NCBI GenBank assembly: GCA_905147135.1
Contig: LR990060.1
Span: forward strand, 4,170,001-4,234,000
DNA: 64,000 bases
Source: Blastobasis lacticolella
Lineage: Eukaryota > Arthropoda > Insecta > Lepidoptera > Blastobasidae
Reading direction: 5' to 3'
Shown: positions 1-64,000 of the stretch, piece after piece
Position numbering within the stretch: position 1 is the stretch's first letter
How the letters are laid out: each line of letters starts with the position of its first letter
The notes under the pieces: generated by a model
Seen by the model: only the letters and a program-made list of their open reading frames with translations
The model's database searches: none
What the model was told of the DNA's origin: nothing
Made by a program: the position numbers and the translations under genes

Positions 1-1808
1 ATGTAGTCTTATATCCTGACAGACAGACAGACAGCTGAAGCTGAGATTTAGTTCGGCTTTGCAATACCATAATGTAATCTCGTAGGCCAGTAATCACAAA
101 TAGAGATGCCATCATGTTTAGAATCGGATTCGGTTTTGTTTTGTAACCGGCTGATGTGAGGACTCCACATTCATCCAGTGGGATCTAATAAGATACTCTA
201 CATGGTCATAATACTATATTGTACTATTCCTAAATTATTTAATTTTAATTACTAATTAAAATCATTCGTTGGTGTGCATGTATATTATATCTCTTACCTG
301 TTGAGTGTTGAGTGGTGAGTGTTATTGACCTACATTAGGGTTGATTTCTGTACGTAAATAAAGTAGTAAGTATAAAATATAGTAATAAAGTAGTTGGTTG
401 AATAGTTTAAGTATCTTTCGCGACGGCATCTTTTTCAATTTTCATTATTTATTTAAAGTACTCTTCTTGATTTTTAAATGAAGTGCTGCATCATCAAAAT
501 TAACAAGACGTAACAATTAGATTTGAGGCTTCTTTACTTCAGTGGAGAGTTTTTCGTAATATCTAGGCTTATCTTGTTTTATAAAAAATATATATATTAA
601 AATTGTTTATAACACCTATCTTACACATGGCACATTGCATTTGGGTAAAATACACAGCAATAAATTGCAATCCATGACAGTAGACAAGAAGCATTGAGAA
701 ATAGACAATGCAATCGTTACTTCGTTGCCTATGCCATAAGGAGACGTGTAACAGGGTGTGACCCTGTTACACAGCAATAGATCTCAGTGTTAACGACACC
801 TTAACGACACCGCACAGAAAACAGAAAATATTTTTTTTAATGTTACACAGTGACAAACAAGCAGAAGCCCATCTGATGGTATGCTATAACTGCCCATAAC
901 ATCTATGATTTATGCATTTAGTTCTCAGGTAAAAAAAGGTTAATAAAAGCTCTTCTTCTATTTCAATATGTGATATTGAAAAGGTCTCATTCACTTTCGG
1001 TTTCGGCTCGGGACTGAAATCCACTCTCTATTATAGCAAAGAGCATCCTCATTGTTGCCAGATTACTCTGAATAATTTGTTCTGGACTGACGTTGAGGTA
1101 GGCCCGTAAATTGGGGTTTATTTGTTCGGAACTGGCAACTCCGGTTTAGTATAGTTTTGTTATTCAGTTAGAGTATAGTTTTTGAAGTATAGTTTCGTGA
1201 AATTTTTTGGGAGGGTATTATAAGAACTTTGTTTATTAGATTTAAAATTATCATTATGCTAGCGACCCGCTCCGGCTTCGCATCGGTTTTCTTGGTAATG
1301 GTGAAAACTGCATCAAAATCCGTTGCTTGGTTTAGGAGGCGTTAACGGATGTATAGACTGACAGACGCGCAACAAAAGACTAAGTAATAAGGATTTTTTA
1401 TTTATTTGTTTATTACATACATATAATTTTTTTTTCATATAATTTTATGTTTAAGTTGTAAAGAGACTCTGGCAGAAACCGGGATTGAATGCTTGGATAA
1501 TTATTTATTTGTACGTTTTTACTCTCGTGGGTGCGGAACGCACAAGACCGCCAATATTTCCTAACTAGCTACTGACCTGTTTCTATGAAATAATGATAAA
1601 AAACCTCTCGATTCAACAAACTTCCAAATAAAAGAAACCGTATTCATATCAGTTTTATTTATTTATTTAAACTTCATGCAATGTTACGTACAATAACGGA
1701 CTTAAAGCATTATAGCTTTCTCTGCCAGTCAACCGGAGAGTTGTCAGTATGAAAAATTACAGGGCGGTGCTGGATTATTGACACAAATATTGGTGAACAC
1801 ATTAACTC
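1..1808. other. Gene-free stretch with faint repeat traces
   Basis: I see no supported coding region. At about 841-905 there is the GTGACAAACAAGCAG...CCCATCTGATGG motif, which is the inverted 3' end of the R5 repeat found elsewhere in the window. At about 1259-1400 the segment beginning GCTAGCGACCCGCTCCGGCT resembles, in reverse, the lepidopteran repeat class ending in GAAGCCGGGGCGG...CTAG (compare 52240-52436). The rest is AT-rich and unassigned. Confidence 0.5.
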
Positions 1809-2073
1809 TAATGCGCTTATTACACATGCCTAAATTCAGTGACTGAATTCAGAAACAAAAAGCGTGAGAGCAAATCAAAGTGGAATGTATTGCTCATAGA
1901 ATAAGGTTAATTTTTGTATCACTTATATTACACACGCGTCACTCCGCTTTTCAAAAATTCGAGAAACTAAAATGGACCTTATTCTATGAGCAATCAATCT
2001 ACTTTGATTTGCTCTCACGCTTTTTGTTTCTGAATTCAGTCACTGAATTTAGGAATGTGTAATATGCGCATAA
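1809..2073. mobile_element. MITE-1 copy A, PIF/Harbinger-like
   Basis: The element at 1812-2070 (259 bp) has long terminal inverted repeats of about 95 bp starting TGCGCTTATTACACATGCC and reading inward through the CAGTGACTGAATTCAG, AAAAAGCGTGAGAGCAAATC and CATAGAATAAGG motifs. It is flanked by a direct TAA at 1809-1811 and 2071-2073. A 3-bp TWA duplication is the known signature of PIF/Harbinger insertion. Two other copies lie at 40330-40589 and 62523-62756. It has no transposase. Nearly the whole element can fold into one hairpin. Confidence 0.85.
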
Positions 2074-2249
2074 GTACTTATGGATGAGTAAATTTGACAT
2101 ATATTCACAAACCAAGACTGACAGTTCAGCCGTTAGAGAGCTACGTGCCACAAACAGACACATATACATACACACATGAAACTTACTACACTTCTCTTTT
2201 GCGTGGGAGTCTAAAAAGAGTCTGTAATCCCAACTCAAATTCTTCAAGT

Positions 2250-2615
2250 GAGCGTCGGTAGCCTAATTTCTTACGGTCCGACTCGTAAGCGAGAGGTACC
2301 GGGTTGAAACCCCAGTGCCATCATGTACCAGTGACTCTTTTTAGAATTATGTACATTAGTTGGTTACAAACCTGTGCTTCATGGTGAGGGAAAACAATAT
2401 AATGATGAAACCTGCACAGGCGACTAAATGTGTAACAATGATCCAATCTGGGCAGGTTCCCCTGTTAACAGGGTCGCGGAGATCAGACGGCAGTCGCTCC
2501 ACTGTAATTACTTATACTGCCAAATCCTGGATCCAAGTCAAGGCAGACCCCACGAGAGCACAACCTAGGCCTCGAGTCCTCGAGCCTACTTTTCTTGACT
2601 CCATTGAATTGTAAT
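2250..2615 (+). mobile_element. SINE-B copy (degraded head)
   Basis: A SINE of the TGGCCGAGCGG-headed family. The tRNA-like head at about 2250-2325 is damaged (CCGACTCGTAAGCGAGAGG is still readable, the B box is altered). It is followed by the conserved body GGTGAGGGAAAACA, CCTGCACAGGCGACT and CAGTCGCTCCACTGTAATTA. The 3' end is lost after the CACGAGAGCACAACC motif. An open frame across it is incidental. Confidence 0.75.
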
Positions 2616-2629
2616 CGAATTGTAATTGA

Positions 2630-2790
2630 ATGGTAATAGCAGCTCTAATTGCAGTTTTAATTGTAGCAGAATACCAATAACGCAAAAACTGCCATTGAGC
2701 TGCGATTGCAAGTCAATTAATATGAAATCAAGTCAGTAGCACAATACCAAAATCTGTGTCAAACTGCAAGTGAGCCTTAACCATCCATTA
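2630..2790 (+). repeat. Single dispersed relative of the 70-bp minisatellite unit
   Basis: The motifs GTAGCAGAATACCAA, CTGCCATTGAGCTGCGATT and a second CAGTAGCACAATACCAAAA match the 70-bp unit that is repeated at 50741-51410. Here there are only one and a half diverged units and no recognisable terminal inverted repeat. It is probably an internal relic of a MITE-6 element. Confidence 0.6.
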
Positions 2791-3086
2791 CAGTCTACGG
2801 CGGCGTCGACATTGCAAACTACAATTAAATGTAATGTGCTTAAAACGGTACTTTCTAAATACAAACTTGCTACTTTGACGTGTAACTCTGTTACTAATAA
2901 AGAATTTGTATTTGTAAAAATCCAGTATGAGATGAGCTAGCGTCTTTATGGACGCGCATACCAATGTTAGCTCCTTTTATACTGGTCTTTTTCTGGTTCG
3001 GTCGATTTTAGGGTTACCAAATCTACTACCAATATAATATCCCTACTAGAGTAACCTACTATATTTTGGATAAAGACACTACTACT

Positions 3087-3245
3087 CATCATCATATCAG
3101 CCAGAAGACGCCCACAGCTGGGCATAGGCCTCCCCCAGCGATCTCCACAAAGGCCGTTCCTGTGCCTTCCGCATCCAGCTGGTACCTGCGATCTTTACCA
3201 GGTCGTCGGTCCACCTTGTCGGAGGCCTACCCACGCTGCTACTAC
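3087..3245 (-). mobile_element. R4 LINE 3' end fragment
   Basis: On the minus strand this reads as the last ~50 codons of a non-LTR reverse transcriptase ORF (RPPTRWTDDLV... W..SLGEAYAQ-like) followed by CTGATATGATGATG, the (ATG)n tail. Copies occur at 28904, 38165, 48830 and 58614. It is 5' truncated and non-functional. Confidence 0.7.
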
Positions 3246-3480
3246 TGTTGGAAAAATATATCGTAGCCAAATCCACTATATTTTAGCAATACAATACTTT
3301 CTTCGGATTTAATAAGAGCCATTGGTCAAAAAATGGTTTTTTAACCGTTTCGTCATGTAGTGTCCGGTAGAATAGCACCAACCCCTTCGACAAGGGTGTC
3401 ATACAAATTCTAATTTACAATTTTATTTGACACCCTTAAAGAAAATCTTCTAAATTATTCATTTCCTTATTCATTATTAG

Positions 3481-3735
3481 ACGACCTGAGTGGTTCAGTG
3501 GTCTGCCACGCAAGAGGTCCCGGTTTCGATTAACAGCCGGGCAGAAATTGAAATGATGAATTTTAATTTCTGTTACGGGTCTGGGTGTTCTACGTATAAT
3601 AAGTATGTATTTAAAAGAATATAGGTAGTTTATCAGTTATCTAGCACCCATAACACAAACTTTGCTTACTTTGGGGCTAGATGGCGCTGTGTGAATTTGT
3701 CCACGATTATTTATTTATTATTATTATTGAAAAAA
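3481..3735 (+). mobile_element. SINE-A copy
   Basis: The tRNA-Gly-like head (CCTGAGTGGTTCAGTGG, then TCTGCCACGCAAGAGGTCCC) is missing about 11 bases after the A box and has a damaged B box. The body includes AGAAATTGAAATGATGAATT, TACGGGTCTGGGTG, ATCTAGCACCCATAACAC and TTTGGGGCTAGATGGCGCTG. It ends in TTTATTTATTATTATTATTG. Confidence 0.85.
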
Positions 3736-4188
3736 TTGCTATGTTGTATGCTGCTTTCTGTACCGAGAAAACGAGATATTTCGTAACAATTTTCAACAGT
3801 TCATTTAATTAAACAGTTTTTCATACACGTGGTCTTATTTTGGTAAGAACCATACAAAATTACAGATGTAGCGTTTACCACTCTTTCAAACTTTTTAGCG
3901 TTAGAAAGCAAGATTATCTTATTAGGACGTGTCGAATATTGATCGATGTCCATTATTGTCCATTAACACAGATTCAATGTTTATGATAAGTACCACTTTT
4001 ATAGGTGGGCTGTCTGCTCTTTTGTCACAGAGTTGAATAAAAATAAGAAAGAAAGAATGAAAATACATTTATTACATAGCAATAACAGTTACATAATTGC
4101 CAAAGGAAACATTAATAATTAAAACATTTATAACAATAAGTAGCCTCCTTTGCCACTGTCGGTGTCGCGGCGGCCAGCATAAAAAAAC

Positions 4189-4223
4189 ATATATACTTTA
4201 TGTTATTAACATAAAGTATATAT
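4189..4223. repeat. Perfect 17-bp inverted repeat with 1-base centre
   Basis: Arms 4189-4205 and 4207-4223 are exact reverse complements (ATATATACTTTATGTTA) around one T. The flanks are A-run then T-run, so the fold can extend with one mismatch. No transposon ends are visible around it. Confidence 0.8.
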
Positions 4224-4536
4224 TTTTTTTCAGTAGTCAGGTTTTCGTTTTTGAGCCTACCTACTTTTTATTTATTTTTTTATAGTAAGAAAAAAGAAAA
4301 AAGGTTGCGATTATCGAATAAACCCTTTTAACAATGTACATTACCTTGCTCATAATTTTCCAAATTCGAATTATATTATTTCCCTTGGGAGTTTCATACA
4401 ACATTATCTCCCTGCAGGTTCCATGTCATATAATTGGACTTTGTCGAACAGGTGTAAAAATATTATAGTGGCTCGTACCTACCTAAATTAAAGACAATAG
4501 CCGGGATTGAACGCTAGTATGATGATGAAGTAGGAA

Positions 4537-4863
4537 TAGTCTTCATCATCACAGCCCATAATAGTCCACTGCAGGACTTAAGGCCTCTCTCACGAAAGGG
4601 GAGGTTATTGCCATAATCGTTGCCATAATAAAATAATAATATTATGGCAATAATTGCCATAATAAATTGCCATCCACGCTTGGCAGGCGAGTTAGAGATC
4701 GCAGTATTATGAGTATAACTATGGGAACGGCTGCTGCCCATTATCTAGCCTAAGGAGACTCTAGGTCTTTTGTCTCGATGACATTAGTCGCCTTGTACGA
4801 CACCCGCGAGTGTAAAGGGTTAGTGCTATTCTACTCTGCCGGATACCACACGGCCGGATTTTT
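4537..4863 (-). mobile_element. R3 repeat with internal expansion
   Basis: A near full-length R3 copy in reverse: TCATCATCACAGCCCATAA at the left (its 3' end) and GGATACCACACGGCC at the right (its 5' end). Between 4608 and 4674 the TGCCATAAT motif has multiplied in direct and inverted form, an internal expansion not seen in the other R3 copies. It ends eight bases before the stop end of the 4871-7051 reading frame and would lie in its 3' UTR. Confidence 0.75.
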
Positions 4864-4870
4864 CACCAAA

Positions 4871-7051
4871 CTATTCCGAATAGTTATCATCAAAATCAGA
4901 CTCGTCTTCATCCATATCTTCCGAAGTATCTTCGTTCAAAGAGTCATTGTCTGTATCGTATGCTACTTTCTCTCTATCTTCTGAAACAGCCCCATCTGAG
5001 GAGTCATTTGGCCACTCATCTCCGTCGATACTCGGTGAATCATCTTCTATATCTTCCGATGATGATTCATCCTCTACATCTTCGTCCGAAGCATCGCCAG
5101 CATCGTCCGAAGAGTCATTGCTTTGCGATTCGTCTTCGTTTGTGTCGGATGCTTCCTCCTCTATATCTTCCGAAGCAGCATCTTCCGAAGATTCATTGTT
5201 TAGCGACCCGTCTTGATCTGTGTCAGAAGTATCTACTTCGGATGCTTCGTCCTCTACATCGTCGCCCGAAGCATCGCCAGAATCGTCTGAAGAGGCATTG
5301 CTTTGCGATTCGTCTTCGTTTGTGTTGGATGCTTCCTCCTCTATATCTTCCGAAGCAGCATCATCCGAAGATTCATTGCTTAGCGACTCGTCTTGATCTG
5401 TGTCAGAAGTATCTACTTCGGATGCTTCGTCCTCTACATCGTCGCCCGAAGCATCGCCAGAATCGTCCGAAGAGTCATTGCTTTGCGACTCGTCTTCGTT
5501 TGTATCAGATACTTCCTCCTCTATATCTTCCGAAACCGCCTGACCCAATGAGTAATGATTTAACGAACCTTGTTCGATTGTATCAGTATCAGAAGCATCA
5601 TAGTTTGACAAACTGCTTTCTTCCTTTTTTCTTACTTTCGCTATGCCGTCGAAAGCAGTCTCATCCCAATAGTTACCATCGAAGTCATCGCCAAAACTTT
5701 TTTTATTTTCCTTTATATCTTTAGAAACATCTTCAGCTTCGTATAAAGACTCAATATTTCTTGTAGTGTTTTTATTTCGGCTCGAACCCGTAAGAGCGAG
5801 AATACTGTAAGTGGTAACGTCTAAGTCCTGTAGTCCAAGCTCATCATGGTGTGTAGTAACATGGGTATCATGCAATATGGCTTTGATAGAGGAATGGTAT
5901 TTCTCAGATTGAATTAAATCCATATTAAGGCGATTCTTCAGGTTCTTCTGCATATGTCTCCTCGGCCTAGACGGAGTCACCACCAGTGGTACTTTCTCTC
6001 GTTTCGAATTGACTACTTTGTTCTTAGAGATGTAAGAATATTTTTGGATTTGTGGATCTGCTGTGATCTTCAGTTGTACAGTTTTTCGTTTGCTTGATAT
6101 TTTAAAAGATTTTGACATATTTAAAATTATTTTTCCAATTTTATTTTTTTTAGTCACTTTGTTTTTCATACATTTAATCATTATTATAATTACTAAGACA
6201 TTTATTACCCAAAATAACCCACTATGAAATTTATACAAACAGTAATACAATACAAGTAAGTAAATAATAAGTACACAAATTCTTAAATCGTAGTAACTTT
6301 TGATAAGATAAGGTTTCTTTTTCTTAGTATTATAATTTATAATATTAAAAATAAGTTTAATTACGCAAACCACACAGCGACAGCATACAATTAAGAAATA
6401 GTAACAATAATATAAAAAGTATAAGAAAAGAGTATAACATTTATGAAAGTAGTAGTAGTATTTACTATATTGATCTTTGCATTTAGATTTTATATTCGTC
6501 TTTGCGGTATGAACGTCAGCAACTTTACGTTTGGAGTCTTTTTGTGATCCATCTATCTTTATCTTTGCAGTTTTCTTTGTTTTAATTACATTATTTGTCA
6601 TCGTGTCACGTTTTTGGTATTTACGGTTGCTCGAAAAGTTTGCTTCAGTTTTTGCAGTTTTTGTAACTTTTACGTTTTTTCTTCTCAATAAAGAGCTCAT
6701 ATTCGGTTCATTTCCTTCTATATACACTAGTTTGAATAATAAGTTGCTAGGAGTTTCCGGATGTTCCTTTGCCCTGTGCTTCTCTGCATAGTTTTCCGAA
6801 CCAAAATATGTATCACAGAACGAGCATACATATATCATTAAATAAGACTTTTTTTCATGCAAAATGTATTTCTGCGTTTTATCTCCTGCGCCAAAAAAAT
6901 CTTTACTCTTCTCCTCTCTGCTATCTGCTCCAATATGCCGTTTACTGTCATCTCGGAAAAAGCCTTTTCTAGTTCTACTATTATCCCTGGAACCCAATTT
7001 TTCATCCTGACGTATATGGTCAAATGATCGATTCGATTTCTGTCGTCGCAT
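4871..7051 (-). CDS. C2H2 zinc-finger protein with acidic Ser/Asp/Glu repeat tail, function unknown
   Basis: A 726-residue open frame. Residues 1-70 are charged and basic. A single C2H2 finger is visible (Cys76, Cys79, His92, His97; C-X2-C-X12-H-X4-H). Residues ~125-192 are Lys-rich. Residues ~194-312 are unusual: very rich in Tyr, Ile, Leu, Val and Cys, with two long hydrophobic blocks. They could be membrane segments, but the DNA (about 6115-6470) is AT-rich and looks intron-like. A possible in-phase intron runs from GTAAAT at 6465 to a CACAG acceptor ending at 6061 (405 nt), which would give a 591-residue product. The C-terminal ~220 residues are strongly acidic and contain 60-residue repeats. 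Short basic plus long acidic regions fit a nuclear or chromatin-associated protein, but I do not recognise the family. A TTTATAAATA motif lies at 7077-7086, about 30 bases before the first Met, so an internal Met could be the true start. R3 abuts the 3' end. Confidence 0.6.
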   Translation of the reverse strand: MRRQKSNRSFDHIRQDEKLGSRDNSRTRKGFFRDDSKRHIGADSREEKSKDFFGAGDKTQKYILHEKKSYLMIYVCSFCDTYFGSENYAEKHRAKEHPETPSNLLFKLVYIEGNEPNMSSLLRRKNVKVTKTAKTEANFSSNRKYQKRDTMTNNVIKTKKTAKIKIDGSQKDSKRKVADVHTAKTNIKSKCKDQYSKYYYYFHKCYTLFLYFLYYCYYFLIVCCRCVVCVIKLIFNIINYNTKKKKPYLIKSYYDLRICVLIIYLLVLYYCLYKFHSGLFWVINVLVIIIMIKCMKNKVTKKNKIGKIILNMSKSFKISSKRKTVQLKITADPQIQKYSYISKNKVVNSKREKVPLVVTPSRPRRHMQKNLKNRLNMDLIQSEKYHSSIKAILHDTHVTTHHDELGLQDLDVTTYSILALTGSSRNKNTTRNIESLYEAEDVSKDIKENKKSFGDDFDGNYWDETAFDGIAKVRKKEESSLSNYDASDTDTIEQGSLNHYSLGQAVSEDIEEEVSDTNEDESQSNDSSDDSGDASGDDVEDEASEVDTSDTDQDESLSNESSDDAASEDIEEEASNTNEDESQSNASSDDSGDASGDDVEDEASEVDTSDTDQDGSLNNESSEDAASEDIEEEASDTNEDESQSNDSSDDAGDASDEDVEDESSSEDIEDDSPSIDGDEWPNDSSDGAVSEDREKVAYDTDNDSLNEDTSEDMDEDESDFDDNYSE
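5030..5575 (-). repeat. 180-bp in-frame tandem repeat in the acidic tail
   Basis: The CTATATCTTCCGAA motif recurs at about 5161, 5341 and 5521, exactly 180 bases apart. In protein terms each unit is 60 residues, beginning SEDIEEE, continuing TNEDESQSN and VEDEASEVDTSDTDQD, and ending ESS-D-A. There are about three copies; the one nearest the stop is shorter and diverged. The period is a multiple of three, so copy-number change keeps the frame open. This points to selection on the frame or recent expansion. Confidence 0.85.
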
Positions 7052-7351
7052 CCTTCAATTAGACTCCATCACTGTATATTTATAAACGATGAAATACCCC
7101 AAAACCTCGACCTTGGTCTACCCATTTACTTATCTTATACTGATTTCTGTGATCCGACCATAGCAAGCGCTTGACCTGTAATCAAGAATTAAATGTTTAT
7201 ATATTAAGCATTCCGTCAGGAGACATGGATAAAAAGGTTGACTTTTGTTCGATAATAGCATATAGACGGTCGTAACTCGTTTTCATTGAATGCAAAAAAT
7301 AAAGTAAGCTAAAATACTGCAAAATATAAAGGACGATACTAGGACCACTGA

Positions 7352-7520
7352 CGAAACACGTCCGCGAACTCCACGCCAACGTAATGAAGATGCTGTGGAT
7401 GTGTGGCGTTACGAGACTTGATCGAGTGCGAATGAGTACATCCGTGGCAGCCTTGGCGTGAGGAAAGAGGACCCTGGCAGAAGCCGAGATTGACGCCTCG
7501 GATGATGATGATTATAATGA
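7352..7520 (+). mobile_element. RTE-like LINE 3' fragment with internal deletion
   Basis: The segment ACACGTCCGCGAACTCCACG through CGAGTGCGAATGAGTACATC and GGCAGCCTTGGCGTGAGG matches, in sense, the reverse-transcriptase relic read on the minus strand at 42330-42890. After GGCGTGAGG it jumps to GACCCTGGCAGAAGCCG and the tail GATGATGATGATTA, so the LRWYGHVLR-coding stretch is deleted. Confidence 0.7.
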
Positions 7521-8360
7521 GCTGTTTCTGTGATGTAATGATGCGGTCAAGTACAAAATTCTGAAACTCACCTTGTAGGGACCTACTTGATGAAACCTTA
7601 TCGTTCAGACAGATTCGGCTGATGCAATTTCTTCGGTTCGAACAATCAAACTAATGAAACGAACACAACAACACAAAACTCTTTTTCGGTATTCATTACA
7701 CTCCCGCTTTCTTTATTACGAGTAAATTTTAATTTTAAATACTTTCATAGCAATACTGGGTAAGTACCTGCACACAAATGAATATCGTTATCTTCGTTCA
7801 CAAATAAATGTGATAAACAATAGCTGCTGTTCTATCTCATAATCTCATTCGATAATAGTGGCGACGTATATCGTCTAAGAGTGAGAGGGCATGTTAAGCG
7901 AGTAATTTCACGTCATTTAACTTCATATTCTTAAACACGACGTTAACGTTTACCGTTTGTGTATGAAGTTTTTTTGTTTAAGTATCAACATAAATGAGTT
8001 CAAGAATTTGGTGCAAGCCGCCCTAAACCTAGTAACAGACATTCCATTTTAGCTGGAGCCGAATAACCGTCAGTTGCAGTTGATACTAATCCTTACGCTA
8101 AATATTTTTTTGTATTATTTTTGTTTTAGTTTTGAACAACATGTGTTTCTGTTTGTTAGTGATAAAATATATTAATTATATTTTCATTATATTTTTTTTT
8201 GTATGATTTAATAATAAATACCTTTTATGGTATCACACAATATCAATAGTCTCAGAGCATGCTTGGCTCATGGCTCGTTGAATGGTCTACCATAAAACGC
8301 GTATTCCCTCAAAATATGAACAATTTACAGGGCTCACTGCAAAATATACCCTTATTACTC
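7521..8360. other. Gene-free stretch with a MITE-4 end
   Basis: No coding signal. At about 8034-8094 the motifs AGTAACAGACATTC, AGCCGAATAACCGTCAGTTG and CAGTTGATACTAATCCTTAC are one terminal arm of MITE-4, whose complete copy is at 58076-58317. The other arm is missing here. Confidence 0.6.
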
Positions 8361-8690
8361 AGGTAGCTTTACACTGTTTAATATTTAAGGGTAATTTGGT
8401 ATATGAAAATAGACATGATGCGCAGGCGTAGGATAAAATGACAACCAACACTCTATGAAGGCGATCCTTACGCTGTGACATCTCAAATTTGATATTTTCT
8501 TCAACCAAAAACTGTATTAAAGTGTCACTGAAATTGATCATTGACAATATACGGTTGTCGAAGATAGAGAGCTTTTGAAAATATTTTTTGGCTGCAATAG
8601 ACATTTCAATGTCGTTGTTAATGGAGATGTGTGGCTAGAAAAAAATTCGAATTCGGGATGTCACAGTGTGAGAATTAGGCCCCATGAAGG
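8361..8690 (-). repeat. Dispersed repeat, inverted relative to 48320-48515
   Basis: On the minus strand, motifs GGCCTAATTCTC, TCTAGCCACACATCTCCATT, GACATTGAAATGTCT and TTGCAGCC recur almost unchanged on the plus strand at 48325-48410. An 81-codon open frame here (8604-8359) starts at the shared GAAATGTC motif, but the partner copy is broken early by stops. I therefore read it as a repeat, possibly carrying a coding fragment, and not as a gene. Confidence 0.5.
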
Positions 8691-8895
8691 CAAAAAGGAA
8701 ACAAAATAGATAAAAAATAAAAACGTCAGTCCATCAATTTAAAAGTCACCTCATACCGATATTTTTCGGGATTGTGTCCAGAAAACTGGCTGCATCGTCT
8801 CGTTGCATAACAATGGGTATATTTTTATTGCCTGAAAGACCTGCAGGTATTAGGCAGCCTCAACTGACAGAAGTTGACACAGGATAGGATAGGTT

Positions 8896-9025
8896 GGCCG
8901 TGTGGTGTCCGGCAGAGTAGAATAGCACCAACTCCTGACACTCGTGGATGTCGTACAAGGCGACTAATGTTTCCGAGGCAAAATATTGAGAGTCAGTAGA
9001 CTGTTATGGGCTGTGATGTTGAGGA
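8896..9025 (+). mobile_element. R3 repeat, internally deleted
   Basis: The 5' end GTGTGGTGTCCGGCAGAGTA and ACAAGGCGACTAATG is present. At about 8990 it jumps straight to ACTGTTATGGGCTGTGATG, the R3 3' end, so the middle ~140 bases are missing. Confidence 0.75.
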
Positions 9026-9194
9026 TAGATAGAGGTGGTGATCGAAAGGTGGAAGGCCGAAATCCACTTTGGGTCACTGAGGCATCGTGGTTGTTGCGGA
9101 TGAGGAAAATGAAACTTCAGAGAGATCTTGCCAACTGAACAACTTAATATTGAGAGTAATTGCTACCTAATATTTACGCTATATAATATGCACA

Positions 9195-9320
9195 AAAGAT
9201 GCCGAAGACCGAGCAAAGTGGACTTAGCAAAGCTGGAAGGCAGACCCCGGGCCCCCGCGTGTTGCACGGGAGTGCAAACAGAATTTAACGCCGAGATGAT
9301 GATGATGATGATGATGAATA
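9195..9320 (+). mobile_element. RTE-like LINE 3' tail
   Basis: Reads GATGCCGAAGACCGAGCAAA, AAGGCAGACCCCGGGC, TTTAACGCCGAGATGATG followed by a (GAT)n run of about seven units. It is the sense-strand equivalent of the minus-strand LINE end at 32614-33010. It also resembles the SINE-B 3' end. Confidence 0.75.
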
Positions 9321-9537
9321 TGCTTACAATACTACCGTGTATCACCTAATGTACAGTACAAGAGCACAAGTGCATTCCACTTCAAGATTTTTTTCCTTTA
9401 ACCAACTACAGCAACATTCACGGTATATTGTGCATTTTTAGCCAAAATCAGTTTAAAAGATGCTCCCTGCATTAGCTGTCCCTTATGCCCAAAAGACTCG
9501 TTTTTTACCCTCACGATATCTTTTACATCTAATATAT

Positions 9538-9692
9538 AAAATTCTCGTGTCACAGTTTTCGTTGCCATACTCCTCCGAAACGGTATCTATGAGAATCGGC
9601 CAACATCTATTTTTCATCCCCCTAAATGTTAGGGGTAGTCCACCCCTAGGAAATTATTTATATGGCAAAACAACGTTTGCCGGGTCAGCTAG
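9538..9692 (+). mobile_element. Short non-autonomous Helitron
   Basis: Starts TCTAATATATAAAATTCTCG after an A (9537) and ends CAGCTAG before a T (9693), the A/T target expected for Helitrons. A terminal hairpin GGCAAA-ACAACG-TTTGCC lies about eight bases before the CTAG end. There is no target duplication and no coding capacity at 155 bp. A second Helitron of related structure is at 19838-20051. Confidence 0.8.
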
Positions 9693-9699
9693 TAAGTAA

Positions 9700-10377
9700 T
9701 AAAAATTTAAATCCTGAATGCTATAAAAATAATATAAGAACTGCACAATAGTGCAAAGGAAAATGATCCTGGTGGTAATGCAATTATACTCATGCATTGT
9801 ACATACAAGCTGGCACACAGTAAATGAAGTAAGATAGGATACCTAACAAAACCTAAATTTATTACCTATGTAGACCATAATATGTCATACGTTACCATCA
9901 GAGCTACTGTCCCTAGAGTCTGACAAAAGCGTTCATAAAAAATACTCCAAAACACACATAAATCTGAACCGTGTAACCTGCGGATCGTACATTAATAAAC
10001 ACAAAGTTTACATGAGTTTCGTTCGCAGCAGGCTATGAAAAGGTGGCCTTTTATAACATGAAAATACCGCAAATTACCACTCAACTCGTCATCAGCAAAA
10101 GCTGAGCTTTCCCCAGCTTTTGCGAGCTTTCGGAGACTTTACGAGCAATATATTGCTCAGAATATAACACAACACTGAAGGAAAGAAATTAGGTGCCTAG
10201 CTTGACTTTATAAGCTGGGGAAAATGTGGTAAAGAAGTAGATTTTGCACCTGATTATCTATGCGAAGTAGCCGTGTCAAATTTAATTAAAATGTGGCGGT
10301 ATCGCAAAGTTGGTAAGATTAGAAAAAGACGAAATAATTTAGCATCACCACGATAGTAGATACAAAATAATAAAAAT
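9700..10377. other. Gene-free stretch
   Basis: I see no coding region, clear repeat family member or RNA gene here. Confidence 0.5.
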
Positions 10378-10690
10378 CATCGTGGCACGAGGGCCCGGGG
10401 TCCACCTTGACCATGATACATGATATGGCTGATCAGATAATTACAGTGGAGCGACTGCCATCTGACCTCCGTGACCCTGCTAACAGGGGAACCTGACGGG
10501 ATTGGATCATTACACATTCAGTCGCCTGAATGTGCAGGCTTCATCACGATGTTTTCCCTCGCCGTAAGAGCATCGGTTAGCATTCAACTTATGTACATTA
10601 CTCAGAGTTATTAGTAAATGGTTGCAATGGGATTCAATCCCGGTACCTCTGGCTTACGAGTCGAATGCCGCCAACAAGGAAACTACGTGG
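10378..10690 (-). mobile_element. SINE-B copy, reverse
   Basis: Left side carries the complement of the SINE-B 3' region (GTGGCACGAGGGCCCGGGGT, ATTACAGTGGAGCGACTGCC). Right side carries the complement of the body and head (CATTCAGTCGCCTGAATGTG, GTTTTCCCTCGCCGTAAGAG, TGGGATTCAATCCCGGTACC). The head breaks down after CGAGTCGAATGCCG. Confidence 0.8.
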
Positions 10691-11125
10691 TAGGACTCTG
10701 TCAAGCCTGAGGAGTCCCCCTGGGTGAGAACCACCGCTCTATCTATCTCTGCCGCCAAGCAATGTTACTTTGCAATGCTTACATTGTTGTGTTCCGGTTT
10801 GAAGGATAATGTAGCCAGCGCGCCAGGCACGAGGCATTCCTCACAGTGACAACGTAACCGCGCTCCTAAATTTTTGTTGCCTGAAACCTACATCATTTGT
10901 TTTTGTTACCATCAGCGGGGCTATTGGCTAACTCAGTTGACAACTGTATTTGACACTAGATAATTCTACGCCACGTCATCTACGTTGAAAATGGCAATAG
11001 CGCCTACCAAATTAGAGTAGTGTCAGATTTTTTTATGTCAAATTCAGTTGTCCACTGAGATAGCCGATAGGCCCTCAGGTGGGCTGTCTGCTCTTTTGTC
11101 ACTACTTAGCATAAAGAACTAGACT
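10690..11125 (+). mobile_element. R5 repeat interrupted by MITE-3
   Basis: R5 motifs: CTGTCAAGCCTGAGGAGTCC, TCTCTGCCGCCAAGCAA, TTGTTGTGTTCCGGTTTGAA, AGTGACAACG, GTTACCATCAG on the left and TCAGGTGGGCTGTCTGCTCT on the right. The right part continues the left part as in the copies at 61266-61890, so 10912-11078 is a later insertion. R5 has no visible coding capacity. Confidence 0.75.
10912..11078. mobile_element. MITE-3 inside R5
   Basis: The inner element (~159 bp, 10916-11074) has inverted ends: GGGCTATTGGCTAACTCAG and ACAACTGTATTTGACA on the left, with TGTCAAATTCAGTTGTCCAC and CTGAGATAGCCGATAGGCCC on the right. TCAG flanks both sides (10912-10915 and 11075-11078). The uninterrupted R5 reads CCATCAGGTGGGC or similar, which supports TCAG as the target duplication. 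Confidence 0.7.
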
Positions 11126-11276
11126 TCTTTAATGAAGAAAAGACAAATAACGTACCTCACGCTTGTCTATTCATTATATTTCTATTCATATTCACTAATC
11201 GATTAAGATCCCAAATCTCTTTAACGTCAATTGTATGAAACCCCGTCATCTCCAAGCGTGGATCCGGTGCAAGCCC

Positions 11277-11578
11277 ATGTATATGTTACAGTCAATACTC
11301 TCAACCAGTCAAAAGTACTGCTGACTGCAGACTCTCGACAATAATAATTTTGACTGAAATTACAGTCGAAACTATTTTCGTCCAATGGAGTTGGATACAA
11401 GTAGTTTTGAGTAACTGATTCCGTCAAAAGTTGTTGTTTCATGATTTATGTATTTGTCTCGTAATTATGACTGGATATTTGTGGTTAAAAGTCTAGGCTT
11501 TGACTAAGAGCTTCAGTCAAAACGACTTTCTAGTAAGATTAGTTAGATTAGACAAGTTAGATTTAAAAAAAAATTAAT
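11277..11578. mobile_element. Left half of palindromic element with CAGTCAAAA motifs
   Basis: Begins ATGTATATGTTACAGTC and then carries CAGTCAAAAGTA, TTTTGACTGA, CGTCAAAAGT and CTTCAGTCAAAACG. The right half at 14758-14903 carries the same motifs inverted and ends GACTGTAACATATATACGTG. The two ends form imperfect inverted repeats of about 35 bp. The middle is occupied by a SINE-B copy that itself holds a Copia element. Confidence 0.65.
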
Positions 11579-11769
11579 ACGTCGGTGGCCGAGCGGTTAG
11601 AGTATCCGACTCGTAAGCCAGAGATCCCGGGTTCGAATCCCGCTCCGGTTATACATGGCCAATGACTGTTTTCTGAGTTATATACATTAGTTGAATTCTA
11701 ACCGATGCTCTTAGGGTGAGGGAAAACATCGTGATGAAAACTGCACATTCAGGCGACTGGATGTGTAAC
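11579..11769 (+). mobile_element. SINE-B, 5' part (split by Copia)
   Basis: The best preserved SINE-B head in the window. It has an A box (TGGCCGAGCGG), an anticodon-loop-like GACTCGTAAGC (CGT at the anticodon position would be Thr; tentative) and a B box (GGTTCGAATCCC). The body follows (GAGTTATATACATTAG, GGTGAGGGAAAACATCGTGA, CATTCAGGCGACTGGATG) up to GTAAC, where the Copia insertion starts. The SINE resumes at 14561. Confidence 0.85.
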
Positions 11770-11936
11770 TGTTGGATGGAGCGACGGATGAAAGAATAAA
11801 ATATTGTTTACAATTAAATGTTGGTTTTATTATAATTAGACATCTCTAGAAAAATCATGAATGAACAATTTAGACAATCAAGTGTCAATAAGAACTCGGC
11901 AATATTATGTGCCAGTACAATCATAGACACACAATA
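11770..11936 (-). repeat. Copia 3' LTR
   Basis: 167 bp, identical by eye to 14394-14560. On the element strand it begins TATTGTGTGTC and ends TCCATCCAACA. The TA start is not the usual TG, while the CA end is canonical. The element-strand purine tract GAGGAGGAG lies immediately beside it (complement at 11937-11946). Confidence 0.92.
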
Positions 11937-11950
11937 CTCCTCCTCACATT
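11937..11950 (-). other. Copia polypurine tract
   Basis: The complement of CTCCTCCTCACATT gives AATGTGAGGAGGAG directly next to the 3' LTR. This is the expected place and composition for the plus-strand primer of an LTR retrotransposon. Confidence 0.75.
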
Positions 11951-12043
11951 TATTGCCCGAGTCCTAGTTTGCTTCTTAGCATCTCTAACCGAGGTCCAGA
12001 CAGCGCCTTAGTCAGGAGGTCCGCCTCCATTTCCTCTGTGCGC

Positions 12044-13432
12044 TTATAAGTGATATTTATTTCCTTGTTTAACGCAATCTCTTATGTAGTGCACTTTTAG
12101 GTCGATGTGTTTTGACTTGGAAGATACTATCGGGTTGAGTCCCAACTTTATGGCAGCTTGATTATCACTCCAAATTGTTATCTGTCCAAAATCAATACCT
12201 AGATCTCTGAAAAGTGACCTTAGGTGAACAGTCTCTTTCGCAGCTTCTGTCAGAGCTGTGTATTCAGATTCAGCCGTTGATAGGGCTATATTGCTTTGCT
12301 TCTTAGACGCCCAACTGATAGCTGCTCCTGCATATTTAAATGTGTAGCCGGAACAAGACTTTCTGTCCAGCTTGCAAGCACCCCAATCAGCATCGGCCAT
12401 ACCTTCTAATGGTTCTTGTGTTTTTAAATATGTAAGACCGACGTCGATTGTACCTTTTAGATATCGTAATACTCGCTTTGCTGATTTGAAGTGTTCAGGT
12501 CCGAAACAATCATTAAATCTGGATAAGTAATTTACAGCGTACGTTACGTCTGGTCGGGTAGCAACTGAGATGTACATCAATGTTCCAATCAGGTTTCTGT
12601 AAGGTAAGTTCTCTTCTCCTCCTTTTTTATTAGGCTCTAGGTTTAAGTTTAATTCCATTGGAGTTGTGTCAGTTTTGCAATCCTCCATCTTAAACTTCGT
12701 TAAAGTGTCTTGTATAAATTTCTTTTGGCTTAATTTTATTTTATTTTCTTTGTATTCTAAATCTATTCCTATTAGGCGTTTTGGTTGCCCTAAATCTTTC
12801 ATTTCAAATGTTTCGTTTAACCTTTTCTTGATCTCAGACAGTATTTTAGAGGATGAGTATGCAATAAGCAGGTCATCTACATATATAGCAATCACTGTCT
12901 TTTCTCCTCCTTTCGCTAATATGTAGACGCAAGGATCAGCTTCTGATGCACGAAATCCTATTTTCTTTAGTTCAGTGTCTAATTTTGTATACCACTGTCT
13001 TCCTGCTTGTTTTAGCCCATAGAGAGCCTTTTTGAGATGACATACTTTGTCTTGTTCAATACTTTTTATGTCTTCTAGCATCTTCTTTGCCTTATCATAC
13101 AAATTAAAATCATCTTCATCGCATGCCTCTACCATAATTTCAGCCACATATTTTTCGGTATGTTCAGGAAACTTCATGAAAATATTTTCTGCCAGATCGC
13201 CATTCAGATATGCTGTCTTGACATCCATTTGATTAAGTTTTAAATTTTCTTCGACTGCTAGTCCAATTACAGATCGAATGGTACTTAATCTTGCAACTGG
13301 TGCGAATGTCTCATTGAAATCGATCCCAGGTCTTTGTCCAAATCCGTGTGCAACAAGTCTGGCTTTCTTTATTTCTCCTTTGTCTGGAGTCCATTTATTT
13401 TTCAAAATCATTCTATAGTCAATAATTTTCAT
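12044..13432 (-). CDS. Copia pol remnant: reverse transcriptase and RNase H
   Basis: A 462-codon frame. The reverse transcriptase starts near residue 1 and shows the Copia-type motifs: the catalytic Asp in QMDVKTAYLNG (~70), CHLKKALYGLKQAGRQW (~131-147) and YVDDLL (184-189). RNase H follows with DADWG, STAESEYTA and WSDNQAA, and ends with the KSKHIDLKVHYIRD motif typical of Copia C-termini. It lies in the same frame as gag, separated only by TAA at 13442-13444 and three codons. The integrase domain that should precede it is absent. It is probably expressed only, if at all, as part of a defective element. Confidence 0.9.
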   Translation of the reverse strand: MKIIDYRMILKNKWTPDKGEIKKARLVAHGFGQRPGIDFNETFAPVARLSTIRSVIGLAVEENLKLNQMDVKTAYLNGDLAENIFMKFPEHTEKYVAEIMVEACDEDDFNLYDKAKKMLEDIKSIEQDKVCHLKKALYGLKQAGRQWYTKLDTELKKIGFRASEADPCVYILAKGGEKTVIAIYVDDLLIAYSSSKILSEIKKRLNETFEMKDLGQPKRLIGIDLEYKENKIKLSQKKFIQDTLTKFKMEDCKTDTTPMELNLNLEPNKKGGEENLPYRNLIGTLMYISVATRPDVTYAVNYLSRFNDCFGPEHFKSAKRVLRYLKGTIDVGLTYLKTQEPLEGMADADWGACKLDRKSCSGYTFKYAGAAISWASKKQSNIALSTAESEYTALTEAAKETVHLRSLFRDLGIDFGQITIWSDNQAAIKLGLNPIVSSKSKHIDLKVHYIRDCVKQGNKYHL

Positions 13433-13441
13433 ATCTTTCTC

Positions 13442-14326
13442 TTATATCGCAGTGTGATTTTCAGACGCTAACCGCAAAGTTCCATTTTCAGAGTTTAGGT
13501 TTTCAAAGTTACCTTCCTGTGCACACATATGGGATGTGCAGCCACTGTCAAGGCACCAGGTATCTGCGGGAGTAATTGATAAACAAAATAATAATATTTT
13601 CTGAAATGGTTGACGTTTATCCTTCTTACTCCAGCATTCCTCGGTATTATGTCCCTTTTTCTTGCAGTTCTGGCAGAATTTAGGCTTCTTCTTGGAATAG
13701 AATGCACCTTCTCTTCTTTCTTTTTGTATATCTTGACTTTTTCTGGCTTCACTTTCTTCTATAATCTTAATTTTCAGTTCTTCAGGCTTTGGTAGGGTAT
13801 CCCTAGATTCTACCGCGATTCTGAAGTTTTCAAATGAAGCGGGTAAGCTGTATAGCATCATGATACTTAGCAAATCTGGATTTAGGGTAATGTCCATGTC
13901 AGCCAATTTGTCGACAGTATCCATGAAACCGTTTAGGTGCTCGCGGACGTCACTGTTATCATGTTTCTTTAATATGAGATGCTTTAACAATGTTGCCTTC
14001 CTAGCGGGACCCGTACTTTGATAAATGCTCTTTAGTTTTTTCCAAAGCTCATACGAAGTCTTGCAGCCTTTTATTTGCTTCAACTCAGATGGTGAGATGA
14101 GAAGTAATAATTCTGACCTTGCTAGTAGATCTTTGTTCATGAATTCTTTCTTCTCCGTCTCGTTGCTAGTTGCAGTCGGCTCGGGTATCTCTCCACTTGC
14201 ATATCCCCACAGGCCATTTTTGATTAGCACTGCTTGGGCTTGAAGACACCACGTATCATAGTTGTCTTTTGTTAGCGCTTCGATTCTATGGTACGACGAC
14301 GAAGCGGTTGCCGCCGACGTGCTCAT
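13442..14326 (-). CDS. Copia gag with zinc knuckle and truncated protease
   Basis: A 294-codon frame starting 67 bases inside the 5' LTR. The N-terminal LTKDNYDTW motif and the helical middle match the Copia gag family (DUF4219/UBN2 type). A CCHC zinc knuckle lies at residues 218-231 (CQNCKKKGHNTEEC). The aspartic-protease DSG motif is at 260-262 within WCLDSGCTSHMC. The frame stops about 30 residues later, where the deletion joins it to the reverse transcriptase region. Confidence 0.9.
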   Translation of the reverse strand: MSTSAATASSSYHRIEALTKDNYDTWCLQAQAVLIKNGLWGYASGEIPEPTATSNETEKKEFMNKDLLARSELLLLISPSELKQIKGCKTSYELWKKLKSIYQSTGPARKATLLKHLILKKHDNSDVREHLNGFMDTVDKLADMDITLNPDLLSIMMLYSLPASFENFRIAVESRDTLPKPEELKIKIIEESEARKSQDIQKERREGAFYSKKKPKFCQNCKKKGHNTEECWSKKDKRQPFQKILLFCLSITPADTWCLDSGCTSHMCAQEGNFENLNSENGTLRLASENHTAI

Positions 14327-14375
14327 TTCGAACGTTTATTTTTACCGACTACATTTATACATTTATACCAGCCAA

Positions 14376-14393
14376 CCACGGTCTGCTACCAAT
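14376..14393 (-). other. Copia primer-binding site, initiator tRNA-Met type
   Basis: Next to the 5' LTR the element strand reads ATTGGTAGCAGACCG. TGGTAGCAGA is complementary to the 3' end of insect initiator tRNA-Met (…TCTGCTACCA), as far as I recall that tRNA. Such a match next to the LTR is the expected minus-strand primer site. Confidence 0.7.
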
Positions 14394-14560
14394 TGTTGGA
14401 TGGAGCGACGGATGAAAGAATAAAATATTGTTTACAATTAAATGTTGGTTTTATTATAATTAGACATCTCTAGAAAAATCATGAATGAACAATTTAGACA
14501 ATCAAGTGTCAATAAGAACTCGGCAATATTATGTGCCAGTACAATCATAGACACACAATA
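14394..14560 (-). repeat. Copia 5' LTR
   Basis: 167 bp, no difference seen from 11770-11936. It is followed at 14561 by the GTAAC target duplication and the continuation of the SINE-B body (CATGATCCAATCTGG). Confidence 0.92.
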
Positions 14561-14757
14561 GTAACCATGATCCAATCTGGTCCCCTGGGGGATCAGGGGG
14601 TCAGGGGGATGCAAGATTCCCCTGGTAGCAGGGTCGTGGAGGTCAGATGGTAGTCGCTCCACTGTAATAACCTGACCTGCCAAATCCTGGATCATGGTCA
14701 AGGCGGACCCCAGGCTCTCGTGCGCGAGAGTACAACCGGTTCCAGTAAAATACAATA
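14561..14757 (+). mobile_element. SINE-B, 3' part (continues 11579-11769)
   Basis: Continues GTAACCATGATCCAATCTGG. It has a local duplication around 14580-14625 (CCCCTGGGGGATCAGGGGGT and a second TTCCCCTGGTAGCAGGG). It then continues through CAGTCGCTCCACTGTAATAA and AAGGCGGACCCCAGGC, and breaks off after GAGAGTACAACCGG, lacking the (GAT)n end. Confidence 0.8.
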
Positions 14758-14903
14758 ATTCCAGTTAAAATTACTATTAACCAATGATTTCAGACAAAAC
14801 TACTTTTGACCGTCCTGTTCAGTCAAAACTACATTTGCATAGTTTTTTCAGTTAAAAATACTTTTGACTGAATAAGAGTTTCGACTGTAACATATATACG
14901 TGG
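14758..14903. mobile_element. Right half of palindromic element with CAGTCAAAA motifs
   Basis: Carries ACAAAACTACTTTTGACCG, CAGTCAAAACTACA, CAGTTAAAAATACTTTTGAC and ends GACTGTAACATATATACGTG, the inverted counterpart of 11277-11300. Confidence 0.65.
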
Positions 14904-15218
14904 TGTGTAATCAACCTAGTACAGAGTGTTCAGTGTTCACTGCGCAATGACGTATCTCGCCCAGATAGTAGACTCTGCTATCTTGCGGCTCGCAGAGACA
15001 TCAGGGTAAGCATATAAGAATATATTTATATGTATACAAACGTATAAGGAGAAGACGATGATGAAGGTGGCAAACAAGTTGTTGCAGTAGGCCTATGAAA
15101 CTTAATAATATCATAGTTATCCACTGAATCTGAATTGAAAAATCATTTATTAGGTAGTTACATATTACCCAGTTTTTAATCATCAAAAACTACGTAATAA
15201 GTACCTACCTACATCATC

Positions 15219-15330
15219 AAAACAGCCCATAACAGTCCACTGCAGGACTTAGGGCCTCTCCCACGAAAGGGGAGGTTATTGCCCTACGCTTGGCAGGGGT
15301 TGGAGATCGCAGTGTTATTAGTAGCTTCCA
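15219..15330 (-). mobile_element. R3 3' half, reverse
   Basis: CATAACAGTCCACTGCAGGA, GGGCCTCTCCCACGAAAGGG and GTTGGAGATCGCAGTG are the complement of the R3 3' half. The 5' half is missing. Confidence 0.7.
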
Positions 15331-15339
15331 ACGTAAACG

Positions 15340-15900
15340 AATTTTAATATTTTAAACTGATTTTTATCCGTTTGTTGTAAAGTTGTTAGACGTCTTTAAA
15401 AAAAACTCTTTTAATTTGTTGTCAGTTTTAGTTTTTTAACCAGATATAATTTTATGATATACTAAGGTAGTTTAAAAATTACATTTCAATAAGTTAGCTT
15501 AATGTTGTCTGATTATACCAACAAAATTTTACTACAATCCTTAAAATTACAGTTACGTTCTTCATACAAAACGACAATTTCATATTTTTACCAAAAATAA
15601 AATGTGTCTGCCATAGCCGCTACTCTGTGCCCCGAACAGTTTCCGCCTAGGGGCGGAAGACAGGCTTATCTCGACGCTTTGAAAATATTCAACAGAGGCA
15701 GCAAAGCTTACTTCGTAGCATAGAACTAGGAACCATGTACAATAAACACCACAACCGTAGCCAAATTGCGTGGCTTTGCTCCGGTTCGAAACGTTTGAGT
15801 TCAAATTTAATAAATGAAAATTACTTTAAAGAATTTCCATATTTTGCTAAGACAAGTAAGACAATTTATAAGTAAATAAATGTAATATATAATAAATGTG
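15340..15900. other. Gene-free AT-rich stretch
   Basis: No coding signal. A short motif at about 15735-15770 (AATAAACACCACAACCGTAG, CCAAATTGCGTGGCTTTG) has a diverged relative at 24122-24160, so part of this is an old dispersed repeat. Confidence 0.4.
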
Positions 15901-15904
15901 CTTG

Positions 15905-16070
15905 GTCAAATTTAAGTATTAGATAACTTATAAACTACTTATCTACTTTTTTTTAAATACTTACTTATTATACATACACACTACAGTCAAAACTTAGACC
16001 TGTAACAGAAACTGTAATCCAACATTTCAATTTCTACTCGGCCGGCAATCGAACACTGGACCTCAAATAA
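15905..16070 (-). mobile_element. Degraded SINE-A, reverse
   Basis: The order AGATAACTTATAAACTACTT, TTATTATACATACACAC, CATTTCAATTTCTACTCGGC and GGCAATCGAACACTGGACCT is the complement of SINE-A body and B box. The 5' half of the tRNA-like head is lost. Confidence 0.65.
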
Positions 16071-16184
16071 ATTATTAATAATTGATAATACACATTCAAA
16101 ATAATTACTTTAGTAAGTGTTCTTCTTCTTATAGAGTCAATTAAATAAAATCTGACTTACACTTACACATAGGTACAGTAAGTG

Positions 16185-16400
16185 TTAATCATCATCGCAG
16201 TCCATAACAGTCCACTGCAGGACATAGGACCTCTTCCCAAGGAAGGGAAGTTGTTGCCATAATCTCCACGCTTAGCAGGCGGGTTGGAGATAGCGTAACA
16301 GTGAAAAACGCTACTGCCCATTTTCCAGCCTACGGAGACTAGATCTCTTGCCTCGAAAACAATATTCGCCTTGTAGGACACCCACAAGTGTTAATGTATG
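16185..16400 (-). mobile_element. R3 repeat, reverse
   Basis: Runs from ATCATCGCAGTCCATAACAG to TTGTAGGACACCCACAAGTG. The terminal GTCCGGCAG segment is missing. Confidence 0.7.
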
Positions 16401-16402
16401 GT

Positions 16403-16860
16403 AACAAAAATTAAAAAAATATTTGCAGTTTATGTAATACTTTTTTATAAGTCAAAATCGTGACTTTTAAAGGTAAAACTGACAAAGAGATTTTTTAAAT
16501 TGTAATAAAAAAATAACTACAACCTATTTTTATATTATTATTATTTTAAAATGTTTATCTACACTCATAGCGTAATGTTCCAATTACATATTCCAAAACA
16601 GTCGTTTAAGGGTACACTTTTGTACACAAATGTAGGCTGAATACCTAGATGTCTTTAACAAATTCAAATTTAAATTTTCCTGTTTATATTGTGTAATTAT
16701 TTTCCCGCTAAACAAAATATTTTTTGTAATTGTTATAATTTGTTTTTGTGAATGTTTTTTCTTATTTTAAGCAAATAAATAGATAAATGTGAAAGTAGTA
16801 AAGTGAATTTCCCGCCGCTTGATATCCTCGGCGCGTAGATACAACAGAACTGACTCGCAG
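16403..16860. other. Gene-free AT-rich stretch
   Basis: Very AT-rich, with no coding frame or repeat family that I recognise. Confidence 0.45.
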
Positions 16861-16862
16861 CT

Positions 16863-17070
16863 TAAGGCCCTGACACAAACAAAGCTCGGCGCGAGCGTGG
16901 CGCGAGCGCGGTGCGATAGTTGCCTAGGCAACGCGCCAGCATCGCGCCGCGCTCAGGCCGCGCTCACGCCGCGCTCAGGCCGCGCTCAGGCCGGCGTGAG
17001 CGCGGCGCCGCGCCTGCGCTGTGCAGTGCCACAAACTTATCAGACCTGGTACCGGCGGCGCTGTTTTTAG
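16863..17070. mobile_element. GC-rich palindromic element with a perfect X-box (copy 1)
   Basis: Begins AAGGCCCTGACACAAACAAA and GCTCGGCGCGAGCG, then a CpG-dense array of GCGCGAGCGCGG, CAGGCCGCGCTCA-type motifs. The perfect palindrome GTTGCCTAGGCAAC lies at 16919-16932. The second copy (23756-23968) ends with the inverted form of the same terminus (CTTTGTGTGTGGCAAGGCCT), which suggests terminal inverted repeats. The island is far more GC-rich than the surrounding DNA. Open frames across it on several frames are composition artefacts. Confidence 0.65.
16919..16932. promoter_or_regulatory. Perfect X-box palindrome (RFX-type site)
   Basis: GTTGCCTAGGCAAC fits the established RFX consensus GTNRCC(0-3N)RGYAAC on both half-sites. 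The identical site recurs at 23890-23903 in the related element. Binding is inferred, not shown. Confidence 0.5.
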
Positions 17071-17429
17071 GATTGACATGTCAGTTCAAATACATTTCAA
17101 AAGTAAGTGTCGATATTTTTCCGCAGTTCCAGTTTTGGCCACCGCGTTTCTATGACAATCGGCACACATAGAGTGGCTGCTCCATTATTCGGGGAATTGA
17201 ATTTTTAGGATGGTAATACTCCCACATGTCGTAATAGCGGGTTAATTACTCGTTTCTTTTTACCAACAGTCCGAATCTTTCCTCCTAATTTGACTGGTGC
17301 ATTACGCAGATAATTTAGAACCTGAGGACGAATTTAGGCTTACTTTTTATTCCCCTCTACTCGCTAGCTTGCAAGAGTATATATAAGGTAGGTAAAAACC
17401 TGAAGCTTGGAAAAGTAAGCCCTACCTCT

Positions 17430-17510
17430 GAAATAAGTCGCCTTTTACGACACCTCTTAGTGTGGACGGCGATGCTATTTTACTCTGTTGGACACCACAC
17501 TGCAAATTTT
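17430..17510 (-). mobile_element. R3 5' end fragment, reverse
   Basis: AAGTCGCCTTTTACGACACC, GGCGATGCTATTTTACTCTG and TTGGACACCACAC are a diverged complement of the R3 5' end. Confidence 0.55.
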
Positions 17511-17892
17511 GCTCCCTAGGTAGGCCCCCTAAGGTAGGTAGGATGAAGGGGCACAGCTCTCCTACATCAGAATCAAAACATTTCAGTCCGACTTATTTGT
17601 CGAGTTAGACAAACTTTTAATGATACCGTAACATAGAGCACAAATTCTACAGTGCAAAAATTCGGTGGCTAGAGTCTAACGCTGATATAGATGTTTTGTT
17701 TAAGTACCCGCTACAGTACACAGAAAATTGCGCTCAATCTTATCCACCAGAATGGTACAAAACACATTGATATCAAATTACATTTCTTTCGACAATCTTT
17801 CGGCCTGCCAGATGATAAGTAGTAATAGATGGTAATATAATAAGAAATGGTTTATGGTATGCAAGTATTGCCATAATATTTACATTTCAATT

Positions 17893-18475
17893 TCTGGAGA
17901 GCCTCAGTGGCCGAGCGGTTAGGGTATTTGACTAATAAGCGAGAGGTACCAGGTTCGAATCCCGCTGCGGCCATGTACCAATGATGCTCTTACGGTGAGG
18001 GAAAACATCGTGATGAAACCTGCACATACACCTGAGTGGTTCAATGGTTAACATGCCGGTCTGCCACGCAAGAGGTCCCGGGTTCGATTCCCGGCCGGGC
18101 AGAAATTGAAATAATGAATATTAATTTCTGTTACGGGTCTGGGTGTTCTATGTATAATAAATATGTATTTAAAAAGTATTTAAGTAGTTTATCACTTATC
18201 TAGCACCCATAACACAAGCTTTACTTTGGGGCTAGATGGCGCTGTGTGAATTTGTCCACGAATATTTATTTATTTAATTTATACAGGCGACTGAATGTGT
18301 AACCATGATCCAATCTGGTCAGAGTCCCCTTGTAGCAGGGTCACGAAGGTCAGATGGCAGTAGCTCCACTGTAATTACCTGATCTGCGAAAACATGGATC
18401 ATGGTCAAGGCGGATCCCAGGCCTTCGGGCGCAAAAGCACAATCGGGACATTAACGCCAAGGTGATTATGATTTT
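17893..18475 (+). mobile_element. SINE-B interrupted by SINE-A
   Basis: The SINE-B head (CAGTGGCCGAGCGGTTAGGG, GGTTCGAATCCCGCTGC) and first body part run to CCTGCACATA at about 18029. A complete SINE-A follows, and the SINE-B body resumes at about 18284 with CAGGCGACTGAATGTGTAAC. It then runs to GACATTAACGCCAAGGTGAT, the (GAT)-type end. Other copies read CCTGCACATTCAGGCGACTG without a break, which proves the nesting order. Confidence 0.9.
18030..18283 (+). mobile_element. Complete SINE-A (tRNA-Gly-derived)
   Basis: The clearest SINE-A. The head reads TGGTTCAATGG (A box), CTGCCACGC across the anticodon loop (GCC, as in tRNA-Gly) and GGTTCGATTCCC (B box) with a CCCGG/CCGGG T-stem. The body contains TACGGGTCTGGGTGTTCTAT, GTAGTTTATCACTTATCTAG and GGGGCTAGATGGCGCTGTGT, then TTTATTTATTTAATTTAT. 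Internal pol III promoter boxes are intact. Confidence 0.9.
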
Positions 18476-18489
18476 TTTATTAAGATTTC

Positions 18490-19836
18490 AATTTCGCTTT
18501 TTTTTTTTATGTTACTTAGCAGACAAACAGGCAAGCGGGCCACCTGATGGAAAGTGGTCACCGCCGCCTATGGACATCAGCAACACCAGGGGAGTCACCA
18601 ATGCGTTGCCCGCCTCTAAAGAGACCTCTAATATACCTCTTGAACGATCCCATGTCATAGTCCAAAGGAAACACTGTGGCTGGGAGCTCATTCCACATCC
18701 GAATCGTACGAGCGAGAAACGTTCTTTCGAACCTTCGCGTGGTGACCAACAGAGGGTCTACGTAGTGGGGATGAGTACCCAGCCCACGGCGGGTGGTGCG
18801 ATGGCGGAATTGTGCTGTGGGCACCAGATCGAAAAGTTCCTCGGAACACTCCCCATTGTACAGCCGATAGAACACACACAGGGAGCCAAAGTCCCTTCGG
18901 TTAGCCAGTGGTTCTAACTTGCTTGTTTGTATGGGATCGTCGACAATTCGTACGGCGCGTCTCTGTACGGAGTCCAAAGGATTAAGCAGGTCGGCAGTTT
19001 CGCCGGCCCAAAGATGGGAACAATACTCCATATGAGGCCGCACCTGTGCCTTGTACAGCAGCAGGCGCTGCCCTGGGGTGAAGTATCGCCTGGACCGGTT
19101 AAGCACGCCAAGCTTTTTCGAAGCCAGTTTGGCCTTACCTTCTAGGTGACTCCGGAAGCGCACGTTATCCGATATGTCGACACCAAGGATCCCGATACTT
19201 TTTGAGATGGAAAGGGGTGTCCCTTGGAACTTCGGCACATTGACAAAGGGATCCTTTTTGGCGGAAAATGCGCAGACCTGTGTCTTTGAAGGGTTGAATT
19301 CCACTAGGTTCAGTCTGCCCCAGTGAGCAACTTGCTCCAAGGAGTGTTCAATCTCTGACACAAGTCTTATTCGGCTTTCCGACACCACGGAACGAGGGAT
19401 ATTCGTACGGCCAGTATAACAAGCATCTCCAGTACTGTCATCTGCATAGCAATGAATACTGGGAATATTCAGCATATCATTGATATGCAGAAGAAACAGC
19501 GTGGGAGATAGCACTGAACCTTGGGGTACTCCAGAATTAATGGTCTTGGTATCGGAGCAGCATCCGTCGACAACGACTTGGATGCTCCGTCCAGACAGAA
19601 AGCTGGATACCCAATTGCAGAGCCCCTCGGGGATACCGTACTTCGGGAGTTTTGTTAGCAGTGCCCAGACCCGATCAAATGCCTTGGCTATATCAAGACC
19701 GACAGCCAGAGCCTCCCCCTTGCTCTCGACAGCCTCAGCCCACCGGTGTGTTAGGTACACAAGAAGGTCACCAGCTGAGCGACCATGACGAAAGCCATAT
19801 TGACGGTCACTGATCAGCTGGCGATCCTCGAGTAAT
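18490..19836 (-). mobile_element. 5'-truncated Jockey-type LINE
   Basis: The element's 3' end is at the left (a T-run near 18502-18510, i.e. the A tail). It carries a 400-codon reverse transcriptase remnant and is cut at the 5' side at about 19836, next to a Helitron. Related shorter copies are at 44985, 49413 and 56022. The endonuclease and the first half of the polymerase are missing. Confidence 0.85.
18558..19760 (-). pseudogene. Non-LTR reverse transcriptase fragment (Jockey-like)
   Basis: The frame is open for 400 codons from an internal Met and stays open upstream to about 19833 (ISDRQYGFRHGRSAGDLL-like). Reverse transcriptase motifs in order: GLDIAKAFDRVW (catalytic Asp), SGVPQGSVLSPTLFLLHIND, HCYADDSTGD (the YADD site), and further on the LGVDIS and LLLYKAQVRPHMEYCSHLW motifs. 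The C-terminal part is complete to the stop. No frameshifts are seen, so the truncation is fairly recent, but without the N-terminus it cannot be functional. Confidence 0.85.
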
Positions 19837-19837
19837 A

Positions 19838-20051
19838 TCTTTATATATATAATTCTTCTGTGAGTGTGTATGTCACTGAACTTCTCTCAAACGACTGGAC
19901 CGATTTTGATGAAATTTTTTGTGTGTGTTCAAGGGGATCTGGGAATGGTTTAGATTCACAATTTTGTCAGAATATTTTAGCTTATTAAAAAAAGTTTGAA
20001 ATTTTCAAATTAAAGACGTGTAGACAGGACAACGTCTGTCGGGTCCGCTAG
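19838..20051 (+). mobile_element. Second non-autonomous Helitron
   Basis: Starts TCTTTATATATATAATTC after an A and ends GTCCGCTAG before a T. A terminal hairpin is formed by GACAG and CTGTC around GACAACGT, about ten bases before CTAG. The ACTTCTCTCAAACGACTGGA motif is a sequence I associate with lepidopteran repeats. It sits exactly at the truncated edge of the Jockey-type LINE. Confidence 0.7.
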
Positions 20052-20807
20052 TTCAGTATAAAATAGACGAACAATTGCCCAAAGCTTACTTCATGGCCAT
20101 GGATCGTAGTTCTTCTTCTTCGTGTACAATTGACTTACCGCCGTACAGAATCAAATTCGACTTTTTTCTAACAGATTTATCGCTAGCGGCTGAACCGGGA
20201 TTTGTCGCTAGAATAGTCCCCGCGGGCTTAAGTAACCCACTCTTACGTATTTGTGTCTTTGACATTTGTCAAAACGCACTTGCCAGGTGAAATTATTAAA
20301 TATTTACGGTAGAATTTTTTTGGAGTTTTTTAAATATTTATGGTAGAATTTTTTTGTAATTTATATATTTATATTTTAGTGCGTGCCTCAACCTGAGGCT
20401 GCCTCTAATTCGTACGCAATTCCGATAAGCAGCAACCAAAAACAGCAATGGAGTATCTTTTTTATGTAAAGTATAATAAACATCATGTATTATTTGTAAA
20501 ACTTATGTTTTTAGCATTTGCAATAAATATTTCAGTGTTTATTGCAAAAAAAAAACGGCCATAATTAGTTGGTATCTTCAATCAAATTCAATGCACTCCA
20601 TCTGATTGTTTTTGATTTGGCCGTCTTACATGCATGCGCACGATGTAACTTTGCACTGGCGGTATAACACCGTGGATTTAGTTCTGACTATTAAATGTGG
20701 GTAGAACAGAAAAAAATACTTATTACTGTAATATGTATAGTACAGCATAAACCGGAACGGACTAATATTTGGAACAAGCGCCATAGTTACTTTTGTTCAG
20801 CTTGAAA

Positions 20808-22183
20808 ATAGCTATCCAACGACGTATTACACATCTCTTGGGACCCATCTCGGGGTGTATAGTGGTGTAATATATGGATATGTTATGAACTATCTGTATG
20901 GCTCCATTTTTATGTATGCATTCTGCATTTATTATTTTATAGGCTCCACTTATTGTATATGCACAAGATTAGCTCATGTGGGTTGGTTGTGTAAGTAAAA
21001 GACATGTACAGAGGTGTATCTGCGTGGTGCTGTGTGGCGGTTGCTCGTTGGGCCCACCCAATGAGCAGCCGTCGCACGGTATTCATGCTTGTGTGTTGCA
21101 CCGTTGTATACCTTGGGACCCGTCCCGGGGTGTATAGTGGTGTAATATATGGGTATGTTATGAACTATCTGTATGGCTCCATTTGTTATGTATGCATTCT
21201 GCATTTATTATTTTATAGGCTCCACTTATTGTATATGCACAAGATTAGCTCATGTGGGTTGGTTGTGTAAGTAAAAGACATGTACAGAGGTGTATCTGCG
21301 TGGTGCTGTGTGGCGGTTGCTCGTTGGGCCCACCCAATGAGCAGCCGTCGCACGGTATTCATGCTTGTGTGTTGCACCGTTGTATACCTTGGGACCCGTC
21401 CCGGGGTGTATAGTGGTGTAATATATGGGTATGTTATGAACTATCTGTATGGCTCCATTTGTTATGTATGCATTCTGCATTTATTATTTTATAGGCTCCA
21501 CTTATTGTATATGCACAAGATTAGCTCATGTGGGTTGGTTGTGTAAGTAAAAGACATGTACAGAGGTGTATCTGCGTGGTGCTGTGTGGCGGTTGCTCGT
21601 TGGGCCCACCCAATGAGCAGCCGTTGCACGGTATTCATGCTTGTGTGTTGCACCGTTGTATACCTTGGGACCCGTCCCGGGGTGTATAGTGGTGTAATAT
21701 ATGGGTATGTAATGATCTATCTGTATGGCTCTATTTATTATTATATATGCTCAAGACTAGCTCATATGGGTTGCTTGTGTGAGTTAAAGACATTCACAGA
21801 TTTGTACCTATGCAGTGCTGTGTGCCGGTTGCTCGTTGGGTCCACCCAATGAGCAACCGTCGCACGGTATTCATGATCATGTGTTGCACCGTTGTATACC
21901 TTGGGACCCGTCCCGGGGTGTATAGTGGTGTAGTATATGAGTATGTAATGAACTATCTGTATGGCTCCACTTATTGTGTATGCACAGGATTACAAGTTGG
22001 TTGTGTAAGTAAAACTAAGTGATGAATTTGTTAACCAGTTGTAAGCGTTATCCGGATGGTATTACGAGAGAAACACCATTGCCAACAAACTGTTATGCAG
22101 TTTGGCAGGGTAACTATAAGTAAGACAGAATGTACGAAATATTGTAAGGATTAATAAATAAATAAATAAATAAACATAGCTAT
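20808..22183 (+). mobile_element. Insertion with 276-bp tandem array and (AATA)n tail
   Basis: ATAGCTAT occurs at 20808-20815 and again at 22176-22183, directly after an (AATA)n tail, so this looks like one retroposed unit with an 8-bp target duplication. The inside is a tandem array: units start at about 21000 and 21276 (exactly 276 bp, almost identical), then about 21552, which shifts into a diverged unit at about 21780. A partial unit lies at 20821-20999. Every unit carries a hairpin (see separate entry) and the motif CTTGGGACCCGTCCCGGGGT. Short open frames on both strands repeat with the array and look like by-products. I do not recognise the family. Confidence 0.7.
21042..21067. repeat. 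Hairpin motif repeated in every array unit
   Basis: TGCTCGTTGGG and CCCAATGAGCA form 11-bp arms with one G:T pair around a CCCA loop. The motif recurs at +276 and +552. In the diverged fourth unit (about 21827-21857) the arms are longer (GTTGCTCGTTGGG with CCCAATGAGCAAC). The single mismatch would be a G-U pair in RNA. Confidence 0.65.
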
Positions 22184-23755
22184 TGGAATGGTTACCACTG
22201 TCCATACAAATTCTTGTACGCGTTAACAATGTTATATCTGGCGGCTAGACAAGATTGTTGACAAACCTATTCGATCCGGTGGCCAAAACCGGAACTAAGT
22301 GTTGCCGTTTTGAAATGTTATGTCAATGCCAACAACAGCGATGCTGTTACCCGGTCAGACATTTTTGTGGCACTGTAGACGGCGCTGTTTTATTGACTAC
22401 GGTAACCGTCAGAGTTATTTGTTCGTTCAACCGCATCAAGATGTATAGCTCTATGGGTGCTAGTGTCAGCAAGAGCAGTATAGTAGGACCACGCTAAGAC
22501 AGAATCGCTTTAAAAAAAAAAATTTCTGTATGGCAACTAATGCTATGTCTTTTATCCGTCATAGAACGTCATTCATAAAAGTCATAACAAATAATTTGAC
22601 AGACTTGAAAAATATTGTTGAGGCGATTGGCACATTGGAGCGCAGCGTTCATTCTGGCGAAATTTGGAAATATGTATAATTTTTATATTGTTTTATATAC
22701 AATAAAAAATTTAGGAATTCTCCAAATTGTTATAACCTTTTCATAAATTTATATTATTTAGGCGAAAATAATTTGAGAACTGAGTAACGGAATACCTATT
22801 TGACAATCCTGGAGACCTCACTTCACAGCAGCGGCCTATTTGACGCCTTTTTATGTGGAAAGTACAGCGCCAAAAACTTATCTGACCCGCAGCCCGTGTC
22901 AAATGTTGCAAAGAAAAAAAACTACGGATCCGCACGAACGCGCGTGGATGTGTTGTCAGTGTGTTCGTCTATGAGTAATTTCCATAGAAACCGATGACAG
23001 CTCAAATAACTTTATGTCACGCACTAACGCACCTCACGCACAACTGTACGGTGCTGCGTTCCAGTGTGCGGATCGCCTAAATAATAATGGACAATGACTG
23101 ACAAGGACAGATTATCCAATAGATATTGCCATATCCACATTTTATATTTTCTACCACTGTCAGTTGATTCGGACTAATCGTGGTCCTATTATAGTAGGTA
23201 AATGTACTTGGAACCCACAATCATCCGCGAAACCGTCGGGTTTAGATTATGTTTATTTATGTACCTTGGCCCAAAGCCTGAGATAGCCTAAACAATTCAC
23301 CATTACAATTTTTTCGTCGCTAATTTTAATCTCGAATACCCCAAATGGCGATAAATAGCGTACATTGGCAACACTTTGTTGGCGCGACGCCGGCAGTACC
23401 GGACTAAGTCCATCAGAGGCCCGGGGCGGACAACCTTTATAAGGCCCCCAGTTTAAGAAGTTTGATGTAATTTTACAAGCTTTTTATTCAGTTCACATTT
23501 GTATGTTTAAGTGTTTTTTATTTATTTAGTTAAAATTACTTCTTTGGCGGAGGGGGTCCTCGACCCTGATCTTAATTCTGTTTGAATAGTGATACGGCGA
23601 TAGCTACGCCCCTGTCACAACTCCGAACCACCTCTTCGATATGTTCTAAGCATATTTTAAAGCCTTGTATAGGATTTTATCAAGGCAACTTGGAGACGTT
23701 TGGAGGCCCCCCTGGACCAGAGGCCCGGGGCAGGCCGCCTTTCCCGCTTTGTTCG
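22184..23755. other. No convincing gene; old repeats
   Basis: 22290-22400 (AACTAAGTGTTGCCGTTTTG, AACAACAGCGATGCTG) is a distant relative of the repeat pair at 27505-27600 and 48640-48712. 23400-23440 and 23700-23745 share AGAGGCCCGGGGC. The open frames here are short and show no domains. Confidence 0.4.
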
Positions 23756-23968
23756 TTAGTCCACCCCTGGCGGCGCGGTGCCGGCGTGGCGTGAGCTCGG
23801 CGCGAGCGCGGTGCGATATTTGCTAGGCAACGACAGCGCGGCGCGATAGTTGCTAGGCAACGACAGCGCGGCGCGAGCGCGGTGCGATCGTTGCCTAGGC
23901 AACGCGCCAGCATCGCGCCGCGCCCGAGCCGCGCTCGCGCCAAGCTTTGTGTGTGGCAAGGCCTTTAC
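23756..23968. mobile_element. GC-rich palindromic element with X-box (copy 2)
   Basis: CpG-dense. A 30-bp tandem doublet (GCTAGGCAACGACAGCGCGG at about 23822 and 23852) is followed by the perfect palindrome GTTGCCTAGGCAAC at 23890-23903. It ends CGCTCGCGCCAAGCTTTGTG and TGTGGCAAGGCCT, the inverse of the copy-1 start. Each doublet unit carries a half X-box (AGGCAAC), giving three site-like motifs in 90 bases. Confidence 0.65.
23890..23903. promoter_or_regulatory. Perfect X-box palindrome (copy 2)
   Basis: GTTGCCTAGGCAAC, identical to 16919-16932, in the same local context (CGGTGCGAT before, GCGCCAGCATCGCGCCG after). Confidence 0.5.
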
Positions 23969-23989
23969 TTCCAGCAAAGTTGAGAAAAT

Positions 23990-24477
23990 AATAGGTACGA
24001 TATTTTAACATAAAAATACGAGTTTAAAACATGAGTGTCTGTTTATGATACGAGGCGTATGACAGTTGCATAAACTACTATTTCTACAATATTCCGTTCA
24101 CTTACGAGTCACGCCGTACCAACAAACACCACAAGTGTAGCCAAATTGCTTCGCTTTGTACTTGTCGCATTCGGGTATGTTTTGGTTGTAACATAAGCTG
24201 GATAACGCATACACAAAAAAAGCAATTGCGGGCGACAACGATAATTATGGTCATTATGGGTCGTGAGAGGGGCGCCAGTTATCTTTACTTTGTTAATTTC
24301 CCTATTGGCGACCTGTTAGTTCCTTTTTACGCCACATTCAGTGCTGTGTGCTGTACTGTATTCAATGTACATGAGTTGGCATTACAGGTAGATATAACAA
24401 CCGTGATTCTTACTACATACGTACATATAAAAAGTACTTTGAAAACAACAAATAATAACATCTATTAATAAGTAGAC
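23990..24477. other. Gene-free stretch
   Basis: No domain-bearing frame. An 80-codon frame at 24226-24468 has no recognisable motif and its codon pattern does not look constrained; I do not call it. Confidence 0.4.
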
Positions 24478-24689
24478 TAATTACGTAACGCTGTTGCTAA
24501 CAATTCTTTGTTTTAAATTATTGAAATTGTTACTTTTGCGGTTACGTTTGATCTATATAATAGTTTCAGTTTATTGCAATGGAACTTTGTTAGCAACTAA
24601 ACCCATGGAATCGACTATATGTAATCGCAAAAGTAAAAATTTCAATAATTGAAATCGGAAATTGTTAGCAACAGCATAACACGTAATTA
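24478..24689. mobile_element. MITE-2 copy A
   Basis: Inverted ends: TAATTACGTAACGCTGTTGC and TAACAATT at the left, AATTGTTAGCAACAGC and ACGTAATTA at the right. Inner arms (ATTGAAATTGTTACTTTTGC against CGCAAAAGTAAAAATTTCAA) extend the fold to about 60 bp. The spacer TTTATTGCAATGGAACTTTG is shared with copy B at 33025-33482. Confidence 0.8.
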
Positions 24690-25320
24690 ACCTTCTGGAC
24701 GCCTTGACTTCCGCCTTTTGTCACTACTCGTACTGCTATAAACCGAACCCGTATCATAGCTTATGAGTACATATGGCCACCTGCACGCCTCGGAATTAAA
24801 ACCGGCGCAAGGGATGATGCTAAATTTCACCCGCTACATTAATGGGGGTCGTATATCACCCCGCACAAAACACGGTGTTAGCAACTGACCCATGAAATCG
24901 ATGGTATGTAATCGAAAATATGATAATTTCAATAATTGAAATCGTAAATTGTTAGCAACAGAGTATCGACTATATGTAATAGCAATGTATATGTAATATA
25001 TGTTATGTGTATAGCTGTTGGTCTTCCAAATAAAATAAAATAAAATAAAAAATAAATAAAATAGCAAAAGGAATACTTTCAATAATTGAAATCAGAAATT
25101 ATTAGCAACATAGTTACGTGCCTTCTGGACGCCCTGACATGCGCCTTTTGTATTTCCTTGTACTGCTACAAACCAAACCCTTATCATAGCGTAAGAGTAC
25201 ATATGGCCACCTGCACGCTTCGGAATTAAAACCGGCGTAAGGGATGACGCTAAATTTCACCCGCTACATTAGCTCCGGGGGTCGTATATCACCCCGCACA
25301 AAACACGGTGCCGACGCCCG
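24690..25320 (+). repeat. Tandem segmental duplication with one edge in MITE-2
   Basis: 24691-24885 and 25128-25315 are close copies: CCTTCTGGACGCC, GAGTACATATGGCCACCTGC, TTCACCCGCTACATTA and GGGTCGTATATCACCCCGCA recur about 437 bases apart. Between them lie one or two partial, diverged MITE-2 copies (TTAGCAACTGACCCATG, ATTTCAATAATTGAAATC repeated). The first copy joins the MITE at ACACGGTG/TTAGCAAC, whereas the second continues into unique sequence. The duplicated unit was therefore MITE plus flank. Confidence 0.75.
25027..25064 (+). repeat. (AAAAT)n microsatellite
   Basis: A run of AAATA/AAAAT units about 38 bases long inside the MITE-2 relics. Confidence 0.8.
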
Positions 25321-25449
25321 CTGGCTACGGTGGTGGGAATGCGGAGATGTAGTATTGCACTCTCAATGAAAGAGCCACCGAATACGAAATTTTTAAGAAA
25401 TTACTTTTAATCAGAAATCGACCTAAAAAATAAAATACTACAATCTATA

Positions 25450-25660
25450 TCAGGTTGCAGGACTGTGTCAAGCCTAAGAAGTCCGCCTGGATGAGTACCA
25501 CAGCTTTATCTATTTCTGCCGCCAAGCTACAATTCTTGCGTTGTTGTGTTCCGGTTTTAAGGATAAGGTAGTCAGCGAAATTACGGGCATGACGCATTTC
25601 ATCTTAGTCCGACTTAAATGTATGATTTGTAGATATTATGAGCGACAGTTACCACTTACC
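25450..25660 (+). mobile_element. R5 repeat fragment
   Basis: Shows GGACTGTGTCAAGCCTAAGA, TATTTCTGCCGCCAAGCTAC, GTTGTTGTGTTCCGGTTTTA and CAGCGAAATTACGGGCATGA, as in 10690-10900 and 61266-61450. The 3' part is lost apart from AGTTACCACTTACCATCAGG at about 25650. Confidence 0.65.
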
Positions 25661-25749
25661 ATCAGGGCTGTCGAATATCGTAAAATGACTTATTTTTTAA
25701 ATTTCACATCGCAAAACGTCACATTAGCCAAATGCCATTTTATGTAATG

Positions 25750-27500
25750 TCAAATCTTCAAAATGCGATAAGCGATAATATGATTAGCTTTGCTTAGTTT
25801 AGAGCTAGATTACGATATGTTTATTTGTTTATTTATTTATTTATTTATACTTCATGCACAAACAAGAATTAACCCGCAGTGACCTACTCATTAGTATGGA
25901 AAGTCCTACTTATCCGCTATTATGGACCGGTTCCAGTACAAACATCGATTTCGAGCACCGGCTCAGGCAAAATATAAAGTATGTTTTGCCACAATGCGGA
26001 TTGCACGCGGCATTTTGTTAATATGACTAATTGAGATGTGTCATTTTTCCAAACTGACTTTTTGATAAAATATACAATATCTGTCCGTTTCCCCCCACAC
26101 AGTGGCAGCGTAAGCGACTGGCAACGTCTTTTATCGCGATTTTCCGGAACAGCGGCGCCCGCGACGTTTATGACTAATCTGTCGCGGTTATGGCGGACAG
26201 CGCGTTCGAATTTAAACTTCGGAAAAGGGAAATAGGTTTTTTACCATCGACACTAAAATAGGGGTAAGGGGTAACTTATGAAGACCAAGTTTAGTGACGT
26301 CTTCAGAAATGAGAACTCGGTGGAGGGATTGGTAATTCAGGGGCAGGGGCCATGTTTTTAAAACCGCTTGCATCCATGCGAGCGCTCGCGTGCGCTAGCT
26401 ATCTCTTTCACACTCGTGGTAAGTTTCTATAGATAGAAAAGACAAGCATTAGAATGCCAGCTGTTTCACAAATAGGGCCTCGGGTCGAAGGCAAGAAAAC
26501 ACGCGGCCGATCGCCAACTCGATAGATAGATCTGACAAAGAAAGCTACAAAATCCACCATGACCCAATGTTCTCGCAACGTCTCTAACCAGCAGAAGTGG
26601 AAGCAAATCGCTGAGAGAACAATCCTTGGGAAAGTCTGCGACCTAATGAACATCTCTCTGTGTATCAGACTTAGAAGAGAAGAAAGATATATGGGGTTTT
26701 AAAGGCTTTCAAAAAAAACTTGGTATCCTCTGGAAGGTCAAACGATACTTCTCTACGAAACAATTGTAATGAAATGAAATGAAAATGGAATAAACATGGA
26801 ATGACAATGTAATGAAAATACAAGCACAAGTCCAATCCTACATGGAGTAGGAACTGCTGTCATATTTGGGATATATCGGCCAAATACCAACTCGCTGCTT
26901 TGAATTCGATGGAAAATCGTGCAAAGAGCAATGAAACTGGAAAATATTGAACCAAAATACTACAAAATACTGCCAAAAATAATATCTACCAATAAACTAT
27001 TTACTACCCACCATATACTATACTAATAAAGAAATAAAAAAATAGACGCATAAAATATTGTAGGCACCTTTACTGACATCGTAATAATAAGGGTTTATAA
27101 ATAAAGTGTACCGCTGTCTTTCTGTCCGTCCGCCGCTGAAATTACTTGTCATTTGTTCGGAATGAAGTCGCTTAGGGGATAAACTCGTTGTGGTACCATT
27201 TGTTTTCACTGACAAGAAAGAAACTGGAATTTTTTTTAAATAATTAAATGTAAAGAGCGTTTCAATAGAAAAAGACAAAAGTAGAGTTTGACAACCTACA
27301 TAAATTTACTTATTTAGGTATTGTTATTTTATTTATCGATAGTACAGTACCTCTTAGGATGCGAAATGAGCTCTAAGTAAAAATATTCATTAATATAATA
27401 AAAAATTCGTTGTTTTAAAAATATGGACATGCCTTAAAACATTTTGTTGTATCACCTAGAGAATTTGGACTATAGGTATTTAATAAATTTCATAATTAAA
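25750..27500. other. No gene; one LINE relic
   Basis: About 26430-26650 reads, on the plus strand with stops, like the C-terminal part of a non-LTR polymerase (RMPAVSQIGPRV, KKTRGRSPTR, then KWKQIAERTI), so it is probably an eroded LINE end. 26765-26825 has an AATGAAATGAAA-type simple repeat. The rest is unassigned. Confidence 0.4.
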
Positions 27501-27504
27501 TTAT

Positions 27505-27600
27505 GTTGCCAGCGGCGCCTCAAACTGCAACTAAATGTCGCCATTTTGAAAGGTAATTGTGTTGTCAACAACAGCAGGTCTGCCAACAATTTTAAATTGT
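27505..27600 (-). repeat. Dispersed repeat, inverse of 48640-48712
   Basis: AACTAAATGTCGCCATTTTG, TGTTGTCAACAACAGC and AGCGGCGCC here match, in reverse complement, CAAAATGGCGACATTTAGTT, GCTGTTGTTGACA and GGCGGCGCT at 48640-48700. Confidence 0.6.
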
Positions 27601-28142
27601 CTTTTAAAAACCCATGACAAACGTGAAACAAGTATGCCGCCATATTGATCCAATTGAGTTTAAGCCAATCGTAGCAAGGCAGCTCTGGCTCTGGTTTGCT
27701 GCGAAAGTCCGTACTCATTTGGTTCAAGATGGCGGCGTACTATCGGAAATCGGCGGTACGACTGCTGATCCTATTTCATAAAGGTAATGTCCATCCTCGT
27801 CAACAAAGTCAGCTCTCGCTAAAAACGGCCCGCATTCATTGACTTTCTATCGAATCATCTTCGATATTCTATCGAGAACCAACGGTAAGGCCAAAGGACT
27901 GAAGTCTTTATCCGATTTGTGGGAATCTATCAGGTGTCCCCAAGAATTGTGAGGGACAATCACAGTCCTTAGATACTGCTTAGTAGGTAGGTAGACAGCA
28001 CGACGGCTAAAGTATTTTCGTCGTTACGAGAAAATATTGGATATTGTGCGTTTTTCCAAGCAAATTGCGGTTAAAGAATGAAGTGAAATTTAACATCAGA
28101 TCTCTGAAATTTCGACTTTAGATTTTGATAATAGAAAAGTTA

Positions 28143-28230
28143 ATCATACTTGCACTACACTAGATACTGCGAACACTAGGTGGTGATCATACTTGCACTA
28201 CACTAGATACTACGTACAGAAGGCGCTGGT
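28143..28230 (+). repeat. 43-bp tandem duplication
   Basis: ATCATACTTGCACTACACTA starts at 28143 and again at 28186. About 1.7 copies. No other structure seen. Confidence 0.8.
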
Positions 28231-28321
28231 CAATAATGCATATCGACAGATAGATATCTAGTTAAGTGTACTATTACATTGTTTCTCACTATGATTAGCA
28301 AAAATCACTAGGTAAATATTC

Positions 28322-28530
28322 CAGTGCGCCATGGGGTGGGTGTTTGAGGTACCGTGGCTTAGGCAGTGGAGACGCATTGCATTTTCGCGAATCCCGCGGT
28401 CTTTAAGGTTTTAGAGGTGAGCAACGCATGGGTATCGCTAATGTCTAAGGCAGTAGTGACCACTTTCAATAAGGTGACCCGCTTCTCTGTTTGCCTACCG
28501 TATGACATAAAACAATTGAGCTGATGGCGA
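28322..28530 (+). mobile_element. R6 repeat, degraded
   Basis: CCATGGGGTGGGTGTTTGAG, ACCGTGGCTTAGGCAGTGGA and CTAATGTCTAAGGCAGTAGT are a diverged form of the R6 copies at 39664-39958 and 61456-61803. The downstream sequence is unrelated apart from a weak TGTTTGCCTACCGTATGACA. Confidence 0.6.
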
Positions 28531-28816
28531 ACAAAACGGTATTTTACATGAAAATAAATTTTACAGCAACAGCAAAAAACTAAAGGGTTTCGTGGTGGTG
28601 GTTTGATTGAACCCACGAACTTTGAATGCAATTTTACCACAGTTTTAGGGCGTTCTGATTGGAAATGAGTTCTTCCTCTTATCGAGTCGATGTACTAATC
28701 TTAACACTTTATTCGCCAAGTACTCGGCGATGGAAATAAGTTGAGGTTCGTATTCAGCGGGGCTAAAGCCTCCGGATAAAAAAAATAAGTATTTTGACCA
28801 GAAGCGTAATTGAGAT

Positions 28817-28860
28817 GATTGAGGAGCCGGCGAACTGTTTTGTTCGCCGGCTCCTCAATC
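28817..28860. repeat. Perfect 19-bp inverted repeat, 6-base loop
   Basis: GATTGAGGAGCCGGCGAAC (28817-28835) pairs exactly with 28842-28860 around TGTTTT. It is GC-rich against an AT-rich background. A looser outer match (GAGATGATT/AATTATCATCTC) extends it. Confidence 0.85.
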
Positions 28861-28903
28861 ATAATTATCATCTCGTACGTATTTTCTCGAGTTATTTTTG
28901 TTC

Positions 28904-29165
28904 AAAGACATCATCATATCAGCCACAAGACGCCCACTGCTGGGCATAGGCCTCCCCCAGAGATCTCCACAAAGGCCTGCCCTGTGCCTTCCGCATCCAG
29001 CTGGTACCTGCGTTCTTTACCAGGTCGTCGGTCCACCTTGCGGGAGGCCTACCCACGCTGCGTCTTCCGGTACGTGGTCGCCACTCGAGAACTTTACTGC
29101 CCCAGAGGTATGTGCCCTGCCCACTGCCACTTCAGTGTGGCAATCTTTAGAGCTATATCGTTCAA
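28904..29165 (-). mobile_element. R4 LINE 3' fragment, reverse
   Basis: Starts with the tail complement GACATCATCATATCAGCC. It runs through CCACTGCTGGGCATAGGCCT, CATCCAGCTGGTACCTGCG, GGCCTACCCACGCTGCGTCT and TGGTCGCCACTCGAGAACTT to CACTGCCACTTCAGTGTGGC. This is the longest R4 copy in the window. Confidence 0.75.
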
Positions 29166-29169
29166 AGAC

Positions 29170-29484
29170 ATCTCAACCATGTGTGTGCATACCCAGTGCA
29201 ACTCAAACACACTACAACGCCAACGTAGTCGAAGACAATAAATTAGAGCCATAAATCGGTGCGAACCGCGCCGCGAGCTAGTCTCGCAGTGTGCATTGTG
29301 GGCCGTTTCAGTTTTCAGTTTAATGAGCCGCTCGCTCCCTCGGCGCGTAATTAATTGTACGCAACTACCGCTTCCTGTAGCGCGGGGGACGGGCAGTGGT
29401 CTGACTTGGTTGGATATATTTTTTTTCATACTATTAACAAAAAAAAAAAAAAATTTTTTTATTTGTTATACATCGGTGCGATGA
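29170..29484. other. Gene-free stretch
   Basis: No supported frame. GC is raised at about 29260-29400 (AACCGCGCCGCGAGCTAG), followed by an A/T homopolymer run at 29438-29460. Confidence 0.4.
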
Positions 29485-30338
29485 TTAGGGGAAGGTGGCC
29501 TAGAACGGGTAAGTTTCGAGCGAGGATAAAATAAAAACTAATAATGTGATGAATATTTTAGCTTGATTTGGTTTATGAGATAGGATGTTTGTTAAACTTG
29601 AAAATAGAAAAATTTGGAAACCTTTAGGAAAACCGTTTTGCCTGCATATGAGCCTAAAACGGGTAATGTCATAATTTTTAGGATAGGTTAGTCAAACTTA
29701 AAATCTAACAAGTAGGGGGAAACACTGCACCTACTGACTATAGTTTATCATTTCGACTGTAAGCATTTAACATTATGTTAACTGTTAAAATGTTCAAACT
29801 TAAAAACCTTAACCACCTAACAAAATCAAAAACAGAAGTTGTAGATCAAAATATCTAATATACTCCTTTGATGTATTTTTACAATACAGATTGAAATACA
29901 AGGTTCTCCATGTAATCTATTTAGTATTAAATTTTTCATACAAAACCATACTCGTTTTGCCCAACCCGTTTTGCCCAATAGCACATATTTTTGAAAAGTA
30001 GTTAAAGACTTCAAAAAGAAAGGTAATCCGAGATAACTCTTTGTCTTAATTTAAAGTTAGATAGCGGTAAAATATAAGCGCAATATTAACAATGAGCTAA
30101 TTATAAAGATTTTCGACTAATCCTGGAACACATATCTTGATTTTTTTTAAGAAAAGCTCTAAAAAACTTTCGTTAAACATACATCCGCCATTAAGCGGCT
30201 CCGGTGCCCGAGCAAAACGGATCGAAACTCGTCAATATTCGGCTACTCACGGAACATGCACCCGTCTGCACTACTTATTGACATAGCAGCGCTTACCCGT
30301 CTTCAGCGGGCCACCCATTTTAGGCCACCTTCCCCTAA
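29485..30338. mobile_element. MITE-5, 854-bp element with AACGGG-type internal motifs
   Basis: Ends are inverted: TTAGGGGAAGGTGGCCTA at 29485-29502 and TAGGCCACCTTCCCCTAA at 30321-30338, extending to AACGGGT / ACCCATT. Inside, the motif AACGGG or its complement recurs many times (about 29504, 29630, 29655, 29950, 29963, 30213). I see no transposase. No clean target duplication is visible. Confidence 0.75.
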
Positions 30339-30339
30339 A

Positions 30340-30525
30340 CATTAGGTCACCCGAATGTGCAGGTTTCATCACGATGTTTTCCCTCACCGTAAGAGCATAG
30401 GTTAGTATTCAACTACTGTTAATTACTCAGAAAAGAGTCATTGGTACATGGCTGCACTGGGGTTCGAACCCTTTACCTCTCGCTTACAAATCGGACACCT
30501 TAACTACTAGGCCACCGACGCTCAA
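30340..30525 (-). mobile_element. SINE-B 5' part, reverse
   Basis: Complement of SINE-B body and head: CCGAATGTGCAGGTTTCATC, GATGTTTTCCCTCACCGTAA, GGGGTTCGAACCCTTTACCT, AACTACTAGGCCACCGACGC. The 3' body is missing; it directly abuts MITE-5. Confidence 0.75.
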
Positions 30526-30554
30526 GACACTCATACCCTGTAAAAAAAAAATTA

Positions 30555-30615
30555 TCCCGTTCCTTAGGTTCGTATCACAGCTTCCCGTTCCTTAGGCTCG
30601 TATCACAGCTGTACT
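30555..30615 (+). repeat. Short direct duplication
   Basis: CCCGTTCCTTAGG(T/C)TCGTATCACAGCT occurs twice back to back. Confidence 0.8.
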
Positions 30616-30619
30616 GGAG

Positions 30620-31390
30620 ACCCGTAACCTTCTATGGCCCCAATAACGAAACAACGGGCCTCTTCCTATCATCACTCGCCCATTAGGTTCTTATATAGCT
30701 GGCACGTGATGGTGGCAAGTGGCATGACAACTTGATGGTGCATGGGATAAAATCACACAGGAGTCTGTAATCACTAGGGGGCCCACTGAAAACCAGCGTC
30801 ACGGCAACTGTAGTGGCATATACTGAGTGTGGCCCCATTGCACTCTCGACATGGCACAGGTAACGAGATTAGAGTATCTTTTTTTGTTTATGTCTCTATT
30901 TGATTATATATTATTTAATTTAATTTTAAGAAATTTGTGCTGTGTGTTTGAGTGTAATAAATGTGTTTTACTTTTACTTCTTTAGTTTTAAATTAGATGG
31001 AGAAAATAAAGTACAAGCACCTCTGCAAGTCGGCAGCGCTGCGGCGCACCAACCGCCGCCATCTTGTTTTTTAGCGCGGGAAGAGCGGTTTTAGTTAATT
31101 TTAATAATAAAGCGGTCGAGACTCGCAGCGCAGCGCTCGCTTTGCAGAACATCAAGCCAACGTTCATGAGAGATATTAAAAAGCATTTATTTACGCCCCA
31201 GCCAGTAACTAGCGACTACAGGATTAACTGGCTGGAATCTTTTTTCTTTTTTTATCAGCAAATAGTGGTTTGTGATGTGCATTTATCTTTTTTTACTGAA
31301 AAAGGATTTCGATGTTCACTTGTTTACAGTTGGATGCGACTTTAACTGGGATTGCTCTAAACTTAATGCGGGATATTAATGGGCCTTATG
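30620..31390. other. Gene-free stretch
   Basis: No domain-bearing frame. The 93-codon frame at 31064-31345 starts in a GC-rich patch and shows no motif I recognise. Confidence 0.4.
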
Positions 31391-31394
31391 GGGA

Positions 31395-32312
31395 ACTGAA
31401 ATCCACCAGGAGTCCCACTGCAGTAGGAATCAACCGTTGCATTTCGCATTCCTCGACCTGCAGAGAGCCTTCGACAGTGTCCCACGTGAGATAATCTGGT
31501 GGGCTCTGAGATCAAAGTCTGTGCCCGAAGCGTACAGCGTAAGATTATTCAGGACATGTAAGCTAAAACTGAGTCCGTCGTCAAAACCATCGTAGGCCAT
31601 ACTAATCCCTTCCCGATTACCGTTGGTGTTCACCAGGGTTCAGTGCTGAGCCCTTACTTGTTTTGCATTGTGCTCGATGTCCTCTCAGCGGAAATTCAGG
31701 ACACGCCACCTTGGCTTATGAAATACGCTGATGACATCGTACTGGTAAGCAAGCTTAGGCAGGATCTTGAGACCAAGGTGAACACGTGGAAGGCTGTGCT
31801 AGAAAACGGTGGTTTGAAGCTGAACGTCGCCAAGACAGAGTATATGACCAGCTGCAGCGCGGATCCCGACACCATCCGTATAGGTAACGAAGCTGTCCAT
31901 AGAACAGATAAATTTAAATACCTCGGATCCGTGCAGCAAGAGCCCGGCGATATCGTTCCCGATGTCGTGAAAATGCTGCGTCTGCTGATCGAGTGCGTAA
32001 CGAGTACATCCGCGGCAGCCTTGGCGTAAGAGATATCGCGGATACGATCGAAGAGGCAAGGTTGCGCTGGTATGGTCACGTGTTGCGCAAGCCCCAGGGA
32101 TACGTGGGAAATAGGTATCTAAACCTGCCTGTATCAGGAAAGAGATCCCGCGGGAGACCTAAGAAGCGATGGATTGACATCGCCGAGTCGAACACGAGAG
32201 CCAACGGTTTACGACGTGAGGATGCCGAAGATCGGGCAAAGTGCAGAAAGAAAAGCAGGAAAGCGGACCCTGGCAGTAGCCGGGATTGACCACTCAGATG
32301 ATGATGATGATG
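31395..32312 (+). pseudogene. RTE-like LINE reverse transcriptase, broken
   Basis: Translating across frames gives polymerase motifs in order: an FLDLQRAFDSVPRE block (~31450-31490), GVHQGSVLSPYLFCIVLD (from about 31625), MKYADDIVLV (~31718, the YADD site), NGGLKLNVAKTEYM and FKYLGS. It then jumps to RNEYIRGSLGVRDIADTI (31993 on, different frame), LRWYGHVLRKPQGYVGNR and GRPKKRWIDI. Several hundred bases between FKYLGS and the RNEYIRG block are deleted. It ends GCCGGGATTGACCACTCAGA with (TGA)n. 5' truncated. At least three frame changes, so non-functional. Confidence 0.85.
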
Positions 32313-32613
32313 ATGGGGAACTGAAATATGTTACAAAACTTTAGTTAGGTACTTACTGTTTTACAAGCTTTTATGTCAGTTATCTAACACCCATAACACC
32401 CATCTTGCGAGCCTTATTTGACCCACTTCCCGGCGTTCAACTGAGCTTGGACATCCTCACTTTCAACGCGGGGATATCCAAGACTGGGCGAAGTAGAAAA
32501 GAGTCGAAAAGCGGACCTTGGCAGAATTCTGGACTACTGTAACTGCTTGGAAGACGATGATGGTGATTTATTAGTGGAAGCTGACCACATAACAAGTTGC
32601 ACACTATAGTAAT

Positions 32614-33010
32614 CTCATCATCATCATCTCGGCGTTAAATCCCGGTTGCGCCCCCGCGCTACCCGCGGGTGCCCGGGGTCCGCCTTCCTGCTATATCTAG
32701 TCCACTTTGCTCGGTCTTCGGCATCCTTCATAGTGAGTCCGTTGGCACGCATGTCACTCTTAACGACGTCCAGCCATCGCTTCTTGGGCCAGCCTCTCCT
32801 TCTCGTGCCTGGTGGGGGCGGCATGGCCAGACATCTGTTCCCCACATAATTTGCCGGTCTGCGCAAGACGTGGCCATACCATCGAAGGTGACACTCCTGT
32901 AGCTTATCTGCGATGTCTATGGGAAATACCACTAAACCTTGGGGTTCTTGAAAAGACATATCTGCAAGTACCTCAATAGCCGGCACCGCATCCGCTCCCC
33001 TTAGGATGCA
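32614..33010 (-). pseudogene. RTE-like LINE C-terminal fragment, second subfamily
   Basis: A 120-codon minus-strand frame carries LRWYGHVLRRPANYVGNR, RRGWPKKRWLDVVKSDMRAN and DAEDRAKWTRYSRKADPG, and stops at the ...CCGAGATGATGATG tail. It differs from 31395-32312 in the 3' region, where it reads GGCGGACCCCGGGCACCCGC, GCAACCGGGATTTAACGCCG. That 3' region is shared with SINE-B. The right edge (GCACCGCATCCGCTCCCCTT) also occurs at 53668-53695. Confidence 0.85.
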
Positions 33011-33024
33011 GATGTCCAGTTGGC

Positions 33025-33482
33025 TAATTACGTAAGTCTATTGCTAACAATTCTCTGATATTATTGAAATTCTTACTTATGTGATTGCGTATGATCGATT
33101 TAATAGTTACATCATCACAGCCCGTAACAGTCCACTGCAGGACTTAGGGCCTCTCCCACGAAAGGGTAGGTTATTGCCATAATCTCCGGGCTTGGCAGGC
33201 GGGTTGGAGATTGCAGTGTTTAAATATAACAATGGAAAATGCTGCTGCCCATTTTCCAGACTACGGAGACTCTTGATCTTTTGCCTCGAAAACATTAGTC
33301 GCCTTCTACGACACCCATGAGTGTAAGGGGTTGGTGCTATTATACTCTGCCGGACACCACACGGCCAATAGTAAATAATAGTTTCTGTTTATTGCAATGG
33401 AACTTTTGCGATACGGTATCGCAAAAGTAACAATTTCAATAATTGAAGTCAGAGAATTGTTGGCAACAGCGTTACGTAATTA
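33025..33482. mobile_element. MITE-2 copy B split by R3
   Basis: Left arm TAATTACGTAAGTCTATTGC, TAACAATTC; right arm GAATTGTTGGCAACAGC, GTTACGTAATTA. The internal TTTATTGCAATGGAACTTTT matches copy A. The block 33107-33364 is an R3 element in reverse, flanked by AATAGT on both sides (about 33101 and 33367), so R3 inserted into the MITE. Confidence 0.8.
33107..33364 (-). mobile_element. Full-length R3 repeat nested in MITE-2
   Basis: From CATCATCACAGCCCGTAACA to CTGCCGGACACCACACGGCC, with the middle GCGGGTTGGAGATTGCAGTG and TGCCCATTTTCCAGACTACG. It is one of four nearly full copies. The AATAGT flanks are consistent with a target duplication. Confidence 0.8.
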
Positions 33483-33834
33483 ACCTACAGATTGATGGTG
33501 GCCACGCACCATCAGGTGGACTATCAGCCTGTGTGCCTACTAGGTAATAAAAAGGGAGATGTGACGATATTTATGCACATTACGGAAAGGCGTAAGGCGT
33601 ACACGTCTTCATAGGTAAATATGTACTGATTACTTATGCTGCGTTCCCGCGGGATCTTAATTATGTAAGTACATTAAATTTCGGTATAAATTATAGCCTG
33701 TGTGTTATTCTGGAATAAAAGCTACAGCACTTCTTTCCATCAAACTTGGTTCAGAAGTTATGTGTGAAGGCACAACTAGAAGAATTCGTAGAAGATAAGT
33801 ACTAAATTTTTTCTGGGACAATAGTAGAGCACCT

Positions 33835-34142
33835 AAAAAGCCGGTAATCCAGTTGACAGATCAGATAATTACAGTGGAGCCACCGCCACCTGACACCTGA
33901 CCTCCGTGACACGGTTGACAGGGGAACCTGACCAGATTGGATCATGGTTACATATTCAGTTGCTTGAATGTGCAGGTTTCCTCACGATGTTTTCCCTCAC
34001 CGTGAGAGCATCGGTTTGTGTTCAACTAAAGTACATAACTCAGAAAAGAGTCAGGACAGATGTACATGGCAGCAGTGGGATTCGCACCCGTGACCTCTGG
34101 CTAACGAGTCGGACACTTTAACCACCAGGCCACCGATGCTCC
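33835..34142 (-). mobile_element. SINE-B copy, reverse
   Basis: Complement order: GATAATTACAGTGGAGCCAC, ATTCAGTTGCTTGAATGTGC, GATGTTTTCCCTCACCGTGA, GTGGGATTCGCACCCGTGAC, AACCACCAGGCCACCGATGC. The 3'-most ~60 bases of the SINE are missing. Confidence 0.8.
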
Positions 34143-34411
34143 TGTACACTGTGGCTCGGGCACAGCCAAATATCTATAATATAATATATATAATAATAAT
34201 AATAATATATCTTTATTAAAGGCAATAAAAAACCCAATATACAATAATTACAATAAAATAAATAATGAATAATATAAAAATACAATAATAATAATAATGT
34301 AAATTGAGTGTTAAAAATACACTGTCGTCTGTCAGGTAGGTACCATCATTTTCTGTTCTGGTCTCTATGGACAGACAGCCAATATTTAAAAATCTATACT
34401 CAGTAATAAAC

Positions 34412-34503
34412 CGACGCGAGGATGCCGAAGACCGGGCAAAGTGGAGAAGAAAAAACGGAAAGCAGACCCTGGCAGAAGACGGGATACATGCTAGGATGAT
34501 GAT
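34412..34503 (+). mobile_element. RTE-like LINE 3' end
   Basis: GACGCGAGGATGCCGAAGAC, GGGCAAAGTGGAGAAG, GACCCTGGCAGAAGACGGGA and AGGATGATGATGAG form the terminal part of the 31395-32312 family. The hexanucleotide microsatellite begins directly at its tail. Confidence 0.75.
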
Positions 34504-34504
34504 G

Positions 34505-34952
34505 AGAAAATGAAAATGAAAATGAAAATGAAAATGAAAATGAAAATGAAAATGAAAATGAAAATGAAAATGAAAATGAAAATGAAAATGAAAATGAAAA
34601 TGAAAATGAAAATGAAAATGAAAATGAAAATGAAAATGAAAATGAAAATGAAAATGAAAATGAAAATGAAAATGAAAATGAAAATGAAAATGAAAATGAA
34701 AATGAAAATGAAAATGAAAATGAAAATGAAATGAAAATGAAAATGAAAATGAAATTGAGAATGAGAACGAGAACGAGAACGAGAACGAGAACGAGAACGA
34801 GAACGAGAACGAGAACGAGAACGAGAACGAGAACGAGAACGAGAACGAGAACGAGAACGAGAACGAGAACGAGAACGAGAACGAGAACGAGAACGAGAAC
34901 GAAAACGAGAACGAAAACGAAAACGAACACGAAAACGAAAATGAAAATGAAA
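34505..34952 (+). repeat. Compound hexanucleotide microsatellite (AAAATG)n(GAGAAC)n
   Basis: About 40 units of AAAATG (to ~34750, one slip at ~34730) pass through ATTGAGAATGAG into about 25 units of GAGAAC (34762-34906), then decay through AAAACG-type units. Six-base periodicity keeps frames open on both strands, giving dipeptide-repeat frames that I do not call as genes. It grew from the GATGATGAG tail of a LINE. Confidence 0.95.
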
Positions 34953-34974
34953 AAGTATTTATTGAATTAGGATT

Positions 34975-35460
34975 ACGTTAATTAATCTCTTTTCAAAAGT
35001 CAAAAATCTAACGGAAAACAAAGGGAAGTTAAGCGAGCTCATCCAGGTAGGGGGCGACGCATGCAGACCGATCAGCGCGTAGGAGGGCATACCCCGCGAG
35101 ACACCGAGAAATAAACAACTGGGAAGATCGGGGAATTCGGTTGTTGTTTTTAGGTAAAAGCGGTGGAGAAAACCCCAAAATAACCCGTGGGAAGCCAGGG
35201 TGGGTCGCTATTTTAAAATACTAGTAGGCTTATTACAATATTGTTACCTTTACTATGAATGTAAGCGTAGCAGGATGTTATGGTTTAATTACAGCCACCT
35301 ACAGGGCTATAGTGGAATTATACATGTAACTATCCCAGTGGAAACATAGAGATCGTTAATGTGTCTTTCAAAGCCTAGAAATACGAGTAGATACTATAAT
35401 GGTGATTCAATGTCGATATCGGTATCTGTAGCATAATGTCACCGTAAAATTAAGTAAATA
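34975..35460. other. Gene-free stretch
   Basis: 35020-35230 is less AT-rich (AGGTAGGGGGCGACGCATGC, GGGAAGCCAGGGTGGGTCGC) but has no long frame or matching copy in the window. Confidence 0.4.
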
Positions 35461-35464
35461 AATA

Positions 35465-35700
35465 TGTTTGAACAATTCACATGGCGCCATTTAGCCCCAA
35501 AGTAAGCAAAGCTAGTGTTATGGGCGCTATAGATAACTGATAAACTACTTATAGACTTTTAAATACATAACACATATAATAACGAAATTAAAATTCATCG
35601 TTTCCATTTCTGCTTGGCCGGTAATCGATCCCGGGACTTCTGCGTGGCAGACTGACGTGTTATCCAACTAAACCATTTGCTAATCATCGTTCGTCTAAGT
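35465..35700 (-). mobile_element. SINE-A copy, reverse
   Basis: Complement of SINE-A: CATGGCGCCATTTAGCCCCA, AACTGATAAACTACTTATAG, TTCCATTTCTGCTTGGCCGG, TAATCGATCCCGGGACTTCT, AACTAAACCATTTGC. The head is mutated at the B box. Confidence 0.8.
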
Positions 35701-35873
35701 CCAAACGTAAGAAATCGTTAGTATTTAATCTAACGTAGTCAAACTATCAAAATATTGTGAACTACAATAAAATTCACGAAATCAAATACAATAACTATAT
35801 TAAAAAGTGTACTATTTTATTTTTTAACCCAAACATTAAGTATAAATTGGGTGACAACTGGATGAGTCTAAAG

Positions 35874-35959
35874 AAACTGTTGAAAAATTCTAACAGGTAA
35901 GAATTTTTCGACAGTTTATAATCTAACATACTCTGAATACGTTAGATTATAAACTGTCG
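35874..35959. repeat. Three-armed inverted repeat that can fold two ways
   Basis: Arm B-C: CGACAGTTTATAATCTAAC (35909-35927) pairs perfectly over 19 bp with 35941-35959, loop 13. Arm A (35874-35891, AAACTGTTGAAAAATTCT) pairs with 35900-35917 with one mismatch. The two hairpins share 35909-35917, so they exclude each other. Confidence 0.75.
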
Positions 35960-36227
35960 GTTTTCTATCTGTCATCTTACGGTGACAAATATATCGTCGC
36001 CTTCCTTGCTAAATGTTAGATCTACAAACTGTATGATCTGCACTAACACCACCATTTTTCTCTACAACTTCTCTTTGACAGTCATTTCTCTATCGTTAAC
36101 CGTTTATATCAATAATATAAAAGAGGTGAAAGACATATTACGTGAGAGACACCGTAAACAGAGCTACATTCAAGGGTTGCCTGGAAGAGATCGCTTGTAG
36201 TGATAAAGCCGCCTTTGCCCACAATGT
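35960..36227. other. Gene-free stretch
   Basis: No coding motif. The 72-codon frame at 35982-36200 is low-complexity and unsupported. Confidence 0.4.
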
Positions 36228-36259
36228 TTAAATAGACCTGTTAAATGTTCTTTCCTGTA

Positions 36260-36690
36260 ATTTTGTGTGCAATCTTCTTCTTCGTAGAGTCAATTTTTCG
36301 AAAACCCTAGATCTGGCATGCCCAGTAGTTGGCCACGGCAACGGCATTATCAGTCGCCAGGAACAGTTCCTCCCTAGTGCAGGTAGCAGGACAAAGAGGA
36401 CAAGAAAGCAGATGCTCCATGGTTTGGGATGGAGCTCCACAGTCGCATCGCTGCTGTGTCTGGTCAATGAAGCCCCACTTAGCCAGAGAGTCTTTGCAGC
36501 GGCCAACCTGCGTCCGTAAACGGTTAAGTGACTTCCAAGTTGGCCACTGCAGCTCGTGTCCTGGTGGCAGGGATTCACTGGGTGCGATGGATCCAGAAGG
36601 CACTGGGTATTGAGCACGCCACAGCTGCTCCCTTGCCTCCCTAGAAGGTTCGTTAGCGAAGATAAAGTGTGTGTGCAATAAAGAGTTAAT
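36260..36690 (-). pseudogene. LINE ORF2 C-terminal fragment with Cys/His motif
   Basis: A 123-codon minus-strand frame carries WKSLNRLRTQVGRCKDSLAK, WGF and CDCGAPSQTMEHLLSCPLC. This last is the C-terminal Cys/His zinc-binding motif known from several non-LTR retrotransposon clades. The 3' side ends GACTCTACGAAGAAGAAG, a (GAA)n tail. A second copy of this tail is at about 16122-16150. It is 5' truncated, with no polymerase core. Confidence 0.7.
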
Positions 36691-36954
36691 CTATCTATCT
36701 ACTCTGCTGGACTGTAATATATTATACATAACTTGTCCCACATAGAGCTCAGCGTTTTAAAGCGCAGTTTCACCCCGTATGCTCCTGGAGGCTGTCATAT
36801 TCACGTCCCAGGTTAATTAAGCCACGGTTGCAGGTACATTATGTTAGCGATAGTGATGTTCAGCTCGCTAGATCGGCATCGAGACCAGTAGAAACTTCCA
36901 CCATACAAATTATCTTTCTTAACCTTCGTAATCAGTTCGATTCGATTCAATCGA

Positions 36955-37170
36955 ATCGGGTTCGATTCACGGCTGAGCAGAAATTGAATGATGAATTTTA
37001 ATTCTGTTACGGATCTGGGTGTAGTATGTATAATAAGTATGTATTTTAAAAAAGTATACATGTTATTATATGTAAGATAACTATCTAACACCCATAGCTT
37101 TGCTTACTTTGGGGCTAAATGGCGCTGTGTGAATTTGTCCAAGCATATTTATTTATTTATTATAATCACA
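36955..37170 (+). mobile_element. SINE-A, headless
   Basis: Starts at GGGTTCGATTCACGGCTGAG (B box) and keeps GCAGAAATTGAATGATGAAT, TACGGATCTGGGTGTAGTAT, TTTGGGGCTAAATGGCGCTG and TTTATTTATTTATTAT. Just upstream, a TTCGATTCGATTCAATCG run replaces the rest of the head. Confidence 0.8.
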
Positions 37171-37174
37171 GCCT

Positions 37175-37375
37175 CAACATAACTTAAGGTGAGGGAAAAC
37201 AACGTGATGAAACCTGCAAAATTCAGGCAACTGAATTTGTAACCATGATCCTATCTGGTCAGGTTCCCCTGGTACCAGAGTCACGGATGTCAGATGGCAG
37301 TCGCTTTACTGTTATTGTCTATTTGACAAATCCTGGATTATGATCAAAGCGGACCATGATGATGAGGATGAATGA
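37175..37375 (+). mobile_element. SINE-B body, headless
   Basis: AGGTGAGGGAAAACAACGTG, TCAGGCAACTGAATTTGTAA, GGTTCCCCTGGTACCAGAGT, TTATGATCAAAGCGGACCA, then GATGATGAGGATG. It lacks the tRNA-like head and the CACAACCGGGACATTAACG stretch. Confidence 0.75.
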
Positions 37376-37539
37376 AAACATTTTTCTATGCAATCCGGTC
37401 TCGGTCTGAAATTAATCTCAGCACTAGCAAACAATGCCGTGTGCAACATTGATAACATTTCCAATTATCAAGTGTTAGATATGCACTGACTGGTAAATTA
37501 ATTACTTACCTGTCATCATTGATTCAAAGCAGCAGTCCG

Positions 37540-38100
37540 TGTTTCAGGTTATGCCAAGTAACTTCTGGATAAAGTTACTAGCCTTGTGTATTTCAGCCAT
37601 GGGCGGAGCGAGGGGTTCAGGGGGTTTAAACCCTGTCCCCGAACTCATTTCACACCGCCTACGCTGCGTTATTAATCTGGATTTTTACAGCTAAAATACC
37701 AAAAATTTCGAGCTTGCTCTGCTCGCTCTTTCAAAGTTTTCTTTAATAAGTTCGTTCCAGCTATTTTTACCCAAAATTCGAAACATTTCGAGCTCGCTGC
37801 GCTCACTCATTTTTCAATTTAAGTTACTTTTATTCTGAACATCTCATCTCATCTCAAGTCTCTTGGGTACTTTCATTACCATTACCCCCATCTTTCATGG
37901 GGGGGGGATACGAATCGACATTTATGACCATTAATTTTGAACCCCCCCAAAACCAAAAGCTGGCTACGCCCGTGATTTCAGCTGCCAAGTAAGTAACAGT
38001 ACTTGCATTGTTGTGCTCCAGTTTGAAGGATAACGAAGCGGAAACACAAACTTGATGCATATCAACTTTGTCCTCACAGCGACAACGGTGACAAATTAGC
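37540..38100 (+). mobile_element. Degraded R5 repeat split by an hAT-like element
   Basis: R5 pieces (GCAGTCCGTGTTTCAGG, then GCTGCCAAGTAAGTAACAGT, CATTGTTGTGCTCCAGTTTG, CCTCACAGCGACAACGG) flank 37598-37974, which carries its own ends and target duplication. Confidence 0.6.
37590..37982. mobile_element. hAT-like non-autonomous element, 377 bp
   Basis: ATTTCAGC is duplicated at 37590-37597 and 37975-37982. The element between begins CATGGGCGGAGC and ends GCTACGCCCGTG. These are short inverted ends with an 8-bp target duplication, the known hAT pattern. Inside are AATTCGAAACATTTCGAGCT-type motifs and C/G runs (CATGGGGGGGGGATA, GAACCCCCCCAAAAC). There is no transposase. Confidence 0.8.
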
Positions 38101-38164
38101 ATTAGCTATTTTTGATATTAGTTTACGTGGATGTCTCACAGCGTGCAACATTGAAAATATACAT

Positions 38165-38378
38165 GTATACATGACCGATGGGGCAGTAAAGTTCTCGAGT
38201 GGCGACCACGTACCGGTAGACGCAGCGTGGGTAGGCCTCCTACAAGGTGGACCGACGACCTGGTAAGGATCGCAGCTACCAGCTGGATGCGGAAAGCACA
38301 GGACCGGTCTTTGTGGAGATCTCTGGGGGAGGCCTATGCCCAGCAGTGGGCGTCTTCTGGCTGATATGATGATGTATA
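38165..38378 (+). mobile_element. R4 LINE 3' end
   Basis: Sense-strand reading: GTTCTCGAGTGGCGACCACG, AGACGCAGCGTGGGTAGGCC, then frames equivalent to RWTDDLVRIAATSWMRKAQD and SLWRSLGEAYAQQWASSG, stop, and ATATGATGATG. Confidence 0.8.
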
Positions 38379-38384
38379 CATAGT

Positions 38385-38575
38385 ATAAAACAATGTCGCT
38401 TCCCGTCGTCTGTCCCTACGTATGTATGTACGCTTCTTGTAATCTACCCAACGGATTTTAATCAACAATAAATAGAGTGATTCAAGAGGAAGGTTTCTAA
38501 GCAAGAAAAAAAGAGTAAGTAAAGTAAAGTAGGTGTACGCGAACGAATTCGCGCCGGGCCCACTAGTTAATAATA
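38385..38575 (+). repeat. Lepidopteran CGCGCCGGG...CTAGT repeat
   Basis: GTATAAAACAATGTCGCTTC, CAACGGATTTTAATCAAC, GAGTGATTCAAGAGGAAGGT and TACGCGAACGAATTCGCGCC then CCACTAGT. A reverse copy of the same family lies at 62765-62925. Possibly Helitron-related (CTAG end), but the 5' terminus is not clear. Confidence 0.5.
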
Positions 38576-38604
38576 TGCTAAAATGTGAGCGAGCAAGCGC
38601 GCCT

Positions 38605-38862
38605 GTGCCGTGTGGTGTCCGGCAGAGGAGAATAGCACCAACCCCTTACACACGTGGGTGTCGTACAAGGCGACTAATGTTTTCGAGACAAAATATCTAG
38701 TCTCCGTAGGTCGGAAAATGGGCAGCAGCGTTATCCATTATTATACTTATAAAACTGCGATCTAAAACCCGCCTGCAAAGCCTGGTGATTATGGCAATAA
38801 CCTCCCCTTTCTTGGGAGAGGCCCTAAGTCCTGGACTGTTATGGGCTGTGATGATGATGATG
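38605..38862 (+). mobile_element. Full-length R3 repeat
   Basis: From GTGCCGTGTGGTGTCCGGCA to ACTGTTATGGGCTGTGATGA and (TGA)n. The middle GTCGGAAAATGGGCAGCAGC and AAACCCGCCTGCAAAGCC is intact. Confidence 0.85.
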
Positions 38863-38869
38863 ACAACAT

Positions 38870-39660
38870 CGATTAACCAATTAGGAGACACCACACTATT
38901 ATATGCTATAATGCACGAGCAAGGTAAACAACCATATGGGCCTCCTGTGGTAAGCAGATATCGTAGCCTATACAATAATGTATACTATGCTACATAGACT
39001 GTGTGGGCGCCGTAGGTTATCCTACGTCATCGAGTACAAGAAAAATTCCACTTTGTAGCAATAGTAGATGTTTAGGAGACCAACAAAACGTTTTTCTACC
39101 TGTGCAAAACGTAGCACAAAAAAAAAGTATTTTTTTTTAGCCAAACTTCAACTTTTTGTAGCGATATTACTTCTTACAAACCCACTTGTGTGAGTTTTAG
39201 AAGTAAAAAAAACCGGGGCACCTTACATCCACTTGGCTGTTTTGCTAAACAAAGGCAATAATAAAGGAAATCGCTGGTCATACCATACAGCTTTGGAGCC
39301 AAAGTAAAAAGTGTTAGGAATTGTATGCTCTACCTGAAATTTATAGTTTTTCAGGCGCAATTTCAGCTTTTTGGCCCAAAAGTGGTTTAGGGCTAATTTC
39401 TTCCGATGATCTGCCAGATAAAGCAATATACTAACAAATTATAATTAAGAAGTAACGATACGATTCCATTTTAGTCACATAATAACTTATCAGACTGATA
39501 TGTTTTATTTGAGAATTGAAAAATCAACCCTGAGCTATATAAGGACACTAACGACACCTGGTGTAAACATTCATTACCTACATAATGTTAGCCCTACAGA
39601 TAGAACTGAGTTCTGCAAACAGTACACACTGTTTGAAACAGATGTCAGTAGTGACACTAA
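38870..39660. other. Gene-free stretch
   Basis: No coding motif and no repeat family I can match within the window. Confidence 0.4.
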
Positions 39661-39663
39661 AAT

Positions 39664-39958
39664 AGTAGGGTATGGCATGGTATATCCCGTTCGTATTGGA
39701 GCCGCCCGACTGGGGAAGTACCTCCGCCTTAAAGAATACCGCAGCTAAACAATACTCTTTTAAATAGTATTGTGTTTCTGCCGGTGAGTAAGGTCTCCAG
39801 TGCTCCATGGGGTGGGGATTTGGGAAACCGTGGCTTTGGCAGTGGAGGGGCATTTGTCTTTTTGCTTGTTACGTGTTATAGACGTAGGCAACGCATTGGC
39901 GATACTCTTAGTGTTTCTAATGTCTATAGGCAGTGGTGACCACTTTCCATCACCATTC
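39664..39958 (+). mobile_element. R6 repeat, 3' truncated
   Basis: TATTGGAGCCGCCCGACTGG, AATACTCTTTTAAATAGTAT, CCATGGGGTGGGGATTTGGG, GGCAACGCATTGGCGATACT and TGACCACTTTCCATCACC. It stops just before the CAGGTGGCCCGCTTGCC end seen at 61456-61803. Confidence 0.7.
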
Positions 39959-40326
39959 CAAAACTCCAAAATAAGCTTGTTCATTATTAGCAGTTTTACT
40001 AAAGTGATCGTCACACAGATATGATAACTGACCTCCGTGACCTTCATATAAAAGACAATCTAAAAGCCAAACCGCACACAAAAATTAAGTTAAAACTTGA
40101 AGGACAAACGATTTATCGCTTACATATTGACTTTGACGACCTGAGTGATTCAGTTGGTTAAAATGCCGGTCGCCACGCAGAAGCCCCGGGTTCAATTCCC
40201 GGTGGGACAAAAAATTGAAATGATGAATTTTAATTTCTGTTACGGTTCTGGGTGTAGTATGTATAATAAGTATGTATTTAAAAAAGTAGTTTATCAGTTA
40301 TCTAACACCCATTACACAAGCTTTGC

Positions 40327-40592
40327 TTATGCGCTTATTACACATGCCTAAATTCAGTAACTAAATTCAGAAACAAAAAGCGTGAGAGCAAATCAAAGTA
40401 GAATGTATTGCTCATAGAATAAGGTCCATTTTTGTCCACTTATAGTAAGTCACGCGTCGCTCCGCTTTTCGAAAATCCGAGATACAAAAATGAACCTTAT
40501 TCAATGAGACATTCCACTTTGGTTTGCTCTCACGCTTTTTGTTTCTGAATTTAGTTACTGCATTTAGGCATGCCTATGTAATAAGCGCATTA
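40327..40592. mobile_element. MITE-1 copy B inside SINE-A
   Basis: The element at 40330-40589 (260 bp) has ends TGCGCTTATTACACATGCC and GGCATGCCTATGTAATAAGC...GCA. TTA is duplicated at 40327-40329 and 40590-40592. The empty site in other SINE-A copies (GCTTTGCTTACTTTGG) contains a single TTA, which confirms a 3-bp target duplication. Confidence 0.9.
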
Positions 40593-40632
40593 CTTTGGGG
40601 CTAGATGGCGCAGTGTGAATTTTTTCTAAGCA

Positions 40633-40646
40633 TATTTATTTATTTA
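40633..40646 (-). terminator. Possible lipase poly(A) signal from a SINE-A tail
   Basis: The SINE tail ATTTATTTATTTATTAA reads on the minus strand as overlapping AATAAATAAAT. It lies about 25-30 bases after the lipase stop codon at 40667. It is the only canonical AATAAA close to that stop. Confidence 0.5.
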
Positions 40647-40666
40647 TTAATATAATTAATCAACAT

Positions 40667-42007
40667 TTAGACATATTTAAGGAGTAATTCCAAAACCTTT
40701 GGAAAAAGATTAACTTTCGAATTCCTATCGAAAAGGAAATCAATATGATTGTAATTCTCCATACGATAATCAGCTACTACATTTGGCAGTTTCTTTCTGA
40801 GGAGTTCCACATCAGTGACATTGGATAACCAGTCTTTATCGCTGTAGAAAAATGCTACTGGAGCAGTCACTTTTTCGACATTGTACTCTGGAGGGTCTTC
40901 CTTGCCATAAATTTCTAAATTTTTCTCCTTCGTATAGTCAAACTGCCGAAATTTACCAGATTCAACCTCTTGACTGAAATGAGCTACTTGTTTCGTGGAA
41001 GCGCCCCCAGGGAAGTGAGCGGCTATCACTGGCAACTTGTTGATGTCCATCTGCCCACGGTTGTAACCAAACAGAAAGAACGCAACGTTACTACAAACAA
41101 GCTTTGTTACAACTGCATCCGCACAAATGATGCCAAGAGCTGTTCTTATAAACAAACAATTGGGGTCGAATCCACTGTTACCGAGCAATAAGTATATATT
41201 GTCCATGTTGAGAGTTAAAATTCTTAGAAGTGGACATTTGGCATTCGTCATCCAAGCTACGGGAGAGAATTGAATGATGACATTAAGTTTCTCATTATAT
41301 TCCGGTACTTCTGAGCACAGCACAATTGCAGTAGTTGTGCCTTGCGAGTATCCAATGTACGCTAAAGTGGATTTCCCACTCGTATGTAGTATGTAGTCTA
41401 TCATTTTTGGCAGATCATAAACGGCGATTTCATGGAAACTGAAATCCCAGAACTCGGCACATTTCGATGGAATTGTCTTATGTTTCATTGAGTATCGGTT
41501 GCCACGAGCGTTGCCCAGCCACACGTCGTAACCCTTTCCAGCCAGATAGTAAGCAGTTGAAGTACCTGGTCCGGCTGTGAGCCAGTCATCTGCCGAAGAC
41601 ATTAAACCGTGCATAAAAAACACAGGTGGTCCGTCTCCTGGTATCCTGAACATCGTTAAAATATATCCATCCACAGTTGTTACCTCGTGCACTTCCACCT
41701 TAAATCCGTACTTTTTAATCAAATCCGTAATTTCTAAATGAGCGTCTTCGCTGTTTTCAGCTGCTTTGAACTTCAGAACATCTTTGGTAGCTCGGAGTTC
41801 TGTTTTAAATACATCGATTACGAAGTCTGAGGGTACTAGTTGAGATTTAATAAAATTCACGATTTCTGTCGCATTCGGAAAATGGACATCTACTGGTGGA
41901 ATGTCTTTGACTTTGCAGCCATAGTTATTTGCAGAAATAATGTTCGATATTTCAGCCACTGTAATCACTAGTACAATTAATTTTCTTTTGATTAACGTCA
42001 TCTTCAT
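40667..42007 (-). CDS. Secreted acid-lipase-like alpha/beta-hydrolase (lipase 1 of pair)
   Basis: A 446-residue, uninterrupted frame of the usual length for insect acid/gastric-type lipases. Residues ~5-26 form a signal peptide. An N-terminal lipase segment includes DIKKYGF-type and VTTVDGYILTMFRIPG motifs (residues ~95-123). The oxyanion region is FFMHGLMSSADDW (~130-142). The nucleophile elbow is GYSQG with Ser221. By comparison with lysosomal acid lipase, Asp392 (KDW) and His421 (YNHIDF) complete the triad. Possible N-glycosylation sites at Asn45 and Asn396. Expected reaction: hydrolysis of triglycerides or cholesteryl esters, probably in gut lumen or lysosome. Intronless. Met3 is an alternative start. 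A TTTATAA motif lies at 42066-42072. The gene is followed, 3.8 kb away on the same strand, by a second related lipase. I am confident of the family, not of the substrate. Confidence 0.92.
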   Translation of the reverse strand: MKMTLIKRKLIVLVITVAEISNIISANNYGCKVKDIPPVDVHFPNATEIVNFIKSQLVPSDFVIDVFKTELRATKDVLKFKAAENSEDAHLEITDLIKKYGFKVEVHEVTTVDGYILTMFRIPGDGPPVFFMHGLMSSADDWLTAGPGTSTAYYLAGKGYDVWLGNARGNRYSMKHKTIPSKCAEFWDFSFHEIAVYDLPKMIDYILHTSGKSTLAYIGYSQGTTTAIVLCSEVPEYNEKLNVIIQFSPVAWMTNAKCPLLRILTLNMDNIYLLLGNSGFDPNCLFIRTALGIICADAVVTKLVCSNVAFFLFGYNRGQMDINKLPVIAAHFPGGASTKQVAHFSQEVESGKFRQFDYTKEKNLEIYGKEDPPEYNVEKVTAPVAFFYSDKDWLSNVTDVELLRKKLPNVVADYRMENYNHIDFLFDRNSKVNLFPKVLELLLKYV

Positions 42008-42329
42008 TTACGACACAACACTCAAATGATCGCTTTCAAACTTAAACCAAAGTAGGATAATATTGTTATAAACGACATATGTTGTTTATGTCATGCTAAT
42101 ATTAATTAAGTAAGTAAGTAAAAACACGTACATATGACAATAACCAAGAATTTGCATAACAATTGCCTATTCATATAAAATACTTTATTATTCATTTTTT
42201 GTGTAAATACTAACACAAAAACTAGTCAAGTGCGAGTCGAACTCCCATATGTAATAATATGATAAAATCTGTACCACCTAGGATAATTTTAACGAAATTA
42301 ATAGTAAGGTTTATCTTGGTGATAGAGTC

Positions 42330-42890
42330 ATCATCATCGTCGTCCTAGCGCTTATCCCAGACCCTGCCATCAGGGTCCACTTTCCTACCTATTCATCTCC
42401 ACTTCGCCCGGTCTTCGGCATCCTCGCGTCGTAAGCCGTTGCTTCCATCGCTTCTTGGGTCGCCCACGGGGCCTCTTTCCTGATACAGGTTAAGGCACCT
42501 ATTTCCCACGTATCCCTGAGGCTTACGCAACACGTGACCAAACCAGCGTAGGCAAGCCTCCTTGATATTGTCCGCGATATCCCTCACGCCAAGACTGCCA
42601 CGGATGTACTCGTTACGCACTCGATCGAGTCGCGTAACTCCGCACATCCACCGCAGCATTTTCATTTCGTTGGCGTGAATTTCGCGAACGTGTTTCGTCA
42701 GCGCCGGCAATGTCTCGCATCCATAGAGCATCACCGGTCTAATTATACTCTTGTATATAAGCCCTCTGAGCTTTACAGGGATTTTAGGGTCACAGGTGAC
42801 TGCCGTGTTCCCGCCATTTGGCCCAAGCTGCGGAAATTCGGTACTTGACATCGGGGCCGATATAGCCGGACTCGTGCATCACGGATCCGA
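42330..42890 (-). pseudogene. RTE-like LINE reverse transcriptase fragment
   Basis: The minus-strand frame reads GLIYKSIIRPVMLYGCETLP, EIHANEMKMLRWMCGVTRLD, RVRNEYIRGSLGVRDIADNI and LRWFGHVLRKPQGYVGNRCL. It is followed by a short deletion in the GRPKKRW region, DAEDRAKW and the tail. A frame break separates 42393-42851 from the tail. It lies between the two lipase genes. Confidence 0.8.
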
Positions 42891-42894
42891 GGTA

Positions 42895-43075
42895 TTTGGT
42901 ATTATCTGTATTTAAAACATATTTAATAGCCTATATTACTCCCTGATAATGTAACCTTCTATAGGGAGAGAATTTTTAAAATCGGTTAAGTAGTTTTTGA
43001 GCTTATCCATTACAAACAAACCGACAAACAATTAAATATTTCCTCTTTTTAATATTAGTATAGACAATAAGTAAA
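42895..43075 (+). repeat. Common lepidopteran-type repeat 3' end
   Basis: GCCTATATTACTCCCTGATA, AAATCGGTTAAGTAGTTTTT, CCATTACAAACAAACCGACA and CTTTTTAATATTAGTATAGA. This looks like the end of a dispersed element that also left traces at 33640-33720 and 45590-45720. The class is uncertain. Confidence 0.45.
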
Positions 43076-43089
43076 TCATTGTTGTATAG

Positions 43090-43515
43090 AAAGCAAATTT
43101 ATTTTGCGCCCAACGCAAAGGAAATGGCCACCCTCCGGTATTGTGGTTGGGAGGGAGGAGGTGAACTCTCATCTCTGGTGAGTAGCCGAACTGGTTATGC
43201 ACGACTCGCCAAAAAAGGGACCTAGGCGCATACGTAATAAACATCCCCTGGGAGCACCTGTAGCCGGAAGGGCTTTCTAGGTTTCATCAGATGCGACACC
43301 CCGTAGGGACGGGGTGCGCTCAACGTCACTCCTTACGGAGCATACGCTGGAGAAATTATAGCGAGACCCCAGGAGGGGGTCTCGCTGCTGTGGATTGGGA
43401 TTGGCGGCCTACGGGGGCCGCTGAAACGGCAGAGAGGGGCTCTGTCGAGTCGTCCTGAGCCTCCAGGAGGAGGTTCAGAGCGCTCGACAGTTCGTTGGGG
43501 GGGTACGTGAGGACC
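43090..43515. other. GC-rich unassigned repeat-like segment
   Basis: GCATACGTAATAAACATCCC, GACACCCCGTAGGGACGGGG, CCAGGAGGGGGTCTCGCTGC and CTCCAGGAGGAGGTTCAG. It looks like a 3' region of a mobile element, but there is no second copy in the window and no polymerase motif. The minus-strand 94-codon frame is not supported. Confidence 0.35.
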
Positions 43516-43516
43516 T

Positions 43517-43557
43517 GTCTCTACTATAAATGAAGCGTCTTCATTTATAGTAGAGAC
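43517..43557. repeat. Perfect 19-bp inverted repeat, 3-base loop
   Basis: GTCTCTACTATAAATGAAG (43517-43535) pairs exactly with 43539-43557 around CGT. Confidence 0.9.
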
Positions 43558-43596
43558 TAATGAGGAGGCTTGTTGATATGTTTCAAACCTAGTATA

Positions 43597-43629
43597 AACT
43601 TTTAAAATGTCTACCACATTTTAAAAGTT
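43597..43629. repeat. Perfect 14-bp inverted repeat, 5-base loop
   Basis: AACTTTTAAAATGT (43597-43610) pairs exactly with 43616-43629 around CTACC, only 40 bases after the previous hairpin. Confidence 0.85.
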
Positions 43630-43724
43630 CGGACACAGTGTATTTATTCTCTTTCAACACAATTTGTCCAACGATGCACAAAATACCCCGTATATTCAAA
43701 GAAAAACGCGTTTTTCCTGTAATT

Positions 43725-43830
43725 CGTAATTACCTGATCTGCCAAAGCATGGATCATAGTCAAGGTGGACCCCGGGCCCTCGTGCGCGAGAGCATAACCG
43801 GGACATTAACGTCAAAATGATTATTTAATA
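43725..43830 (+). mobile_element. SINE-B 3' end
   Basis: GTAATTACCTGATCTGCCAA, CATGGATCATAGTCAAGGTG, GACCCCGGGCCCTCGTGCGC, AACCGGGACATTAACGTC, AAAATGATT. Only the last ~100 bases are present. Confidence 0.8.
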
Positions 43831-43924
43831 TTTTATTAATGTTCAAAGGAAATTGATACACGTCATGCTCTTGGGTTAAATGTACGTAATCAGTGTCAGC
43901 TAGAAATAATAAAATAATAATAAT

Positions 43925-44182
43925 AATAAATATTCGTAGACAAATTCACACAGCGCCATCTAACCCCAAACTAAGCAAAGCTTGTACTATGGGTGCTAGA
44001 TAACTGATATACTAATTAAATACTTTTTTTTTTTTTTAAATACATACTTATTATACATGGAACACCCAGACCCGTCACAGAAATTAAATTTCATCATTTC
44101 AATTTCTGCCCGGCCGGGAATCGAACCCGGGACCTCTTGCGTGGCAGACCGGCATGTTGACCATTGCACCACTCAGGTCTTC
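43925..44182 (-). mobile_element. Complete SINE-A, reverse
   Basis: Complement of the full SINE-A, including TGCCCGGCCGGGAATCGAAC, CCGGGACCTCTTGCGTGGCA and CATTGCACCACTCAGG. The tail is AATAATAATAATAATAAAT. The tRNA-Gly-like head is intact. Confidence 0.9.
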
Positions 44183-44189
44183 AAATAGT

Positions 44190-44650
44190 TGTGCGGTAAT
44201 GTCTAACTATATTACAGTACTACTATTTCGATATAATAAGCGACTTATCAAGTAAATGTTCAGCACGCATTGCTTCCTGATGAAAGATGTGTGTAGTTAT
44301 ACGACTATGCAGCTGCTGTTCAAATAATAAACAGGTACTAAGTTTGACCTTTCAAGACCAAACTAATAAAATAAATAAATAATAATATTAAGTTTAAATA
44401 ATATATAAACGACAGACCAAGCGCTTTACAATCCACCATCACAGCCCATAGCAGTCCAGTCAAGTCCTGGAGCTCTTTTTGTAATCGCTCGCCTCGTTTC
44501 AAACGGTTTTCAATATTGATTTCCAGCATGAAAAATTCGATATTTTGATGCATGATGCTGATTTTCTCTATTTTTGAACTATTATCTTTCAGTGTTGCTA
44601 ATGCTATTTAAAAAATATTAAGCTTTTTATGCCGTAAATCAAAACTGAAA
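44190..44650. other. Gene-free stretch with an R3 scrap
   Basis: ACCATCACAGCCCATAGCAG at 44436-44465 is a short R3 3' end in reverse. Nothing else recognised. Confidence 0.4.
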
Positions 44651-44664
44651 ACAGGTCGAGTCAG

Positions 44665-44905
44665 AAAATTGAGCCCCAGGACTTGAGGCCTCTCCCACGA
44701 AAGGGGAAATTATTGCGATCATCTCCACGCTTGGCCGGCCGGTTGGAAATCGCAGTGTTGTAAATGTAACAATGGACAACGCGCTGCCCATTTTCCAGCC
44801 TACGGAGACTCTAGAAGTTTCCAATCAAAAACATTAGTCAACTTGTTCGACACTACGAGTGTAAGGGGTTGGTGCTATTCTACTTTGCCGGACACCACAC
44901 GGCCA
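44665..44905 (-). mobile_element. R3 repeat, reverse, 3' truncated
   Basis: From CCCCAGGACTTGAGGCCTCT to TTGCCGGACACCACACGGCC. The terminal CATCACAGCCCATAACAG is missing. Confidence 0.75.
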
Positions 44906-44972
44906 ACACTAGCTTTGCTTACTTTAGAGCTAGATGGCGCTGTGTGAATTTATCCACGATTATTTATTTAAT
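44906..44972 (+). mobile_element. SINE-A 3' end
   Basis: ACTAGCTTTGCTTACTTTAG, AGCTAGATGGCGCTGTGTGA, TTATTTATTTAATT. It abuts the R3 5' end on one side and is followed by the LINE tail at 44985. Confidence 0.75.
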
Positions 44973-44979
44973 TCCTATC

Positions 44980-45357
44980 GTTTTTTTTTTTTTTTATGTT
45001 ATACGACAGACAAACAGGCAAGCGGGCCACCGGATGGAAAGTGGTCACTGCCGCCTATGGACATCAGCAACACCAGGGGAGTCACTGATGCGTTGCCCGC
45101 CTCTGAAGAGACCTCTAATATACCTCTTGAACGATCCCATGTCATAGTCCAAAGGAAACACTGTGGCTGGGAGCTCATTCCACATCCGAATCGTACGAGC
45201 GAGAAACGTTCTTTCGAACCTTCGCATCGTGACCAACAGAGGGTCTACGTAGTGAGGATGAGTACCAAGCCCACGGCGGGTGGTGCGATGGCGGAATTGT
45301 GCTGTGGGCACCAGATCGAAAAGTTCCTCGGAACACTCCCCATTGTACAGCCGATCG
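44980..45357 (-). mobile_element. Jockey-type LINE 3' fragment
   Basis: A T-run at 44983-44996 (A tail) is followed by GACAAACAGGCAAGCGGGCC and a frame reading back through ATPGVADVHRR-type C-terminus to the RFRHRTTRRGLGTHPHYVDP region. It is nearly identical to 18490-18880, and the break falls inside CAGCCGAT. Only the last ~90 codons and 3' UTR are present. Confidence 0.85.
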
Positions 45358-45359
45358 TA

Positions 45360-45842
45360 TCTGAAATATTGTTTCAGGATACTATGTACCTAGGTATTTA
45401 TCAAGCACACACATTATACAAGAATACACATCGACAAATAGGAGTGAGGACTGAAGATCAATCCCGTCCCGGTACAACTGGTTGTACTATCCTTGAACCA
45501 ACTACAACGATAGCAAAGCGTTATCTATAACTAGCTTCTGACCGCTACTTCGTCTGCATAGAATTCGGTTTTACATTCCGGAGCATTCCGAACCCGTTCC
45601 CGCGGGAAACACACTAAATTTTGGGATATATTTATAGCCTATGTGTTATTTTTTAGAAGTTTCATTCAGTAGTTTTTGCGTGAAATTGTAACAAACATTT
45701 AAACATACTAACTTATATAAATGAGATAAATTAATAAAATTGTGTTAAAAATACATGGTTACCTTTATTTTAACACTAACATTCTGTAACTAAAGGACTA
45801 GACTAATTATTTTATTTATAAAAATCACATTTTATTATTATT
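45360..45842. other. Repeat-derived stretch downstream of lipase 2
   Basis: 45535-45720 (CTAGCTTCTGACCGCTACTT, GTTCCCGCGGGAAACAC, TTTATAGCCTATGTGTTATT) belongs to the same dispersed class as 33640-33720. At 45811-45816 and 45831-45836 the plus-strand TTTATT gives AATAAA on the minus strand, 8-30 bases after the lipase 2 stop. These are likely poly(A) signals. Confidence 0.5.
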
Positions 45843-47180
45843 TTAATCACTGTAGGTTTGAAGTAAGTCCAACACTTTCGGGAAAATTCTCTCTTGCAAA
45901 TTTCTCGCGTATAGGTAATCAATATGGTTATATGTTTCCATATTGTAGCAAGCTCTTACATTTGGCAGCTTACTCCTAATTATGTTCACGTCAGTAACAT
46001 TTGAAAACCAGTCTCGTTCGCTGTAAAATAGAGCTGTTGGCGCAGTGATTTTTTCAACGGGGTACAGCGGAGGGCTGTCAGCGCCGTACAGTTCCCTATT
46101 TTTCTTCTTCCCATGATCAAACTTGCAAAACTGGGCCGATTCAATTTCTTGCCCGTAATGCACTAATTGTTTCGTCGAAGCGCCTCCTGGGATGTGGCCA
46201 CCTATGACTGGCAGCTTAACAATATCGATCTGTTGAAAGTCGTAGCCGAAGAAAAGGAAAATGAGGTTGCTCGCGACGAACCTCGTCAGTGCCGTGTTTG
46301 CGCATACAATATCAACAACTAGTCTTAAGAACGGAGATTTTGGATTTATCCCCTTGTTTCCAATCAATGTATATATCTGATCAACATTGAGACTCACTAA
46401 TCGTACGACTGGACTCTTCAGATGCGACATCCATGCCACAGGAGACAATATCACTGCAATATTTATCTTGTCATTATATTCGGGGCGTTCAGATAATAGT
46501 ACAAATACGCTCGTCGTGCCCTGCGAGTGACCCATGTAAGCTAGTTTCTTTTCGCCAGTATTATCGAGCACGTAATCGATCATAGCTGGCAAATCGTAGA
46601 CGCCGATTTCATGCCAACTGAAATCCCAAAACTCAGCGCATTTTGATGGAATACACTCGTGTTTCATGGAGTGTTTGGTGCCACGAGCGTTTCCTAGCCA
46701 TACGTCGTAGCCTTGCTCTGCCAGGTTGTAAGCCAAAGAGTTGTTTTGGCCAACTGTAACCCAGTCATCTGCTGAACATAACAAACCATGCATCAGAAAC
46801 ACTGGCTTACCTTTACCCGGTATCCGGTGAATGGTCAGGATGTATCCGTCTTCAGTCTTCACTGTATGCTCTTCCACTGAAAATCCTGCTTTCCTAATCA
46901 AACCTTTAATGTCCATATGGACATCTGGACTCCTGCTTGCTTCTGAATACCGTTTGAGATCCTTGAATACTCTTAGTTCAGACTGCATCACGTCTTTCAA
47001 AAAATACTTCGGCAGCAATTGCGATCGAATGAAGCTCACAATTTCTGTTACGTTCGGCAGATGTAACAAATCCGTGGGAGGGATGTCTATTAGTTTGCAT
47101 TTGTATTCGTTTTTTGAGCTAATGATTTCCGTTTGTGCTAGGGTGAAAACTAGAAATATTATAGAAATTTTAATATTCAT
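45843..47180 (-). CDS. Secreted acid-lipase-like alpha/beta-hydrolase (lipase 2 of pair)
   Basis: The frame is open from 47216 (457 codons). I choose the Met at 47180, because MNIKISIIFLVFTL directly begins a signal peptide and gives 445 residues, matching the neighbour's 446. Motifs with this numbering: VKTEDGYILTIHRIPG (~108-122), FLMHGLLCSADDW (~128-140), GHSQG with Ser219, RDW with Asp390, and YNHIDY with His419. The PGGASTKQLVHYGQEI region is conserved with lipase 1. Overall the two are clearly homologous along their full length. Intronless. A TTATAA motif lies at 47244-47249 on the minus strand, about 30 bases before the open frame starts. Role as for lipase 1: neutral lipid hydrolysis, secreted or lysosomal. 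The elbow has His where lipase 1 has Tyr (GHSQG/GYSQG), so specificity may differ. Confidence 0.92.
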   Translation of the reverse strand: MNIKISIIFLVFTLAQTEIISSKNEYKCKLIDIPPTDLLHLPNVTEIVSFIRSQLLPKYFLKDVMQSELRVFKDLKRYSEASRSPDVHMDIKGLIRKAGFSVEEHTVKTEDGYILTIHRIPGKGKPVFLMHGLLCSADDWVTVGQNNSLAYNLAEQGYDVWLGNARGTKHSMKHECIPSKCAEFWDFSWHEIGVYDLPAMIDYVLDNTGEKKLAYMGHSQGTTSVFVLLSERPEYNDKINIAVILSPVAWMSHLKSPVVRLVSLNVDQIYTLIGNKGINPKSPFLRLVVDIVCANTALTRFVASNLIFLFFGYDFQQIDIVKLPVIGGHIPGGASTKQLVHYGQEIESAQFCKFDHGKKKNRELYGADSPPLYPVEKITAPTALFYSERDWFSNVTDVNIIRSKLPNVRACYNMETYNHIDYLYARNLQERIFPKVLDLLQTYSD

Positions 47181-47216
47181 TTCGATAGCACACATTCTGG
47201 CTTGTAAATAAAACAA

Positions 47217-47734
47217 ATAATACGTTTAAAGTCTGTCAACCATTATAAGTTGAGTAATAAACATTTCGAATTACTCGAGTATTTATTTGTTTTGTAAATG
47301 CTGCAAAGGCTGCGTGCACATTGCGGCTAATGGTATTATTTTCTTCTATAATCTATAACATAAGCCTACAAGAATATTGAAAAGTCTATAAATAAGAAAA
47401 TCCACAAAAATTAGGCAATAAATGGCACTTATTGAAATTCATTCAATTGCAGTTTCTTAGGACTATAGCAGGTAGAACAATGTGGGCCTGCTTTTACACG
47501 CGGAATTTTCGATGTCATCAGAATTTCACCAGAAACAATGATCGGCTTGGTTGACTTTTTACAGCCGACTAGTCGGCCAAAGCCGTAGTCGAAGCCGAAA
47601 TGCCGAAGTACCTACTAGCACGAGCCATGCAAGACGGACATTTTAAATATTTTTTACACATTCATCGTTTAAATTTATTGCAGTTTAATTATCTACTTCA
47701 ATCATCCTCCAAAATTCAAAATTTAAAAAATTCG
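47217..47734. other. Gene-free stretch upstream of lipase 2
   Basis: Contains the presumed lipase 2 promoter side. I see no other gene. GACTAGTCGGCCAAAGCCG at about 47568 begins a short GCCGAAG-type simple region. Confidence 0.4.
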
Positions 47735-47905
47735 TAATTAAATATCTCTTTCAATCGTCAAAAAGGAGGGGGGTAGGAAAGTAGGAAGGAAGCACACAGT
47801 GGCACGCTGGCCGCCCCATGGCAGCAGCAAACTTACCATACGCCAGTCACGACCGGACCATACCCGGCAATGAGAGGCAAAGCCGCACCGCGCTCAATAT
47901 ATCAT
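47735..47905 (+). repeat. Dispersed repeat, inverse of 52640-52805
   Basis: TATCTCTTTCAATCGTCAAA, AAGGAGGGGGGTAGGAAAGT, CACGACCGGACCATACCCGG and GCACCGCGCTCAATATA match in reverse complement TTTGACGATTGAAAGAGATA, ACTTTCCCACCCCCCTCC, CACGGTCCGGTCGTG and ATATATCGAGCGCGGT at 52640-52800. A pair of inverted copies 4.8 kb apart. Confidence 0.7.
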
Positions 47906-48189
47906 ATAAATATGACTAGTAAAATTAAGAAAACCCACCTAAAACTACAGCAAGAGTAAGCCAGTCTACCAAGGCAGCTCCCGTTCACGAGTATAAAGCA
48001 GGGTCCAACCATCGTCCAATTCAACCATATTTGAGGGAAAAGGAGGAGAATCCCTGTATAGATCCGATACAGAATTTTTGAGGATTTGTGTTCGTTTTGG
48101 TAGCTTGGCTTGCGTTTTGGAAAACGCAGTGTTCAAAAATACAACTGACAACGCTTCGTCAAAAATGTTATGTTGTCGAAGGGATTGAT

Positions 48190-48515
48190 AGTAAGATAAA
48201 GTAGGCTATGATTGGTGACATATAATCTTTGATACTGTCGTGGTTCTCACACAATAGAGGCCTAATTGGGGGAGACTGGGGGAGACATATGTCCAGAGCT
48301 GGACGGCGAAATGTTGAAGCAGAAGAAGAAGAGGCCTAATTCTCGAACTCGGTATTTTTCTAGCCACAAATCTCCATTAACAATGACTTTGAAATGTCTT
48401 TTGCAGCCAAAACATATTTTCTCAGCTATCTTTCACAGTCGTATATTGTCGAAATTCAGTTACAGTAACTTTTTAATACAGTTTTTTGCCTGAAGAAAAT
48501 GTTTCAGGTTCATGG
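48190..48515 (+). repeat. Dispersed repeat, inverse of 8361-8690
   Basis: AGGCCTAATTCTCGAACTCG, TTTTTCTAGCCACAAATCTC, TTTGAAATGTCTTTTGCAGC and CGTATATTGTCGAAATTCAG correspond to the minus strand of 8430-8683. Between 48258 and 48330 there is a partial internal duplication (GAGGCCTAATT occurs twice). Confidence 0.55.
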
Positions 48516-48639
48516 TAGCCCATAAAACAGGTATACTCATTCGTTCACAAAGTTAGGTACAATATCAATTTGAACACAATACAATGTCAATATAAAAATG
48601 TCACTATTTATATCTCTCTCTGGGGCATAACTCTCGCGC

Positions 48640-48712
48640 TGCGGCGGCGCTGTTGTTGACAGCAAAATCACATTTCAAAATGGCGACATTTAGTTCCAGT
48701 CCCACCAACATA
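48640..48712 (+). repeat. Dispersed repeat, inverse of 27505-27600
   Basis: GGCGGCGCTGTTGTTGACAG, AAAATGGCGACATTTAGTTC. See 27505-27600. Confidence 0.6.
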
Positions 48713-48831
48713 ATATCAATCCTGAAAATAATTATACCCAAATTATACTTAAGTCGTATACAACGCTCTCAAGTGTGACAGTAGAAATACACATTTCTTT
48801 CTTTTCCAATTAGCTGGCAGTGGCAACATAT

Positions 48832-49015
48832 GGTGATTAGTGGCAACCACGTACCGGAAGACGCAGCGTGAGAAGGCATCCCACAAGGTGGACTGACAAT
48901 CTGGTAAAGATCACAGGTACCAGCTGGATACGGAAAGCACAGGACCGGCCTTTGTGTAGATCTCTGAGGGAGGCCTATGACCAGCCGTGGTCATCTTTCA
49001 GCTGATATGATAAAG
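48832..49015 (+). mobile_element. R4 LINE 3' end
   Basis: GTGATTAGTGGCAACCACGT, ACCGGAAGACGCAGCG, ACCAGCTGGATACGGAAAGC, GGAGGCCTATGACCAGCC and GCTGATATGATAAAG. It has more substitutions than the copy at 38165. Confidence 0.75.
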
Positions 49016-49303
49016 ATAAGGTAAAGTGTAAGAGTCGCATTTGCGGACTCCTCAGGCTTGTTCAGAGTCCTACTATTGGTTACAAGTCTCAATCCACGTG
49101 ACCGACCACGTGAACCTGAAAACAAATGTAAGGAAAACGTGAGAGAAACAAGCTTAGAATTTTTTTTATTCTAAATTAACATTCTTTTCAAAAATAACTG
49201 CGTATTTGTAATAAATGTAACATAAATCAATTAATGAGCGCTCGAAATTCTTGGCTCAACTGTGTACAATAAGTACATACACGTGTTTGATAATGAACTG
49301 GGA

Positions 49304-49704
49304 CTCAAGTCCGCTAATTTACTAATGGCTTGATTGAACTGTAAATAATTGGATCACAAGCGCAGCTCAACGGCAGTTTGCCGCGATTTTGGTATTCTAC
49401 TGCTACTAATTATTTTTTCTTTTTATACCGCTAAGGTGGCAAACAAGCTTACGGCCTGCCTGATGGTAACGCATCCTATGGACGTTTGCAATACCAGGGG
49501 CATCACCCACGCGTTGCCGACCCCGTAAAAACCCTCCATGAAGGAGGAACAGAGTTGGAGACAGCACCGAGCCTTGCGGGACACCAGCGTTAATGTCCAA
49601 GCTATTGGAGCAACAGCCGTCCACTACTAATTAAAACGGCCATTTAGCTGTTATTGCGATACAATAACAATTAAATGGATTCTTATTAAACTAGCGGACT
49701 TGAG
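49304..49704. mobile_element. MITE-6 with a nested LINE scrap
   Basis: Terminal inverted repeats CTCAAGTCCGCTAATTTA (49304-49321) and TAAACTAGCGGACTTGAG (49687-49704). The interior left part (AGCTCAACGGCAGTTTGCCG, TTTTGGTATTCTACTGC) is the inverse of one 70-bp unit of the 50741-51410 minisatellite. 49413-49623 is a LINE insertion. Confidence 0.8.
49403..49633 (-). mobile_element. Rearranged Jockey-type LINE insertion with 10-bp target duplication
   Basis: CTACTAATTA is duplicated at 49403-49412 and 49624-49633. Between them is a 211-bp LINE on the minus strand with a T-rich tail complement at the left. It joins the polymerase block NAGVPQGSVLSPTLFLLH directly to the C-terminal GGFLRGRQRVGDAPG. 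Several hundred codons are missing, yet a single target duplication bounds the whole. Confidence 0.85.
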
Positions 49705-50673
49705 GCCTATAGTTACTCGTTCGTTATTCATTCTAACAACAGTGCAAGTAAGAGTAGAACTCGAGCCATGAAGGTTCCGAACACGCAAAAATAAATTAGT
49801 TCAGGTTTGGAATTGTCAAAATGTATGATTGACTACACATAGCACCTTAATTTTTTAATAGCGTCTCTTTCTATTAGCTGTTTTCATTATAGGGTTTAGT
49901 ATTTTTTATTATTTTATAGTTAAGTATTTTAATATTTAGTTTAGACTTTAGTGTTTTCAAGTTCTCTTTTAAATTAAATAAGGCATTTATTTTACTAAAA
50001 CTTTAGGCGACACCTAAGTCGATCTAAAATATTACTAACAAGAAAAGCGTTGAACCAACACAAACCATAATAAAAACTAACTAGCTAAGTCACTGTTATC
50101 TTTATGACACCGATCTTGTGACTCCAAAATTATTAGGAATATCTTAAGGCGCCAACTTAAGAGTCGCCTAAGTTTATTGAAATCAAGCTTAAGTTCCTGA
50201 GAGTATCCGGGAGGGCTCCAGACTCATGATCCCACCACGATGTCCAACTTTTGGTTCCACGAGTCATTTGCAGAGACCGCCAAACAGACAGTCAGACACA
50301 CTACAATACAAATCGTTTGTTGTCTCTCTGTTCTGTTGTCTAAAGGTTCCATTTACACCTTTCAGGGTGGTTTTTCGGGTTTTATCCCCAAGATAATTTT
50401 ATAATTCAAATATGCCGCCGTGAACATTCCCTAAGGATAAAGGTGAATTAATAATATTAAAAATAAACTTACTGACCTAATAAATATCGCAATGCACCAT
50501 GTTGCGTAGTTTCTATCAATTTTTTAATCAGTTTGTGACACCACCTCGATTGTCACGTCCTGCGATAGAACGCACTGACGTAACGCACATCAGTAACGCC
50601 ATTAGCAAATTTGACTCGCCACTAGTCGACACGCCAAGAAGAAGAAGAGCCATTGGCTATCTAAAGGTCTGGG
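49705..50673. other. Gene-free stretch
   Basis: AT-rich, no domain-bearing frame, no recognised repeat. Confidence 0.4.
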
Positions 50674-51410
50674 TCTTGAGTCCGCTAATTTACTACGTTT
50701 CGATCGAAATATAATAAAAACGGCAGTTTTAATTGTGCCGGATACCAAAAACGCGTAAATCTGCCATTGAGCTGAAATTCAATTAAGCCATTAGTACCTA
50801 ACAGTAGCACAATACCAAAAACGCGTAAATCTGCCATTGAGCTGCGATTCAATTGAGCCATTAGTACTTAACAGTAGCAGAATACCAAAAACGCGTAAAT
50901 CTGCCATTGAGCTGCGATTCAATTGAGCCATTAGTACCTAACAGTAGCAGAATACCAAAAACGCGTAAATCTGCCATTGAGCTGCGATTCAATTGAGCCA
51001 TTAGTACTTAACAGTAGCAGAATACCAAAAACGCGTAAATCTGCCATTGAGCTGCGATTCAATTGAGCCATTAGTACTTAACAGTAGCAGAATACCAAAA
51101 ACGCGTAAATCTGCCATTGAGCTGCGATTCAATTGAGCCATTAGTACTTAACAGTAGCAGAATACCAAAAACGCGTAAATCTGCCATTGAGCTGCGATTC
51201 AATTGAGCCATTAGTACTTAACAGTAGCAGAATACCAAAAACGCGCATATCTGCCATTGAGCTGCGATTCAATTGAGCCATTAGTACCTAACAGTAGCAG
51301 AATACCAAAAACGCGTAAATCTGCCATTGAGCTGCGATTCAATTGAGCCATTAGTACCTAACAGTAGCAGAATACCAAAAACGTGTCAAACTATAATTGA
51401 GCTGCGATTG
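50674..51410 (+). mobile_element. MITE-6-related element with expanded interior
   Basis: Begins TCTTGAGTCCGCTAATTTAC, the MITE-6 terminus (one base altered). It continues AAAACGGCAGTTTTAATTGT, as in the MITE-6 interior, and then enters the 70-bp array. The right terminus is missing: sequence after 51410 (TGTTCCGGAAATTTATCTTG) is unrelated. Confidence 0.7.
50741..51410 (+). repeat. 70-bp minisatellite, about 9.6 units
   Basis: ATACCAAAAACGCG recurs at exactly 70-base steps (50741, 50811, 50881 ... 51371). The unit is AATACCAAAAACGCGTAAAT, CTGCCATTGAGCTGCGATTC, AATTGAGCCATTAGTAC(T/C)TA, ACAGTAGCAG. Inner units are almost identical; first and last are the most diverged, as expected for unequal exchange. 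The T/C change at the 58th position alternates among units. Confidence 0.95.
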
Positions 51411-52240
51411 TGTTCCGGAAATTTATCTTGACCTACGACACCGTGATGCCACCTCTTTCTATCCTGCACCATCTTCCGCCAATCGAGGATGCCTAGTGCA
51501 GGCCGTGTGTGGATATATATATTACATACATACATAAGGTCACACCATTTGCCGTAGAGGTAGGCAGAGTAGTCCTAACAAATCTCTCTTGCTTCTTGAA
51601 CATTCGACAACCTTTTCATACATGCTCGTCGGTTTAGAATACTACTGACCTCACCTTTCTTTCTACACCGATTTGATCTCTCATATTATGTCTCTATCTC
51701 TGATATGTCTTACCAAATATAAATATTGAAACAATAATTTTCATATTTCTGTGTATATGGAAGACGCCATAAATAAATGTACGTACACCTTTGACTAATA
51801 TTTTATTAAACATTTTTCTTGTGAATAAAATTCTATTGGTCATGTAGTGTTTGTTTCAATAAATCACCATGGAGTGGGAATTGATTGATTCCCATCGACT
51901 AATATCGCTAATAGTTTTATATACTTCCATAAGTTACAGTAATTAGACATTTATTATGATTTTCGAATCTCCCAACTATCAAAGACCCGCCTCGGCTTCT
52001 CACGGATTTTCTCGGCTTTTCTTTACTGTAATAACTAATATGCATGAACTAAACCTACATATAGGTATACTTAACCTCAGTACATAATTAACCTACTCAA
52101 ATGTATCCTATACTACTGAACCAATTTTAATTAAACTAAGGTGTCTAAGAACTACTTGTATTAAACTCTCATTCAAATAAACAAATCCGCATCGAAGTTG
52201 GTCTATCCTGTTGGGAGCTACAAATTCTACAATAACTATA
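51411..52240. other. Gene-free stretch
   Basis: No coding signal. 52125-52235 (ACTGAACCAATTTTAATTAA, TCGAAGTTGGTCTATCCTGT) is a diverged relative of 54840-54960. Confidence 0.4.
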
Positions 52241-52436
52241 CTCTATACTAATATTATAAAGAGGAATAGTTTGATTTTTTGTTTGTTTGTTTGTTTGTAT
52301 TGAATAAGCTTCGAAACTACTGGACCGATTTCAAAAATTCTTTCACCGTTGGGAAGCTACACTATCCCCGGGTGACATAGGCTATATACCCGTGTACCCG
52401 TAGTGGTACCCGTGCGAAGCCGGGGCGGCTGCTAGT
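52240..52436 (+). mobile_element. Helitron-like CTAG-ended repeat
   Basis: TCTATACTAATATTATAAAG, TTTGTTTGTTTGTTTGTATT, CGAAACTACTGGACCGATTT, CCCCGGGTGACATAGGCTAT and GTGCGAAGCCGGGGCGGCTG then CTAGT. The 3' CTAG/T fits Helitrons, but the 5' neighbour base is not A. The class is therefore tentative. Confidence 0.55.
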
Positions 52437-52639
52437 ATAATAATATATACAGAAATACCCCGCGCCGCCTACCTTTTTCGATCACATTTTTTCACGGTTA
52501 ACTGGTAGATAGACGATGGTAGTTGGACGATGACTGGGCCCTGCGTTATACTCGTGAACGGATGCTGCCTTGGTGGACTGGCTTACTCTTGGTGTAGTTT
52601 TAGGTGGTTTTTCTTAATTATACTAGACATACCTATATG

Positions 52640-52805
52640 TATAATATATCGAGCGCGGTCCGGCTCTGCCTGGCATTGTCGAGCACGGTCCGGTCGTGGT
52701 TGGCGTGGGGTGGGTTTGCGGGCGGTTAGCGTGTCATTGTGTGTTTCCTTCCTACTTTCCCACCCCCCTCCTTTTTGACGATTGAAAGAGATATTTATTG
52801 TACTA
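52640..52805 (-). repeat. Dispersed repeat, inverse of 47735-47905
   Basis: See 47735-47905. The segment 52654-52700 holds a short internal duplication, GAGC(G/A)CGGTCCGG, twice. Confidence 0.65.
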
Positions 52806-52984
52806 ATCAATAAAGAAATTTTTTTTTTGGTTTTGAATTTGATAAGGCTACTCTAGCCAATGTACCTTTAGTGCATAAAGTTTTAATAAATACATTAATA
52901 CACTCATACATTTTTCTGTCTTGCTGGGGACTGCCTATGACACTGAAATACATTCGACTACGGTCTATCTTATATGTGAATTCA

Positions 52985-53315
52985 GTGTATGTAATAGTGA
53001 TACATCTCCCCAAAATCGTCGTGCCCTTATGGTTAATCGGTCCAACTCGTACCCTGAGGTACTGGTTCGTACCACCGTGCCTGTACAGATTACTCTTTTC
53101 TGAGTTATGTACAATAGTTGAACAATAGTGAGGCGCCTGAATGTTTAACCATGATCCGACCTGGTCAGGTTCCCCTGTTACCAGGGTCACGGAGGTCAGA
53201 TGGCAGTCGCTCCACTGTAATTAGCTGACCTGCGAAATCCTGGATCATGGTCAAGGCAGACCCTAGGCCCTCGTGCTCGAGAGCACAACCGGAACATTAA
53301 CGCCAAGATGATAAT
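52985..53315 (+). mobile_element. SINE-B copy, degraded head
   Basis: A head-like TGCCCTTATGGTTAATCGGT, CCAACTCGTACCCTGAGGTA, CTGGTTCGTACCACCG is followed by CTCTTTTCTGAGTTATGTAC. The TCACCATTAA...body segment is shortened. Then come GCGCCTGAATGTTTAACCAT, CAGTCGCTCCACTGTAATTA, CACAACCGGAACATTAACGC and CAAGATGATAA. Confidence 0.75.
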
Positions 53316-53632
53316 TATCCACATGGTACCTACGCAAAAGAGTTTTTTGGTACTTAATTTGAATGAAGTACTTAGTGAAACTAATAAACAATTATCTTAG
53401 TGTTAAAAATAATTTGTAAACTTTGTATCAAAATGGAAAAAATGCTTAAACATTAAATTAGTTTTCAGTTAAAGATTCCTACGTTAATTTTATACAGTGG
53501 CAAGTTCTCATATTAAAATATTTGCTCAGTATTTTTTACTAGGCGTTCCAATGTCTTTCTTCCAAAAGTAATAGTTTCAGATTGAAATCAAACTACATAT
53601 GTTTTTTAGTACTATCTCCACCTTTTGAGGTA

Positions 53633-53662
53633 CTTGAGGTACCTGTCTGCAGGTACCTCAAG
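53633..53662. repeat. Perfect 13-bp inverted repeat, 4-base loop
   Basis: CTTGAGGTACCTG (53633-53645) pairs exactly with 53650-53662 around TCTG. It lies at the edge of a segment (GCACCGCATCCGCTCACCTT) that also edges the LINE at 33005. Confidence 0.85.
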
Positions 53663-53754
53663 GGCCAGCACCGCATCCGCTCACCTTAGGTTGTAGATGT
53701 CCTGGACGACAGCGACCACTTGTCCGTGTACCTCTCTAGACAATAAAAAATAAT

Positions 53755-53820
53755 ATCAACAGCCCCTAACAGTCCACTGCTGGACTTAAGCTTCCACATT
53801 AGTGAAGGGTTAATCAATAA
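53755..53820 (-). mobile_element. R3 3' scrap, reverse
   Basis: ACAGCCCCTAACAGTCCACT and GCTGGACTTAAGCTTCCACA only. Confidence 0.5.
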
Positions 53821-53829
53821 TCATCACAT

Positions 53830-54290
53830 CAGAAAACGCTGTGTCATTTTTAACCCCCCCCTCAAATAGAAGTTATGTGTCCTCTGCGTGTGGCTGGATT
53901 CAAATTGTGGCCATCACAGATTCTCGCTATGTCGGTCTCTCTACAGTGCGTGTGGTTTATTCTGCAACTCGTTTCGCTTTCTCGATCTCGATCGATTTCA
54001 GTTTTTACCCCCGCCGAAAAAAGAGGGATGTTACACGTTTGACATGTGTATCTGTATATCTGTAGCGCTGTGTATCTGTGTGCCTCTCCGTGGCAGCGTA
54101 GCTCGCGAACGGAAGGACCGATTTGAATGCGGTTTGAAAGCCAGCTAGATCAGAAAATCCAGATGGTTCATAACTTACTCAGGCTTAGATTATCCCGGTT
54201 GACTGGTAGATAAGGCTATTTTAGCTTTAAGTCCGCCACTGTACTTTTGTGCATAAAGTTTTAATAAATAAATAAATAAAACTTAATTTC
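53830..54290 (+). repeat. Unclassified dispersed repeat with (AATA)n end
   Basis: GAACGGAAGGACCGATTTGA, GTTGACTGGTAGATAAGGCT, GTGCATAAAGTTTTAATAAA then TAAATAAATAAA. The terminal motif GATAAGGCTA..., TTTAGTGCATAAAGTTTTAA also occurs at 52840-52890. It has the look of a retroelement 3' end. The 86-codon frame inside is not supported. Confidence 0.45.
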
Positions 54291-54299
54291 ATTAAAATC

Positions 54300-55370
54300 G
54301 GTTTAGTAGTTTATTAAAAGTCCGATCGATTAAATTGTCCTCGGCAGACGCAAATCGACACTCCTTCGGGAACTGCTATTGTAAGCCCAGATCATAATAA
54401 TCTAGACGACTATCAAAGCTAGACAGGCATGCTCCATCATCGGCCGCATCGTCATTTACCACCAGCTGGTGAGATGGCGGTCAAATGCCTGGCTAGTCAA
54501 ATTAAAAAAGACATTGTCTAGTTAAAAAACACATATATTTACTAAGTACAAATCCAGTAGTCCCATTACGTTATCAGTTAGTTATTTCAAGTTGTTAAAC
54601 GCCCGTATTTGTCCGAATACCTGCGTAAGTTATACCAAAGTGATAACGTCAGTTACCATCGGCATTCGGCGTTTGAATTGGTAAACGGTGGCGTACCTAC
54701 ATTGTAACTTGATTTCCATATTGCAGATATCAACTTTCAATTGTAAACAACTCGGTATGTAGGTGAGCATATTGTCGGAGAGAAAAACGTAGGAAATCGA
54801 CGACCAAGTTTAGATTTACCTAAATATTTTTGAAACTACTAAACCGATTTGAATTAAGCAAAGGTAAGAACCACCTCAATTAAACTAGCTTTCAAATAAA
54901 AAAAACTGCATTGAAATCGGTCTATCCGTTCGGCAGCTATGATACAGACAAAATAACACACCTCTTTTTCGACAGTAGTTAAAAAAACGCTTTCCATATC
55001 TGTCTGCCTGTATATGAGCTTGAGCTATTATTATACCTCGCAATGGATTTTAATGCAGCTTTCACGATCATATAGAGAATTTCCTCAGGCAGTCTTATAT
55101 TGTATAAACATGCATTTATAGAAATAGGTACTCCGAGAACACCGGTTGAACATGCGAAGCCGGTATTTAAGAAAAAACTGTTTTATAAACTAAAACAGTA
55201 ACGACAAACGGCTTTTTCTCTTAGGTACCAAGGTATCATTTTTAACACTTTCGTTCTTATTATACATGAGCGCTTCGTCAAAGTACTCAGGTACAACCGA
55301 GAACAAAAGTTATTGCAAATGTGTGTTTGGTAAGAAAAGAATTAAAAGCTTAAAAAATTAAATATAATTA
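54300..55370. other. Gene-free stretch
   Basis: No supported gene. 54835-54990 (GAAACTACTAAACCGATTTG, AAATCGGTCTATCCGTTCGG) is a dispersed repeat relative of 52125-52235. Confidence 0.4.
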
Positions 55371-55374
55371 TAAA

Positions 55375-55715
55375 TATCTTGGCGTTAATATCCCGGTTGT
55401 GCTCTCGCGCGCGAGGGCCCAATGTCCGCCTTAACCATGATCCAGGATTTGGCAGGTCAGATAATTACAGTGAAACGACTGCCATCTGACCACCGTGACC
55501 CTATTAACAGGTGAACCTGACCATATTAGATCATGTTGCTACTGATCACAGTCGCCTGAATGTGCAAGTGTCGTCACGATGTTGTCCCTCACCGTAAGAG
55601 CATCGGTTAGTGATCAACTTATGTACATGACTCAGAAAAGAGCCATTTGTACATGATGGGATTCGAACCTGGGACCCCTCGCTTATAAGTCGGACACCTT
55701 AATCACAGCACCCTT
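55375..55715 (-). mobile_element. Near-complete SINE-B, reverse
   Basis: From the tail complement ATCTTGGCGTTAATATCCCG through GATAATTACAGTGAAACGAC, GTCGCCTGAATGTGCAAGTG and CCCTCACCGTAAGAGCATCG. It reaches the head complement GGGATTCGAACCTGGGACCC and CTTATAAGTCGGACACC. Confidence 0.85.
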
Positions 55716-55934
55716 AGTGACAAAGCACTCAAATGACTGACTTAGCTTGATTCAAAGTAGCGTGTAGTAAAGATGTTTCCCATATATTCTATTTTTGGCA
55801 CACGAATAAATAAATAAATCACTAGACCACACACCAGAATTAAAAGCTAAAATTTCAACTTAATAACAAATAGTTCATTCTACTTAAGGTATCTATTTCC
55901 AACTTATTTTTATTGCTGTCATAGCCTTCTAACT

Positions 55935-56275
55935 TACGAGAAGGTCACACTTAATAGGCTCGCAGCGTAAACACATTGAAATACTAAAACTAAGTTGAGA
56001 TAAATTATTTAAGAAGTCTTTTTTTGTTATACGGCAGACAAACAGGGAAACGGGCCACCTGATGGAAAGTGGTCACCGCCGCCCATGACCATCAGCATCA
56101 CCAGGAGAGTTACCAATGCGTAGCCTACCTCTGAAAATACCTTTAATATACCTCTTGAACGATCGCATGTCATAATCCAAAGGAAACAAGTAACACTAAG
56201 TTGAGATAAAACATAAAAAAAATTACAAAAGGTCACACTTAATAGGCTTGAAGCAGCGTAAACACATTGAAATAA
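55935..56275 (+). repeat. Local duplication flanking a LINE scrap
   Basis: GGTCACACTTAATAGGCT and GCAGCGTAAACACATTGAAA occur at about 55943-55982 and again at 56231-56272. ACTAAGTTGAGATAAA occurs at about 55989 and 56194. The LINE fragment at about 56020-56190 sits between the two ACTAAGTTGAGATAAA copies, which could be its target duplication, inside a larger duplicated block. Confidence 0.65.
56018..56190 (-). mobile_element. Jockey-type LINE 3' scrap
   Basis: A T-run, then GGCAGACAAACAGGGAAACG, GGCCACCTGATGGAAAGTGG and CGATCGCATGTCATAATCCA. This is the 3' UTR and last codons of the LINE seen at 18490, ending about 170 bases in. Confidence 0.8.
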
Positions 56276-56536
56276 GTACTTACTAACATTGGTTTAGGAG
56301 GAGTTAGTGAAAATACAGACAGACAGACGCTTTCCAGTTCAATGTATGTATAAATTATTTATTTGTATTACTTTATAACCATAGGTATCTATCTCTAGGT
56401 ATTTTTTATGTTCACAATTCGTTTTTGTTTCAATCCCATTCGATTTGCAAAGTAAAGAAGACAAAATAATTAAAGTATATCTCGCCAAACACTTTCGCCG
56501 CCCACTGTACCGTTTCCCAAATACCATAGATTCCCA

Positions 56537-56543
56537 TATAAAA
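56537..56543 (+). promoter_or_regulatory. Candidate TATA box of the serpin gene
   Basis: TATAAAA within CCCATATAAAAGGTTTCCC, 157 bases before the chosen start codon. Transcription would start near 56567 and give a 5' UTR of about 130 bases. Confidence 0.5.
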
Positions 56544-56699
56544 GGTTTCCCATACGCGCTATCGCTCGCCGCACTTAAATCACGATGGCAAACGTTTTCC
56601 ATGGCAGTTAAGAGGCGTCTATTGTGGCCGCGGAACGCGAGAACAAAGCTAAATTATCCAGCCAGTGTCCACACAACCGCCGTCTCAGACACCCGTGCA

Positions 56700-57896
56700 A
56701 TGCTCACAGCGTACTTATTCGCCACAGTCGTGAGTCTAGTCTTGACGGCTCCACTGGACAATGGCAACTTCGACGGCATCAACCATTTCTCGCTGAAACT
56801 CCTCGAGAACACGTACGCGTATCAGGATAATTTCGGCTCGCACAACGTGGCTATATCACCGACATCAGTATGGAGTGTATTCACCTTGCTGACGGAGGGG
56901 TCCACCGGAGATACGTTCCACGAACTGATGATGGGCCTCAACTTGCCTACCGACCTACGAACGACCCAGATGCTGCACCTAGCCGTGAGGGATTTACTCC
57001 GCAGCGGAAGTAAGGACGTCACCCTTAGAGGACAGAAAGTGATGTTCACCGATGGCTCCTTGCAAGTGCACGAGGAATTCTGCAGGGCCTCCAACATGTT
57101 CAAAACCGATATTTACTCCGTAGACCCGTCCAACACGACGAAGCTCGCCAAGGATATCAATTACTTCATCTGCCTCGCCACAGAAGGAAGTATAGCCCAC
57201 GTGGTGACGCCAGACATGTTGCAAGAGTTGCGCATGATTCTAATCGATGTATTGTACTTTAAGGCGAGTTGGACGCACGCATTCGACCCTTCGCAGACGC
57301 GAGTGGAAGCCTTTTACAATTCTCAAGGCAGGAAGATCGGGTCAGTGAACATGATGTACCACAAAGCGCCGCACGTTATTGGAGATTCCAACGAACTCGG
57401 TGCTCAGATACTGGAGATGAACTACGGGAAGGATGAGCGGTTCGCCATGATTATACTGGTCCCGTACGATGGGATGCCTTTAAAAAGGTTGCTGAGTAAC
57501 CTAGCGACTCAGAGCCAGGATTGGATGTTCAAATTCAAAATTGATGGGAACCTTCCAAGCGTAGAGTGCTATATACCGCGGTTCAAGGTTACAGTGGAAA
57601 CGGACCTTATACCGCCGATGCAGTACCTAGGGATATATTCCATTTTTGATATGAAGAAAGCGCAGTTGCCTGGAGTGTCTACTAGTGCACTGTTCATTTC
57701 AAAAGCGATACAAACTGCCGAAATAGAGGTGAACGAAGAAGGTACAGTAGCATCGGCCTCTACCTTCATCGGATTAGAAGATAGGATATTAGGACAAAAA
57801 TTTGAAGCGAATAAGGAATTCGTGTTCTTGATTGTCGAGAAGCGATCGAATCTCATACTTTTCGCTGGAGTGTATAATGAACCTTCAATAGTGTGA
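56700..57896 (+). CDS. Secreted serpin, likely inhibitory, Arg at P1
   Basis: A 398-residue intronless frame. The frame is open upstream to 56445, but I choose the Met at 56700. It starts a clear signal peptide (MLTAYLFATVVSLVLTA), gives normal serpin length and has G at -3. Family motifs: NVAISPTSVWSVFTLLTEGS (~49-68), LIDVLYFKASWTHAF (~181-195), FAMIILVPYDGMPL (~248-261) and the C-terminal NLILFAGVYNEP (~384-395). The reactive-loop hinge reads EVNEEGTVASAST (343-355). Small residues at P12-P9 and Thr at P14 are typical of inhibitory serpins. Counting from Gly348 as P15 places P1 at Arg362 (LEDR/ILGQ), predicting a trypsin-like target such as a clip-domain protease of immunity or melanisation. 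It resembles insect serpin 77Ba-type proteins to me, but this is unchecked. No intron is unusual for many serpins. The first canonical AATAAA downstream (58150-58155) lies inside MITE-4. Confidence 0.93.
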   Translation: MLTAYLFATVVSLVLTAPLDNGNFDGINHFSLKLLENTYAYQDNFGSHNVAISPTSVWSVFTLLTEGSTGDTFHELMMGLNLPTDLRTTQMLHLAVRDLLRSGSKDVTLRGQKVMFTDGSLQVHEEFCRASNMFKTDIYSVDPSNTTKLAKDINYFICLATEGSIAHVVTPDMLQELRMILIDVLYFKASWTHAFDPSQTRVEAFYNSQGRKIGSVNMMYHKAPHVIGDSNELGAQILEMNYGKDERFAMIILVPYDGMPLKRLLSNLATQSQDWMFKFKIDGNLPSVECYIPRFKVTVETDLIPPMQYLGIYSIFDMKKAQLPGVSTSALFISKAIQTAEIEVNEEGTVASASTFIGLEDRILGQKFEANKEFVFLIVEKRSNLILFAGVYNEPSIV

Positions 57897-58075
57897 TATG
57901 TGATAATTGCGTGAATTTCAAGTTACCATGTGACCAGTGTTCATAAAGCTTAAAACTAAGTAAGTAACTTTTGTAGATACATAAGCTCAAGGGAATCTAT
58001 GTTTATTGCATAGGTACTTAAGATAAATGAGCAAAAACGACATTACGAGTATCGCTGCAATGCTATTACTAGTAT

Positions 58076-58317
58076 GTAACAGACGATCCGTTTTGGCTGT
58101 AGCCGACTAACCGTCAGTTGCAGTTGATATTAATCCTTACGCAGTATAAAATAAAGTCGCTTTTGGCTGCGGGAGACGTGGTCGGACGTGCGACTAAGGT
58201 CGTCTCGCCCGCGCATGCGAATAAATCCAAAATCGACTTCATTTTGTACATCGTAAGGAGTAGTATCCATTGCAACTGACGGTTGGTCGGCTCCAGCCAA
58301 ACCGGAGCGTCTGTTAC
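58076..58317. mobile_element. MITE-4, complete copy
   Basis: Arms of about 65 bp: GTAACAGACGATCCGTTTTG, GCCGACTAACCGTCAGTTGC, TTAATCCTTACG on the left; CGTAAGGAGTAGTATCCATT, GCAACTGACGGTTGGTCGGC and GGAGCGTCTGTTAC on the right. The centre holds AATAAA (58150-58155) and GAGACGTGGTCGGACGTGCG. No clear target duplication. A single arm occurs at 8034-8094. Confidence 0.85.
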
Positions 58318-58610
58318 TAAGTTATGCCTTAGCACTGGTTTTTCTACGATCATCAATTAAATGATAATTGAACATAATTAATGAAGCTGTAGTTACACAT
58401 TTTGTTGTAACTATCAATGACTGCATTGCAAATCTAATTACGCCTTGATACATGTACCTAAGATAAGTAGGATTAATTTAAATTTAAATATTTTAGAAAT
58501 ATTGGCCCTAATTTTTATGGAAACCTGTGTCATATAAATTTAAATGGCTAGCGAATAAAAAACGAATAGTGCCTTTGTAAAGTCTCTAATTTATCAAAAC
58601 CTACAAAAAA
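58318..58610. other. Gene-free AT-rich stretch
   Basis: Nothing recognised. Confidence 0.45.
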
Positions 58611-58613
58611 CAA

Positions 58614-58832
58614 AACATCATCATCATATCAGCCGAACGACGCCCACTGCTGGGCATAGGCCTCCCCCAGAGATCTCCACAAAGGCCGGTCTTGTGCCTT
58701 CCGCATCCAGATGGTACCTGCGATCTTTCCCAGATCGTCGGTCCACCGACCGAGACCATGGTCGCCACTCCAAAACTTTCCTGCCCCAAGGGCCATCTGT
58801 TCTGCGTGCCCTGCCCATTGCCACTTAAGCTA
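58614..58832 (-). mobile_element. R4 LINE 3' fragment, reverse
   Basis: ACATCATCATCATATCAGCC, CACTGCTGGGCATAGGCCTC, ATCCAGATGGTACCTGCGAT, GGTCGCCACTCCAAAACTTT, GCCCTGCCCATTGCCACTT. A deletion removes the GGCCTACCCACGCTGCG block. Confidence 0.75.
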
Positions 58833-58992
58833 AATATTGTTATTAATTTGTATGTCTTGTAGAAACACTAACTTACAATATACATTTACCTAGTTCCAAA
58901 TGCGAATTGTAATAATCACTCTTCCGGAGGATATGTAGGTAATGTTCGCTAAAATAATATATAGGTAAAATTCATATAGATAGTTTCGTTTC

Positions 58993-59252
58993 ATCATCAC
59001 AGCCCATAACAGTCCACTGCAGGACTTAGGGCCTCTCCCATGAGAGCGGAAGTTATTGCCATAATCTCCACGCTTCCCAGGCGGGTTGGAGATCGCAATA
59101 TTATAGGTAAATATAGTAATGGAAAACGCTGCCGCCCATTTTACATCCTACGCAGACTCTAGACTTTTGCCTCGAAAACATTAGTCACCTTGTACGACAC
59201 CCACGAGCGTAAGGGGTTGGTGCTATTCTTCTCTGCCGGACACCACACGGCT
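58993..59252 (-). mobile_element. Full-length R3 repeat, reverse
   Basis: CATCATCACAGCCCATAACA through GGCGGGTTGGAGATCGCAAT to CTGCCGGACACCACACGGC. The R3 5' end is followed by AATAGTTTCGTTTATC, and ATAGTTTCGTTT also precedes its 3' end (58979-58990). This is a likely target duplication of about 12 bp. Confidence 0.85.
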
Positions 59253-59454
59253 AATAGTTTCGTTTATCATAAGGTTAAATAATATATTCTAAGTTACTGA
59301 CATAATTTTATTATTTTATCCACATCATCTTCATCTAGATGCCTGGCTCCCACAGAGGACAGATGAGTGTCGTTGATGTGTTGGCTTCGAACTAAGACAC
59401 TCGCATCGCGACTTTTTTCACCGTGTACTAGATGTGAATTCCATTTATAAAGTT

Positions 59455-59850
59455 GTTCCAGTTGTTCACTAACTGATGCTGTTACGGTGAGAGAAAACAT
59501 CGTGAGGGTAACCCGGCGCATTCAGTCGGCTGAAATCTAGTCAGTTTCCCCTGCTAACAAGGTCATGGAGGTCAAATGGCAGTCGATTTACTATTATAAG
59601 CTGATCTGCCAAAACTATGGGTCAAAAGATACTCTTGTGGTGAAGGAAAACATCGTAATGAAACCTGCATATTCAGGCGACTGAATGTGTAACCATGATT
59701 CAATCTCGTCAGGTTCCCCTGGTAGCAGGGTCACGGTGGTCAGATGGTAGTATCTCCAGTGTAATTACCTGATCAACTAAATCCTGGATCATGGTGAAGG
59801 CGAACCCGGCCCCTAGCGCGCAAGAGCAGGATATTGACACTAATATTATT
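59455..59850 (+). mobile_element. Two overlapping SINE-B copies
   Basis: First: TGATGCTGTTACGGTGAGAG, AAAACATCGTGAGGGTAACC, ATTCAGTCGGCTGAAATCTA, CAGTCGATTTACTATTATAA, ending near 59625. Second: GATACTCTTGTGGTGAAGGA, CATATTCAGGCGACTGAATG, GGTTCCCCTGGTAGCAGGGT, TGGATCATGGTGAAGGCGAA, ending near 59845. Both are headless. The second probably inserted into the end of the first. Confidence 0.65.
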
Positions 59851-59854
59851 ATTA

Positions 59855-61005
59855 TTCTTATTGATAAAATAATAAAAATAAAGTTTTATTATTATTATAG
59901 ATATTTTGTTATGTTTATTTCCATTATGTACAAAGGAATGAGATAATGGTGATTAATTTAGACACGACGAATACTATAATTACAACCATCCGTCAATAAA
60001 AAGACGAGTTTTTTTTTATGTTATTGTCAACACGACTTCCAGTCAGTCAAGTGTGAGTCGGGTTTAATTTGCCATGATTCTGTACAATTTAACATAGTTA
60101 TGTCGAGTAGTTATTGAGATTTTCCAGTTTGAAAAACGCCCGTTTTAGTACCGACTGGCTGATTTATTGACTGACATTGAGGCACTTCCCAAGAAAATAG
60201 GATCTTGAAATTTGGTGTATAAGCAGGTTTTAGGACAAAAGTAAAGGAATAATTTTGGAAACTATGCATATTCACTCAGAACGGTCTCAAACAGGGCGTA
60301 AATATAGACCAACATGGTCTTAGAATTTAAAGCAAACAAAGTTTCTCCCTAGATAGAGCACACTGAAGGGTCTGCGCTCCTGGCCGCTCATAAATGTTTG
60401 AATTTCGAATGTTACAAGTATTTTTGGAACATAAGAAACTCAATCATTGATTTTAAAAATTGGCGGGAATTTGCGTGTCTATTGTTTTTTATCACAAGTT
60501 GAAGTTCGTCGTTCGTAGTAAAAATGGAATTAACGCGAAAAGATTTTCGGACGATGATTATTTATCGTTTTAAAGTTAACGCTGCGAGTTGATAAGGAAC
60601 AAAATTCGTGCGAAGAAGAGTTTATTATACCTATTCCGTTCAATTTCAGCGTGAAGGACGAAAAAGTAAGAGGTGTTTTTTACGGAACTCTAAAAGTGAA
60701 GCTTGAATAATTTACCATATATTAAGTCAGAGTTTATAAAAGAAATAATGATTCTTTGTAAAAAAAAAAAGTAAACGTGACCTGTCTTATGAGTTTTTGT
60801 ACATGAAGATGTCTGAGCAACGCATAAATTGTTCACAAAAGTGTACAATTATTTTTTTTGCAATACTATTCTTGTCTGGAGCCTTGTTGAGACGGATGTG
60901 ACCATATTTTCGTTTGTGGTCATCAAGTGTTGAAGTGATAATTTGACGTGTGAACTATCAAATTTGTTTTTTGTTTGTTCCAAGGTAAACTATTGAGGAG
61001 GAACT
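59855..61005. other. Gene-free stretch
   Basis: No domain-bearing frame, no family member recognised. 60040-60200 (CAAGTGTGAGTCGGGTTTAA, CGAGTAGTTATTGAGA) has the flavour of an old dispersed repeat, with a faint relative at 42220-42270. Confidence 0.4.
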
Positions 61006-61007
61006 AT

Positions 61008-61265
61008 TTGCCGTGCGGTGTCCGGCAGAGTAGAATAGCACCAACCCCTTACGCTCATGGGTGTCGTACAAGGCGACTAATGTTTTCGAGGCAAAAGATC
61101 AAGAGTCTCCGTAGTCTGGAAAATGGGCAGCAGCATTTTCTATTGTTATATTTAAACACTGCGATCTCCAACCCGCCTGCCAAGTGTGGAGATTATGGCA
61201 AAAACCTCCCCTTTCGTGGGAGAGGCCCGAAGTCCTGCAGTGGACTGTTACGGGTTGTGATGATG
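61008..61265 (+). mobile_element. Full-length R3 repeat
   Basis: GCCGTGCGGTGTCCGGCAGA to GACTGTTACGGGTTGTGATG. Flanks: AACTATTGAGGAG occurs just before (60988-61000) and AAACTATTGAGGAG just after (61266-61279). This is a target duplication of about 13 bp. Confidence 0.85.
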
Positions 61266-61890
61266 AAACTATTGAGGAGTCCACCTGGGTGAGTACCACC
61301 GCCTTATCTATTTCTGTCGCCAAGCAACAATGCTTGCATTGTTGTGTTCCGGTTTAAAGGATAAGGTAGCCAACGAAATTACGGACATGAGGCATTTCAT
61401 CCTAGTCCTCACGGTGACAACGCACCTGCGGTTTTGTATTTTTGTTGCATACAACAAAAATTTAAGAGATGTAGGGCATAGCGGGGTATCTCGTTCGAAT
61501 TGGAGCCGCCCGACTAGGAAAGTACCTCCACCTTACAGAATATCGCAGCTAAATAATACTCTTTTAAATAGTATTGTGTTTCTGCCGGTGAGTAAGGTTT
61601 TCTGTGCTCCATGGGGTGGGGATTTGGGGAACCGTGGCTTTGGCAGTGGAGGGGCATTTGCCTTTTGCTGCCAGAGCAACGTGTTATAGAGGTAGGCAAC
61701 GCATTGGCGATACTCTTGGTGTTGCTAATGTCTATAGGCAGTGGTGACCGCTTTCCATCAGGTGGCCCGCTTGCCTGTTTACTACAGTATGACATAAAAA
61801 AAAATACAACCTATGACTTTGTTATGTTATGGGCGACAGTTACCACTTACCATCAGATGGGCTGTCTACTCGTTTGTCACTGAGTAGTAT
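61266..61890 (+). mobile_element. R5 repeat split by R6
   Basis: Left R5 part: GAGGAGTCCACCTGGGTGAG, TGTTGTGTTCCGGTTTAAAG, CAACGCACCTGCGGTTTTGT. Right R5 part: AGTTACCACTTACCATCAGA, TGGGCTGTCTACTCGTTTGT, CACTGAGTAGTATAAAA. R6 at 61456-61803 lies between them. Confidence 0.7.
61449..61810 (+). mobile_element. R6 repeat with target duplication
   Basis: ATACAAC flanks the unit at 61449-61455 and 61804-61810. R6 contains TTGGAGCCGCCCGACTAGGA, AATACTCTTTTAAATAGTAT, CCATGGGGTGGGGATTTGGG. It ends GGCAACGCATTGGCGATACT, TGGTGTTGCTAATGTCTATA, TCCATCAGGTGGCCCGCTTG, CCTGTTTACTACAGTATGAC and an A tail. The last ~100 bases parallel the Jockey-type LINE 3' end. Confidence 0.75.
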
Positions 61891-61929
61891 AAAACAAGTA
61901 TACATAATTTTAAAAATCATGTCGTCGAT

Positions 61930-62165
61930 ATCGAGCGTCGTAAGCGAACGGTACCTTGTTCGCATGCCACCGCCGCCATGTACCTATGACTCTTTTCTGA
62001 GTCATGTACATTAATTGAATACTAACCGATGCTCTTTCAGTAAAAGAATACATCGTGATGAATGGCATATCAGGTCATTACAGTAGAGCGACTGCCATCT
62101 GACCTCCGTTATTATGTTGACAGGTGAACCTGATCAGATTGGTTCGTGGTTACAAATTCTGTCGG
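61930..62165 (+). mobile_element. SINE-B fragment
   Basis: CGTCGTAAGCGAACGGTACC (head remnant), ATGACTCTTTTCTGAGTCAT, CTAACCGATGCTCTTTCAGT, ACATCGTGATGAATGG. The next section, GGTCATTACAGTAGAGCGAC and GACCTCCGTTATTATGTTGA, is SINE-B body in reverse. Two scraps are therefore joined head to tail in opposite orientation. Confidence 0.6.
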
Positions 62166-62169
62166 TTAG

Positions 62170-62308
62170 TTAGTCGGGTGTGATATGTAAAATAAATTAA
62201 GTAGTTTATCAGTTATTTAACACCCATAACACAAGCTTTGCTTAGTTTGGGTCAAGATGGCGCGGTGTGAATTCTCCATGCATATTTATTATTATTTATT
62301 TATCATTT
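62170..62308 (+). mobile_element. SINE-A 3' part
   Basis: GTGTGATATGTAAAATAAAT, GTAGTTTATCAGTTATTTAA, CACCCATAACACAAGCTTTG, TCAAGATGGCGCGGTGTGAA, TTTATTATTATTTATTTA. Confidence 0.75.
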
Positions 62309-62522
62309 CATTCATCAGTGAGTAGGCATAGGTATGCACAAGAATGAGAACAATAAACAAAGTACGTTATTAGTTTATTTATTCAACTTGAATTTTCCAC
62401 ATTACAAATGATAACCGTGAGGTTTTAATATCATTTTCATTTGATATCTAGACTAATAAAAAATGCTTACGACTTCCGGTATTACGTTTATCAATTATCT
62501 CCAGGTCTAATTTGCTTATTTG

Positions 62523-62756
62523 TGCGCTTATTACACATGCCTAAATTCAGAACAAAAAGCGTGAGAGCAAATCAAAGTGGAATGTATTGCTCATAGAATA
62601 ACGTTCATTTGTGTATCACGGATTTTTTTAAAGCGGAGCGACGCGTTACTTAATATAAGTGATACAAAAATGGACCTTATTCTATGAGCAATACATTCCA
62701 TTTTGATTTGCTCTCACGCTTTTTGTAACTGAATTTAGGCATGTGTAATAAACGCA
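62523..62756. mobile_element. MITE-1 copy C
   Basis: 234 bp with ends TGCGCTTATTACACATGCC and GGCATGTGTAATAAACGCA. One arm has lost the CAGTGACTGAAT stretch. The flanks (TTG, TTT) no longer show an exact TWA duplication. Confidence 0.8.
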
Positions 62757-62764
62757 TTTTGATT

Positions 62765-62925
62765 TACTAGTATACCCGGCGCGACTTCGTTCGCGTACGC
62801 CTACTTTACCCCTACCTACTCTTCTTTTCCTGCTTATAAACCATCCTCTTGAATCACTCTCTATTGTTAAAATCTGCATTATCCGGGTGCGTAGTTTAAA
62901 AGATCTATGCGTACATATAGCCGTG
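62765..62925 (-). repeat. CTAGT-ended lepidopteran repeat, reverse
   Basis: ACTAGTATACCCGGCGCGAC, TTCGTTCGCGTACGCCTACT, CATCCTCTTGAATCACTCTC, CCGGGTGCGTAGTTTAAAAG. This is the inverse of the family at 38385-38575. Confidence 0.55.
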
Positions 62926-63176
62926 TGGTGTCCGGCAGAGTAGAATAGCACGAACCCCTTACACTCGTGGGTGTCGTACAAGGCGACTAATGTTTTCGAG
63001 GCAAAAGATCAAGAGTCTCCGTAGTCTGGAAAATGGGCAGCAGCATTTTCCATTGTTATATTTAAACACTGCGATCTCTAACCCGCCTGCCAAGCATGGA
63101 GATTATGGCAATAACCTCCCTTTTCGTGGGAGAGGCCCTAAGTCCTGCAGTGGACTGTTACGGGCTGTGATGATGA
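62922..63176 (+). mobile_element. Full-length R3 repeat
   Basis: GCCGTGTGGTGTCCGGCAGA to GACTGTTACGGGCTGTGATG. CGTACATA flanks it: GCGTACATA at 62909-62917 and GCGTACATAGAT at 63178-63189, a clear target duplication. This is the best preserved R3 copy. Confidence 0.88.
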
Positions 63177-63424
63177 CGCGTACATAGATACCGACGGCGG
63201 GAGAGAGATCTGGCAGGAATGTAGTAAGTAGAACAATATGGTCGCAGCTTAGGTACCCCTACGGGAAAAAGGCGTGACGTTACGTATTTTTATGTATGTA
63301 TGTACTTTCCTTTGTGAAAGTAATGGCAACTTCTCTGAATGCAAATTCTCATTTAGGCAAGTTCTGCTATAGGCAAATTCTCATAGACGCAACTCAAGGC
63401 CACCACAGAATATCCACTAGTTGT

Positions 63425-63940
63425 TTAGTTGAACACTAACCGATGAGATGTGGTAAAACATTGTGATGAAACCTGCACATTCAGGGGACTGAATGTTTAA
63501 CCGTGATCCAATATGGTCAGGTTCCTCTAGTAGCAGGGTCACGAAGGTCAGATGACAGTCGCTCCGCTGTAAATACCTGTAGTCGTATTCACAATGGCTC
63601 GGAAATCAGAATCGGATACGGAATCGACTAAGGACCCTGCAAAAGTTCTTAGGAAAGTGTGGTTTCAGTTAATTTTGATAAAATTTTCATATGTTATAGA
63701 GAGTAGAGTTTCCGTGGAATCTATCGGGACTCTGAATAACAGTTTTCGAATCGATCGACACGGATTCGCCGCTAACGAATTTCGTGTAGAATCGTTCGGA
63801 AACGGTTTCGAATCATTGTGAATACGGCTACAGATCTGCCAAATCCTGGTTGATAGTCAAGACCGACCCCGGGCCCTCCTACACGAGAACATAACGGGGA
63901 TATTAACCCCAAGATGATGATGATGATGATGATGATCACA
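63425..63940 (+). mobile_element. SINE-B split by MITE-7
   Basis: The SINE-B body (ACCGATGAGATGTGGTAAAA, CATTCAGGGGACTGAATGTT, CAGTCGCTCCGCTGTAAATA) runs to CCTGTA. It resumes at CAGATCTGCCAAATCCTGGT, then ACCGACCCCGGGCCCTC, ATATTAACCCCAAGATGATG and (ATG)n at 63913-63934. The head is missing. Confidence 0.85.
63580..63830. mobile_element. MITE-7 inside SINE-B, TA target
   Basis: Ends GTCGTATTCACAATG (from 63582) and CATTGTGAATACGGC (to 63828) are inverted repeats with one mismatch. TA flanks both sides (63580-63581, 63829-63830), as for Tc1/mariner-type elements. An open frame of 75 codons spans it but shows no transposase motif. Confidence 0.8.
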
Positions 63941-64000
63941 GAGTATCTATACTAATCTAAGCAATACATTCATTTCCAAATACATATACATATAATTAAT

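What the first reader, a model, noticed from the sequence alone, without database searches (positions are those of the whole stretch)
20808..22183. Retroposed unit carrying a 276-bp tandem array with a repeated hairpin
An 8-bp duplication (ATAGCTAT) and an (AATA)n tail delimit the whole array, so the tandem repeats either were copied as part of one RNA or expanded after insertion. Each unit has the same G-U-compatible hairpin (TGCTCGTTGGG/CCCAATGAGCA), and in the diverged unit the stem is longer. I do not recognise the family.
Basis: partly seen in the sequence, partly recalled or inferred. Interest (0 to 1): 0.75.

Follow-up and report, generated by a model that had tools for sequence, protein, structure and literature searches.

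The report
Tandem-hairpin tail of a moth LINE
The repeats are the tail (3' untranslated region) of an ordinary kind of jumping gene, a LINE, in what looks like a moth or butterfly genome; a broken copy landed inside a second kind of jumping gene, which then carried it around the genome while the number of repeats changed.

Summary
The array, AATA tail and 8-bp duplication are real, but this is not a new tandem retroposon. The window copy is a 5'-truncated piece of the 3' UTR of a LINE. In an independent copy (L047) the array directly follows two open frames of 311 and 998 codons; the second has endonuclease and reverse transcriptase. Its 3' UTR reads c276-d233-e276-f236-g115-tail-(AATA)n after two partial blocks.

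Of 40 loci read, 34 share both flanks: passengers of one 7.1-kb DNA transposon (window 16865-23964), with TTA/TAA duplications at 6 of 6 copies whose ends were read. They descend from one LINE insertion. Six loci are independent.

Units carry two long hairpins. H2 of unit e has 35 pairs, 13 of them G-U, no mismatch (sense -47.6, antisense -12.6 kcal/mol). Compensatory change is not above shuffles. No ribozyme family reached threshold. Hairpin function is unproven. LINE copy number was not obtained: the genome search was answered only.

The parts
16865..23964 (.). carrier DNA transposon, about 7.1 kb, inverted ends of about 54 bp (85% alike), TTA duplications at 16862-16864 and 23965-23967; PIF/Harbinger-like, no transposase seen
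20808..20815 (+). target-site duplication ATAGCTAT, left copy
20816..20836 (+). 21-nt filler between duplication and LINE sequence, origin unknown
20837..22175 (+). 5'-truncated LINE copy: 3' UTR array, tail and AATA repeat
20837..21111 (+). unit 1, 275 nt, chimera: starts like LINE unit c, continues like unit e
21112..21387 (+). unit 2, type e, 276 nt
21388..21663 (+). unit 3, type e, 276 nt
21664..21899 (+). unit 4, type f, 236 nt (the diverged unit)
21900..22014 (+). unit 5, type g, 115 nt, partial
22015..22175 (+). LINE 3' tail region ending in (AATA)n; 22015-22150 not unusually structured (z -0.56)
22176..22183 (+). target-site duplication ATAGCTAT, right copy
21022..21088 (+). hairpin H1 in unit 1 (further copies 21298-21364, 21574-21640, 21809-21875)
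21084..21157 (+). hairpin H2 across a unit boundary (further copies 21360-21433, 21636-21709, 21872-21945)
18561..19886 (-). open frame of 442 codons of another LINE reverse transcriptase (window match 24% alike to this LINE) nested in the same carrier

Best explanation
The array is the 3' UTR of a recently active two-ORF LINE, probably of the CR1/L2 lineage of the Jockey superfamily. A segment reaching from the end of ORF2 through two hairpins was tandemly duplicated in the LINE itself, giving a 3' UTR of roughly 1.5 kb made of five units (c to g) and two partial blocks before a short 3' end and an AATA tail. A transcript was copied by target-primed reverse transcription into a PIF/Harbinger-like DNA transposon, stopped early (5' truncation) and was flanked by an 8-bp duplication. 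The DNA transposon then multiplied and carried the piece to at least 34 places, while exchange between near-identical units changed unit number. Shown: identity of the array with the LINE 3' UTR, shared carrier flanks, truncation, unit-number change, strong sense-strand folds. Inferred: reverse transcription as the route, unequal exchange as the cause of unit change, origin of the unit from a segment spanning the ORF2 stop codon, recent activity (from near-identity of copies and open frames), and any role of the hairpins, of which structure used in the LINE's own RNA-protein particle is my first guess (about 0.3).
For: L047 carries open frames of 311 and 998 codons and then the array, tail and AATA repeat on one strand. 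The second matches RVT_1 at 2e-33 and Exo_endo_phos_2 at 3e-7; the first matches Baculo_FP_2nd at 5e-19 and, below its cut-off, a C1-type zinc domain. Among named hits of ORF2 (120 of 188 listed), Plutella, Cydia, Bombyx and Amyelois proteins reach 42-55% identity. Three independent loci keep c-d-e-f-g in that order. Five independent copies break off at different 5' points while all six share the 3' end. 34 of 40 loci share both flanks and 6 of 40 share neither. Carrier ends have TTA or TAA duplications at 6 of 6 copies whose ends were read. Unit counts in the 34 carriers: 27 with two e-type units, 2 with one, 1 with three, 1 with four, 3 with the LINE order c-d-e-f-g.
Against: Only one LINE copy with both frames was read, and its 5' end was not fixed. 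Duplications at the independent loci are weak: 7-nt candidates at 3 of 5 examined, one of them 20 nt off the breakpoint, and none of 6 nt or more at 2. The empty carrier site was not searched. LINE clade rests on ORF1 and ORF2 features, not on a tree; the PHD-like reading of ORF1 is mine, Pfam gave only a sub-threshold C1 match. The ORF2-end similarity that suggests the origin of the unit is not significant taken alone (score 31 and 33, best of 300 shuffles 34). The loci came from the 40 scored of 266 candidates of one search, so more distant copies are under-represented.
Confidence: 0.93

Rival explanations
1. A stand-alone non-autonomous tandem retroposon, such as a metazoan retrozyme: a self-cleaving RNA circularises and is copied into tandem repeats by another element's reverse transcriptase.
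For: Unit size 276, tandem arrangement and target duplication resemble the description in PMC7229834 (passages seen); one unit folds compactly (z -6.7).
Against: Array is joined to LINE ORF2 in L047, L048 and L050; fixed order of non-identical units; no ribozyme family among matches up to E 5 in window 20600-22400 and up to E 1 in the L047 3' UTR; no CTGANGA core in either strand of the array.
Confidence: 0.03
2. The two hairpins are functional RNA parts of the LINE, kept by selection on the sense RNA, for example as repeated binding sites in the LINE RNA-protein particle.
For: H2 of unit e: 22 Watson-Crick and 13 G-U pairs, no mismatch over 35 pairs; H1 of unit e: 23 plus 8 with one bulge; antisense folds much weaker. 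If transitions alone had eroded a perfect palindrome, G-U and A-C would be equally likely, so 13 of 13 G-U has chance 1.2e-4 (my arithmetic, a simple model). Of 21 H2 sites folded in the window, L047, L048 and L050, 19 form 32-35 pairs; the exceptions are the truncated first one of the window (24) and one of L050 (31).
Against: Covariation not above shuffles: H1 315 of 500, H2 121 of 500 as high. In passenger copies, expected to be neutral, private stem changes keep pairing at 11 of 17 (11 of 16 without the partial unit g), so retained pairing is no proof of selection. Other unit types have A-C or other mismatches in H2. The stretch is rich in G and T, which favours G-U pairs.
Confidence: 0.3
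3. The hairpins arose as inverted duplications and their G-U richness comes from A-to-I editing of the double-stranded LINE RNA, fixed at each round of reverse transcription, without selection.
For: Pattern is sense-specific as editing of the LINE RNA would give; 8 of 13 G-U pairs in H2 have T 5' of the G, a neighbour I recall as favoured by ADAR.
Against: Some differences between unit variants are C/T, not A/G, and also keep pairing (columns 7, 19 and 42 of alignment A2); T before G is common in this sequence anyway; no RNA data.
Confidence: 0.25
4. The array is satellite DNA that expanded by itself in the genome.
For: Unit number varies among near-identical carriers.
Against: No array longer than four e-type units among the 40 loci read; all 40 have the LINE tail on their 3' side. 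Loci beyond the scored candidates were not seen.
Confidence: 0.02

Closest known systems
CR1/L2-lineage LINEs of the Jockey superfamily (ORF1 types described in PMC4120745, passages seen)
   Same: ORF1 with an N-terminal cysteine/histidine cluster that I read as PHD-like (Pfam: only a sub-threshold C1 match), ORF2 with endonuclease and reverse transcriptase, 5' truncation
   Different: Long 3' UTR built of tandem two-hairpin units; AATA tail. Lepidopteran CR1 elements described in two papers differ: BmCR1B has one ORF, a 53-bp 3' UTR and poly(A) (PMC1925062, passages); Zenon is listed at about 3.1-3.7 kb and has a poly(A) end (PMC6740152, Results part 1 of 2).
Chicken CR1 / HinfI (SCR1) tandem repeat
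   Same: Tandem repeat from CR1 3' UTR plus part of ORF2, as listed in the table of PMC9659126 (passage seen)
   Different: That table lists it as satellite DNA; here the array is part of the LINE and moves with it. Sequences were not compared.
HeT-A 3' non-coding region and dolphin L1 3' UTR satellites
   Same: LINE 3' region as source of tandem repeats (PMC9659126, passages seen)
   Different: No comparison of sequence or hairpins made here
Metazoan retrozymes
   Same: Tandem units of a few hundred bp (PMC7229834, passages)
   Different: No hammerhead found; linked to LINE ORFs
PIF/Harbinger non-autonomous transposons (features recalled, from no call)
   Same: TTA/TAA 3-bp duplications and inverted ends
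   Different: 7.1 kb long and filled with other elements; transposase not identified

Membership tests
LINE (non-LTR retrotransposon) | ORF2 with AP-type endonuclease and reverse transcriptase upstream on the same strand | tested here: met
   (locus L047)
LINE (non-LTR retrotransposon) | common 3' end, variable 5' truncation | tested here: met
   6 of 6 independent loci share the 3' end; 5 with a located 5' breakpoint all differ, the sixth (L047) reaches beyond ORF1
LINE (non-LTR retrotransposon) | target-site duplication at independent insertions | tested here: inconclusive
   8 bp at the carrier insertion; 7-nt candidates at 3 of 5 others, none at 2
CR1/L2 lineage | position in reverse transcriptase tree | not tested
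   no labelled reference set of clades at hand; ORF1 features only
Metazoan retrozyme | type I hammerhead ribozyme in each unit | tested here: not met
PIF/Harbinger carrier | 3-bp TTA/TAA (TWA) target duplication (recalled) | tested here: met
   6 of 6 copies whose ends were read
PIF/Harbinger carrier | terminal inverted repeats | tested here: met
   54 bp at 85%
PIF/Harbinger carrier | DDE transposase of the superfamily | not tested
   three open frames of 110 codons or more listed, none compared with transposase families; the longest is a reverse transcriptase

The most novel reading that the evidence does not exclude
The LINE multiplies a sense-strand RNA module of two 31-35 bp G-U-rich hairpins in its 3' UTR because more copies help it, for example by binding its own ORF1 protein or by shielding its RNA from silencing, and a DNA transposon has become a second vehicle for the module.
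Probability: 0.2. Interest if true: 0.65.

Novelty: new variant of a known kind. Interest (0 to 1): 0.35.

Why it matters
It explains an odd tandem retroposon by known parts, and gives a clean natural case: one LINE insertion copied to at least 34 sites by a DNA transposon, with unit number changing from one to four among carriers whose aligned flanks are mostly 98-100% identical. That is a record of how LINE-borne tandem repeats expand and shrink. If the hairpins matter, they would be an unusual repeated RNA module in a LINE 3' UTR.

Tried and rejected
Retrozyme or other self-cleaving RNA: rejected (9 and 10 matches, none near its family's gathering score, most of them microRNA models). Filler as an inverted piece of the LINE: not above shuffles (177 of 300). 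Structured 3' tail: not above shuffles (z -0.56). Compensatory evolution: not above shuffles; the stems do pair far better than the same columns slid by 1-3 (H1 96% against 34-49%, H2 97.5% against 30-57%), which shows the fold, not selection. The 14-nt-longer hairpin of units a/c looks like a palindrome-forming insertion rather than pair-by-pair change (inference). Viral contigs: no relative of ORF2 confirmed. Solved structures: five matches, L1 ORF2, R2 proteins and one other reverse transcriptase. Papers: the listings (20 of 47 shown; 20 of 35; 10 of 209; 4 of 4; 6 of 6; 6 of 6; 5 of 21) showed, by title and start of abstract, no lepidopteran LINE with a tandem hairpin 3' UTR; that is not proof of absence.

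Full report
What is there. The window is G000:C21:4170001-4234000 of a 577-Mb genome in 45 contigs. Named ORF2 relatives are, with one exception (a leafhopper), from moths and butterflies (120 of 188 listed), so I take the host to be lepidopteran (inference). The array runs from 20837 to 22014 and is followed by a 3' end and an AATA repeat up to 22175; ATAGCTAT lies at 20808-20815 and 22176-22183. Between the left duplication and the array are 21 nt of unknown origin.

Copies. A genome search with the whole stretch scored 40 of 266 candidates. I read 40 loci, L001-L040. In 34 of 40 both flanks are the same and in 6 neither is. The shared region ends at inverted repeats AGGCC...GGCCT; TTA or TAA is duplicated at 6 of 6 copies whose ends were read, and sequence outside differs. 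This is a 7.1-kb PIF/Harbinger-like transposon (family features recalled), window 16865-23964, itself full of other elements, among them a reverse-transcriptase frame on the other strand. So most copies are one retroposition event multiplied as DNA. A later search with one 276-nt unit scored 40 of 147 candidates, reported 187 matches, not all listed, and showed three further places not read, on C9, C14 and C27.

The LINE. In three of the six independent loci the sequence upstream of the array is the end of a LINE ORF2 (L047, L048, L050, the longer reads of L007, L008, L037). L047 holds open frames of 311 and 998 codons (start codons not settled), then the array. Pfam: RVT_1 (2e-33) and Exo_endo_phos_2 (3e-7) in ORF2; Baculo_FP-type domains in ORF1, with a C1 match below its cut-off that I read as a PHD-like zinc cluster. 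PMC4120745 (passages) reports PHD-bearing ORF1s in the CR1 and L2 lineages; clade membership was not tested by a tree. PMC1925062 (passages) and PMC6740152 (outline, and part 1 of 2 of the Results) describe lepidopteran CR1 elements with poly(A) ends; BmCR1B has one ORF and a 53-bp 3' UTR.

Array history. In L047 the units read c276-d233-e276-f236-g115-tail, after two partial blocks next to ORF2. L006, L007 and L008 keep this order. L036 lacks d, L038 is truncated, L037 has a variant order. Of 34 carriers, 3 (L003-L005) keep c-d-e-f-g; 27 have two e-type units before f; 2 have one; L001, the window copy, has three; L002 has four. The first unit of the common carrier form is a c/e chimera. The order in the independent LINE copies shows that the array was in the RNA; the carrier differences show change after insertion, most simply by unequal exchange (inference). 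The unit segment next to H1 resembles the last codons of ORF2 (22 and 24 matching bases for units e and f, collinear with the hairpin), which suggests duplication of a segment spanning the stop codon; the ORF2 part alone scores 31 and 33, below the best of 300 shuffles, 34.

Hairpins. One unit folds at -116.1 kcal/mol against -83.4 for shuffles (z -6.7). H1 gives z -9.6, H2 z -7.3. In H2 of unit e all 35 pairs form, 13 of them G-U; the antisense strand folds at only -12.6. Several other H2 variants have one or two mismatches, some of them A-C. This is what RNA-level maintenance would look like, but G+T-rich composition and A-to-I editing are open alternatives. Covariation is absent: H1, 12 sequences, 315 of 500 shuffles as high; H2, 15 of 25 variants used, 121 of 500 shuffles as high, one double change in 35 pairs. 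In carriers 11 of 17 private stem changes keep pairing (private means seen in at most two copies; L003-L005, the six independent loci and unit classes with fewer than 10 copies were dropped, pairs were taken within one unit read as a circle, and one of the 17 lies in the partial unit g, where that pairing does not apply), so retained pairing is not evidence of selection.

Ribozyme. Rfam at E 5 (window 20600-22400) and E 1 (L047 3' UTR) gave 9 and 10 matches, all far below gathering scores, mostly microRNA models; the hammerhead core CTGANGA is absent from both strands of the array. The defining feature of metazoan retrozymes as described in PMC7229834 (passages) is therefore not met.

Verdict. 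An ordinary LINE piece with an uncommon 3' UTR, nested in and spread by a DNA transposon. Identity is well supported; hairpin function is open. The number of LINE copies in the genome, the empty site and relatives in other species at the DNA level were not obtained, because the genome search was answered only.

Noticed in passing
window 34506-34953: Long hexanucleotide arrays, GAAAAT about 43 copies followed by GAGAAC about 30 copies.
   Followed up: no
window 50742-51409: 70-bp tandem repeat, 9.5 copies, 96% matches.
   Followed up: no
window 5061-5534: 180-bp tandem repeat, 2.6 copies, 93% matches.
   Followed up: no
window 17890-18110: Two stretches that look like tRNA-type promoter boxes (GGTTCGAATCCC and GGTTCGATTCCC), possibly SINE heads, inside the carrier transposon; seen by eye only.
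   Followed up: no
window 16894-16970 and 23788-23941: G+C-rich repeated blocks near both ends of the carrier.
   Followed up: partly
L047 about 1190-1340 (reverse complement): Common dispersed repeat, also three times in the window, upstream of the LINE frames; the true 5' end of the LINE was not fixed.
   Followed up: partly
L035: A carrier copy with an insertion of about 500 bp inside the LINE tail.
   Followed up: no
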